Positions 1 through 64,000 of a stretch of 64,000 nucleotides of DNA are shown in pieces (position 1 is the first letter of the stretch; the number at the start of each line of letters is the position of its first letter). The position numbers and the translations under genes were made by a program. The notes under the pieces were generated by a model, which had not been told where the DNA came from, did no database searches, and worked only from the letters and a program-made list of their open reading frames with translations. This DNA comes from Halichondria panicea (Eukaryota; Porifera; Demospongiae; Suberitida; Halichondriidae), in contig NC_087377.1 in NCBI RefSeq assembly GCF_963675165.1, positions 6,527,122-6,591,121 of the forward strand. The letters run 5' to 3'.

Positions 1-2312
1 CAGTTTGATGGTGAGACAGGCCAGTGCACCAAGATCCCGTATGCTAAGGGGAAGATCCCGGCCCAGGCCAAGGTAAAGGCTTGGCCCACCTTGGAGTGCA
101 ATGGTGCCATCCTCGTGTGGCATGATGCCGAGGGAAGAGAGCCATTTTGGTCCCTGAAGGATCTAGAGGGGATAGCCAACGGTCGCTTTGTGTATCGACT
201 CTCTTCTACTCATTTTATCAATGCTCATATAGAGGTAACTAAATATCAATGCATAGAGTTACATGTAATCGTATCAATTAGTGGAGAGCACGTGTACTTG
301 TCTACCATAACTATACCTATACCAAAAGTTAAATAGCCTCTAACCCTTTTCAACCTGAGCATATCTTCAAAAGCATAATTATCTTCAAATGCATGCCAAA
401 ACTGTATGTTATAGCACTACTATAGTAATACAAATTTTTTTATGGTACATGTATCTTCGTCTTTACAGGACATCCCAGAGAATGGTGCTGATGTAGCTCA
501 CCTGACATACCTTCACGGAGCAGGTGTTTCCTCTGGCTCTGGAATGAACTATCGTGAGCTTCTCTCTGGGAGACTGCACACACACAGTTGGACAGCTCGC
601 TGGGAATCTCTTCCCGAACCATCTACTTATATCGGTCGTATGACTCTTACCATGACCAACAGTATACTGGGAGTGAATTTCAAGTCATTGGACATTACGT
701 CTATTGCTGACCAGGTATGCTTGAAATGTGAGGGTGCGAAATTGTGGGTAAAGCAATAATTGTATCGCGGTCTTCGCCTGATTTTCAAAGGGGCTATCCA
801 CGAAAATAGAATTCAAGCATAGCTAATTGATATAGGTAGAGACTTAGTGATTAAGTTAACAATCTGAACTCCCTCTGAAGTACTTATATAATTATAACTA
901 GAGCACTAAAGTGCAAACCCTCGGCTGGTGACATGATTATAAAGAAACCAGTAGAGTGATATAATGCAGTGCATGTAGTGATGTATGACTGAGCTGTCTA
1001 GCACAGCAACTCAGGAGCAATAAAACTAAACCAGACAGAGGCATGCTGTGAGAACAGAGTTAGTGGTACATGAGGCATGCACAGTGGACTAGGTCCAGGA
1101 TCACAGCAAAGATGCCTGGAGTCTCCTGGGATCCTGATCCTGGAGTCAGCTAACAAAACAAGTCACAATTCTAGCTTTCTATTGTAGTGACCCTTTTCCA
1201 CTGTTTTTGGTACGGGATCACTTCAGCTGTAAATACGGATGGTAACTAGAATAAAGGCCGCGTGTAATTAGCTAGCTAGCTGCTTCAAGCTTCTTAGTTT
1301 ATGCTCACTTTTATTCGACAACAAAGCTCTAACATCGAAATCTACTATTGTTAAAACTAATAACTTATTGTGTGAAGGCTATCCATGCTATAAACGCAGT
1401 GCTGTGGCAGCCAGGTGAGCAGATCCTGAAATTACAAACAGACAGACAAACCAAACGACTACTATACCCGTGGCCGCCCACGCGCACCTCGGGTAATGAT
1501 AGCAGACTGTAACACATGACATGTATAATAATGTTGTCAGTAACCAAACAGTCGCTGTTCTCCTTTAGATGGGACCTGGAGTGGTGTACCTGTCTCTTAA
1601 GTCCAAGTTTGGCACTGTGCTGCTCCTGCACACTCTGACTCCATTGGAGCCCTTCTTGCAGAAATATTCTCTGGTGGCCTACTCTGATTGGTGGATTCCC
1701 ACATTCCTCGTCAAGTGGATGGTGCAGGGCTATGATATTCAGGTGTGTGTAGCATTGCCTTAATTGTGCATATATACAATGTACCTGTACATGTAGCACC
1801 TATAGTTTTCTTTCAAATTATTTGCTTGTTGCTCTGAAAATGTACTGCTCATAAATATTACAATAGAGGCCTTATACAATCCCTGCGCTGTTAGTGTACC
1901 TTAAGGTGACATATTTTCACAGGTAGATTTGTTTGCGTTTTTACACATTTTGCGGTATAATTTTTTGCGAAATGTCGATCTGGATACATTAAACAAGAGG
2001 GCGGCCAATTATTTGCGAGTACTAATTTTTGCGATTTACTCTCATTCGCAGAAATAGCAGAAATTAATACACGCGAAAATATGTCACCTTAAGGTAATAC
2101 ACTTTCTCATTCATCGATCACTACTAGTGTTGTGTATAATAATTGTATAGTTGGAGCGAGATATGATAGTGTGGAACAACAAGCGTTACAACCTCAAGCC
2201 ACTCCTGGTACGTGAAGATGAACTCATACTGAAGCACAGGCGCTGGTACTCACAGTTTTACTCTGAGAACAGTGAAAAATTTACCTTTAAAAGAAACGAA
2301 CTTGATTTTTAA
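1..2312 (+). CDS. nvd: Cholesterol 7-desaturase (Neverland/DAF-36-type Rieske oxygenase), 3' part
   Basis: Exons 1..234, 469..714, 1569..1742 and 2151..2312 join in frame (all phase 0) into 271 codons ending TAA at 2310-2312; the 5' end lies outside the window. Family members convert cholesterol to 7-dehydrocholesterol at ER-type membranes using a Rieske 2Fe-2S cluster and a mononuclear iron. The visible part starts just after the Rieske domain (FDGETGQCTKIPYAKGKIP). The second exon opens with ENGADVAHLTYLH, a fit to the non-heme iron pattern E/D-x3-D-x2-H-x4-H. The third exon carries the hydrophobic catalytic-domain core, and the last ends with a HRRWYSQFYSEN block typical of the family. Reading frame is open and introns have GT-AG ends, so the gene looks functional. 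The Rieske Cys/His ligands are not in view. Family assignment is confident; the exact substrate in this animal is inferred. Confidence 0.9.
899..1497. repeat. Left arm of a long inverted repeat inside the nvd intron
   Basis: This stretch of the 715-1568 intron recurs as reverse complement at 3570-4330. Matching blocks include the piece beginning GAGCACTAAAGTGC (900), the stretch around AGCAACTCAGGAGCAATAAA (1003) and the piece ending CCGTGGCCGCCCACGCGC (1469). The match is imperfect, with gaps, as expected for two copies of one repeat family in opposite orientation. Confidence 0.75.
1898..2095. mobile_element. Short palindromic MITE in the last nvd intron
   Basis: Begins ACCTTAAGGTGACATATTTT and ends with its reverse complement at about 2076-2095. 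It is about 200 bp, has no coding capacity and lies fully inside the 1743-2150 intron. Structure fits a non-autonomous fold-back element; the family was not identified. Confidence 0.75.
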
Positions 2313-3569
2313 TTACATGAGTCTAGAAACTATTCTGTTTCTTAATTTTGGGTTGTGTTTTTGTGTTCATTTATAATATAGACAGTCTAGGGCTCCTATC
2401 CTAATAGTATTTTGATTATCACCAACTAGAAAGTTATTAGCACGGAGTTGTACTTTATATCTTACTAGAAGTACATGCTGCAGGTATCTCCATCTCGTGG
2501 CTGTTCCACCAACTTTAATCTTGCATGGAAATGTCTTTTATCAGGCACTCTTGCTTTTATTCATAGTCAGGATAATTATTTGACCTTTTATGTGGACCTT
2601 TACCATATACAAGTTAAATGTGAAGTGTACAGTGTAACTACATTAAAGGTATGTTATTATTGTAATGTTGCTCTATAGATCAAGTTATTTGACATACTGT
2701 CACTTAGACTTTCTCAATATCTATTATGGACTCTAGCGCCCTCCAAAACATATTTGCCTGTGGCACACAAATGGAACAACTCAATTAAATTTTGCGCTTA
2801 TATTGGAGTGGTGCTTAGCATAAGAACGTATACCGTATAAGTAATAGATAGCCATTCCACGAGGCCATGTGAATGATCAATTTGTACATGTATATAGCCT
2901 TGATTTCAGGCAGTGTCATAATTTCTACTCTAATAACCTGAGCGCCGTAAAAAAGATCTGATTGGTGCTCAATTGTGGAGCAGTACAAAAATTATTGGGA
3001 GTCTTGGCGCTCGACCCTGTAAAAGATTACATGCATGTCTGTATTTGTATTAATTATGTGGTGTAGATATTACCGTATAGCGCGAAATTTTCGAGGCACT
3101 TATAATTATTTCGTGGATTGGCCTCTAAAAGTATTTTCGTTGCACAATGTTCGCGGAATGACTGCTTACCGGAAGCCACGCCTTTAAATCTTGCATGTTA
3201 TAGCAGGTAAAGAACGATTTTCGTGGACTTAATTTTCGTGTACGATTGCTAACCCACGAAAATTAAGCCCCTCGAAAATTTCGCGCTATACGGTATTGTA
3301 GGCTATGCTAATGGCACATCAATACACCATGTAAAATCTACATGTACGTATGTTCCGTATAGCAGGTAATTCGTTGATGCAAATTTTCGTATGAACTGCC
3401 CTTTCGTATTTAGCAGCTCAGGATAGTGTGACGTTGAACGATTGTGGTAGAAAAATTTTGAAGTTTTAATTTTCGTATGATACTCTAGCTATACATGCAC
3501 TGCATGAATATATTTATAGTTATAGTATATATACGCTTACCATTCAAGTGAATATATGGTTGCACATTA
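2313..3569. other. 3' flank of nvd, no gene seen
   Basis: AT-rich sequence after the nvd stop. It holds a MITE (3071-3295) and, at about 3355-3480, a weaker partial sequence of similar type. No open frame here has recognisable protein content or splice context. Confidence 0.5.
3071..3295. mobile_element. MITE with ACCGTATAGCG-type termini
   Basis: Starts TACCGTATAGCGCGAAATTT and ends with the reverse complement, giving terminal inverted repeats of about 26 bp around a non-coding centre. Elements with related ends occur at 45336-45545, 45541-45750, 52079-52285 and 63031-63225, so this is a dispersed family. Confidence 0.8.
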
Positions 3570-4330
3570 TTAACCCGAGGCGCGTGGGCGGCCACGGGTT
3601 ATAGTAGTCGTTTGGTTTGTTTGTTTGTGACAGGTGAATCTACTCACCTGGATGCCACAGCACTGCGTTTACAGCATGGATAGCCTTCATACAACAAGTT
3701 ATTAATTTTAATAGTGGCAGAATTTCATGTTAAACCTTCATTGTCAAATAAAAACGAGCAAAAGCTAAGAAGCTTGTGACTGGGTCTGCTTACCTGGATG
3801 CTCTAGCACTGCGTTTACAGCATGGGTAGCCTCCACATAACAAGTCAGTACTTCTAATAGTGGCAGCTTTCGGTGTTAAAGCTTCGTTGTCTAATAAAAG
3901 CGAGCAAAATGTAGCTTGAACAGAACTTGCACATGCCTTACTTATAACTGAAGTGATCCTGTACCAGGTCCAGAAACAATGGAACAGGGTCACTAAAGTA
4001 GAAAGCTGTATATACCAGGAACAATGGAACAGGGTCACTAAAGTAGAAAGCTTGCTTTAACTGACTGGGATCCATGCAGGACCTGGAGCCATACTTCTAT
4101 GAGACTCCAGGCTTCTTTGCTGTGATCCTAATCCACAGTGCATATATCTATAGTACTACTACCTGTTCTCAAATGTTTTAGCATGCCTCCAGTCTGGTTT
4201 AGTTTTATTGCTCCTGAGTTGCTGTGCAAGTCATGCATGATGATGATAACAACAGCACTGCATATCAGTCTTCTGGTTTCTTTATAATCATGTCACCAGC
4301 TGAGGGTTTGCACTTTAGTGCTCTAGTTCT
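3570..4330. repeat. Right arm of the long inverted repeat downstream of nvd
   Basis: Reverse-complement partner of 899-1497. It is longer than the left arm because a block containing GCACTGCGTTTACAGCATGG is present twice (about 3662 and 3806). A direct duplication of GGAACAATGGAACAGGGTCA-like sequence sits at about 3975-4045. Confidence 0.7.
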
Positions 4331-4542
4331 ATACATGTATAGCTGTATACATGCAAGCTGTATAAATAATAATAGGTGCTCGAAGCAACCTATATCGAGG
4401 TGCAAAAATAATTGTTCTCATACTCAGATATATACTTATGTTCTCTTACTTAGTAATCATCTACACCCTATATATGCACGTAGATCTATAATGGTAGCAT
4501 AAAAATTAAGTTTCGTTTATAGAGGGTTGTTTTCGACCCATT

Positions 4543-5049
4543 TTAAAGAATTATGCAGTCATTGCTGCTCTGCCTGGGTGGAGGGCTTCTTATGGCTGGT
4601 CGACTCCTTCTCTCTGCAAATTCTTTCAGGGGCTTGAGGTAGTATGTCTCCAGCCAAACCTTCTTAAACATCATGATCTTTTGCACCTTCTTTCTCTGAC
4701 CACCGACCACAAGCGAATCTGTGACAACCATACGGGTGCTGACAGCACTCAATTCAAAGAATTCATTGTTTGAATCGATGTCTTCAGAGTGGATAAATAT
4801 CGTACCGATTAGCTTGTCAGGACTAAGTGCAAGACACAGCACAAGTAACTTTGCTTCTTCTTCGTTTGAAAGTCTGTGGTAGTTATCGTAATCCTTCAAG
4901 CGACGGATTTCGTAATCCTCTTCAGCCTCAACGCATGAGTTCACGCACCGAAAGTAGTACATCAATTTTGCAACTGGTGAGCTTGGCACTGTGCATGATG
5001 TGCCTGTCTTCTTGATTCCAATCTCTGTTCTTCCTAGCATAGCAGCCAT
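4543..5049 (-). CDS. Unrecognised single-exon protein with CaaX-like C-terminus
   Basis: An uninterrupted 168-codon frame from ATG at 5049 to a stop at 4543. I do not recognise the family with certainty. The protein is soluble-looking: no signal peptide or membrane span. It has a charged middle (EAEEDYEIRRLKDYDNYHRL) followed by a hydrophobic segment and an FFELSAV block, then a basic Arg/Pro-rich tail. It ends Cys-Ile-Ile-Leu, which fits a CaaX box, with Leu as last residue favouring geranylgeranylation; membrane tethering is inference. Codon use looks coding, no introns are seen, and the flanks are repeats. It could be an expanded lineage-specific family member or a retrocopy; no poly-A tract is visible next to it. 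Confidence 0.6.
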   Translation of the reverse strand: MAAMLGRTEIGIKKTGTSCTVPSSPVAKLMYYFRCVNSCVEAEEDYEIRRLKDYDNYHRLSNEEEAKLLVLCLALSPDKLIGTIFIHSEDIDSNNEFFELSAVSTRMVVTDSLVVGGQRKKVQKIMMFKKVWLETYYLKPLKEFAERRSRPAIRSPPPRQSSNDCIIL

Positions 5050-8000
5050 GACAAAATGAAACTTGCAAATAATTTGTTTCTCTGTCAGTGTCTATAAAGC
5101 AAATGCAATAATTACCTTTAGCTAGAAAAGCTTTAAATAGCTAACACTTTGGAATGTTAAATTTGTACATCATATCCTGTTTATTTCTGCATGGATTGTG
5201 AGTGCTGTCCTCCATAATTAAATTAAGCATTACACTTCTAATATTCTTATAGCAGTATAATTAGTACTCTGCACGGTGCTCATTATTCATCGAATGTTTT
5301 GTGATGCTCTTAAGTTTTATCATGTCTGCCAGTTTAATGAATACATATAATTATATGACTTATATATTATTTCCTGGAACATGCAGGTGGTCAGCTGGAA
5401 TTTGAAACTCAACATGTTCGTCTATATTCATACCATAATTATACAGTCCTCTTTGTTACGTGAGTTCTATCGTATAATGATAATTAATGCTTCAGTCCCA
5501 TCTGTCATGATTCCGTACTGAATGCCATTAAATAAAAAAGTGCCCCATTGGCAAGTATATAGGAGAGCTTTAATGCCTATATCCTCTCCTATAATACTAG
5601 GAGGCATTTTTATAATGCATGTGCATTAAACAGGTATAATAATAGGAGAGCTTTAAGAATCTCCCATATTATTATAGGAGAGATTTAGTGCCCCTGTCAC
5701 CTGTGAATTCCTGCACTGCTCTATCTAAATGCTGTGCCTTAAATTATGTATAATTATTATACATGCACACACTCTCCTTATATAGCCTGCTTCAAAGGCT
5801 ATAGATATATTGGTATAATTATCGTTTTGAACCGATTTTTAAATGTTCCTACCGCATGCACCTGCATGCGGTAATCAATTCACTTGCATGTGTGACATTA
5901 CCTCTTTCCTTGGCAATCTGTTGTAGAAATTACAACAACGGTAACGAATCGTTATGATGAATTAGATGAAGTTGTATGTGAGCTCCTCCCTGACAAACAA
6001 ACTGTAGTCTAGGTAAAGGCCTTATCAGTCAAGTAGGCTAAAAATCTGTGTCCTTTGATGTAAGCTTTGATGTCTCTTTGTGCATATGTAGTTAAAAAAA
6101 AGAAACCTTTGACTAGCTAGGAAGAGTAGCAGTAGTAGTAGGAAGAGTAGCAGTAGTAGTAGCAGTGCAAGCAGGACTAGACTAGATTAAAAAGTTGGTG
6201 GAACGAATAACTGACCGTTTGGACGTCACCTGGCTGCCAGACTTTCATCTCGACTCTTCCCCCTGAGTAGCTGGCCTTTCTCTAAGCCACAAAACTGAGC
6301 AAGAAGCTGAAGAAGCAGCTAGACAGAGACATGTACCTAGCCTTGAGAATTGGGAGGCGTGGCTCAACTAGTTAGCCCAGCCCAGAGGAATTGTTACCGT
6401 GGGTACTGAACAACAGTAGAAGTAGGGCAACCCCTGGCTTTACTGCTGTGTCTGCTGTCTAGTTGGACCAGATTTAGCTAGATAATGGGGTAGAGAATAG
6501 TTGAGCGGTGCTGTGTGTAGCTTGAACTGTACTGGCTGGCAAGAATCTAGTAAGCACCCTATGCACTGATAACTCGTCAGAATGGAGGGTATGTTCTAGG
6601 GATCTGGACAGCTGTACATCCAAAGGAGCCAGGGAGTGCCAATCATCTTCTCCCAGTCTCTGACACGCTAAACAAAACGAGCTAGAACTGGGAGTCCCAG
6701 CTAGAATTGCTAGCCGGATCTAGACTAATAGAATGACATGGAGGCGTGGTGAGGCCGGATCCACACTAATTGATCGACCTAAAGACGCTCCTGTTCCAGA
6801 TTTTCACGAATGGCAAGGAAAAGGTTACAAGTGCTGTATAAGGCACCGGTATATATACGTGTCTGCTATAAATATATAGACATCAATTGAAAGTCATTGT
6901 GTCTCCTGAACAATTATAGTCTAAACGATAGTATCCACAATAATTTAGATGCCACATGGTTTTCCCCTGGGATATATAGGCATGCGCTTTTTACATGCAA
7001 CTGCTTGCATGTATAAACATAATTAATTATAATCATGCAGATGCCTAACCAAATGAACTATAATTATGTGTCTTGTACACCTATATCCTAATTTGTTGTT
7101 CAGCTATAGCTGGATTCCTTTACAGATATAAATTTGTTACAAATCATTATAAGCATGAGGTGATCAGTGAAATTTCTCAGCTTTCGATGTCATGAATAAA
7201 TACATGCATGCATGTGTCTATAGCTCTCATAGCTACAAGACGTAGTGTTGTAGCCTAATTTTTTTGTTCATAAGTATTATGCAGCTAGCTGGATTTGCAA
7301 CAAACTTTATACTTAATTATTTCTAAGGTATAAATGTTTGTGGTTTTCACTCCACGTTGATTAAGCATATTATACCGCGAACATTTATACCCATGAATTT
7401 AGTATTTCATGCTGCAAAAAGGCTGCTATATTCCGCAAAAATTATATCTGCCTTATTTATGTCCGTATTTAATAAACCGGTTCTCTGTCCTCAGGACCAG
7501 ATCTTATATACCGTTACATGCGCTATCCATGCACTGCAACTTTTGTTATCATGCAGTTGTGTCCACCCCTAGATGCTGTTATGATCACCTAATGATCTGT
7601 GACTGTGTATAATTATAGTTAAACTAGATTACTGAACTTAGAACTTTAGGTTATCATATTTATTTAGTGATGTCACCCTAAGGCTTCCGGTGGTGTTGCT
7701 ATGAAATGGTGGGAATTCCATGATCTGTAACTGTGTACGTGCATGTACTGTGTAGTTAGATACTTTATATCATAGAATTATCTAATTCGTGAATATAGGG
7801 CTGTAATTTTAATATAATAATTATTTTGTCCTGTGTGATCATACATGCACATGCACACCTTGTCTTTTGCCATGTTTTTTTGTCTGTGTCTTGTTGCATG
7901 TGTTACCCCCTATAATTATTGAAACCTAAGAATAGCTCTATTGAAATGTATTATCATACCTATGCATGCCCGCAATACTATTTTGATTGCCTGATAATTA

Positions 8001-8498
8001 TCATTGGAATTAATGATATTTCCATGATAATTCTATATAGTCATGTATACGCTGAGATGCTGTAGTCAAGTATATAGACACCATATACAATAAAAGGGTT
8101 ATAAATATGTGGATGCCATCCGAACCCATTGCCCCGGCCACAAAATTTAAACGTTAAGTTATGTCATTTAGAGTATGAAGGTTATATACACACATTCATT
8201 GCCATGCATGCATTTGTCTACACCACACTGACTGTATTAATGTATAATTATACATGCATGCATGACTGTAAGTACAGATAATGACACCTGCATGCATGTA
8301 TAATAATATATATATAGCCATCATGTTAGTGTTGATAGATAATCAGCTTGTTATATATGGGTCATAACCCAGCTATAGCATAAATGTATATTCATGCACC
8401 CAAATTGGCCTGGGAATGTGGTGCTCAATGGAACTTTCCCTGGGACAGCACCTGCACACCACACCACAATAATAATGTATACTACAGAGGATTTCACT

Positions 8499-8623
8499 TT
8501 GGTTGGCAGAAGTTAAAAGTTGAAGTGCAGTCAACCATGACCGCTAATTGCATTAGTAGGAAGAAACACACACTGTGTGGTCATGGTTGAGTGCACTTCA
8601 ACTTTTAACTTGTGCCAACCAAC
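8499..8623. repeat. Near-perfect hairpin (inverted repeat)
   Basis: Left arm begins TTGGTTGGCAGAAGTTAAAA at about 8499; the right arm ends with the reverse complement near 8623. Arms of about 45 bp surround a loop of about 35 bp. Long matching arms and a small loop fit a small fold-back element. Confidence 0.7.
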
Positions 8624-9769
8624 CTGAAATAATCTGCGGCAAGTATATGTATACAGTCATGCAAGAGTACATTATAATGTATACTCCTGATACAGTGCAT
8701 GCATAAAGCCTGATGAAGGTTATATACTCCTGATGCATTGTATACGTATATCCATGTGTATATGGTATTTTATGCAGATATTGAAAGCTTATAGGATATA
8801 AACACATTCATAACTATACCCTAAAATTCGTCATGCAGCCGATTGTTCCAAGTTTATAAATAAACAAAACACGGCATAGGGCGTATCAACCCTAAAAAGG
8901 AAGGGCATGCATATAATATATACGCCTATATCTATTTACTATAATTATATAGCTATAGCTGGTGTTAATAATTATATATACGCACTAGCTCGTACTCCAA
9001 TAACACTTTCTGTTGCTTTCATGAATATACTGCACAATCATATCAAACAAACTCTGCACTTCTACTTTACTGTCATAAAAATTTACGTATCTAAACGAAC
9101 AATTAGCTAAAGTTTAGTCTGGTAGATGATCAAAAACAACATCTGACTACTAACTTTTGCGGAATCAGTCATCATAGAAGAACACAAGAACGTTCACTTT
9201 GACGTGGGGGAGGCTGATGTATATTATATAATCTATAGAATAATAGCTGACAGACTTACTCCAACATTGGAGCAGCTGATGTATATTATATAATCTATAG
9301 AGTGATAAGAATAGTTAACAGAGGAGTCTATAAAAATGACATTTAGAGCATGGGCAAACCATATGAAAGGAACATAAGTAATTTGTGTCAAAGTTTTCTA
9401 GAAAATCTGACACTAAAAAGTCTGAAGTCTTTTTCTTGATTGTTCCTAGAGATGAATCTAGATTTATTAAATTCGACGGCGATTTATTCCATACTTTTGC
9501 AATTCTAATGAAGTAGAAGTGTCTTGAATAGTTATTTCTAGCAAATTTAGGAATGGCCTGAGCAGCCTGCCCTGGTTTTGGATGAAGTGAAAGATACTAG
9601 TTCTCTTATATCATCCGACTGCTGCTGCATACATTTCACAATAAACATGATAAACACAATAAACATGATATCTTGCAGTTCAATGTGTTGCATGTGGTGT
9701 TGTATCCTTTGTATCACACATAAAATATTATTTTAAGTATTATAATCTGTATTATAATTATTTGCAGGA

Positions 9770-10140
9770 ATGAATAAGCAACATATTTCTAAGCTGGAGA
9801 AGATGTAGTACAGTAACAGTCGGTAGGGTTTGTGGGGAACAGTTATGCATGTATAGGCAAAGGAAAATCTTCCAGAAAGTATACAACTGCCCCAAATACC
9901 AGGCAGATTTAAACGAGACCTTCTCCATCGACATTCGCCTGGATGGGCTACAAAAGCATCCCACATAATTTTGCTATTCTTGCAAGAATGCAACAAAAAG
10001 GTCTCAAAGAAGGTAGAAAAGTCAGCACCAAAGAAAAAGAAGCTGTTTGATGTTTTGATACCCAAAAGTCAAGTGAAAATGGGAAGGCCACCAACAAATC
10101 GTATCAAGACCATAGCACCAATTAACACCAATCGAGCATA
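9770..10140 (+). pseudogene. Possible decayed coding fragment with Cys/His signature
   Basis: One plus frame reads VYNCPKYQADLNETF and later a piece with HPT, a stop codon, then FCYSCKN. A shifted frame then gives a Lys-rich stretch and MGRPPTNR. The D-x-HP-x(3)-C-x2-C arrangement followed by a GRP motif recalls zinc-binding N-terminal modules of some RAG1-like and other transposon proteins, but frames are broken and similarity is short. Treat as a hint only. Confidence 0.25.
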
Positions 10141-10948
10141 ATTGAGTGACAGTATAATATAATACTGTCAGAATTTCAATTCCCAATATGCTTAAACCTA
10201 TTGCGGCAACCTGTACCTATATTGAGTTCATACTTACGTCTGTGCGTCATGCTGCTGTGAGTGGTTGAGGCAGTGCAAGTTGTTGTCGTGTCCATGCTGC
10301 CATTGGGACCACCTAGCTGACTTCTGCAACGCCATTATCCTCATGTCATAAATCAGTGCACAGCTTATTTCACTTGGGCAAACAGCTGTAACAACATCCT
10401 ACACAAGTCACACAAGTCTTCGCTAACACCTCTTAGACTATAGAAAAGAAGCTACAATCATTTTACTGCGACGTAACCTGTCCAGCAGTGCATGTGTCTC
10501 CAACCTTACAAGTGAAAACAGGAGGACATAATTATAAGTACTACAATCTATATACCTAAAGAACTATACTCATACGTGCAGCCAATCACTTTAGTCCCGC
10601 CAGCATACCTCATATTACGAGTGGGAAAGCAAGTACCTCCACACTTCGCCGTAGAAACAAGCAGATTCATTCTCACTGGTTGATGCTGAGTGGAGGTGAT
10701 CATGTGAGTCAGTTACATGTACATGTAGCTAGTGAAATTAGGCACACTGCATGGCACGGGGCGGCGAAAAGCATCGCTTGACTCACTCCTCAAAGACAAG
10801 AAAGCTATATGAGTGACGATATCTCCTCAACAAAGTTTGGTCGTGAAGGCAGACTTCCAGATACCAAAACGGATACTGAATCAGTAAAATCAAAGTTATG
10901 AAACTCACATTACATATATATACTTATGTGTCCCTTCGCGTTGTTTGT

Positions 10949-11094
10949 AGATGGTACAAGGAACTTCTGCGAGCATCTGAAGGAAAGAACAAACAGTACC
11001 GTGTTTTTTGTGTTTACGAGGATCTGGACAGCCCTGCAAACTTAAGTGTAGCTGTGGGGCGCTATAGAGAGCAGATAAACGAGAAAACGTGGAG
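10949..11094 (+). pseudogene. Possible orphan exon
   Basis: After an acceptor-like TTGTTTGTAG, a frame reads RWYKELLRASEGKNKQ and on to INEKTWR before a donor-like GTAAAC. Composition is protein-like, but no matching upstream or downstream exon was found, and the reverse strand is also open here. It may be a remnant of a lost gene. Confidence 0.25.
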
Positions 11095-12666
11095 GTAAAC
11101 TGCACTTTTGAGTTGTGTTAATCATTCAATAGGGGTCAGAGTGTTTCTCAATGGCGATTATGAGTTTTGTGCTACATGTATGACCTGGAGCTTAATTCAG
11201 GTGTTCTGTTGTATCACAGAAGAAATTGTTGTAAAAAGACATTACTTGCTTTGGTGCTTGACGACACCCTCCTATCCACTCTCTCTCAGAACAACACGGA
11301 GTATTTGCAATGACTACTACAGATTCAAGTTATGTCCAATGGTGCTCATCTAACCACAATGCTATCCGTAAGGAAATACTAGGTTACACTGACTTATACA
11401 TTAGAGTGCTTTAATATCGTACCTTTCTACACTCAGGTGTATACCCTCCCGGTCTGCATATAACAATGGTATCTTCTGCCTTTTCACCTTGTTGGAAAAT
11501 GAGTGTCACCATCGATGCAGCTTCGCTCGCCCCAAAAATATACTGTTATGTGCGATATTTTTTATATACTCTCTATAAAATGCAGAGATCAAAAATCGAA
11601 CCGTAGACTGACTTAGCTGCGTACCTATGAGATTGCCTATATATAAACTATCATAGCCCATAAGCTTCACCATAATTAAAGCGCCAGCTCGGACTGAATG
11701 TAGATATGCCAATTAGAAGTTAATGAGGTGCCGTCAATTATAATTATGGTATGCACTTATGGTATGCAATTATGGTATGCATGCATGCACATGCATAACA
11801 TATACTTGTTTATTAAAACCATTGTTGTTTTCTTCTTCTAGTTAGATGAAGATTATGTACATACTATGAAATATGTAAAGTGGGTATCAAACAAGGATGC
11901 CAAATCCTTTGCCCTACACTACCATGTGAATCTTACTTGAAAGGAAAAAGGAAAGACTTCAAGCCGATCTAGCTGTTATAGCTATTTGGAAAAGGTAAAG
12001 TGTTAGGAAACACTGCATGGCCGTGAAAAAAAAGAAGAGTCACACAGTCTGGATTCTATAAACTTTACTCCAAGATCAATACCAACTACTTCCTAAAAAA
12101 ATCCTGACCATGCACACACACTCTGGAGTATTCAAACTATAAGGATGTAATTTGAGCCACGAAGAAAGATCTGGTCTTTGGCTTTTGGGATTATATATAG
12201 TGACGTTCTAGACCTTCCAACCTTTTACTGCTGAAGCAATAGGCCAAATGGGTACGAGACTACTGAAGAATCGGTAAAACGATCTCTCCGCAGTACTGCA
12301 TGCCAGAGATGCCACCAAGACCTCATGTGGATGGCCATGTTGTGCTGTAGAGTTGTAGAGTAAGCTCAGACTGATTGTTACTATTTTGTCTGAAGAATCA
12401 AGAGAACTGATCAAAATGATGAAAGATCCAAGGTACACCGATGAAATAGCATCAGGTTGGATCTCCTATAGGGCACATGCTTGACTAATTCATTAATGAC
12501 CCTTTTGACCCTGTCGAACCTCCTCTGGTTCTGAGCCTTCTCCTGTCTATAAACTATTGCGATAGATCAGCACCTATACAATAAGCTGCAGTAGTTTCCA
12601 TATTTTTTTTTCTAGGTTATGTTGTGCTGTTGAGATTGGTACTCGAAACTTTCTTCGTTCTCTGGA

Positions 12667-12778
12667 ACAATAATAAACATGTACCCTATAATAATGAAAT
12701 ATTCGTAAACATTAATTGTTTCGCGTAACCAACAATGTTTACGAATATTTCATTACGTACGACATGTTTATTATTGTT
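12667..12778. repeat. Palindromic fold-back sequence
   Basis: AATAATAAACATG near 12669 is mirrored by CATGTTTATTATT near 12763, and AATATTCGTAAACATT by AATGTTTACGAATATT. Total about 110 bp with a short AT-rich centre. It fits a MITE end-to-end hairpin. Confidence 0.7.
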
Positions 12779-12891
12779 GAGTACCTGATGCTAAACCATA
12801 ACAAATTAACGTTTAGCCTCCTTTTCACAGGCCTTCCAAGCCTCGATCCCAGACCGAGTTTTCGCTTTTATAACGGTAACTAGGCCTGGGA

Positions 12892-13422
12892 TTTTTTTTT
12901 TTTTTTTTGACGTGTAATAATTATGAGAGCAAGTCAAGAAAAATAAATGTAATGTTAATAATTATGTCTTTAATTCAGTTTTCCTGCAGGTAGCTAGGAG
13001 TGGAGGCTTGCCTCGCTGCTGATCAGATCAATTGGCGAGGACTTCACAGCGTGGCCCCTAGATGAGCGGGCGCCACGGATACATTGTATTGCAGATCTCA
13101 GTAGAGAGAAAGACAGGCGGGCACGTAGCCAGTACAGGGTTGAGCAGTATGTCTGCTCCCATTTTTCAGCTAGATGAGAGGCAAGTCGCTCGTAGAATGT
13201 TGTGGACTGTTTTGCCATGCCCCCTGTGGCCGAAAGGACTATTGGAGTGAAGGTTGAGTGTTCGACATCTCGGACTTGTTGCTCATAAGCTCTTTTTTTT
13301 TCATTTCCGTGCTTTTTGTAACAGTTTGCAATGCTAGAGTTTTTGTTTGACGGAGCATGTGGATTGAACACCCTGACATCTAGGAATGTCTTCTCTTGGC
13401 GCCCTCCCCAGAACCCTTTCAT
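12892..13422 (-). pseudogene. 3' end of a LINE-type retrotransposon ORF with poly-A tail
   Basis: A minus-strand frame from 13422 to a stop at 12994 reads GFWGGRQEKTFLDVRVFNP, then CYKKHGNEKKRAYEQQV, TFTPIVLSATGGMA and ARLSFSLLRSAIQCIRGARS. This block is the conserved segment that follows reverse transcriptase in many animal non-LTR elements. Downstream on the minus strand, 12892-12908 is a 17-nt homopolymer (T on plus, A on minus), as expected of a retroposed 3' end. RT itself is absent, so this is a 5'-truncated, non-autonomous copy. The CCTCGATCCCAGACC sequence at 12840 and related GGGATCGAGGCT at about 13492 and 13527 flank it. Confidence 0.65.
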
Positions 13423-14239
13423 GGAGACATCAAGTCTAGCACCATCCGATATATTGGCGGTTCTGTGAGCAAGGGTTTCGCCACTAGGCCTGGGATCGAG
13501 GCTAAGGCCTTCATGAAGTGCGGCCTGGGATCGAGGCTAGACATCAGAGACATGTTGTTATTTTAATCGTGACACTCATTACCAAAAATAATAATGCAGC
13601 ACCGCCCACATGCACAATCAGTTTTTTATTGATAAAAGGGGTGACAGAGGAATTTTGTTTCAGAGATCTTCCTATGCTTCAACTTGGGCTTGTCTTAGCT
13701 GGAGCTAGCTAGAGGTGAGTCATACAGTGCCATACTATCTGTAGTCAAGTTTAGCTATGCTTCTAATAGAGAAACATAGCTAATATTTGTACCTTAGTAA
13801 ACGATTAAGTGCTAGAACAGTACACAGTGACCTTAGTAATTATCTAGCATCAGGCTTAGATCTACTATATACTCAGGGGCAGGCTGAAGTGCATATTTAA
13901 TAAGGGTCTGCATGCAGTTTAGTGTCAGTTAGTCTAACACTCTGTTCACTGTATTTATTTATTGCTGGCGCGGCGGTGCATGATTATTTTAGCTGTACCT
14001 ATATCGTACACATCTGTGCATGTTTTGTTTTCATTGTTGATCAATGTACATGTAAAACGTCTCAATAGCTGTAATGTATTAATAATGAGCAATACTGTGT
14101 TTTATGATCAGACTGTTTGTTTACGTCTGTAGCATGCAAATTTAATTGTGCATTTTTGAGCAATCTCTCGTATCTGAACCAAGTGCAATGTATGCATCAT
14201 TGTTATTCATACACACACACATGCATACAGACATACAAT

Positions 14240-17200
14240 ATGACAGATGCTGCCGACTATGAGGAATTAGACTTCCCCCCTCCCCCCAAGCCCCCTCACA
14301 CACGCTACTCACACACTCAGCTTCCCAACGAGTCTTCTTCTCAGCCAGTGGCTCCTCCCCGCACTACTAGTCGCTATGTAGAGAGGGACAGGAAAGTATC
14401 AGGGTGAGCCCTACACGTAAACGACAATGGCACTAGTCTTTATACAGAACACATTGTATTCTACTGAGTTCATTATGGCGGTATGCTCTCACCTGTCATC
14501 ATTATTGTGAAGATTTGGTCAGACAAGAAATGGTTAATTTTTCTACCTGCAATTTTTGTTTGTTTATGTTTATACTCCCTAACTAGCCACTGTGGTTCTC
14601 TCTGTGCAGTGATGATAAACCAGCCCCTCCTCCCCCTGCTTCCAAACCAGCCAAGAGACCCCTCCCTCCGCCCAAACCAAGGACTTATGAAGCCCTCGAT
14701 CAAGAGGATAGACCCTCTATAACTACTGCAGTGAAAATGGTGGGTTTGCTAATTATGATTCTGTGTAAATTTACGCTTTAATGTCTGTCTGCACGGCTAT
14801 TTAGTTGGTTTGTTAGCAAACAGAAGCCAGTGTAAAAACGTGTAACTAGGTTTAGGATCCAAACAGTCTTTCCAGTAGACATTATTAGTAGTACATTATA
14901 ATAGTATCTTAGTCACCACATCATGCGTCCTCACTCAGCATTAGCAAGGTTCAAGGGGAGTATTTATAATACCAGTCATTTCTTTATTACCAGATAACTA
15001 GTCAGGATTATTCCCCAATACCGGAATATACATGTAGTCTGTACATGTAGGTGTTAAGGATTTCCTTTATGGAGGTGTTAATCTCAGGATTTCCTTTAGG
15101 TACGCACAAGCATGATCGGCATGTGTTGTGACTACACTAGCTGCTGTTGTTTTAGCCGTTAGAGGTCAGCTTTTTAGTGGTTGTGTTGCAGTAGTAGATG
15201 AATATGATCGGCATTGTAATCGATACGAGAAGTACATATATAGTACAGCAGTATATCGTTATGGTTATGTTATTGTCAAGCCTTGAAGCATCTCGCAGTT
15301 TGTAAAAGTTCAGCCAAATGCACACATACATAATGTTCCACAACGGGACTGTCTCACCAGGCTCAATCAATGGACGCACCCTCACTGCCTCCAAAACCTA
15401 TAGTGGTGAGTGTGTTTTATCCACGTACTTTTTAATGCACTAGCTCATGATTTTTCACAGGTTGCATCTCCTGCTAAGTCGGCTAGCTTTGATGCTGCAC
15501 ACAGTCCATTACTGCGTAGGACTATGATGTACAAAAAAATAGGTATCCAGGTTGAACAACACGCTGTAACCTATTTCTCAAATACACTATAGGAGTAATA
15601 AGGTGCCTTTTTCAAGAATTAGTAAGTAGAACTTTAAGGTGTACAGAAACTTTTTAGTTAAAGGGCACTGTAGCTATTATGTTCATTGGCAACCCTATAC
15701 CATTCAACACGATTTAATGGTCTTTATCTCGCTTTGTTGTTCAGGAGAATTGCCTGGAGACCAGATGAGTTTGTGTGAGTTTGTGAGGGACCACGGTCAA
15801 GAGCTTCCGCTGAGAGTCAGAGTGGATGAAGGCTTCTGTGGAAGTGATGAAAGGTGTGTATCTCTGGAATTATTTCACAATGTTATAAATGTACACGTAC
15901 TCTACTGAGATTAAAACCACAAATTGTATGCTATACAAAGGCTATAGGTGGGGATGTCAAATTTACGCCCACCCAGATGTTGAGTAGTCTACTGAGCCAT
16001 GCCAGCCGTTGAAATTCAATATACAGTAGACTCTCGCTATTCCGGCTCTCTGAAGTACGGCCACCTCGATATACCGGCCATTTGGCTTGGCACGGAATGC
16101 TAGCTATATGTTTACTGCACAAAACTCACCCTGAAGTACGGCCACTCGCTATTCCGTTAACCGGCCAGTGTTGGCTGTCCCAAACAAGGTTTTCAATGTA
16201 ATTTTATACGTATATTACGGCCGGATATGACGTTTTGGGTGTGGTTTAGCAAATAAAATCGGATTACACTTAAATAGAGAACAGAATGATTCATTATCCT
16301 ACATTATCCTCGAGACAAGAACCGCAAAAGTAGTCATTAGATTCGAGGTAAGGTCGTTTTTAAGCCGCGGCTATTTCCTGAGCTGCAGCCACTTCGCTAT
16401 TCCGGCCAAGCTGCATGGTCCCAAGAGTGACCGGATTAACGAGAGTCTACTGTACTTGCACTATAATTAGTGTACACAATAGTCACTTTGTTGCATGTTG
16501 CATGGTCCCAAGGGTGACCGGATTAACGAGAGTTTACTGTACTTGCACTATAATTAGTATACACAATAGTCACTTTGTTGCATATTTGAGCAAAAGATCA
16601 ACCACCCAGATGTTGAGTAGTCTACTGAGCCATGCCAGCCATTGAAATTCAATTATACTTGCACTATAATTAGTATACACGCAATAGTCACTTTGTTTCA
16701 TGTTTGAGCAAAAGATCAAAGAAACCACAGTGCACACATCAAAGCTTAACAAGTCACTGCAGTGCAATATGCCATATATTTGCACAGCCAAAAAGCTTGG
16801 ACAAAAGTTGGAATGATCTCTTTTATATTGTTCCTGTATACAACTTACTTTTTTGTGGTATCAAAATAAGGAATGCAGAAGGCATGAACTCATTATAACT
16901 ATATATGCTTCTCCCATGCATAATCACTCGTGCAATCTAATACATACAACAAATTAATGATAACATTATTATGACTGTATGATTGTACATGTACACATGT
17001 AGGTATGTATACACGGCATCGTCATCATCAGAGTTTGTTTGCATCAGAGAAGATTGTTTCGCATCTTTTAAATAGTCCTGAGCGAGGAGAAGCAGATACA
17101 GCTATTTTTCAGAGCTAACCCGCTCAACCACTTTTGTAGCATGCTGGCCAAACTGACTCACTATTATAATTCACCCTGACCTGATTACATTGCTTCCTGG

Positions 17201-20200
17201 TGGGCGTATTTTTAAGCAAATTAGCCTATGCAGAAACTTTCACTCCAAAGCAGGATAGAATTCATGTTAGCCTGAGGTGGCACTTAAGTGTTTGACTAAG
17301 GATCTGTGGCTTTCAAATTACTAAAGTCGTTGGTTATTTAAATTCTAACAAGTATAGGGGGTCTTAAGTTTGGGGAACAATACTCTGGAGGCAAAGTGTT
17401 GTTAGGTAGAAGTTTGAATAAACGTACTTTTTTACACGCCCTCACACAATTAAGGTTCATCATTTCAACTGGTGATGTCTACAATTTCCACTTCCTGAAA
17501 AAAGTGAAGGTTGCTTCGATAGCAGACGCTGGTGGGGTTCATTTCTCCGTGCCTCTCAACTCCTCAGTCAAGTTCGGCATGCTCTACAATCCAGACAATG
17601 ATTTTCGGAAGTCCATACAGGGATACTCATTTGAGACTGTGGCGGCACTCACGGTTGCTAAGGTAATTTTTTTATTCAGATCACTAATATTAAATCTCTA
17701 ATGGCATTTTTTAACGATTGTTAGAATTGACGAATTATTTTGATACTAAGAATGTACAGTATATGGTACAGTAGATCGAGTTATGGCCAAGGGAGCAGTT
17801 AATGAATGAGGCACAAATAACAATATAGACATAGAATGCTAAAAAAAATTTGCTCTTAAAATTATTTTTGTGACTCAGTAGCGTTTGCTAAATTTGCGTG
17901 TATCTAATTTGCATGCTACATTATTGCCATGTAGTCTTAGGTTGAAGTAGTTTCAGGGTGATTACAAGCCCCCCCCACACACACACAGGTCTGCCCCAAA
18001 CTGGTTCTATCAAAAACAGAGTGTTTGTGTACGGATCCAAAGAGCTCTGTCGAAGCTAATGAGTTGCTACTGATTACTAAAGTATGTTAACATCAAGCAT
18101 GCAGATTGGTTATTGTGTTGTACGTAGTAGATATAGCATGAGACCGAGTGGAGTATTGAGTGTACAGCACATGCCTGAGGGCAAGCTGCCTGTATATTGC
18201 ATATAACACAAACATGCATGCTATTTGTGTTTTATATCATGATGACCCTGTTCCAAAATATGCCTCGACGCTATATACATGTACGTGCCATGTCAGCTTG
18301 GCCTGGTATACTGATGAATTTGCCTTGTGCGTGCATTCATTCAGGTTGGCAAAACAGCTCTAAAACGGAGGCCGTTCATAAAGGTAGTGAATCTTCGCAA
18401 TAAACAAGAGAAGACCCTGTACGACGAATGCGAGGGTAACTTCACCACTACACCTGTCGCATTGCAGATGTTCCTGCCAGAGCTATTGGAATATCTCACC
18501 GACAGTTTGCCTTTGCAGGTAGGTTGTTAGATCAACAGGGCTGCCCATCTACTAAGTTAACACACACATTGTACATTGTAGATCGTGTACAAATTGTACA
18601 TGTAAATATCATCGTACTATTCATTAGTGACGTAGTACCTCCTTTTACGTGCATGTCTCGTGTGTAGCACAAGCTGCAAGAGTTGAAGTCATATAGACAT
18701 TGTAAACCCTTTCTTAACAAAAGTATCTCAGTTTGACTCAGTGCTACGCATGTGTGTATAACAATCTTGGCACCTTTTTTTAATGCGCACACACAATATG
18801 TTTCTCTTAGGCTATGCTGTATGTGACTAATGAGACACAGGCTGAATCTGAGTTTCCTTTGGACCTCACTACAGAGATGATCACTCTCACACATACGAGT
18901 ATTGAAACTTCCATTGTTGCTACTACTTACTGGGGGTACGTACATACATGTATGTTTATGCACGTGTGCTTGATGTATAATAGTTAATTGGAAGGAAGGA
19001 CATTTTCTTCTCTTCATGAAAGCTCACTTTTGGGTATAAATCAACCCTGTATGTATGTACCGTATATCTTCTAATTTATCGGACACTTTTCTCTGCACAA
19101 TTTTTGTTGCTCTAATACAGCGGACACTCTGGTGCTTTAATTTTACGTTATTTTGTTAAATATCCGGTGAAAAGTTGAGTTAACATTCCTAGAAACATAG
19201 CCAGCAACAGTGTTGCAGTTAGATAGCTAGTGCAACTATTCAGTCACACGCTGTTCTAGATATAAAATAAGCTAGCTCGCATGCAGCTGCTAATTATTCT
19301 GGACATTTCACATGCTATAAAAAAATATGTTCCAATTATACCCGGACAATTCCAAAATAATTATTTTTTGCTCTCCGAAACATAATTATACGGTATATGT
19401 GGACATTACGGAAACTTTACCCATGCATCCATGCAGGGATGACGAGACTGGGCTGACGGAGGAAGACTTCATGCCACTAGCTATTCCTCTTGAACTGGAG
19501 ATTGAGATTACAGTGTTGAAAGATGAAAGTGAAGCTGAAGACTTGTACAGCAACACAACCACCCTCTTGAACACCTTCGACCCTTTAAAGGTAACGATTA
19601 ATTTTCTGGTACCTACCCATGTGCAGGCCGGTACATGTGTATGTGTTTACTTGCTAAACTCAAGCAAATTCACATGCATAAAGGCAGTGATTTTTATGTG
19701 TGATAATATTCATACCCATTCATTGTGCAGGTCAAGGACATGGCTGACGCTAGAACAGACCAAATGGCACAGACTCGCTTCTATAAGAATGTTCGAAAAG
19801 GATACGAAACAAGCGGAATGCAACTTGAGAAGCCAACAAGGATTTACGATGCAGTGGGCCCCTCGCCAATCCTGACGAGAACGTCACCCACACACCAGTC
19901 TTTCTTTCCACCTCCTGCTGTCCCCTTACCAACACCAGGTCGCAGAAGCCCGAGACCGGGATCTAGCGAGAGAGAATTGTCCCCTATACTACCCAAAGAT
20001 AGAAAAACATCTGATTCCGGTTCAATACAGCCTGCGAAGTCTTCTGTGGCCCATATTGATTCTTCTTTAGTCGGTAATAATATTTATACGTGTATATTAT
20101 AGATTGCAGTTCTTGTAAATACCCTAGCTCTCATCTGCAGGTACTATATACATCTGTACTACGATAATTATATGTAGCTATACTGTTTACTTCAACATAA

Positions 20201-21327
20201 TTATGTTGTTGCTCTCAGAGTGATGTGATACTATACTCATCTATAGATAATACACTATGTATACAGCGTTTGTTGATTTGTGTCTTTGTATACAATGCTA
20301 TTTGCTGAGTGACTAACTCGTACTTATGGCTTGTACAGACCACCAACTGTCAGATCTTCACTCGAACACAAGAGCTCTGAAGTGCTTACTTGATGCCATG
20401 CAAGATAATTCCAGTAAGATAACGTCAGACTTAAAGTCTGAGCTGAAGCGTCTCGGACGAATTGTTGAGAATCTGGCTAGAAACTATGAAAGACTGGAAA
20501 AGCAGGTCCAAGATCTGAAGCAGGGAGAGAGTTCCTCGCCTACTGCAACTGCACAACCCATGTATGGAAACATCCCCCAGGCCGGTATGATTGCATGTAC
20601 ATGCATTGTAGTAATTCTGATGAATAATAATTATAATTATCAGTGTACTTTTTAGTCATACGTATACTGTGCTACGATACCATACGAGTGCATGCATGTG
20701 TATGTATTCATTGGAGAAGCTCGATAATGTTGAACCTGTTAATTTGTTCAGCAATTGACAACCAAAGTGAAAAGGTTCAAAGTGAAAAGGCGTTGCCGTT
20801 CAATCCGTATGGCATTGCCAATACCTCCTCATTGGTAAAGAAGACTGCCGATCCAGACCTTAGAGCTAAGAATAAGGAGGAACTGGCTAGCATGGATTGT
20901 GGAGAAGTAAGTTTAAGCACAATTATTCTAAGACCAGTCCACATGAAAGTTTGTTGTTGAGTAAATTAATTTATACTTCAGTTTCCCATGATATCTTTAC
21001 GTGATATTGCTTGCCAATCAATAATTATGTCATGTCCGAAATACAAACTACGTGCACACAGCCACTATTTCCTTTTCCTGTCAACATCAAGCTTTGTTTG
21101 TTCTCTCATTATAGATTCTCAGTCTGCTCGCTGCCCTCAACATGTCCCAGTATCAGAAAGTATTTCTAACCGAGCAGGTGGACGGGGAGATCCTCTGCGA
21201 GTGCGATGATGAAGTCCTACGTACAGAACTGAGTGTAACTAACTCGATACATCGCAAGAAACTCATGAGCATCGTAAATGGTAGTCAGTCTTCTGTTTGC
21301 GTTATTCAGAACAGTGTGTATACTTGA
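14240..21327 (+). CDS. CABIT-SAM adaptor protein, GAREM-like (paralogue A)
   Basis: Fourteen exons join in frame: 14240..14403, 14610..14739, 15361..15405, 15461..15542, 15745..15853, 17455..17662, 17989..18081, 18345..18518, 18811..18935, 19437..19590, 19731..20073, 20339..20584, 20752..20906, 21115..21327 (746 codons plus stop). Order: acidic/proline-rich N-terminus (PPPPKPP, RPLPPPKPR, likely SH3 ligands; tyrosines in DYEEL and TYEALD) at 1-140; CABIT domain at about 145-430 (EFVRDHGQELPLRVRVDEGF, then DVYNFHFLKKVKVASI, then SVPLNSSVKFGMLY); Ser/Pro-rich linker to about 540; coiled coil at about 550-605; SAM domain at about 677-740. GAREM proteins are cytoplasmic adaptors linking receptor tyrosine kinases to Grb2/MAPK; one CABIT plus C-terminal SAM matches GAREM better than THEMIS. 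Start chosen at the first ATG giving the Pro-rich exon; exons between 14739 and 15361 cannot be excluded. Confidence 0.85.
15854..17454. repeat. Intron with nested repeats
   Basis: The longest intron of paralogue A. A 53-bp direct repeat (15968-16020 and 16603-16655, CACCCAGATGTTGAGTAGTC) brackets a transposon-like element (16023-16454) and an 85-bp tandem duplication (about 16411-16580, GCATGGTCCCAAG-type start), with a third partial copy near 16655-16720. No coding sequence is seen. Confidence 0.65.
16023..16454. mobile_element. Tc1/pogo-like non-autonomous element
   Basis: Starts ACAGTAGACTCTCGCTATTC and ends GAGAGTCTACTGT, an inverted repeat of about 14-20 bp, with internal TTCCGG/CCGGATT motifs. 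This resembles termini of pogo/Tigger-type elements (inference). A truncated near-identical piece lies at 61251-61365, and related CCGG-rich sequence at 53060-53350. Confidence 0.6.
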
Positions 21328-24300
21328 TGTCTCTTAATAATTATTTAAACACTTTGTCTCGTACATATATATAATTACATGATTTATTAATTTTTGGTGG
21401 TAATTTTTCTTAGATGTCAGTTTTTAGTAGTCAGCTCATCTGTGTTATAATTATAAGCCCTACGTATAGTAAATTTCAAAATGAAAGTGTCGATCTCGTC
21501 AATCCCTAATTTGAATTGCATGCGTACACTAATCTTATTAGGCATAATTAGCCCCACAGACTTATGCAATGTGATTAATGAAGTTCTATAGATGCACGTG
21601 CACCCTGCATGCATGGGAGCACATTCAACAGTTATATATACCTTATAACCTGTTGTTCCTACATTATATAGGCTGCATGCACGATTATAATTACAAACAA
21701 AGGTCACATGCGCGTTATTAATGTCAGTACTCCAAGAAATATAATGATGCTATACCCTTGCTAGCTATACACGTACAAACAACATATATACCCATTACCG
21801 CAACGCTCCTTGGAGGGTGAGCCGGACCATGACTGATGACTGTTAAGTATAGGGTTAGGCATCCCCTCTAATTAATTAGAGGAATGCAACCCCGCTGGTT
21901 AAATAATAATTAGGCATTTCTAATAATTATATTGCTCCCCTAATTAAGTACTTGGGGGTAAAGACGTGGCCTAGCCACCAGTCATAGCCCATCGGACGAA
22001 AGTCCTACCCCCAAGGAATTGAAGCATGAACGCATGTACAGATCAAGTGAGCGCTATGTCACAAGTAAAGATGCTGACGAATTGTCCAACCCCCTGCATT
22101 AGCCCGCTGAATAATAATTATTGATTGAGGCAAAGTAATACCAATAGGGAGCAAGATCAATGTCAGCAGAGAGTTAATTGTACTGTACAATAGCAAGGTC
22201 CTTGACCTAGCGGATCCTGGCGCTATGACCAGCGTAATGTAAGCCCCCCAGGAAAGTGCCTTACGAAATTATGAGGGCAAATCGAGTACAGGGCAATGTG
22301 TGCTCACCGCGTGACTCCATGTCAGAGTGGAATTCGCTACTGATGCATGTGTCACTGTATAGCCGCCCCGAGAGCCAAGTCAAGTGCGAGCCAAGTCGGC
22401 CGCGTTAATTGATATAATTATATATATATATAATTATATATATTATTTTTTTGAGAATGTTTGCGTTTGTGTGGGATTGGGCAGTACCAGATCCTAGTAA
22501 GAAAGGCATTGAAGAAATTTTTGGTCCAAGCAGGGATGTCCAGTGTGGAGATCACGAGACGGATCGAGCCGCCCTCAAAGTCAAGGCTGTGCTGTAATTT
22601 ATAAATAAAGTTCAAGCTTGACAGTAAATTTTCATTCTTAAACAAACTGTGCATGAGATAGGTTTTATATTGTGGGCAAGATTCAGAGGGGGCCTTCCCT
22701 ATACTAGCTAAGTGTAATCGTTCAATAAATAAGTAGGAAAGGACTAGTCCTGATGCAGTTTATATGGTCGAGCTACTGGCAATCAAGCCAGGAATACTGA
22801 ACACGCGACTCTACCTAGTAACCCTGAATGCCAAGAAAATAATTAACCACTATAATTCGTACTGACCCATATATATACCCACCTATTATGCCAGATAATT
22901 CTGCCGTGAAAATGTCCCGGCGGCTTTGCCTCGAAGGCCCGAGGTACTGTGGTAAGGGGTTATCGCAGCAGTGGAGTAAGGTGGCGAATGAGTAGATCTA
23001 GGGTTGGCTGTAGGTCGTCCACAATCGGGATGGGCCTCGCTATAATTTTATTGTGTGTGTCAGTATTGCAGATTGCCAAGGCTGTGGTCAATCTCGTTTC
23101 CCAAATTGCGCATTTCCACTAACAGTGTATGTCGGACGGCTGTATAGACTTTTATGCTTAAGTGTGCGAGGGAGGTGTTTGTTGGCCGAGCAGAATATGT
23201 TAAGTGTGGCCATGGGCAATGTAGTAATGGCCAGTGTGCCTTGAAGTTTGCTTGTTTATATAGCATGTGAATATTAGGTGCTTTTTTTTTTCGGTTAGGA
23301 TCAAGTCAGCAGCGAGCACGGGGTTGATGCATGCGTCGTACATGTAACTTTTGAGCAGGTAATTATACGAGTAATGCAGGTGCTAATAATTAGCCAAGTA
23401 AAATCAGCAGAGTTACGGAATCTGAGTTGTGCATTTTCGACACCTGGCAATAGATTACCCTACAGCGAAATAACACACCTAAATAGCACGACATATGAAA
23501 CGTGCAACTATATAAGTGTCTAATCGGAATATTTGGCAACAGGAGAGATATTATAGAGCGCAGAGCAGGGCAGTATAGTATAGCAGTATAGTATAGAGCA
23601 GAGCAGAGCAATACATTATAGAGCAGTACATTATAGAGCAGCCTCAGGCAGCAGGGCAGTATAATTACAGAGCAGTACATTATAGAGCAGCCTCAGCAGG
23701 GCAGTATAATACAGAGCAGTACATTATAGAGCAGCCTCAGCAGGGCAGTATATTACAGAGCAGTGCATTATAGAGCAGCCTCAGCAGGGCAGTATATTAC
23801 AGAGCAGTACAATATAGAGCAGCCTCAGCAGGGCAGTATAATACAGAGCAGTACATTATAGAGCAGCCTCAGCAGGGCAGTATATTACAGAGCAGCGGTA
23901 CATTATAGAGCAGCCTCAGCAGGGCAGTATATTACAGAGCAGCGGTACATTATAGAGCAGCCTCAGCAGGGCAGTATATTACAGAGCTATAGAGCAGCCT
24001 CAGTAGTATTAGTTAAGTTGGATCACTCGGTTACAAGAGCAGTATATTACAGAGCAGTATAGTTATTAATAGAGCAGTATATCATAGAGCAGAGCAGAGC
24101 AGTACATAGTTATACAAGCCGTATGGGCACAGGGCAGGGGGCAGAATATTATAGAGCGGTATATATTATAGAGCAGAGCAGTATATTATAAGCCGTATAG
24201 GCACCGGGCAGGGCAGGGCATTAGGGAGCATAACAATAGATGGCATAAGCAGGGCGTATGGTAGCGGGGCTCACATATGGCATAGGCCATTAATAGAAGC

Positions 24301-26790
24301 AAATAATGATGGCGTACAGGGCACAAAAGCAGGGCATATGGCATAAGCAATAGCAATGCAGAGCATTAGAGCATTATGAAGCAAATGAAAATTCATTTTG
24401 CTAAGCACTCCTAGTATTAAGCGAACTATAGGCACAACTCGAGAACCACGTACCATGCCACAAACCAAAATCCTGGAAACATGACCAGGAGCCCACAGAG
24501 AATCTCCAGTACTGCACTTGCATGAGCAGCTGTAGCAGTCTACACGCAGGTGCACTACCTGCGCTGCACCAACTACCTTGCTGCACACCGCGTACCGAGG
24601 CATAATAATTAGGGCAGGGCAGGGCGTATGATAGGGCAATGGTAGGGGCAGGGGCATAGCAAGCTAGCTGGGGGCGGTATTTAGACTCACTGTGTCAGCT
24701 CAGGGAATGGAGGTGGTCTTGCTCGAAGTAGCTTGGAGGCCAGGTCTATAGACATAACTCTACATGGCGAGGGGTCTTTGTGTTTAATAGGCATCTAATT
24801 TTTGTTGTTGAGAAGAGTGTGGAAGCCAGGGTGAGGTACTTCAGGAAAGGCTTTACTCAGATAGCTGGTATAGCAAATGCAGAGACCTCAGCCACGAGGT
24901 TACTGGTATGTAGTGAGCTAGCTGAGAGCACATGTTCATATAAGATGGGCGAGGTCTTTATGTAATTTATGTCAGTAATGTATCATCTATGATGTAATGA
25001 TAGTAGGCAGGGCAGCATGGGAGGTACATCGGTCGATCATGAATAACATTTAATTTAGCCCACGCATTTTTTTACAAACAAACAGCTAGCTAGTCTGGTA
25101 TCCTGAATTGGCTTCAGTTTCTGGATCAACCACAGATTGCAAGTCGTATCAATATATTCAAGGTAGGTTAATGATTGGTCTACTATATGATAATGCTAGC
25201 TAGACTGATCTATTATTCTACTAAAAGCATTAATATTCTTGTGAAAAGCTTCATCCATGTACTATAGATATGTGTTCCGGATCGACTCTCTGTGCATGTG
25301 TCATTGTGTGCTAGCTAGATTTGAACTATCTGGCTGCATGCATGTACGCATACTGGCCCATTCATGTCAATATGCTGTGCCATGAATGGTATAGATCTAC
25401 TCAGAATGTAGAGGAGTCCGCGACAACTGTGCGCCTAATATTTATTTTTGCTGCTGAATCAGCATTTTGCCTATGATTTAGAGGTACGTACATACATGTT
25501 GCACTCCTCTTTATGTCTAGTTTTAGTAATAGGAGCTCTAGCTATAACTCGCTCTATTTACGGTAAAAACGGTAAAGGTGAGTTTTATGAAATGCTGATT
25601 CAACAAAAGATCAGGCGCCCGGTTGTCGGACCTCCTCTGGTAGGGGAATTTCTAGTTGAAGCAGGGGGTGCTCATGCAGGGGAAGATCCAGGCATCTTAA
25701 AAAAGGGGTTCTAAAAGTATCACTGAGAATTTGCTAAAAAAGGGTCAACTATCATTTAAGACTCTATTCGTAGAGCTAATGTACACTGTGACATCCATTG
25801 ATGAAAAATTAAAAAATTTGAATATTATAGCCAACCATTTTATTATAACAGATCTTGTAACAGATCTTGTAACAGTCTAAATTATTCTCTTGGATCGACA
25901 AGTCACTGCACTACGTGTACATAATAACATTGCCTGTCAATCCTGATTGCGCATGCTCCAATTGGTGTGATCATGACTAAACGCGAGCTCAGTTAGCTAG
26001 ACCAGTGCTGATTATAATTATAGTAGATTACTTTCATGGTTGGGAGGCCAGGGGGCCGGGGGTGCTCCTGGGTAGTACTCTTGTCATGCAGATCGGAGTT
26101 GTTACAGTACATTGCATAGCTACAAAATTAATCATGTGAAGGATGCAGGTATAATAAAATGGAGAGCTAGAGTCAGACGTGACATTATTTTGAAGTACAT
26201 GTACGTAACTCTGATCATGCAGGAACTGTAGTTGGTCTGAAAGTATCGGTTTATACATCTATACATACATGCAGTACTGAGTCCAGCTAATAATAACTAA
26301 ACACTGTGTTGTTAATTCCACAAGGAAACATCTGCTATCATGTTTGTTTGGTTGATTGTCCTTTGTTTATGTACCATCATGATCTGTTTATAAATGAGCT
26401 TCTTGCTTCAATGGGTCATAAATTGATCGTTTTAGTATGCTCCTTTGCTGTTTGTATTATAAGTGCCATAGTGCCAGCTTACGCAACATCAATGTTTTCA
26501 AGCCCCTATAAGTCAACACAATGTAATTACAACATCCATATAATTATGTAAGCCTGCTTGGTTCTATACCTGGCTCTATAAAACTCAGTATACGTAAGGG
26601 ACATAAAACACTTAGTATTCATTGTTTCCTTGTGGTGCATCGCCTGACAAGGGATGAATATCATAATATTTTTTTCATAGTGTATTTTGGCTAATTATGT
26701 AGTAGTAGTAGTAAACAAGTTTTCCATTCCGCTAATACACGCCTTGCTGAGTAGACTAACTCAACATGCACTTTGCCATCCACAGACATA
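21328..26790. other. Intergenic region between the two CABIT genes
   Basis: No gene supported. Contains AT-rich DNA, a somewhat more GC-balanced stretch (about 21800-23050) with no open frames of note, the minisatellite at 23540-24240, and AT-rich sequence to the next gene. Short frames near 24780 and 25560 lack domains or matching splice partners. Confidence 0.5.
23540..24240. repeat. Minisatellite with a unit of about 44 nt
   Basis: The unit runs GCAGTATAATACAGAGCAGT, then ACATTATAGAGCAGCCTCAG and CAGG. About eight copies lie head-to-tail between 23630 and 23990 with small changes (ATTACAG/AATACAG, inserted CGG), with degenerate GAGCAGTAT and GGGCAGGGCA material on both sides. There are no unique spacers between units. 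Confidence 0.85.
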
Positions 26791-29700
26791 ATGGCATCGC
26801 ACTCAGTAGACCCTCGATACTATTCTAGTAACAGTTGGACACCAGGACAACCGCCAAACATTGCGGGAAGTAAGGCTCCCCCACCTCTTCCACCGAGACC
26901 CCCTGACTTACCAGGTCAATTCATTAGTTACCAGCATTTTGTTATCTGCAGTCCTATGTGTACTGTAGCGTCATGTGCATATTCATGCACTGTAATGTTG
27001 TCACATGCACAGATTTGCCGCCACCACCTATTCCCAACACTCCTCGTCCCAACCTCAATATATCGCAGAGTAAGTAATGTATTTTGTAAAAGTTAGCTTC
27101 GATCATAATAATGTACCACGGCCAAATTACTTTCAATAAGACCATACCAGTAAACGTGTGCATCATGTATTGCTCCACCAGCTCTTCAATACCCTGGCAG
27201 ACACGAGGTGTTCACTTTGCCTGAGCTGGTGGAAAAACATCAAAACCTGTTTCCTCTCAAAGTAGTAGTTGCCAAGGGTCATTACGGAGATAGAGGAGAA
27301 GATTCGGTCATAGCAACAGATGAAGTCTACAATATCCATTTTATCAAAAGATCAAAGGTTATATCTACTAGGACATTATAAATTATGTGGACTAGCTAAC
27401 ACATTATCGATACATGCTACAGGTGTTCACTGTCAAGGACAAAGTTGGAAATAAGTACATTTTGCCTCTCAACTCAGCATGTAAGTTTGGCCTCTACTAC
27501 CAGAAAGGAACACGCTACTTTGACACTGTGGAAGATGTGATGAAGGTATTTACAAGATATCAATCATGTTGAAAGAATCATGATACATTACATACTAATT
27601 GCTTGTACTTAGAGCTTCAAGACACCTATAATTCGTTTAATTGTTCCTTATTACTATGTTACGTCAATTTTCATATCAGGTCATTCAATAAAATACATAT
27701 ACGTACCGTACCTTTCCTCTCTCTACAGGCCTCTCCTCTTCCTAGTGTGATAGCTGCTCAGTGTAGTCATTCTAGTGGGAATGAAAAGACCAGTGTGTCC
27801 AGACTAGAGATTCTTGTGGTGAAGGGAGTCAGCAAGGTATAATTATGAGTACATAGTTATGGAGGCAGCAGATGGTGTAGTTAAACATTTGCGAATGACA
27901 CTGCATGTATGTACAAGCCTATAGTGAATCGTAACCATTGCTAGTTGCATGCTACGTGTATGCATGCCTTTCCTTCATTCACAATGAATTCAAAAACTGA
28001 ATTCAAAAACTGGCTATTTTCAATCGAATCATAATATTCAAAACCAGTATACGGCAATACGTACAGCATCAGGAGTATATAAAGGGGAGTAAGCAACTAC
28101 TATAAAATTTGTTATTGTACGTCTCGATCACTACGTCACAAACACCTGTGTAAAACTGTGTGGTTTGACTTGACCATGTATGGCTAAGGCAGGCAGGCTT
28201 AAATCAGACATTCTACCCATGCATGTGCTTGCGCAATACATCAACCACGCTGTTTTGGGGGGTTTTTTGAGTGGGTTGTACAGCTACTACTTGAGATGTG
28301 GGCGTTTTACATACATAGTATGACGAGCCAGACAACAACATGTTTGTATGGGCTGTATAGTAGTTGCTTATAATACTCCCCTTCATGTACTTTCCATTAG
28401 TATTGAGGTACGGGTATTTTATGGAGATAAAAATAATTCCTGTGTACAATACATTGCATTGTACTGTATTTGCAATTAGTCACTGAGTCACCATACTCAT
28501 ACAAAACTTATCACTCCTGACAGCATGTACTATGTAGTATAACAATCCTGTACTTAAAATGTTGTTCTCTATAACAAGTTCGCATAATTATTGTCCTATA
28601 CACAAACATAGGGCCGGATCGGTCGCAAGTCCATACTCAATGTTTTCAGCATCTCAAAGAGACAGGACAAACAGCTCACAAAAGAAATAGTTGGAAGATT
28701 CACAACTGACCCTTCCTATGCACCTATGTACCTTTCTGATCTGGTCAAGTACGTCCCCTTTGAATTTCCACTAGCCATCCACTTCTACCCTGACTATGAG
28801 ACAGAGGATCAGAGTTCAAATTACTTGAAGTCATGTGAGAAAATGACCATCATAAAGGTGAGTCTATGATAAGCTATTTAGGTGTACGTGGTCTAGCACT
28901 TAATTTTATACTGTGTAATGTACTAAAAAACAATGTGTTGGGCACGGATTTATAGCTGCCATCTAGCATTACCTGTTTCATGTAAATCGTACTCTGAGCA
29001 ATCTGGTGTTTTGTTCATAGTATAATTATAGCCACTACATTGTGTAGGAGTTCATCGAGACCTCGGTTGTGACCAGTCCACTGTTAGAGGATGACGGTGA
29101 CGATGACGATGATTGCATGGAGCTCAACGAACGTGTTGTGGACATACCGGTATGCACGTGTGTTGTTGGAGTGGTATTGTTGTTCATATTCTGGGGGGGC
29201 TTACCTAGATTGTTTTAGTTTATATATAAACAGTATTCAATCAGTTATCAAAACAAACAGGTTGTGCCACGTGTGTTTCTGTTGCACTTACATAAATACA
29301 GTGGAACCCCTCTATAACGGACACCTTTAGGGAACATTGTTTTGGCCTTTATACAGATGTGGCCTTAATTGTTGAGAGGTTGTTTTGTACACAAACTGTT
29401 CATTTGGGACCTGGGTGCCTGGCCGTTATATAGCAACTGGCCTTTATTCGGAGGTGGTTGTTAACAGAGGTTCCACTGTAATACCAATGTTTTCACGGTT
29501 GTACAACATCTCTGCGCATGACAGCTAGCTGTGACTTATTATACCGTAATCCATTACAACATCATAGTTATGTACAGTTATAGTTGCACTACATTTCCTT
29601 GATTCCCTATCGAAATTAATGTTCGCAACTCTAATTAGGAGACTTTATGTCCCCCAAACTGTCCATGTACTGTATGTATGAAGTAAAATTTCGCACTACA

Positions 29701-32700
29701 TGTTGTAACATATTTCCATACGGCTCTTTCTCGCTTTCTTGTTTCCACACTTTTTAATGCTTCCCTCTGCCCAGTTGGAAATTATAAAAGACAGTTGGCA
29801 CTCTGTATAATTCATTGTATGCACGCCAGTCTTTTTTTCAATCTCTTCATTACTATAATTATGTACTGTTCCATCATAGCTGAGCCTCCCTATTGAAGTA
29901 AGTGTCTTGCCTCCTGAAGAAGACGACACTGATGACTATGAGCAGCTGTATGAGACCACAAGAACCTTGATATCTGGCTATAACCCAGTCCTGGGAAAGA
30001 CACTTCGAGATGCTAGTGATGATTACAGTTACGCCACTCAGACACAAATGTTTTCTGCTGTCCGAAAAGGTATTCCTCAAAATGTTCAATATTATACCCG
30101 CTTTACGGGTATATTTTGAGGGTATATAAACTTTCAAAAAGACCATTTGAAAGGTTTTCGCTTTTAGCGGAATAGTGGCTTTTTGCATCATACATGCTTG
30201 CTTTATTAAATTGTTCGTGGTACATGTACATGCTTATAATCAGTGAAAACCGCGAACATTATTTTATACCCTCGAAATATACCTGCTATGCGGTACATAT
30301 ATAATTATAGTCAGGGTTTTATCTAGGACAGGGCGGAATATTTGGGCAAAATGTTTGGCTAAGCCCACTTTTTTACCACACACGTACCCTATTACATGCT
30401 CGTGCATCACAGTAGATCAAGTTACACCATCGACAGATTCTACCTTATGGTTGTGGTTAACATGTGGTTGAGTTTAATCATGCACATTAACCAATGTGTT
30501 GTAGTACTAATGTGATGATGTCATTATTCTACTCAATTGGCGGGGGGGAGGTTCACCCCTGCCCCCCCCCCCCAATTAGATAAAACCCTGATAGTAGCTC
30601 TTTTTCATACCTATAATTATATAGGTTTTGAGAATGAAGGTCTAAAGATTGAGATGCCGGCAGTTATCAGTTCTAGCAGTGTTCCTACACCAAGGTGAGA
30701 TTTAAAATTATAATTTTATGTATGTATGGAGACTTGAAATGTCAATAGGTTGCCTACAGCCCATAAGCCTGCTGCTGAGTCATACGAGGACATTGAACAC
30801 TTACAGTAATAATAGTTATGCTAGTATAATTATACTCAACAGTGTATATTGCTTAGGTTTTCCATGCCTCAACGTAGACAAGATGCAGAAAGTTCCCCAA
30901 GGTAAATATCCCGCTTTTGTAACAGTGTTTTTTGTACTCTTTTCTTTATAATTAGGGTTTTTACAGTACTAATAATCAAATCGATTATCCTAGCTGTTAT
31001 AATAATTATGCTGAGCTTGCTAGAGGGTTCAAGATTAGTCATCGTTTGTTTAAAGTGTATATAATATTATGATAAACTGTCTACGAAATAATTACCGTAT
31101 TACTAGAATATTTTGCTGGTGAAAAACCTTTGCGAATGAGCCAAATCAGCAAAAAATTGATCCTTTGCTATCTGCGTTATGAATGATCGTGTGTATTTAC
31201 CATTTATTTAGGTTTTGCAATTTAATGATCAACCCTCGCAAAGTTTGCATAATTATATTCTAGTAATACGGTATTCAAATTTAGAATTATATTATTATTT
31301 TAAATGGAAAGCAACTCAGTTTTTTTAGGCATTATCAATTTACTCATGGATTCTAACAATTAACTTCCAATACCTTTTGGTGTGCTCTCTTCCAGAGGTG
31401 GCTCAGACCAATTGGACAGTTCTATGCCACTTGGGAACAAGAGGAGGTCCATGTATCAACCACTAGTTAAATCTCCTTCTCATGATGACTATCAAGATAT
31501 GGACCTAGTAAGTGTTGTGATATAACTCTTAAGGCTACATGCAACCCCCATTTTTGCTCAACGTTTTCCCTATAATTTATAAGAGGCTATTATCTCATAG
31601 GGCCTCACTACTTTTCCATTAGTTTTATTAACTTTGACATTACTGTAAATGCGTGAAATTAATACTGTATAGTAGAGTGCATGCATAAAGTAGGACTATA
31701 TTATACATATCAGGAAATTGAAAACTACATATTTTTATAGTCAGTATAATTATTGCAACAACGAATAATTATATGAGGGAATAACTTGAGATCGTCAGAG
31801 TTATAATTAGTAAAGTCTTTGAAAATTGCACTGCGAAAACTGTACGGCACTGAGTTAGTTGCTCCTTCTGCGCAAAATATACTAGATCATGCATCTAAAC
31901 TGATATAGGTGCATGTGAAAGTAGCCTCGTTCCCGTGCAGGCAGGCCAATTTTTCTTTATTAGAACAGAAAGACAAATTATTCTAGGAACGAGAAAGTTA
32001 TCTATTTTAGGCATTGTGCACCATTTTCACAATGTCATGCAAAGGTGTTATTTCCCATATATATGAAAAGTTTAGGAGTTCACTAGGATCACATGCAAAG
32101 ACGTTGTGCATCAATGTTATAATGCATTAATTGACCACATATCTAGTTGTGTTGGACTGTTAAAACAAGGAGTGTGGGCATAAAGTGAGCGCCAGAATGA
32201 GATCAATTTGCTATAATGATTAATTTTTAGCCTTAGTCTCCTTTTGTTCTCCCCACAGCCACAGGCTCACGACTCGAGGCAATCATCTATGTCACCATCT
32301 CGAAGCTTTGACAGTAGCATTACTCCACAGCCACCCTCAACCTACAAGGCGGCCCCCTCCGTACCCCCGCGAAGAGCAGCCACATTCAGAGAAATCCACG
32401 GAGGAGGATTGAACTCCACACCACCCCCACCTGTGGGTCCGAGGAAGATATCACTGCCAACAGGAAGTGCTTCAAGTATGAGCGAGTAAAATACATCTTA
32501 TAGCAATGAAGTTTCAAGGAAATTCACAGTTATAGTGATATAATTATAGTAATTTATGATAAAACAGCCTAAAGTTAGCCAACATCTTGTTATCATTACT
32601 CATCCGATCCCTACACAGGTGCTGATGGAGTGTTCCATGCTAAACATTCCCTTCCACCTCCACCACCCCCTGAGTCAGCACTTTCCCGACTGCAGGAATC

Positions 32701-33844
32701 AATGGACTCTCTCGTACTCAAAATAAAATTACTGGAATCAACAAAACCTCAAGGTGAATACCATGCATGATGTTGTAGCTTATCAATATTGAGATTCTCA
32801 CTCCTTGTAATTTTTGTCTAAATAGATGATTCGTTTGAACTGAGGCAGCAGATAGACTCCCTCTCTTCTGTGACTCAGATCCTCCAAAGCACTTGTAGCT
32901 CACTATCAAATGAGATAAGTGGATTGAGGAAAGACATGGACACATTAAAGACCCAGGTATTAGACAAGTGTATGAAAATTAGGGATGCATGCATATGGAT
33001 ATACATGTAAGCTTGCCTGTTTGACAAAAGACTGGATTTGTAACCGGCAAGAGTGCATGTATAAAGAGAAAAGGGCATGCCACTCGCTATAATTATAGTC
33101 GTACGTGTGTATATAATTATAGAAAATTCATGTGAGAGGGTGACATGCTGCTACATGTGGATCCAGTATATGCAGCAGACATTATAAAAACTTGTACTAG
33201 CTACAGTGCTTAGCATTATTACTGTCTCAGTTGCGTGTCCTCTCCCGTACCTAGTAGTCATTGCAGTCAGTACGCCCTTGTAACTGGCTGATAAAATAAG
33301 CTTTTCCTTTTCATGCAGGTCAATGAAATTTCAAGTAATGGAGGAAATAGCTTTTCTAGTAGCACTACTCTGCCGAGCCTGAATTGTGATCAGGTACACA
33401 ATAATTATACAATCTTGCGGCATGAAAATAGTCTAGCTATGATCATAACCCACAGGTAATTACACTGCTTGAAGCTATGGGTCCATCTCTGGCCAGGTAC
33501 AAAGAAACTTTTAGTCAGGAGGACATTGATGGTGATTTGCTGGCATTGTGCACTGAAGAGGTTCTTGAAAATGACCTTGGTAAGGCCAACCAACATAATT
33601 CCTGCATGGAATTGTGTTCCAAATAATAATAATTGTCGTAAATCCCGTTGAATTGTGCATGTGGCACACTCACAATAATATACACGAGCTGTTTCAGTGT
33701 CACGTACTTACTGCAGGTATAAAACATAAGCTTGATAGGCTGAAGCTAATGCAAGTGATACGGGGCACAAAGTCTGTGGAGAGCATCATGCAAGGAGCAT
33801 ACGTTCAATTCGAATTTAATTCAGGGACCAAAGTTCCACAGTGA
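26791..33844 (+). CDS. CABIT-SAM adaptor protein, GAREM-like (paralogue B)
   Basis: Seventeen exons join in frame: 26791..26914, 27013..27069, 27182..27357, 27423..27545, 27729..27836, 28612..28857, 29048..29149, 29880..30069, 30625..30694, 30857..30901, 31396..31507, 32259..32475, 32619..32753, 32826..32956, 33319..33393, 33456..33579, 33717..33844 (720 codons plus stop). Same plan as its upstream neighbour: Pro-rich start (KAPPPLPPRPPDLPG), CABIT at about 62-378 (ELVEKHQNLFPLKVVVAKG, EVYNIHFIKRSKVFTV, ILPLNSACKFGLYY), Ser/Pro linker (PSVPPRR, PPPPVGPRK), coiled coil at about 550-610, SAM at about 638-700. It differs in an acidic loop (EDDGDDDDDCMEL, near 296-303) and a DDYEQLYETT tyrosine motif near 330. 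Shared order and exon phases show tandem duplication. GAREM-like signalling role is inferred. The start ATG sits just after an acceptor-like CCACAG, so an upstream non-coding exon is likely. Confidence 0.85.
29298..29480. mobile_element. MITE with ACAGTGGAACC termini (copy 1)
   Basis: Starts ACAGTGGAACCCCTCTATAA and ends GAGGTTCCACTGTA, an inverted repeat; the middle has AAAGGCC/GGCCTTT-type half repeats. It lies in the intron 29150-29879 of paralogue B. Related copies are at 43525-43719, 45981-46171 and 62543-62733. Confidence 0.8.
30312..30590. mobile_element. MITE with CAGGGTTTTATCTAG termini
   Basis: Starts CAGGGTTTTATCTAGGACAG and ends AATTAGATAAAACCCTG, with an internal GGGGGG...CCCCCC pair (30544-30573). 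A second copy is at 53415-53641. Located in the intron 30070-30624 of paralogue B. Confidence 0.75.
31096..31275. mobile_element. MITE ending in TACCGTATTACTAGAATATT
   Basis: TACCGTATTACTAGAATATT near 31095 is matched by an inverted copy ending TCTAGTAATACGGTA near 31273. A related sequence with the same end (TAGTAATACGGTA) lies near 36410-36600. It is intronic in paralogue B and non-coding. Confidence 0.65.
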
Positions 33845-34111
33845 TAATAACAATAACTTTTTATTGTCGCCACACAGATAATTTTATAATGCAGTATAAT
33901 ATACATAATTTACATGTCTTAGAATTGACGATAAAGCCTTTTAGCTAAGTAGTATGTAGATGGTAATGCAAATGACTTATATAATGTATGCAATCCACAA
34001 CTATTGCAAAACACCTACATGTAGTATATATATAGTGAGCATCAAACTTGTCACTTAAAATGCTGTAATACATCTAGCTACAAAGTTCTCAAGTTAAGAT
34101 CAATTATGAAA

Positions 34112-36004
34112 TTAGTAGTGATTGGAACAGGAACTACACCCTCTGTGGCCTGCTGAAACCTGATGACGGTGTGTCTTGTCTCTAGAATTGTGTGATCTGC
34201 TACGTGACTTGTCATGTGATTTGCTACGTGGCTTGCTATGTGACTTGTCGTGTGACTTGTCATGTGATTTGCTACGTGACTTGCTACGTGACTTGTCGTG
34301 TGACTTGTCATGTGATTTTCCCTCCGTATGGTCTCGGCTATTTTCTTCACTCTTCTTACGACACATGCCCTTACTGCATCCCCTATTCCTGCTTTTGTGG
34401 TGACGAGTATCATCTTCTGAATCACAGCTACTTTTTCTGTGGCCATGCCTGCTGTTCTTATCCTGGTCATGATGCCCAGTGTCCTTTCCAACGTCACATT
34501 CAAGCATTTGCCACCTTCGATCACTGTAGAGAATACATGATTTGTGCATGTGTGGCTAATACTGTTTTGTCGTCAAAGCCAACATGATACATCTGTAAAC
34601 ATAATAATAGCTGTGTATGTGTTAAACCCTGTTTCTTGTGCAATCTCATATATAATTAGGTGTCGTAATAACTTCGATCACTGCATGTATGTGCAGTGTA
34701 CTCATATACATACTCACTTTGCCCTCCAGTTGCTGACAATCCCTACAAACGCTCTTTGTGTGTCTCCCTTGTGTCTGTTTTTGGAGCATTTCCTCTTGTT
34801 TGTATTTGAGGATGCCTTGTGTTCAAAATAGGCTTTGTCATTATTCAATTGCTAGAAAGTGTGTGTATAGAATTACATAATGTTGATTTAGTCTAATCAA
34901 AAGGAGCACGGCACGTACGCTGAATGTAGTGTTCATATAAGCTGTCCACCCACCATACCTTTGTAAGCTCACACTCTTCAGTATGGTAGCCTTTAGCTGA
35001 GCAGCACTTGATTTTCCAACGACGGTCCTCTTTGTTGTCCCAGTGTTTGCTGTCCACACCTGAGGATATTGAAACGTGCACTGCGACGTGCTGTATTATA
35101 ATTATACAACTTACCTGCCATAACTTTTCCTTTGGGACACATAAATCTGATGGGTGCTTGCCAATGATTGATGTAGACAGGCCAAGAGCAGTCACTGAGG
35201 GGAATAGACACAACTTTCGCACAACCCCAGTTCCAAAGCCTGTCTCGATATCTGTTGTGATACACACTCCGCACCTGTAAAAATAAATATCATGTAGTCT
35301 GATGTAAATCTATGGACAGAAATGTATTGTACCTGATTCAGAGCTTCTCCATTTTTAGCATTGCACTCAAAGTGAAGTGGACGATCAAAGTTGTTCTGGT
35401 ATGATTTCTACAGCATTTTTAGATCATAATCGTTATGCTCAGTAAAACCGTAACAACGGAAAAAAGTGGTAGATAGAAAGTGGAGCAACTTCATTGTACG
35501 TACAGTTCGATATTGTTTGTTTCTTGCCCTTATTAAATGAACTTTTTGAGACACTTTTTTTGCTGTTTTTAAGGGTTAGCAATTCCACGAAAATTGAAGT
35601 ACATAAAATATTTCGCTATTATGGAAGACGCAACCTCAGATCAAATAGCACAAACTTCATTCAGCAAAATGTTTTTAGAGGCATTTCCACGAAAATTAAA
35701 TGCCTCAAAAATGTTGCACTATACATGTACATGTATAATTATGGTTAAAATACATGCACAAAATTAATGGTGAAAAACGCAATCTACGTAAATTAAAGTG
35801 ATAAAAATTACCATGTATAATTCATATTATACCATAGCTGGTAATACAAATGTACATGATTATAATTATGCTTACCCCTTGATATCGGATCTGTGCCTCA
35901 GCTAACTGGTCATGTAGATTTTCACTGACTAGATCTACCTCATTTCTAGTCGCCTCAACTGCAATGATAACAGCAAGTAGTGTGGTAATGAGGTTGACCA
36001 ACAT
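34112..36004 (-). CDS. Secreted dermatopontin-family protein with Ser/His/Lys/Arg repeat tail
   Basis: Exons on the minus strand: 36004..35876, 35407..35333, 35274..35115, 35059..34959, 34851..34718, 34523..34112 (336 codons plus stop). ATG at 36004 opens a signal peptide (MLVNLITTLLAVIIAVEA). The dermatopontin domain follows: NNFDRPLHFECNAKNGEA, then YRDRLWNWGC, CSWPVYINHW, EDRRWKIKCC, and NDRRWQMLEC in the last exon, the repeated DRxW...C pattern of the family. Dermatopontins are small extracellular-matrix proteins that bind collagen/proteoglycan. Residues from about 212 to the end form a tail of about 125 residues rich in SHDK and SRSK repeats, with no counterpart in vertebrate dermatopontin. 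The donor at AAG/GTATGG was chosen over a later one because it keeps alignment with the paralogue at 38164-40482. It is convergent with paralogue B, 267 bp apart. Confidence 0.8.
34190..34330. repeat. 12-bp coding minisatellite in the dermatopontin tail
   Basis: Tandem units of the type GACTTGTCATGT / GATTTGCTACGT on the plus strand encode SHDK and SRSK repeats on the minus strand. Because the unit is 12 bp, gain or loss of copies keeps the reading frame. Confidence 0.8.
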
Positions 36005-38163
36005 GTCTAACTTTTCAGCTAGTATAACGTTAGGATGATTATTGTAGATGCTATTATAAGCCTTGCAAGTCTGAGAGAAAGTAATATATATAGGACGTTG
36101 TGATGTGAACTTGTATTCTACTTCCATATTGTGTAATCCAATCTAATGAATAGTGTAATTGAATAGTGTGGTACTTCCATTGTGCAAGCACAACTTTTCA
36201 TTGTCGTCAAAATTAATACAGACAGGCATGAATGCATTCGCCATTTTCAGTTTTCTAAGTACTATTACATAGTCTATTGAGCAGGGCACCACATTTCCTG
36301 CTGGCATGCATGCAATTATTATTCGTCTATTTTACAAAAACCAGCCCAAAAGATTCACTGCCCATGTATACTGTATTACATGTGCTAAAATGTTTTGCAA
36401 GCATCAGACATAATTATGCGAACTTTGCTAGCGTCAATCAATTCGCATAAAATTGCAAAACCTAAATTAGTATTGCACACGATCTTTCCAGAACACAATA
36501 GTTAGATTGCAAAGGGTCAATTTTTCTGCTCGTTAATTTTGGCTCATTAATTAGCATGCAAATTAGGTTTCTCACCCGCAAAATATTTAGTAATACGGTA
36601 TAATTATGTGTATCTATAGTTATTTTAGGGTATGGTCCAATTTCAGCTCGGAGCCTGGAGTTTATATTTAACTCTTTTGTCTGCATGACCTTAGTCTCAG
36701 GTCCTGGCCACGCTTTAAAGCGAGGCCTGGATCTGAGACTATGCATGACTATATAGCGTATTTGCACAATTTCACCTTGCATATTCATGCAAGCTTAGCA
36801 TAATGCATGGTGAGAATTATACATTCGACTTCACATTATTTTTATAATACGTACTCCTTTATTAGCTTTATTATAATTATACAGTCTCATCTGTGGCCCA
36901 AATGCCTGTAGAACGATGGGAAGCAAAAGTACTCTTTGGCCATTGCAAATTTATGGACTCTGCCCATTGTAATTAATTTTACATGCAAGAAGTAATTGTG
37001 CAGTGGTGAGCACAGCATCATTGAGTAGTCTCAGAAGCAGACGTCTTTTATGTGGAGAGGTACAAATAATTTAATCGAAAGGTCATAATAATATTAGTGC
37101 CTAAGATCTATGTCCTATCCCCCCTGCAACACCTATCCCCTCTGCAACAAATTACAATGAATACTTCAGTATACGTAGCTATGAACAACACTAGATTTTT
37201 GCAGTAAAATAATAGATAGGTTAATGTGTCTTGCATGTGATCCTTTTGTTATAAACACAATTGTATTGATTCTGTGTAGTGGACACTAGCTCTATTTACA
37301 CTATAGTGTATAGTGTATAGTGTATAAGAGAAGGATTATCGTAAATGTTCATATCATGCTCCTGCTTATGCTAGATGCTATTGGTAAATTATAATAGGCT
37401 TTGCATGTACACAAACAGTTTGTAAGTAGTGCTTCGTTTGCAGCTAATGCTTTTTTTATTTGAGACAGGGAGGAGAACCACATAATTATTGACATTTAAT
37501 TTTTCCCACCACTAATTGGCTACGTCTGGCATATCTCGTCTTTCTTCTGTCTTCAAAACGGTTAGATCTCCTAGACCAATCGTTTCACACTTTGGTGTAC
37601 TAATATACATGTATACTGCCATGTGCAACTCAATGAATATATTTTCACACGTGCAGTACGTGCCTATGTATATTTCATAAATTTATTCAGTGTAAAAGGA
37701 CTGCCTAAAATTATATTCCAATTTGGCACAGGGGTATTTGAAAAAAGAATAATAATATTTTTCAACATCAATTGAATAACAGCATGCGCAAAGCTAAAAT
37801 TATAGACAACGTCAAGTGTGCACTTTTGCAGGGTTAGTGCACCATAATATTATTATAGAAAATCACAGAGTAAATATTTCTCATAGAAAATTTACCAAAA
37901 ACGCCTACATGTATAGAAACAATTGGCCGAGAGAAAATTTGCCACAATCAAAACCTGGTGGAAAAATTTAACACTTGAACTATATATATATACCCAAATT
38001 AATTGAACAATGAGCATTTTGTAACAGATCTGTAAAACATTACTATTCACTAACCACACAATAAGTCACTCTATAGTTATCAGAATGCTATAGTTACATT
38101 TGTACATCTGTTAAGAGCTCCATAAACTCAGCTAGTAGAAATGTCTTAGATCCTGGTCCACTA
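36005..38163. other. Intergenic region between the dermatopontin genes
   Basis: AT-rich, no gene supported. Includes a short MITE-like sequence ending TAGTAATACGGTA near 36600 and a small tandem TATAGTGTATAGTGTA stretch near 37300-37325. Confidence 0.5.
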
Positions 38164-40482
38164 TTAACCAGCATGCACACTGCATTCAAATATCCTCCAT
38201 CGTCTATCTCTGTGCAATGTGTGCGCAAAATCATGTACAGCAATGTTTAATTGTGGTTTCGAGATGCATGTCGATCGATTAATAATAACTTGCTTGCATA
38301 TAAATTATGCATTCAGACCCATTCGACACAATCACCAACGCTACACCATGCATGCATGGGGCCTTCTTGTGGTTAGATATTAATTTGGTGTCTCCAACGG
38401 TTAGATATAAAGTTTTGCTAGACTCAATACTAGAAAATCTCTGTTATTTAATTATAAGTTACTTACTTTTGCTTATAATGACTATCCAGTCCAACCAGGG
38501 CCCCGGCTCCTCCACCACATGGAGAGCCCACCTTGTGGTCTAAGTCCCCATGAAGCATATTCACATATTCTGTCATGAGACAGTCCTCTGTGTGGTAGTC
38601 ATTGGCTCCACAACATCGAATTTTCCATTTTCTGTCCTCGTGAGCATTCATGTGATGGCTCCTGATTCCTAAACGAAAAATGTGAATGCAAAATCTCAAT
38701 AATTGTAAGACCACAATAGTCTATAATTATGGACTCCTGTTATGGAGTATTAGTAGTGTTACTGTAGATATCTTATGAGCCATAAGCAGAGAAGGCAGGA
38801 CATGCATAGCTATGGTGCCTTTGGTATATAGATCTGTTGTCGTCACTTTCGGGTGTTGTCAAATATTGTGAACTGTTTATGAACTAATTAACCTAATAAA
38901 AACCCCCAGACAAATTCTCAGACTGCATGCTCGCCACACTGTTTTATACAATACTGCATGGCAGGTTATTTTCGCATAGTGAATATTTTCGTATTATGGA
39001 GGATCATCCAAAAATTATTAGATTCTGTGTCACCATTCTAAAATGTACGAATCCAAGGTAAGCCAAACAAAAATTTGGATCAACGAAAATTATCATGGTA
39101 TGCAGCTCACCTGCCATAAACTTGTTCTTCGGACACATATAGGTAATATCCTGTTTCCAGTTATTGATGTAAGGTGACCAGGAGCAGTCAATAAGAGGGG
39201 AAGGTGCCACCTTATGACACTTCCAGTCCCATACTCGATCTCCATAGTATCCATCATATTTACTTTTCACTTGGATTAGGCCTTCACCTATTTATAGTAA
39301 TGATGTTAAACTGCTACCAGTATAGCTGTTTTACATATTAATTTTATGCTGGTATATTATGTATAATTATGCGTTATGACGAACCTTTGGCACTATCACA
39401 AACCGTATGTAGTGGAAGGTCAAATTTCTGCTTGAAGCCAGGAATTTGTTGTGGATGCTGAAATGACATTTTTATAAAGTGTGCAGTGTATAAGGGACTC
39501 ATTCAAACTCACATTTTTTGGAGGATGCCATTTAGGCTATGAAAAAAACAACAAATGAATCACTCTGAAAAGTTATGAATGGCGGACACTTTACCTTAGG
39601 CCTGGGGTGGATTACTCTTCGAGGCTTGTAGTGGATTACTCTTCGAGGTGGTGGCTGAATAGACAGAATGGGCATAATAATTTATGATTAATTACATGTA
39701 GCTTCATACTATTTACGTAGATCTATGCATGTATACATTGCTCCATGCATGCATATAAGCAGGATATGGAAACAGGTTAGACCTATAAAGGGACAATGCA
39801 TTGTACGTACATAAGTATCAATTAACTATTGTCTATTATTTTGATACTATTCTTCCTATACCTTCCTTCGAACTGGTTTTTTCTTTGGCTTGTGCTTCTT
39901 CTTTCCCCAGTGTTCATGAGGCCACCAAATCTGCAAATGAATTTGATCTACATAATTTATGTCCGAGGCTAGCTAGCATAGATCCATAGATCTATTAAGT
40001 AGGATTTACCACACCTAATACGAGGAGGATATACGGAGTGTAATGTATCCTCCGAGTAGGTGTGAATGGGACTTTTATCTGTATGACTTATACCACATGA
40101 CATGACCGCAGCACTATGGACCTCCCCCTAGCAACATTTAATGAAAAAAGCTGTGCATGCCCTGGGGCTGTATGTTATTCTTCTATATATCCTATACAAC
40201 TGCATGTTGACCAATGAGATCAATTTAGTGGTACGTGACGTAAAGTGTGGAGTGTGGTATAATTATCTACAATTTCTACATGCATCAAACCATCAACTAT
40301 ACAAGTTAGTCACTCACTTGTGCACTGCCTCTTTCCATCAGAGGTCTTTGTTGGATATGAACTATATCTCTTTCAGTGTCCCGCTCAGCTTGAACCACAT
40401 CTTTGGATCCCACACTCTTGGTAACGAGTGTCGACAACAGTACAAGTAGGCACACACACACCAAACTGGCAGAGATTTCCAT
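38164..40482 (-). CDS. Secreted dermatopontin-family protein
   Basis: Exons on the minus strand: 40482..40318, 39930..39862, 39654..39595, 39536..39513, 39457..39385, 39287..39111, 38668..38467, 38209..38164 (271 codons plus stop; all phases agree). ATG at 40482 begins a clear signal peptide (MEISASLVCVCLLVLLSTL); an upstream in-frame ATG at 40539 would bury it. Next come basic, likely polyanion-binding segments: KKKHKPKKKPVRRK, a doubled PRRVIH motif, and an 8-codon microexon (PKWHPPKN). The dermatopontin domain has FDLPLHTVC, YGDRVWDWKC, CSWSPYINNW, HEDRKWKIRCC, GALVGLDSHY and KDRRWRIFEC. Domain length is normal. A matrix role, perhaps heparan sulfate or collagen binding, is inferred from family and basic arm. 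It is a tandem paralogue of the next gene on its 3' side. Confidence 0.87.
39513..39536 (-). other. 24-nt in-frame microexon
   Basis: An exon of eight codons flanked by acceptor CATAG and donor GTGAGT, phase 0 on both sides, so skipping it would keep the frame. Confidence 0.75.
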
Positions 40483-40889
40483 ACTTAGATCTAGTTTCTT
40501 AGGTTCACGGTCACATTGAAAGTGTTCTGAACTGTGCATGCATGTATCGTTTACGAACTTTACCTACATCTATATACATGCATGAGATTCAGTTATAGGT
40601 TGGGCCTGAATGGCCAGTATACACACACATTGAATAGCAGCTGTAGCTAATAATTATACTGTTTTAAAACAAGGCTATTGTGGTACTTCCATGTGGTAAA
40701 TAATTATTTATCTCAAAGGTAGATCGGCTATATCTATAGAATCTAAGTCCATTTCTAAAATGAGTACATCAAAACAATAGGACTCGAAACTAAAAATAAA
40801 ATTGAATTGGCTAAAAACATAAAAAAACAAATGTGTAATTATTGCAGACTATAACAGACTATTAAACCAACATTTTGAGAGCCAGCAGG

Positions 40890-41411
40890 TCATGGTAAAG
40901 TAACGATCACCCTAAACTTTCTGACTGTGAGCGAGTGCCCTCCCCCTCCTCCTACGTTCCTCATGAACCTATAGAAGTCACCAGGCTTTGCTAACTTGAC
41001 GACAGGATCATCTCTCAACTCAGCGTTTGCTTTCATCTCATGGTGCTCAGCAATCCCAAACACTCGTCTTTTCTCTGCCACCATCACGGGAGAACTGCTT
41101 GTATTAGTCTGTCTCATCAATTGTAGAAATATCTCGCCTTTTAGATTTCCCCAGCCTTGATCTTTCCACACCACAGATAGAGAAAGCTTCTTGACTGTAC
41201 TTGGTAGGATAGGACCATCGAAATAAAGTTCAGGTGGGGCTGAGTATGGACCAGGTATCTCAAAATCTTCACCATGTATAACCATGAAGTGGGGAAGCAC
41301 AGAGTGGAGACGATGACAGGTCTGGGAGAGTCTAGCTACGTCCTCTGGGCAAAGCAAGTCAGCCACATGAGATAACACTAAATCAGGGAAGTCTTCAAAC
41401 TGGTTTGCCAT
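40890..41411 (-). CDS. Intronless F-box protein, copy 1
   Basis: A 173-codon frame from ATG at 41411. Residues 5-45 (FEDFPDLVLSHVADLLCPED, then VARLSQTCHRLHSVL) match the F-box pattern: LP-like start, central helix, W/C-R-L ending. F-box proteins are the substrate adaptors of SCF ubiquitin ligases, binding SKP1 through this motif. The rest (KKLSLSVVWKDQGWGN, RRVFGIAEHHEMKANAEL, GDFYRFMRN, a Gly5 loop and SLTVRKFRVIVTLP) looks like one beta-rich domain that I cannot name; it would recognise the target. Copies 2 and 3 differ by an insertion after about residue 55 (RSGHW) and scattered substitutions, so this is the most diverged of the three. All three are open, which suggests function. Confidence 0.75.
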   Translation of the reverse strand: MANQFEDFPDLVLSHVADLLCPEDVARLSQTCHRLHSVLPHFMVIHGEDFEIPGPYSAPPELYFDGPILPSTVKKLSLSVVWKDQGWGNLKGEIFLQLMRQTNTSSSPVMVAEKRRVFGIAEHHEMKANAELRDDPVVKLAKPGDFYRFMRNVGGGGGHSLTVRKFRVIVTLP

Positions 41412-42564
41412 TCTATACAGTCATACCAGCTTGTGCTGAATATCGAATATTAATGCTAAATCATCAGGTGTTTTCCCTCCATAAATGTGTGCTAGTCACA
41501 CCATAGTCACTCACACACGTATAACACAGAACACACTGTGTCTTGCCTGACCTTTATTTTGCTCTTGCACTGACCTCGAGACCAAGCCTCTCATGGTCTC
41601 GAGGCTAATACTTGTAAGAGGAATAAAAACTTTTTGCTAAACCAGATACTTTAGTATCTACTGGAGTTAAAAAAAATTTTTTTGACTTATAATACTGATT
41701 CCATGTATGGAGGAAATGGTGTCAAATTATAAAAACGAAGTTGATGACAAGTATAGCGTTCTAAGCTGCATTGAAAGTGTTGGACTCACTGGACATAACG
41801 ATGTTGACATTTTTTCCCACACTATGTAAGTATGCAGGTGCCGCAATCAATCTATTTATTGTTGCCGTCCAATGATATACCGGTACATAGTGTAAGCAAA
41901 AATGTCGACACAGCATAGAACAACCATTCGTTATCTACAAGAAACAATTGTGGTGTCCAGTTGATGTACACCGTCTATTCGATTGGTAATCCTTTGTTTG
42001 AGACGAATGTTGACCCCATGACTTGAGGAGGAAGCCACATATGATAACAAAATGTAGGATGCCCTGTTTAGTAAATAGGAGGCTATTTTAATCCGCCTGC
42101 ATGGGACCGAGGCGAAAGTGAGGCCTGATTTACTAAATGAGATTTAGGCCTAATTTAGCAAATAGAAGGTCCAAACAGAAAGACCATGCAATTCGATGCT
42201 AAATAAATATAGGAGGTCGGATTTAGTAATTAAGTAAGATATCCGATTCACAGTAAAGGAAGAGAAGCAACCCTGCATTGTATATATCAGCTAGCTATCA
42301 ATACAGTAAATAGGAACACACTGCATGTATTATATAGAAGGGGAGAGAGACGCATTTTTTTGAAAAGTAACAAGAGCATCAAAAATGAATTTGGCACCTC
42401 ATAAATTATTATTAGTGACCTTAATTAGTTAAGGGTAAGTGGTTCCACCCTCTTGATCTAACTTAGTAGCTCTGTCTATAGTCATTGAGATGTCTCAGTC
42501 GATTAGTCCCTCCCCCCTCCTCGAAGCGTTGCATACATATTTATTACTAATTTTCTTTTCAACA

Positions 42565-43290
42565 GAATTTTACTGCGTCACCATTGCATTTCTCCCCACA
42601 CCGTTTCATGCCAGGACTCACACACTTGGCATAGACATCGGAGGGTATAGCCACAGCCTACCGGGCTAGGCCTTGGTGGATTATGCTAGTAAGAACCTAT
42701 GAGCATTGAGAATAATGCTGGGAAAAATAGGCAATTTTCTGACGTTGACGAGAAAATAGGCACAAACGAGATTTATAAGTCTCAAAGCAAAAAAACTGTC
42801 TTAATTGATTACATGTATAGAAGACCACCTACAGCTGGCTGTTACTTATGCTATGAAATGTGTACGTCGTTCCTGAAATCCTGCATGTATATAGTCTACC
42901 GTGACTCAAAACTAGACTCCTGTCAAATCAAACACTTTATATATATATCGTAAAGCCGAAAATGTTCGTGAGGTGCAAAATTTCGCGTTTTTCAAAGGCC
43001 GAGCAGCTAACGCAAACATTAAAACTGAGATAACCCCCACACACTGGTATTTCACATGCAAAGCTATTGGTGCTAGGGTGTGGTTTCCTGACATTGAAAC
43101 ACGAATATTAGAACCCACGCTGAGGGCTCTGTAGCCACTATACAGCAGCACGATTAAAGATAGGTGGATGGCAAAGAAAAACATAGTGGAATAATAGAGA
43201 GAAATAGGTGACCAATTAAGTGACAATTGAGCATTATTATAAGGACCAGAAGAGACCCAATTAACGTTGAATGACTTGACCATTATCTCA
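42565..43290 (-). pseudogene. Split pseudo-copy of the Ig-Sushi gene terminal exon
   Basis: 42568-42655 and 43248-43320 match the two ends of the terminal exon seen intact at 46297-46519 and 59700-59913. The middle of the exon (about 50 nt) is replaced by about 590 nt of unrelated sequence. The remaining reading frame is broken. The same split structure is present at 61588-62325, so the event came before the segmental duplication. Confidence 0.65.
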
Positions 43291-43524
43291 TGAGCGTTTT
43301 TGACTGAATAAAGTGGTATAGAAGTGGAATAGCTTAGTCCTTATATATCCAGTCAGAAAAAAAAACTTGTGCGATCCTCTCTGAACTATAAGAATTGTCA
43401 GAGATTTCCATAGATCTATATAGATCTAGCTATTACCAAACATCAGATTTTTCTTAGGGTCTGAGCTCTGTGACCGTTACGTTCACATTAATTCTCAACT
43501 GTGCATGTATACATCTATATACAG

Positions 43525-43719
43525 TCAGTGGAACCTCTATTAACAACCACCTCCGAATAAAGGCCAGTTGCTATATAATTATAACGGCCAGGCACCCAGG
43601 TCCCAAATGAACAGTTCGTGTACAAAACAAACTCTCAACAAAGGCCACCTCTGTATAAAGGCCAAAACATTGTTAATTCCCCAAAGGTGTCGATCCGTTA
43701 TAGAGGGGTTCCACTGTAT
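43525..43719. mobile_element. MITE with CAGTGGAACC termini (copy 2)
   Basis: Begins CAGTGGAACCTCTATTAACA and ends GGGGTTCCACTGTA. Present at the equivalent place in the second duplication copy (62543-62733), so it inserted before the duplication. Confidence 0.8.
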
Positions 43720-44376
43720 ACACGCAGAGCATCAGTTATAGCTAGTCTGGGGCTGCAGATGTTATAAAAATTGTGTACTATAATTATACAGTAGCGAATT
43801 TCAGTGAATTTGTAATTAACGCTAAATTATGTCCATGCTAATAATTAACGAATCTCATAAAAAATAAAAGTACTAATCAAAGAGCATGCAAGCTAGTTCA
43901 GCTATTTTGACTCCAAACTTAAATATTGTGCTAGCTTGTAAGAGACTGGAACATTGTGTGTGTGTTGATCGTTTTGTATTTGTTAGGTAGATGTATTTAC
44001 GTTATGTTTATCTTTTGTGACGTAATGCGAGCTAAGGCTGGATTGTTCGAGAGAGAGACCTCGTGGTGTAGAACTAAGACTCTGTGTATCTGTATTTTGT
44101 GTCTTGTTTTTGTTATTAAACACTGAAGTACCTTGAATAGCTAGTCCTATCTAGAGTGAAGGGCTAATAATTATCGCTCGGTGACAGTGCTAATAATTAT
44201 TTGCTGCAAATCTGTCAAAATGTGTACCCTACAAAAACAGAAATTACAAGTCTATATACTGGTCTTTAATAGTGTGTCCATTCCTAAAATGAGTTACAAA
44301 ATAATTAATAACTATTGGTTACAACGTGACAATTGAAATCTATTGCTGCATGCTATGATGGACTCGAGCCAGCAGG

Positions 44377-44904
44377 TCATGGTAAAGTAACGACCACCCT
44401 AAACTTCTTGACTGTGAGCGAGTGCCCTCCCCCTCCTCCTGCGTTCCTCATGAACCTATAGAAGTCACCAGGCTTTGCTAACTTGATGACAGGATCATCT
44501 CTCAACTCAGCGTTTGCTTTCATCTCATGGTGCTCAGCAATCCCAAACACTCGTCTTTTTTCTGCCACCACCACAGGAGAACTGCTTGTATTAGTCTGTC
44601 TCATCAATTGCAGAAATATCTCGCCTTTTCGATTTCCGTAACCTTGATCTTTCCACACCACAGATAGAGAAAGCTTCTTGACGATACTTGGTAGGACAGG
44701 ACCATCGAAATATAGTTCAGGTGCCCAGTGGCCTGAACGTGGACCTCGTATTTCAAAGTCTTTACCGTGTACAATCATGAAGTGGGGAAGCACAGAGTGG
44801 AGACGATGACAGGTCTGGGAGAGTCTAGCTACGTCCTCTGGGCAAAGCAAGTCAGCCACATGAGATAACACTAGATCAGGGAAGTCTTCAAACTGGTTTG
44901 CCAT
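44377..44904 (-). CDS. Intronless F-box protein, copy 2
   Basis: A 175-codon frame from ATG at 44904, with the same F-box (residues 5-45) and C-terminal domain as the copy at 40890-41411. It carries the RSGHWAPELYFDGP form of the linker and VVWKDQGYGNRKG in the C-terminal domain. It is almost identical to the copy at 63441-63968, which lies in the matching part of a segmental duplication. Role as SCF substrate adaptor is inferred from the F-box; the target-binding domain is unrecognised. Confidence 0.75.
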   Translation of the reverse strand: MANQFEDFPDLVLSHVADLLCPEDVARLSQTCHRLHSVLPHFMIVHGKDFEIRGPRSGHWAPELYFDGPVLPSIVKKLSLSVVWKDQGYGNRKGEIFLQLMRQTNTSSSPVVVAEKRRVFGIAEHHEMKANAELRDDPVIKLAKPGDFYRFMRNAGGGGGHSLTVKKFRVVVTLP

Positions 44905-45335
44905 TCTAGCTTGTGAATATTAGTGCTAAGTCATCAGGTAATTCCCCTCTAGATCTATAGTGTCTAACACATGGCTAATAGCCCTATAAGGCTAATAGGT
45001 AGCACTATGATATGTATACATGTAGATCTACATTGGCACTTGTATTAAATAGTGTCACATTTACCCGTAGCCGCGGCTTAGTCTCTAGAATATGTAGATC
45101 TAATAATTATAAGGTCCACTAACATGACATTGTACATGTATCTATTTTTGGTCCTCTAGCCTTGTTTAGTGCCTGTAAGACCTAAATTATGCAAATTAGT
45201 GCTCTTGTTTTACCAGGCAGTTGCTGGCTCTAGTACTAACTTCAATATCAGGCCACTCATGCCATGAGTCATGGTATCGAGGCTAGTACAGGAGCACGTA
45301 CTATTACTTAGCTGACAACTTCTCACCGCAATACC

Positions 45336-45545
45336 GTATACCGTATAGCTGCGTCCCAAAAATTCTGCGAATTCTGAGAATGAACGATTAAATGCAGAAA
45401 TAATTATTATCCGCAAATGTTTATTAACCACGCCTAATTTAACAGTTGAAAGTTTAATTTGCAGAAATATTTATTATTATACGCAAAAGTCTTTTTACAG
45501 CTATTTGCAGAATTTTTGGGGCGCAGAAATTTCTAGCTATACGGT
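45336..45545. mobile_element. MITE, ACCGTATAGC family, GCAGAATTT subtype
   Basis: ACCGTATAGCTGCGTCCCAA at the left end is mirrored by a right end reading TTGGGGCGCAGAAATTTC and CTATACGGTA. Abuts the next MITE, sharing its last bases. Confidence 0.65.
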
Positions 45546-45750
45546 AACAGGTAATTTTCATGGGGTAAAAATTTCGTTCAACTCGAAAAATGATGAGAAC
45601 AATTTCGTTTGACTTCATTGCCTGCATGCACTGCATTTGCATGCGTTCTGGTAAGCCATGCCTATATACATTTTCGTGGGGGAAAATTTCATGTAAGTCA
45701 GGCTTGCTTACGAAAATAACACCCCACGAAAATTACCCGCTATACACTGG
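45541..45750. mobile_element. MITE, ACCGTATAGCGGGTAATTTTCGTGGGG type
   Basis: Left end GGTAATTTTCATGGGGTAAA and right end ACCCCACGAAAATTACCCGC form an inverted repeat. Similar to copies at 52079-52285 and 63031-63225. Confidence 0.7.
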
Positions 45751-45980
45751 GATCTCCTATCTCTTGTTACAGTATTAAACCTTGACCACCATGCATATAA
45801 TTATATAGGTGAACAAAGAAAGGAAGTGGGCGGGGGAGAAGGATAAGGTACCGATGACCACCATGTACATGTTGACTGAATTTTTTTGACAAGATTCAAA
45901 GGAAGTGCGAAGAACCCAGCTACAATTGATCGATCTATTTATACGAAGAACCCAGCTATACAATCGATCGATCTACATTG

Positions 45981-46171
45981 CATGGAACCTCTGTTACCAA
46001 CCACCTCCGAATAAAGGCCAGTTGCTATAAATTATGACGGCCAGGCACCCAGGTCCCAAATGAACAGTTTGTGTACAAAACAATTAACCTATCAACAAAG
46101 GCCACCTCTGTATATATAAAGGCCAAAACATTTTTCCCCAAAGGTGTCCGTTATAGAGAAGTTCCACTGTA
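45981..46171. mobile_element. MITE with CAGTGGAACC termini (copy 3)
   Basis: Left end (CATGGAACCTCTGTTACC) is degraded; right end GAAGTTCCACTGTA is intact. Same internal CCAGGCACCCAGGTCCCAAA as the other copies. Confidence 0.7.
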
Positions 46172-46296
46172 TTTATATAGCTTGCCTTCTAGAATTGCAC
46201 ATGTACAATCTGCCAAATTATATCCATTGCAGTAACAATCAGCATAATAATTATAGAATCCATTATGTATACGTCATTGTCTTTTCAAGAAAAAGT

Positions 46297-49200
46297 TTAC
46301 TGTGGCTTGTCATTATAGCATTTCTTCCCACTGCACTGTTTCATGCCAGAATTAACGGCACACTCGGCATAGACATCGGAGGGTATAGCCACAGGGCAAC
46401 TCTCGACAATGTCAACAACATACCACTGAATTTTGACAGAAGGAGCAGAGGAGACCCAACGTTGAATGACTTTGACCATCTCATGAGCAGATACATCTTC
46501 CAGGCCAAATAAAGTGGTCCTATAAAGTCAGAAAAAAAAATATAGAATTACATCATTGAGTATCTCGATTACGGAATATGCCAATTTTCTACAAGCTGTA
46601 AGCTGTTACTATAGCTGTGTGCAATGCTTACTTACAGTATATTTGTCTTAGTTGATAATGTTTACCTGAAGTGGGCCTCAGTCTGGGATGAACGACAACT
46701 GAAGAAACTCCTTTCTACCGAAAAAGGAGAGTGTGTCGAATTCGTGAAATTGATATGTGGCAGTACCACTTCCTGAATGGCTCCAAAGAAAGCGAGACTG
46801 ACTTCATTGGCCCTTGATTCCTGTATAATTATAATCATTAGCAAATGTCACGGTAAGCATTAATGTATATAGGTAGCCATTGGGCTAGCTTAGAATATGC
46901 TTTGAGTGAGGGGGATCCAAGTATAGCTCACCACCTGAATTTTCAGAATCATGCATGGAACATTTGTAAAGACCTAGCCATGAAGCTACTTCACCTAAAC
47001 TCACTCTGTACAATTACTTATGACCATGCACCACAGTACTTACTTCCCAATTCAAACAGCTACCCGGAGTAGGTGAAAACATCAACTGCATCTTTGCCTC
47101 ATCTGTGAGAAAAAATATGGTAATTAATGAGCTTATAATTATAAAAGTCATGTATAATGATTAAAGAAGGAGTAGACAATTATTAGTTGAAACCAGTGCT
47201 CTGAACAGGTATAAGCCATGCATACATGCACGCAGAATAAATTATAGCTAGCCTATACTGTGTAACATGTGTTCCAGTCGAAATGACGAGAGAAAGTTGA
47301 TAACTGTACAGTAGAGTGAAGAACTTACCCACACAGATTGGTGCAGATGAAGACCAGCCAACACGGCTAGGGTAATAGCTGTATCTGTAATGGTAATTAC
47401 TGTATTGGCAGTTTCTGGTTGAACTGCCAATCAAATTGTAGCCTTCGTTACAGCTGTAACTGGCAGTCTTCCCTACTGTTGTACCGGTAGAGGTATCCAC
47501 ACGTCCATTTCTTGGGACTGGCAGAGGCCCGCAATCATCTATATTAAATTAGAGATGCAGTCAAGTACTACTATATACTTTTATGACATATAAAGCCATC
47601 TTCGGTTTTATCAACAAGCTGTGGAACTTATTGACAAATTAGGCTTAGATTACCACATGTTATAGGCGGCATATTGTTCAACTGAGATTGAGGATTAAAA
47701 ATAGCCACGATGAACTGGGGCACATCACAGATAATGAGCACTCACAGCCACAATAGGGTCTTGTTCCACTCCATCCTCTGTTGGTGCAAGTCTGTTCAGA
47801 ATTACCAACCAAGCTAAATCCTCGGTTGCAAGAGAATCTAGCCACTCTCCCAGGAATATAAGGAGAGTCATACGTCACAAATCCATTGCCAATTGAGAAA
47901 TCAGGGCAGAGTCGTAACTGAGCTGCATACAATGCAATGGTATAATGTGAAAACACAAAATGTACAGCCTATAATTAAAGAGTCATGGTGCTACAGTATA
48001 GCCAACTATAATGACTACAATATCTAATACTATACCATAATATCCAATGTTTTGCAAGCATCAAACAGAGCTTAATTTGTGCTTATGGCATCACAGAATA
48101 TACTCTATACTTAGACTCGTGGTGAGCTGTCATTTTTGCACAGTGAAAAGTAGACTAGTCAAACTCAGTGTAGAATCCAGTCAACATATCAGATAAGATT
48201 GGTGGCTGTGTTTTCAATTCATGGCGCCATTTTTCTGCACGTGATACTTAGACTATATATCGCAAAACTATATACTATAGCTATACAAAAAGTCTCCTTG
48301 TGTCAGTAATAATGGTGGTGAGCATTCAATGTCACTATATCAATGATATTGTGGTATAACTGCATGCCGTCTAGGCACTTGAGTAATAGTGGCAAACGTT
48401 GCACAAGATTCTACACACAGTTTTACCTAGCCTCGATCTCAGGCCGCACTTCCCACTTCACTTAGGGAAGTGGGCTTGGTATCGACTGCTTGCGCATGCG
48501 CTAATATCCCCCTGGTATCTGGGGGCTTAGGATAACATCGTATATGCTCAGTAAAACTATGACATCACAACGAATGGAAGTGGATTGAAGGAAGTAGATA
48601 GAAAGTTCGATTGAAGGTTTCTAGCCCATCGGATAGCATTCTCTGATAGCTACCCTTAGCCTGCTATGTTAACAAAAGACTCACAACCTGCAACAGTGTG
48701 GATGACAATCGTCTGAACTGAGTGAAAGCTGACAAAAGCCTATATGGACAGGCCACGCCCATTTAACATTAACTTTGGTGAAAGTCTACTATACTACTGC
48801 TACTGCAGAAAAAAATAGCGGTACACAAACCTACACAGCTCTGTCTCTAGCTAGCTAGCTATATAGCTCTGTGTATGACTTTTAGGATATTTTCTCTGTA
48901 TTATAGGAAATTTTACGGGGAAAAAATATCCAATAATTTTGCGCATGCGCAAGCAGTCGATAGCAGGCCTTCTTTTCTATGAAGGCCAGTGAAGGAGGCT
49001 AAGTTTAACCATGCAGCCACTTTTCGCCATGCAAAAGTGACGGCTCGCGAGTCTTGTATGACAACTATATCATGATTTTTGCCTGCATGATCACAAAAGT
49101 TTGACCAGAAAAGTGTCAAACATTGTGGCAATAACTGTCTATATGCAGGTGACTTATAGATATACATGTAATAATATACTGGAAAACAATGTTATCTCAA

Positions 49201-50304
49201 TCCTCAAACACAATATGCCTTATAATTTATGTAAGCCATGCAGTACGAGAGTGCATGCATGGATCGAAAAAATAGCACATAATTATACTCACAATAAGTG
49301 TACAATCCGATACACTTGCTAGTGGAAGAGTTGATACTTGTGTAGTTTGTTTCGGATACATACTCAGCAGTGATGTTGCCCGAGCCATTGACACTCTGAA
49401 CATCACAGCAGTACACTCCAGTTGGGCCGTATTCTGAATAACTGTTCAAATGCAGCTCTTGGCGTGCTCTGGTCACATAAAAGTTGTTGACCCGCTGGGA
49501 ACTGCTAACAACCTGCAGAATCAAGTGCAATCCACATGCGCATGCACAATCATGCAATATTGTATGATGTGCTATTAGTGACTGGAGTTTGTACAGCAAT
49601 TAAACCCGTATCACATCCAGTCAAGTAATTGCACGTCAATAACAACGTATTGTTCTCGAATAAAGGATTAATAGCACAATTAACAGGCACTGGCAAGGTT
49701 AATAGCACTCGGCTACACCTCGTGCAATTAATCTCATAACTATATTATTGCACTTTTACCATGCATACTTATATAATACACACAGTTAATAGACACTATA
49801 ATTCTTTTATTACAGCACTGCTATAGATATAGGTAACGTATATAGCCACTAACCTGCCCGTCGGGGTAGAACCACTCTCCATTCTCCTCGTTTTCAAATG
49901 GATCATCAACATCACGACAGCAGTTAGGAATTTCAGTGTGGCACACAAGAGGTCCTTCGTTAGTATAGGATGTCCGACTAGACCAAGAGTAGTAAGACGA
50001 GTATTCACGACCAACTCGGCTGATGTCTATGACACTGTTGGCAAGTACTCTCCTGCCATATCTCTTCAGGGTGAAGTCTATAACGACAGTGAACACATGC
50101 ACTGATTGATTACTTATACAATTGGCATGGTATAATAGCTGAAAGAATGCAGGGTTACTGAATGCAGCTATAGAATGTGCAGCATGCATATACAGTCATA
50201 TCTCCACTGTATAACTATAATATATAATATATTCCATTACCTAAACCATTCACAGCTAGAATGCAGCTCCCAATGAGCACCAAAAGAATCAGTGCTGTCT
50301 TCAT
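46297..50304 (-). CDS. Secreted Ig-like/Sushi (CCP) domain protein
   Basis: Eight exons on the minus strand: 50304..50241, 50077..49854, 49512..49293, 47922..47746, 47538..47329, 47102..47044, 46820..46666, 46519..46297 (443 codons plus stop; phases all agree). Signal peptide: MKTALILLVLIGSCILAVNG. Exons 2-3 look like an Ig-like fold (CHTEIPNCCRD in one, TGVYCCDVQSVNGSG in the other, N-glycosylation sites NGS, NYT, NSS). Exons 4 and 5 each encode a Sushi/CCP domain with four Cys and a late Trp (RFSCNRGFSLVGNSEQTC, GWSGTRPYC; SYSCNEGYNLIGSS, GWSSSAPIC). The last three exons encode an unnamed Cys-containing domain (EAKMQLMFSPTPGSC, HEMVKVIQRWVSS, AIPSDVYAEC). No transmembrane segment, so probably secreted; a role in recognition or adhesion is inferred from domains. 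The C-terminal exons are duplicated elsewhere in the window. Confidence 0.82.
47923..49292. other. Longest intron of the Ig-Sushi gene
   Basis: Repeat-derived. Holds a CCTCGATCTCAGGCCGCACTT-type sequence near 48429 (shared with 12840 and 13490) and TTGCGCATGCGC repeats near 48490 and 48939. No exon was found in it. Confidence 0.5.
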
Positions 50305-51009
50305 GTCTTGCTGAAATCACTGAGAGTCTTGCTGAAATCACTGACTCAAAATTTAATATAGACTGGCAGTGTCAACCTGTGCTTTTATACAATGCATTGC
50401 CATAATTATAATTATTATACCATCATGAATGACATCTATAGGAGGATGACCATATCCTGTTGACATACACTTGCCATCTTCATGCACCCATGCACACAAT
50501 AGATTTTCCCAAAAGGGAGTGCATGCTTTGCCATACACTTGCCGTCTTCACCATGCACACAAACTATTATAGATTCCCAAAATGGAGTGCATGCTTTAAC
50601 ACACATGCACTTGCCGTCTTCACCACGCTTTTGGTTGCGTATATTGCACACTTCATTTTTTTACATTGTTGTGACAATCGTATAATGCATGTATATCTAT
50701 AATTATGTATACAAGATCAAAGACGGTACGCGAGTCCAGTCCAGTGAATATATAGACACCCAGTCTAATTAAATACAGCAGCAGCCTGCACAATCATGCA
50801 AGCATGTATCTGCCTATTATATACATTATTTTCTTATCCACTGCATGTTGCTAATTATGCATGTCAACACTATTAACACAACCAGCAGTGGCCATTAAAG
50901 TCCGACATGCATGCATGCACAAATCACAACAAGTGCTAGTGTATTTGACCTGCATGGACGTTATCATGTGACCACAATGACGTTAATGTCCTGAACTTGT
51001 AGTGATTCG

Positions 51010-51120
51010 TGCACACACGTCGGACCTCTGGCGTAGACACATGCATCAGAGGGTGTAACCACATGGCAACTTTTGTCAAATAAAAATACCACTAAAAGGA
51101 CCAGATGAGATCCAGTGTAC
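51010..51120 (-). pseudogene. Degenerate copy of the Ig-Sushi terminal exon
   Basis: The plus strand reads GGCGTAGACACATGCATCAG then GAGGGTGTAACCACATGGCA and later GGACCAGATGAGATCC. This is recognisably the terminal exon at 59700-59913 with many changes and deletions; no frame remains. Confidence 0.5.
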
Positions 51121-52078
51121 AAATAACCCCTGCAGCCATACTGTCACAGTACGATACAATGCCATATAGACAGTATAGAGTCCAAACAACTTCCCTTCCC
51201 ATACACTATGAACTTATATCCTGTGAGACCTCCACATCCTGACTCAAAAGGGGTTTCCTTCTATATAGCTATCTAGCTGACTCAACTTGAGTGAACTTCA
51301 TCATACACGATTAGTATAATATGATTACTCGTGCAATAAGAGATTAATAGCACGAGTAATAAGCACTGGCAAGCTTAATAGCACTTGGCTATGCCTCGTG
51401 CAATTAGTAGCCTTGCCATTAATTGCTTGTTACTCGTGTTATTAATCCCATATTGCACTCTTAGCCATATACTATTAATCGTGTGATCCGGCCTATTTAA
51501 TACTATAAAGCGCACTGGAATTTGTACAGCGAAGCAGTGCATGCAATAACATTTTTATAGCATAATTATCACACCCATACCAGTAAAAGAATAGGGTGGA
51601 GCTAACAAAAAGAACGAAATATTAGCATTACAGTGACCGCTCAAAGTTTCAAGACCTCAAATGTTTGTGATTTAGCTATACCTGCATTCTATCGAATCTG
51701 TATCATCAACAGCAGCATTTAACTGAGCCTAGCTTGCAGACTACCTGCTTGAAGCTATGCTATATACTGTATTTTATAACCATAGGGTTGTTGGTTATGG
51801 TCGTGCTAACTAATTGACTAGCACCACAACAAAATAATTACAAAATGGAAATGGTTCATAAATAAAATAAAAAATAAGAGAGTTGGTCTTCTATTGGAGT
51901 GGTGCTGTAATTAAAAGAAAGACGGTATATACCGTAACCTTAACGATACTATCATGCAGAATGCGATATACCTTTGCAATGTGAAAACTGCTAGGATTGT
52001 CCAGGGGAAGCACCAAAACGCGTAAAACAAGAAAGTGGTAAATAGCCGTACGGCAATCTGATAACGTTGTTCACATGT

Positions 52079-52285
52079 ACCGTATAGCGGGTACGTTTCG
52101 TGGGGTAAAAAATTCGTTCAACTCGAGAAACGGTAGTTTTCGTGAGTAAAAATTTCGTTTAGTCTCGTGGCTGCACGGCATTCCTACGTTCAGATAAGCT
52201 ACACCTACGATAAAATTTCGTGGAGGTCAGCCTGCCCACGAAAATAACGAATATTTTACCCCACGAAAATTACCCGCTATACGGT
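52079..52285. mobile_element. MITE, ACCGTATAGCGGGTA type
   Basis: Left end ACCGTATAGCGGGTACGTTT, right end AAAATTACCCGCTATACGGT: terminal inverted repeats of about 25 bp. Non-coding centre. Confidence 0.8.
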
Positions 52286-53414
52286 ATACATACGGCACAG
52301 ATTTTTTGGCTTGCATTTTGTACATACAGTGCATGCACATGCACATTTTGGGGGACGGGGACTAAAGTCCCTAATTCAATGTCCAATAAATTTATAGATT
52401 TCATCAAATGGAAATGTAGTGTGCGAGAATGCTGCACTACGCATGTCGTACCTCCTCTGAGCTGTACATATTCATTATAGCCTCCTTCGCAGGCTCTCCT
52501 TTTTCTATTCTTTGTCACAATAGATAAAATACGGGACAAATTGGAGGAACAAAGAAAGAAAGAAGGAAGAGACAAAGAAAAAGGAGAGCCTGCCTTGCTA
52601 AGTCACGTGACGGTAGATAAGTGGTAGACAAGTGAAAATGAACGTGGGCAGTCACTTGCTGGGCAAAGAGCTACGCATTGCAGACTCTCTCATAAAAGCT
52701 GTAGCATAGATAGTATGCTAGAATCAAGTGTGGACACATTATAGACGAGGGCTTACGTTTATTATGGCCGATGTGCTAATACTGCATTTCACCTATTTAT
52801 TTTGCAAGTGATTAAATTTCTTGACGAGCACTTCCTTTCTACACAAACATCTTCAAGACATTCTGCATTCAGTTTCTAAACAAAAACGACGCTATATACG
52901 ACTATTTTCTGCAGATTTGCGATTGCTTTCACGAGGCAGATGACCTAGCTCTCAGCCAGGCTCTCTCTCACACAGCAATACTCCATGGACAAGTTTTCCT
53001 CTGCACTGTTCTGAAAAGGCTACAATGCCACCCCAAATAAACAAACATAGCTATACAATAGACTCGTTAATCCGGTCATCACCCTTAATCTTGCAATTAA
53101 CTTGGACAGAATAGCGAGGTGGCTGTATTTCAGAAAATAACCGCAGCTAAATAGCGATCCCTATACCTCAACTAATGCAGTTCTGTCTCAGAGATAATGA
53201 ATCATTAATGCTCTGTATTTCCAATTTGATCTGCCAAACCACACCCAAAACATCAGTATCTGGCTGTAATAAACGTACATTAAAAATCTAGTTTGGGGCA
53301 GCCAGAATTGACCGGTATACGGTATAACGAGTGGCCACATTTCAGAGCGAGTTTTGTCAGTAAAGATTAAGCTAGCAATATCTGATGTGCCTAACGAAAC
53401 GACCGGTAATAATT

Positions 53415-53641
53415 CAGGGTTTCATCTAGAATGAAAAGTTGGGGGGGGGGGGAGGTTTGGGCGCGCGTAAGCGTTTGATGTTGTTGTTCTAATGTGATGA
53501 TGCCATGTAGTACAAGTTGGATGATGTCTCATATAGCTAATTTGATGATGTCATTATTCTACAACATTTTTGGGGGGAAGCTAAGCATTTTGGGGGGGTG
53601 GGAGAGGTTCACCCCTGCCCCCCGACTAGATGAAACTCTGG
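53415..53641. mobile_element. MITE with CAGGGTTTCATCTAG termini
   Basis: Starts CAGGGTTTCATCTAGAATGA and ends ACTAGATGAAACTCTGGG, with a G12 tract at about 53442-53453 and GGTTCACCCCTGCCCCCC near the right end. Homologous to 30312-30590. Confidence 0.75.
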
Positions 53642-54350
53642 GTACATTAATTGAGGTGACATCAAGGTGACCGTACTTCAGAGAGCCAAAGTAGTACCTC
53701 GATAATGAAGCATTATTTTGTAAATCCACAAATTGCAATCCAAGAAAACGTGACTAGAAGCCTATAGAAACACTTGCTTACACTTCCATTTATCATTGAG
53801 CAGCTGTAGCAGCTAGTACACACAGCCCGGACAGACAGACAGACGGACACACAAACACACTATCGTATACCCCTATGCATGCGCATGTGCACTGAGGCAT
53901 AATAATGTATTACTAAGACCACGCATGCATGTCATTATGTATAAGTCAGTCAATTGAAGGAGTATAATTATACTGGCTGAGGCATGCATTGCATATCACT
54001 AATATACTGAGGAGCATGCAACCAGTGCAGAAGCCACTAGAGTCTATTTGTGCTGAGTTTGACCATCATAAAGTTGTAATAACTTTGTCATACTTTACTG
54101 AAATTCAAGGTTTCATATACCATTGGAATCCTTGTTAAAAAGCCGCGCTTCTATCTATATGCTGTAGAGCTGGTAAGCTCCAACCAGCTAAAAGTTAGCA
54201 TTTTCCATGCAGACTGAGTCCCAGGCATACTTTTCCACCACATAAAGCATAAATAAAGCCATAATTGACCACGTAACTTCCGGGGTCAAACTCAACGCAA
54301 ATATACTTTATCAAGCTAAGAAGCTAAATCTACTACACATGGTCTACAGC

Positions 54351-54586
54351 TTATAAAATGGTATTCATAACCCACAACCCGTGTGTAGATGAATGACTGA
54401 ACTACAACATATCCAAAAATTGTTCCATGAGGTGGTGGGTTTGTGGTGATTAATAGAATAACAGCAAATTGTTATAGTGGGTAATCGGTTAGAGTAATAA
54501 AACAGTAATCTTGTACAGCTAAGGTCCTAGACTTCATCACATAATTGTTCAATGGTTTAGGTATCCTGGCCATCCCTTTATGGGTG
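54351..54586. repeat. Left TIR of the transposon (outer part)
   Basis: Pairs in reverse orientation with 59231-59461. Clear identity from TGTGTAGATGAATGACTGAA (54382) to GGCCATCCCTTTATGGGT (54568-54585). Confidence 0.85.
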
Positions 54587-55126
54587 TTACAAATGTTCAC
54601 AGTGTTTATAATTCATGATTTACAGGTTTTTAGGTACACTTTTGGTTAGAGTAATATCTTCTGAAAATTTTATAGCTTAGCTTTAAACGTTTCCTGGTAA
54701 GTTTACAAATAAATGGGCTACATTTTAATACTAAGAACATCCTCTATGCTTATTCCATTGTTGAGATATCACTGAAAAACTACACATTCTACTATTTTCT
54801 ACCGTTTTGATGACATCAGCAGCTGCTAACCACAAACCGATGACATGTGGTTGATTAAAGCATCATGTTTGTGGTTTGCAGCTGCTGATGTCATCAAAAC
54901 AGTAGTAAATTATGTAGCTTTTCAGTGTTATCTCAGCAAAGGAATAAGCATATACATGTATAGGATGTTCTTGGTATTAAAATGTAGCCCATTTATCTGT
55001 AAACTTACTGCATAAATTTGAAAGCTAAGATATTAATTTTCCAAAAGTTATTACTCTAACCAAAAGTGTACCTGAAAACCAGTAAATCATGAATAATTAT
55101 TATTAACACTGTGAACATAATTATTT
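54587..55126. mobile_element. Palindromic element nested in the left TIR
   Basis: Two arms of about 250 bp (54591-54838 and 54868-55117) are inverted copies: AAATGTTCACAGTGTTTATA against TATTAACACTGTGAACAT, and GTTTTGATGACATCAGCAGC against its reverse complement near 54880. Loop about 30 bp. The right TIR lacks it: there GGGTCTTAAACGAGC is continuous, while on the left GGGTGTTA precedes and TTAAACGAGC follows, suggesting a TTA target duplication. Non-coding. Confidence 0.85.
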
Positions 55127-55370
55127 AAACGAGCATGTTGGCTTTATAAGGCGCGGTTAATGTTTAGATTCACTTCTGCCTGTTGCGGTACAAAAAGGCC
55201 TGTGCCCTGGGCAGACCTTTGACCCCAGCTCCAACATTCAAATACAGCTCTCGTTTCTTTTCCCGCTTCATAGCCCTTTCAAACGATTTAGACAGCTCTG
55301 CGCATTTTATACCAGGGTGGGGATACATGCACGTGGTTTTTTTTTAACACAAGCAAACAAAAAACACATA

Positions 55371-56344
55371 ATGGCTACTTATACAGAACAAGCGCAAGCA
55401 AGACTCAAGGTACCACAGAAGCCCATTACATAAATAAGAAAGAAGATAAAATGTACATCTATTCAGTTTCAGGTACGGTACAGCCAGCATCCTCCAGTGC
55501 ACTTTCTGGAGGAGTTCCAGAAGTTGCTTGCGCTGTTTCCCGACGTCACTCTTGACGAAATTGATTCGGCGCCATCCGAAGGTAACACTGGAAAGTAAAT
55601 ATTAGAATGATTATTTCAAATACAATTAAACTACCATCAGTGTCAAGCAGTAATACATCCAGTGCCAGTGGTGAAGCTGCTCCCCCTCCAGTGAAGAGGC
55701 CAAAGAGAGGTAATTCTAGAGGAATTAATTTCAATAATTATCACGTGATATGGATGACGATCACTTATCTTTTGCACAGGTGTTTCTCGAGTAAGGACGG
55801 TTGGGGGTGAAGCCGGTCCTTCGAGGCCTAAGAAAGGTGAATGTCACTAACCTGTACATATGAATAAAATGAGTGGTACTTTCCTTAGGTCCCGGAGGGT
55901 ATGATCACGTTGATCCTCCGGTCTTGAACGGAGAGGGTCCCTGCCCGTACTGCCACCTGTCACCGTGTGTCAGAGCCAGACCACCCAGCTGGCTGATTGG
56001 AAGCGCTGCACCTAATTTGGGGAATATGGTGAAGCGCTTCAAACTATACCGCAAGTATTGGACGCTGCTAGGTCAGTTGGGGGTATGGAATCACCCTCTA
56101 TATATGGCATATAAAGTGACCAAAACCAGTGCCCATGACAAGAGGGATGTGATGCCTGACTGTGTATTGAGAGTAAGTTTTAAATGATGCCCACTTTACA
56201 GTGCAAGTACGATCAATTGCTATATACCTTTTCCAGGAGGTGCGTGAACGATTTCCGAATCCAGATATGGAGTTCCATACACAGACTTCCAGTCTTCTAC
56301 TTCCTTTATTGTTTAATTATGTAAAATGCCATGTAAAATGCTGA
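55371..56344 (+). CDS. P2X7 C-terminal-domain-like protein carried by the transposon
   Basis: Exons 55371..55409, 55473..55581, 55641..55709, 55780..55836, 55889..56172, 56237..56344 join in frame to 221 codons plus TGA. Residues 1-50 are acidic/helical (HFLEEFQKLLALFPD), 51-92 a Ser/Pro/Lys linker with KRPKRG, a possible nuclear signal. The C-terminal part has CPYCHLSPC, an aromatic stretch (FKLYRKYWTLLGQLGVWNH), then LYMAYKVTK and MPDCVLREVRERFPNP. This order (Cys-rich start, AYR/AYK-x-T, PxC, IRxxFP) is what is known from the zinc-binding cytosolic tail of P2X7 receptors. No ion-channel part is present. It lies between the TIRs, convergent with the transposase gene. Its job in the element is unknown; DNA or protein binding is possible. 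Confidence 0.75.
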
Positions 56345-56380
56345 TTGGCTAGTCAAAATGTGCACGGATACGTACTTACT

Positions 56381-59021
56381 TTATATGTCTTCATAAAGAT
56401 CTTCGTCAAGTACATGTACACCATCGTTTACTAGGTCCTCGTTTTCATCTACTGGCTCATCTGATTGCTCAGGTTGCACGTCCTCTACAAACTCACTGCA
56501 CATATATACATGTAGCAAGATTATATGTAATAAATTATGTAGATTGCACATTATATGCAGTACCTGAGGTCAACTTTTCTCTGCTGCTCGTAATTCTCCC
56601 ATATTTCTTCGGCAAAGTTGAACGATTTTTCCTTCAGCACTCTCATGGGAGTCCTACGATCCGGTCTTTTCATGTCCTGAACCAGTCGTTCACTTGTACA
56701 CTCTCTACGTACATTCTCGTTCTGAAGTAAACAAATGAATGAATGTACAGTCACACATACATTTTATTGGCCTTGAGTCTGCTGAGCAGCACATTGTTAG
56801 ACCTAGCCAGCCACTTCAAAGGCACTTGTATGGTGTCATCTGGGAACTGCTAACAACCTGTACCCAGTCCATAATAGCAAGGTCCATTCTCATGTTGAAT
56901 GTAGCTTCCCCGAAGTGTACACGTTTTGAGATGTATGTGAGCAGCTGGTGATTGAAAGACTCCACCCAGAATGTGTCTCGACACTGTAAAAACAACATCA
57001 TAGGAATTTTAATAATAATTAGAAAAAAACCTCACTCGACAATATGATTCGGCATTCTTGTAAATAAGGGTGTCTTTTAGTGCTGACGTGAATGACTCGA
57101 TTGCAAGAGGATCCTCTAGTTTTATCTTCGTGGGCTTGTACCCTGGACGCTTACAGGGTGACGCTTCGTTACAATCTGAGTGCTCGTTCTGAGAACACGA
57201 TTATAAATGTTATTGGTGTACAGAGTACGGACAACTTGTTATCATACACACTCACCTGAAAATGTTTAACGATATTCAGAATGTTCTTTCTTAGATTGTC
57301 TGCTGACTGCTCACAGTTCTTCATACAGTAGTACAAGTGAACTTTCGTACTTTTACCTATTGACGAATATTTTTATGTTACTGAGCACTTATATAATCAA
57401 AGCTTACGCTTGTCAGATAACTCTGGAAACCACGTCTTTCCTTGAGCCTTTTTGGTCCCAATTGCTACTTTCTTCATATTCTTCGCTACATTCTTAGTGC
57501 CTGAAAATACGCGGACACAGTAATAATTGAGATTTGAGATTCTACACACTTACCATGCCATGTGTCGTACGAGTTTGTAAGGTTGAGATCATCAGTGACA
57601 AATCTCTTGACTACAGGCTGATTATCATGCGCTACTTCAACAATATTGAGACCTGAGACATAATATCCACAAAAAATAAACACAACCTCATAATGTTGAT
57701 GCCTGAACATACCTTTATCTATGACTTCCGGAAGAACTATCTTAGTACACGCTACTTCTCGAGTCTGAGCACAGATGTGTTCTTTCCTGGAAACAGTCGA
57801 ACACCCAACAATTCTTTTCGTACTAGAAAAAGATAATTTTTATATGATAAACGACAGCAGCACACTTGTAGATAATGAAAATAATTAGTTTACCTTCCCG
57901 AGAGGCAGGGAACAGTCGTGTGATAAGCATTTGCTGTTGAGTCGTGGCGAGCATCTGTTATTACCCACTATTGATAAAGTCATTACTGAAAAACAAAAAC
58001 AAAACTAGCACATAAGAATTAATTACCTCACCGTCCTGCGAGTAACCAGGTAATGCCTTCACTTCGTCAATCGCTCTCAACATGGATGCCTTGGCACAAG
58101 CGTTCACGACGTCTAAGTATCCACCTTTCTTGTACACTGTAACGTCACAGTGTTTTGTAAGAGTACAGTTATAACATACATGTACACTTACTTGACGAAA
58201 TATACCATGAACTAACTTTTCCCAAGCCAGCATGACTACTAAAGTGAAGGTACTGGCTTGGGAGAACTCCAGCACAAGTAAAACCATGGACGATCCTGCA
58301 ATAAATAGAATTCCAAGTTAATCTTGAAAACGTATGGAATTACTCACTTTTGATTGACAAGGTATCGTCCACCGAGTGTTCGCGAGCTAGCCCACCACTG
58401 TCACTTTCCACATTTTCCACACTTGAATTCAAATCGGACAACATGCCCGTTCTGAAAAACAATATTATATTGCATACATCATGTATTGGGGTCTATTGGA
58501 CCAGAAATACCTGGCGAAAATTGGTCGGCCTACGACAATAAGATTGGCACTGGTCACATGCTTGGGATAGGCCAGTGAAAAGACAGAACAAAGTCTTCAG
58601 TTCACACACGAACAACTGTTCATCACTAGCGTCAGTATTGCCAGTAAATATTCCTGAACAAGAAGTAACGTCTTTATACAAACTTATCAAAGCTATTGAC
58701 ACACACAAACCTGAATTCTCCAACATTGGGAAGACTTTGGATTTATCAGATTGTAGGTCTTCTCTCTCAGGAACAGCACCTGCCTGCTCCTGCTCCTGCT
58801 CCAACTTGTCCAACAAAACAGAAATAAGCTCTCTGCTGTCCAAGGGCAATGAGCCTCTAGCTGTAGCAGCAAGAGAACGCTTTGCCCTATCTATCCTAGC
58901 TACAAAAGCCTGCTTTAATTGCATCTTCAGTATCGAAATTCAGCTCCATTTGGTACCGAAAACCATGCCTAGCACGCTTCTTCTTGGGTAGAGAACGAGA
59001 GTTGTCACATCTTTCAGCCAT
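56381..59021 (-). CDS. DDE-type transposase-like protein
   Basis: Fourteen minus-strand exons: 59021..58711, 58653..58511, 58451..58405, 58295..58192, 58136..58027, 57967..57894, 57822..57713, 57652..57554, 57500..57408, 57356..57256, 57188..57036, 56983..56858, 56721..56564, 56495..56381. Phases agree throughout. From ATG 58924 the product is 548 residues. A longer N-terminus starts at 59021 (MAERCDNSRSLPKKKRARHG, with a nuclear-signal-like PKKKRAR) but is one base out of frame with the rest near 58925. Features in order: zinc-ribbon-like CDQCQSYC...CGKCG, helical region, VITDARHDS (likely first Asp), RFVTDDLNL (second Asp), YDTWHGTKNVAKNMKKV, DTFWVESFNHQLL (likely Glu), then MRMDLAIMDWVQNENVRRE and an acidic tail. 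The catalytic assignment is inference from the pattern. Confidence 0.78.
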
Positions 59022-59204
59022 TTTTTTGCTCTTTTTTGAACAAAGTATCTCGTGAGCCAAGGTGCTACATGCAGGCTATAAGGGGCGTATCAAAGTAAAA
59101 CCATGTGTGCATGAAGCAAGCAGTGAAGCAAAAGGAGGCCAGAGAGTTTACCGCACGCGGCCATATTTAATCATTTCCGCCTCGAGTGCCCAGGGCACGC
59201 CCCT

Positions 59205-59461
59205 TTTATAGTCAGCATGCTCGTTTAAGACCCATAAAGGGATGGTCAGGATACCTAAACCATTGAACAATTATGTGATGAAGTCTAGGACCTTAGCTGT
59301 ACAAGATTACCGTTTTATTACTCTAACCGATTCCCACTATAACAATTTGCTGTTGTTCTATTAATCACCACAAACTCACCACCTTATGTTTCCATGGAAA
59401 CATTTTTGGATATGTTGTAGTTCAGTCATTCATCTACACATGGGTATCAACACCATTTCTT
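59205..59461. repeat. Right TIR of the transposon
   Basis: Reverse complement of the left TIR: AGCATGCTCGTTTAAGACCC (inner part) through AGTTCAGTCATTCATCTACA (outer). Uninterrupted here, giving the ancestral state of the left TIR. Confidence 0.85.
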
Positions 59462-59699
59462 AGAAAAGATATTTACATTTAAGTACAACTACTCATACAT
59501 TTGTGATAATCTACTCTCTAGACTAAATGAACTGTATAATTATATCCAGGTCACGATATATGAGTTAGTGACTAGTTGGATAGACAACTCATTACTAGTG
59601 TCCACACCGAAAGTTGAATATTCATAAATGATAACAATTATTATAGATATCTACATAATTATTCATTGTTTTATCCACAGGTTATATACATGTAGTGGT

Positions 59700-61127
59700 T
59701 TACTGCGGCTTATCATCGCATTTCCCCCAACATTGTTTTATGTCAGGACTCAAACACTCGGCATAGACATCGAAGGGTATAGCCACAGGGCAACTCTTGA
59801 TAATGTCAACAACATACCACTGAATTTTGACAGAAGGACCAGAGGAGACCCAGCGCTGAATGACTTTGACCATCTCGTGAGCAGATACATCTTCCAGGCC
59901 GATTAAAGTGGTCCTAGCCAGAAAAACAAAAAATTTAATGCATTCTGCCAATTTCGGAAGCTATAAGTATCGTTGAGTATATCTGATTAATGGCTAATCG
60001 TTAACCCATACCAATTTTTAAGCTTGTAAGCCGTTACTATAGCTGTGTGCAATGCTTGCTTACAGTATTACATAGTTATCTTAGTCGATAATGTTTACCT
60101 GAAGTGGGCCTCAGTCTGGGATGAACGACAACTGAAGAAACTCCTTTCTACCGAAAATGGAGAGTGTGTCAAATTTGCAAAATTGATATGTGGCAGAGCA
60201 ATTGATGCATAATTGAGTAGCACTTCTTCAATGGCTCCAATGAAAGCGAGCGTGATCCTATTGGCCCTGGATTCCTGTATAAAAAGCAAATGCCATGGTT
60301 AGTATACTCTCATACATAGATCAACCGCCTATACGCCTGCCTGTTCATACAGTTTGCAATTGGGACTTCTTATACAAGCACCATGAATGGAATTTACAAG
60401 ATTCCCAAATACTTATAATAGCTTTACCATGGAAGACATTTTGAGTTAGGGGGGTCGGTGGGCGCTAGCCCTTCACTTCAATTTTAGGGGCATATGAGGT
60501 GATTCAGATTAATGGAGCATTTTTCAGAAAGGAATTGAAGGCCTATTGGAGTGTGTACTGAAGAGCAACACTATAAAACGAGTGATTCAAGCTGCGCTGT
60601 GCTAATCAGATGATGCTATAAAAGATTCTGAAGAGACTGCAACAGCCTTCACTGTAAGTAAAAGTAACCACAACTCGAGAAAGAAGCTTTAGTTTAACGA
60701 ATCAAAATCAGACAGACAAGTCAGCTTACCGTATCCCTGGTGCGGCTACGCCTAAGGCATAAAAATATTGTAAGAACACTACACATGCAGACCTATAATT
60801 ATTTGATTACAGAAACTTTTACAGGAGAAAGCATGCCGAGAAGCAGGAAAAAAGGGCAAAATCTTGTTTTTGGTTCCCATACACAATCAATTACGGCCAG
60901 ATTATTGGCTTGGTATAGGCTAATGGCGCTAGTACGTGGTTCACCATACTGCTACATTCATGCAGATCACTGAGTCAGTATCCGAGAACTGATTTACCGT
61001 CACTGCTTCAAAAGCTTGCCTAAACTTACTGTGTTCAAATACTTACGACCACGCACATACTTACTTCCCAATGAATCCAAGCAGCTACCCGGAGTAGGTG
61101 AAAACATCAGCTGCATCTTTGCCTCAT
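59700..61127 (-). pseudogene. Partial second copy of the Ig-Sushi gene (last three exons)
   Basis: Exons 61127..61065, 60274..60099 and 59913..59700 match exons 6-8 of the gene at 46297-50304, with the same splice signals. Exons 7 and 8 stay open (SVERSFFSCRSSQTEAHF; HEMVKVIQRWVSS; CWGKCDDKPQ at the end), with an insert of seven residues (NYASIAL) in exon 7. Exon 6 is four bases longer (LDSLG in place of LNW), which puts its donor out of phase with exon 7. No Ig, Sushi or signal-peptide exon is seen between 61127 and the window end. Most likely a 5'-truncated duplicate; a gene whose 5' exons lie past 64000 is possible. Confidence 0.65.
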
Positions 61128-61250
61128 CTGTGAGGAAAATTCAGATGTACGTAAATAGTATACTGAAGTGTTACATATAGCACGAGACCGCGAGTGTTTT
61201 ATGAAATATATACGTAGGCCCATGCAAGCACGAGGGCGAATATAATATCG

Positions 61251-61365
61251 CTATTCCGGCTCCCTGAAGTACGGCCACCTCGATATACCGGCCATTTGGC
61301 TTGGCACGGAATGCTAGCTATATGTTTACTGCACAAAACTCACCCTGAAGTACGGCCACTCGCTA
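61251..61365. mobile_element. Truncated copy of the pogo-like element
   Basis: Nearly identical to 16036-16150 (GAAGTACGGCCACCTCGATA ... GGAATGCTAGCTATATG). It ends where the segmental duplication begins. Confidence 0.7.
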
Positions 61366-61587
61366 TGTATACAGAAGGAGAGAGAGACGAATTTTTTGAA
61401 AAGTAACAAGAGCATCAAAAATGAATTTGGCACCTCATAAATTATTAGTTAAGGGTAAGTGGTTCCACCCTCTTGATCTAACTTAGTAGCTCTGTCTAAG
61501 ATGTCTCAGTCGATTACCCCCCCCCCCCCCTCCTCGAAGCATTGCATACGTACTTATTACTAATTTTCTTTTCTAAAGAATTTTCTG

Positions 61588-62340
61588 CGTCACCATTGCA
61601 TTTATCCCCACACCATTTCATGTGAGGACTCACACACTTGGCATAGACACCGGAGGGTATAGCCACAGGGCTAGGCCTTGGTGGATTATGCTAGTAAGAA
61701 CTCCTGAGCATTGAGAATGGGAAAAATAGGTACATTTTCTGACGTTGACAAGAAAATAGGCACAAACGAGATTTATTAAGTCTCAAAGCAAAAAACTGTC
61801 TTAATTGATTACATGTATAGAAGACCACCTACAGCTGGCTGTTACTTATGCTATGAAATGTGTATGTCGTTCCTGAAATCCTGTATATAGTCTACCGTGA
61901 CTCAAACTAGACTCCTGTCAAATCAAACACTTTATATATACCGTAAAGCGGAAAATGTTTGTGAGGTGCAAAATTTCGCGTTTTTCAAGGGCCGAGCAGC
62001 TAACACAAACATTAAAACTGGGATAACCACCACCTGGTATTTCATATGCAAAGCTAGCGCTATTGGTGCTAGGGTATGGTTTCCTGACATTGAAACAGAA
62101 CCCACGCTGAGGGCTCTGTAGCCAAAGAGACGCTCACTATACATGCAGTAGCACGATTAGATAGGTGGATGACAAATTAGAAAAACATAGTGGAATAACT
62201 ATAATATTATAGAGAAAATAGGTGACCAATTAAGTGACAATTGAGCATTATTATAAGGACCAGAAGAGACCCAATTAACGTTGAATGACTTGACCATTAT
62301 CTCATGAGCGTTTTTGACTGAATAGAAAGTGGTCCTATAA
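61588..62340 (-). pseudogene. Second split pseudo-copy of the Ig-Sushi terminal exon
   Basis: 61588-61672 and 62266-62340 correspond to the ends of the exon, interrupted by the same unrelated insert as at 42565-43290. A late GAGCGTTTTTGACTG in place of the normal exon end shows further decay. Confidence 0.6.
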
Positions 62341-62542
62341 ATTATAGCCTAGTCTTATATACATCCAGTCAAAAAATAACTTGTGCGATCCTCTCCGAAC
62401 TATAAGAATTGTCAGAGATTTCCATAGATCTAATATATAGATCTAGCTATTACCAAACATCAGATTTTTCTTAGGGTCTGAGCTCTGCGACCGTCGCGTT
62501 CACATTAATTCTCAACTGTGCATGTATACATCTATATACAGT

Positions 62543-62733
62543 CAGTGGAACCTCTATTAACAACCACCTCAGAATAAAGGCCAGTTGCTATATAACGGCC
62601 AGGCACTCAGGTCCCAAATGAAAAGTTTGTGTACAAAACAAACTCAGTCTCAACAAAGGCCACCTCTGTATAAAGGCCAAAACATTGTTAATTCCCCAAA
62701 GGTGTCGATCCGTTATAGAGGGGTTCCACTGTA
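62543..62733. mobile_element. MITE with CAGTGGAACC termini (copy 4)
   Basis: Positional partner of 43525-43719 inside the duplication; begins CAGTGGAACCTCTATTAACA and ends GGGGTTCCACTGTA. Confidence 0.8.
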
Positions 62734-63030
62734 TACACGCAGAGCATCAGTTATAGCTAGTCTGGGGCTGCAGATGTTATAAAAATTGTGTACTATAATT
62801 ATACGGTAGCGAATTTCAGCGAATTTGTAATTAACGCTAAATTATGTCCACGCTAATAATTAACGAGCGTTTTGTATTTAATTGTTAGGTAGATGTATTT
62901 ACGTTATGTTTAATTTTTAGGACGTAATGCGAGCTAAGGCTGGATTGTTCGAGAGAGAGATCTCGTGTAGAACTATAACTCTGTGTATCTGTATTTTGTG
63001 TGTTGTTTTTGTTATTAAACACTCATTGAA

Positions 63031-63225
63031 TACCGTAAAGCGGGTAATTTTCGGGGGACAAAATATTCGTGGTTCAGCAATATTGAGACATTTCGTGGGT
63101 AATATTTTCGTGGTTGCTGCTTGGATTGTAGGTAAAGGTAGGCAAGGTCGCTTCATTCGTGGTCAGACCTCCAACCACGAAAACCACAAATATTTTGCCC
63201 CACGAAAATTACCCGCTATACGGTA
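63031..63225. mobile_element. MITE, ACCGTAAAGCGGGTA type, present only in duplication copy 2
   Basis: Left end TACCGTAAAGCGGGTAATTT and right end AAATTACCCGCTATACGGTA. At the matching place in copy 1 (about 44125) sequence is AAACACTGAAGTACCTTGAA with no insertion, so this element moved in after the duplication. Confidence 0.8.
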
Positions 63226-63440
63226 GCTAGTCCTATCTAGAGTGAAGGGCCGCTCGGTGACAGTGCTAATAATTATTTGCTGCAAATCCGCCAAAATTTG
63301 AACAGAAAAACAGAAATTACTAGTCTATATAATAGTGTGTCCATTTCTAAAATGAATTAGAAACAATTAATTGGTTACAACGACTTTACGTGACAATTGA
63401 AATCTATTGCTGCATGCTATGATGGACTCGAGCCAGCAGG

Positions 63441-63968
63441 TCATGGTAAAGTAGCGACCACCCTAAACTTCTTGACTGTGAGCGAGTGCCCTCCCCCTCC
63501 TCCTGCGTTCCTCATGAACCTATAGAAGTCACCAGGCTGTGCTAACTTGATGACAGGATCATCTCTTAACTCAGCATTTGCTTCCATCTCATCGTGCTCA
63601 GCAATCCCAAACACTCGTCTTTTTTCTGCCACCACCACAGGAGAACTGCTTGTATTAATCTGTCTCATCAATTGCAGAAATATCTCGCCTTTTCGATTTC
63701 CGTAACCTTGATCTTTCCACACCACAGATAGAGAAAGCTTCTTAACAATACTTGGTAGGATAGGACCATCGAAATATAGTTCAGGTGCCCAGTGGCCTGA
63801 ACGTGGACCTCGTATTTCAAAGTCTTTACCGTGGACAATCATGAAGTGGGGAAGCACAGAGTGGAGACGATGACAGGTCTGGGAGAGTCTAGCTACATCC
63901 TCTGGGCAAAGCAAGTCAGCCACATGAGATAACACTAGATCTGGGAAGTCTTCAAACTGGTTTGCCAT
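63441..63968 (-). CDS. Intronless F-box protein, copy 3
   Basis: A 175-codon frame from ATG at 63968. Nearly identical to the copy at 44377-44904, with a few substitutions (for example QTN to QIN in the linker after LQLMR, HHEMKA to HDEMEA, KLAKPG to KLAQPG). The F-box at residues 5-45 is unchanged, so SKP1 binding is probably kept while the C-terminal domain drifts. Same inferred role as SCF substrate adaptor. Confidence 0.75.
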   Translation of the reverse strand: MANQFEDFPDLVLSHVADLLCPEDVARLSQTCHRLHSVLPHFMIVHGKDFEIRGPRSGHWAPELYFDGPILPSIVKKLSLSVVWKDQGYGNRKGEIFLQLMRQINTSSSPVVVAEKRRVFGIAEHDEMEANAELRDDPVIKLAQPGDFYRFMRNAGGGGGHSLTVKKFRVVATLP

Positions 63969-64000
63969 TCTAGCTATTATAATGCTAAGTCATCAGGTAA

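Follow-up and report, generated by a model that had tools for sequence, protein, structure and literature searches.

Introduction

The systems closest to the element described here are the Kolobok transposons that carry a KolX gene and the cytoplasmic tail of the P2X7 receptor. According to the available part of the study by Kojima and Bao (2022, PMC9587614), Kolobok ends have the form 5'-RR, a zinc finger lies between the DxxH motif and the catalytic E in almost all Kolobok lineages but Kolobok1, and Kol0 KolX proteins have the ballast fold. The same source proposes that a P2X4-like gene fused with KolX to give P2X7, and regards zebrafish nanor as a likely case of KolX domestication. The ballast zinc domain (ZCD) of cytoplasmic P2X7 has been defined with three motifs (Rump et al. 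2020, PMC7016195, also available in part).

Here, we analyzed a window of 64,000 nucleotides from the sponge Halichondria panicea (contig NC_087377.1, positions 6,527,122 to 6,591,121), in which the original prediction saw one transposon that packages a transposase gene with a gene for a P2X7-tail-like protein. We found that the element is a divergent variant of the known kind of KolX-carrying transposon. Like the Kol0 elements with KolX in the accessible text of PMC9587614, it has a DDE transposase, a separate KolX-like protein and TTAA duplications. Very probably it is a defective, TTAA-targeting DDE transposon of the Kolobok type that sits inside a foldback repeat and carries the transposase and KolX-like genes tail to tail. 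Judging from its sequence, the KolX-like accessory protein is probably a distant relative of the P2X7 ballast domain. Literature searches on KolX, on Kolobok with P2X7, and on the P2X7 ballast domain with transposons (Repbase being outside their scope) returned no description of the window's family, and a search for 'P2X purinoceptor 7-like' together with transposase found no paper.

The idea that the P2X7 tail came from a DNA transposon agrees with the proposal in the available text of PMC9587614 and is not new, since the fusion of P2X7 and KolX was already published there in 2022; the window family's own match to the tail domain is suggestive. A divergent lineage of this kind fits the published view of the P2X7 ballast domain as a transposon accessory protein.

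A TTAA-bounded element inside a foldback repeat

An inverted-repeat scan of the window detected long arms at 54377-54589 and 59226-59445 that are 94-96% complementary and enclose both genes. They had been taken for the ends of a single transposon spanning 54349-59462. The arms are where they were predicted but are not the transposon's own ends. When the right arm was searched against the whole 131-Mb genome, 40 matching places were scored, window included, of 520 first-look candidates, and most of these matches begin at the base equivalent to 59226. Ten copies of the outer repeat were fetched (L001-L010); all ten have the arms without the genes, and in all ten the outer repeat runs uninterrupted through the insertion point, the equivalent of ~55118 joining the equivalent of ~59226 directly, as at an empty site. 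The element, for its part, occurs without the arms and bounded by TTAA on other contigs. A single transposon with the long repeats as its own ends has in its favor the length and complementarity of the arms and the position of both genes between them; it is refuted because arms occur without genes and the element without arms, and we consider it very improbable.

The outer arms are a separate foldback repeat, whose left part, the landing site, occupies 54377-55125 and whose right part occupies 59229-59520. The similarity among its copies extends to the end of the query at 59520, past the previously assigned boundary at 59462. In one copy (L003) inverted arms span 1024-2038, as far as the fetched DNA goes, which makes the outer repeat a foldback element at least ~1 kb long. 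The window's transposon inside it illustrates that element ends are easily misassigned when one repeat lies within another.

The gene-bearing element covers 55130-59224 (4,095 bases, ends 5'-ACGAGCATG) between TTAA target site duplications at 55126-55129 (left) and 59225-59228 (right). Its terminal inverted repeats are short and imperfect (left, 55130-55155, plus strand; right, 59198-59224, minus strand) and belong to an inverted pair, I7, of 31 bases that are 84% complementary, the TTAA counted in. A genome search with 55130-59224 gave 89 matched pieces, and copies were fetched at 20 places (L011-L030). Ends were inspected in 15 of these, the comparison covering all but L024, L025, L026, L029 and L030. 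Eight of the 15 copies (L011, L012, L014, L015, L016, L019, L020, and L023) have TTAA on both sides, the same end points and unrelated flanks. One copy has TTAA at one side only (L017), three had one end inspected each, with TTAA there (L013, L021, and L022), two have TTCA at their single true end (L027 and L028), and in one neither end is visible (L018). Two divergent families (L031/L032 and L033/L034) likewise start TTAA-ACGAG. The TTAA-bounded end points shared by the copies give the element a length of 4,095 bases and inverted ends that are short and imperfect. A strict test, requiring TTAA and inverted ends of 16 bases with no more than three mismatches, detected a pair in only one of 22 loci (L034), and it missed the ends of L031/L032 that are visible by copy comparison.

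With their many spliced exons both genes resemble host genes, and might be read as a convergent pair of host genes caught between repeats and non-mobile. Against this stand the close, TTAA-flanked copies on several contigs and the internal-deletion derivatives with common breakpoints (see below). The distribution of copies refutes this reading, to which we assign practically no probability.

The TTAA target site duplication expected of a Kolobok element is thus present both in the window and in the eight copies listed above. The ends are of a different kind: 5'-AC...GT-3' in the window family as well as in L031/L032 and L033/L034, instead of the 5'-RR...YY-3' of Kolobok elements. The start at 5'-AC, compared with the 5'-RR described in the available text of PMC9587614, counts against the Kolobok-type reading. 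From what is known of the family and from the TTAA boundaries, the transposase would bind the short inverted ends, excise the element and insert it at TTAA.

The transposase gene

The transposase gene lies on the minus strand (56381-59021) and has thirteen exons, as modeled by comparison with two copies of the element (L011 and L012). The window copy has a 4-base insertion at ~58917-58920 that shifts the frame of exon 1, and ~80 extra bases at ~56773-56851 that are missing from both of the other copies. The L011 gene is open throughout and encodes 609 residues; in L012 a 14-base duplication interrupts the third exon, and the gene model stops there. A first automatic splice model had wrong frames and no match to a Pfam transposase, and was replaced by the model based on L011.

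The L011 protein matches the Mutator-like family PF20700 above its cut-off (E 2.8e-11, 43.4 bits compared with 26.5), which bears out the prediction of a DDE transposase at 56381-59021. Beyond PF20700 the protein had no Pfam match at E up to 10, and hence no THAP domain is recognized. THAP domains are usual in Kol0 transposases. NCBIfam gave no match for either the transposase or the KolX-like protein.

Reading the L011 sequence, we selected candidate D, D, DxxH, and E residues in DARHDS, VTDD, DTWH, and FWVESF, a choice of putative catalytic residues that places a DxxH between the second D and the E, as expected for the C/DxxH of a Kolobok DDE transposase. Between the DxxH and the E are a C-x3-C and an H-x2-C, read from the unaligned sequence. 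The candidate DxxH is shared with Kol0 Kolobok elements, as the C/H residues downstream of it may be, and the window family differs from these in its lack of a recognized THAP domain and in its 5'-AC start.

A canonical pair on contig C7

A search of the genome with the Pfam P2RX7_C model detected a pair of loci on contig C7, L040 and L041, and no others at E up to 1e-3. L040 encodes a THAP domain (E 5.3e-20) in a transposase that matches PF20700 with 27.8 bits (cut-off 26.5), convergent with a P2RX7_C protein of 36 bits. This protein aligns to P2X7 residues 476-594 in the PDB with an E-value of 9.3e-4. L041 is a copy 98% alike, partly N. L040 should be what a textbook Kol0 element looks like. 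The C7 pair shares with the window element the convergent arrangement of a transposase and a P2RX7_C-type or KolX-like gene, and a left end at TTAA; the THAP domain, the 36-bit P2RX7_C match and the left end, TTAA-AGGGAGGG (the one end within the fetched DNA), are its own. The transposases of L011 and L040 align weakly (blastp E 0.003). The L040 pair is stronger evidence for the link to P2X7 than the window element. The C7 element starts 5'-AG.

The KolX-like gene

The KolX-like gene lies on the plus strand at 55371-56344. The splice model and the comparison with L011 and L012 give six exons, at 55371-55409, 55473-55581, 55641-55709, 55780-55836, 55889-56172 and 56237-56344. A 2-base insertion in the last exon shifts the frame near the end of the window copy. 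In the L011 copy 4 bases are inserted and 25 are deleted; that of L012 is open throughout, encoding 209 residues and ending EVRERFPNPDGVPYTDFQSSTSFIV. The Cys-rich, AYK, PDC and RERFP features that drew attention to this protein are present in the window, and the intact C-terminus of L012 is nearer to the P2X7 tail than the version first read from the window, a 221-aa protein whose end is out of frame because of the 2-base insertion. The two genes were predicted to be fully spliced and convergent. Both are real, convergent and multi-exon, but neither is intact, given the 4-base and 2-base insertions. The window copy would therefore make neither protein in intact form, and its movement would depend on other copies supplying both.

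Relationship of the KolX-like protein to the P2X7 tail

In the Pfam search suggested for the 221-aa protein, the P2RX7_C match is suggestive but does not reach the curated cut-off (23.5 bits): the window protein scores 15.3 bits (E 0.019) and the intact protein of L012 scores 17.4 bits (E 0.0044). Four of nine aligned relatives match the model at E up to 1, the best with 18.7 bits (E 0.0017). Of the P2RX7_C motifs, the last alone is recognizable in the window protein. A phmmer search of the PDB with the KolX-like protein and a search with profile A1 detected no P2X7 chain; profile A1 retained 96 of 128 columns, and the signal-bearing C-terminal columns were lost. Structure prediction, the other check proposed originally, was uninformative: a single-sequence prediction for 94 core-exon residues has a mean pLDDT of 49.1, too poor for a fold search.

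When the KolX-like profile was compared by hhalign with the L040 KolX protein plus two P2X7 tails, probabilities of 47% and 35% were obtained (single-comparison E-values of 1.9e-4 and 4e-4). The first cysteine motif was aligned to the first and the last motif to the last, and the RHxxYR stretch was left unpaired. In a control of 200 column shuffles the mean score was 11.9 and the maximum 28.6, so that the observed score of 28.4 was equaled or exceeded by at least one shuffle.

The zinc-binding cysteines of the domain, seven or eight in three clusters, are incomplete in the window protein. Its first cluster is one Cys short and its second is absent, in both of which it differs from Kol0 KolX as presented in the available part of PMC9587614, and the third is present in outline. 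Compared with the P2X7 ZCD in the accessible text of PMC7016195, the window family lacks the second motif, LCCRx3GxCITTS, and shares the outline of the third, with PDC for PSC, D for G and one more residue before the Y. Its sister families have the CxCxxC of the first P2X7 zinc motif, and several of them also have the RHxxYR stretch seen in P2X7. The KolX-like protein has no counterpart of the P2X7 channel part.

The second gene might instead be an accessory of this transposon lineage unrelated to the P2X7 tail, its C-terminal motif and a few cysteines being convergent. The sub-threshold Pfam scores, the modest hhalign score with one shuffle equally high, the missing second cysteine cluster and the approximate third motif would all fit such an origin. 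It accounts less well for the pairing of first with first and last with last motif by hhalign, for the CxCxxC of the sister families and the P2X7-like RHxxYR of several (despite hhalign leaving the latter unpaired), and for the position of the gene, convergent beside a transposase, which it shares with L040's clear P2RX7_C gene. We regard an unrelated accessory as unlikely, and homology of the KolX-like protein to the P2X7 ballast domain as likely on these sequence comparisons.

Association of the two genes

Whether the two genes always travel together, as asked in the original prediction, was assessed in 30 divergent loci with matches at E up to 1e-3 and at most 70% identity to the window protein, closer copies being excluded. 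By hand tally, a convergent transposase match lies beside the KolX-like gene in 23 of them, a count of loci and not of independent events, as several of the 30 are close mutual copies. The transposase is within ~3 kb in 22 of the 23, and the remaining one (L053) has a gap of ~4 kb but for one small piece. At another locus (L050, C12:2463111) the transposase is on the same strand as the KolX-like gene, and six (L038, L039, L045, L046, L047, and L052) have no transposase match within ~2-2.5 kb on each side. The convergent arrangement in 23 of 30 divergent relatives indicates that the pairing is old; it is not invariable, given these six loci and the copies without most of the gene described below. 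Together with the suggestive profile match and the uninformative structure prediction, this gives a mixed outcome for the refuting conditions set in the original prediction.

Within the window family, the KolX-like gene is retained in seven derivatives (L013-L019) from which most of the transposase is deleted, with common breakpoints that probably reflect one event. The KolX-like gene is open to its end in two of the seven (L015 and L017). We considered selection as the reason why these derivatives keep the gene; with two of seven open and the breakpoints in common, there is no clear sign of it. Conversely, twelve copies on contig C1 between 86 kb and 1.0 Mb, and one at 13.3 Mb, have all or part of the transposase and only the end of the KolX-like gene. 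Two of these transposase-keeping copies (L027 and L028) have flanking DNA in common, and thus at least these two spread by duplication of a larger segment.

Selection on the KolX-like gene and a stand-alone relative

Between families, dN/dS in the core exon is 0.04-0.14 (L012/L043, L012/L044, L043/L044, L031/L033, and L031/L035), ratios that are rough because dS is above 1 in all five pairs; two further between-family pairs are saturated. Within the window family, the core exons of L012 and L015 give 0.09, with few changes. L038 and L039 give 0.32 over 117 codons. The low ratios suggest that the KolX-like gene was functional during most of its history. Its conservation beside transposases would fit a helper of transposition, perhaps a small metal-binding partner of the transposase or of a nucleotide. 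With an accessory gene under purifying selection whose place beside the transposase has been kept over large divergence, a role in transposition is testable.

The best lead is an intact stand-alone relative on contig C6 (L044, C6:7126199-7127949), where the KolX-like gene has six exons and is open for 211 residues. It has no close DNA copy in the genome, the best others being 70-75% alike over the gene, apart from a common intron repeat. Its neighborhood contains 29 matching bases of the transposase end, with no further match to the element, and no TTAA-flanked terminal repeats by the strict inverted-end test. L044 could be a KolX gene kept by the host or a lucky relic. We also propose, as a tentative idea with the odds against it, that the KolX-like line is a second, reduced ballast form able to work with the second zinc cluster missing, and that the host has retained one copy or more, L044 among them, as an independent gene. 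If so, L044 would be a further KolX capture besides those proposed for P2X7 and nanor. Over 169 codons, dN/dS between L044 and the intact gene of the window family (L012) is 0.12.

KolX-like genes and element copies elsewhere in the genome

A stand-alone gene resembling KolX, the accessory gene of Kolobok transposons, is located on contig C6 (locus L044, positions 1732-3434, inside C6:7126199-7127949), with 211 residues readable through. The adjoining transposase match is only 29 bases long, and no close copy of the gene was found in a DNA search of the genome. The dN/dS between this gene and the intact KolX-like gene of the element copy L012 is 0.12 (169 codons). It is a candidate for a gene retained by the host. 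One of its introns contains a common repeat of ~395 bases (L044 query positions 1035-1428).

Two diverged KolX-like genes on C4 (L038, C4:4200000-4205000; L039, C4:5537000-5542000) are 74% alike with a dN/dS of 0.32, and neither has a transposase match beside it in the flanks fetched. Two loci on C7 (L040, C7:4018000-4023500; L041, C7:6477000-6482500) each carry a clear P2RX7_C protein gene convergent with a THAP transposase, a gene pair of the textbook Kol0 type.

On C1, 12 copies of the element lie on a single strand over ~0.9 Mb (C1:86076-1001922). They retain a whole or partial transposase and a KolX gene reduced to its end, and the two copies compared (L027 and L028) have flanks in common. 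The foldback repeat surrounding the window's element (54377-55125 and 59229-59520) represents a family of ~1 kb, with 520 first-look candidates across the genome.
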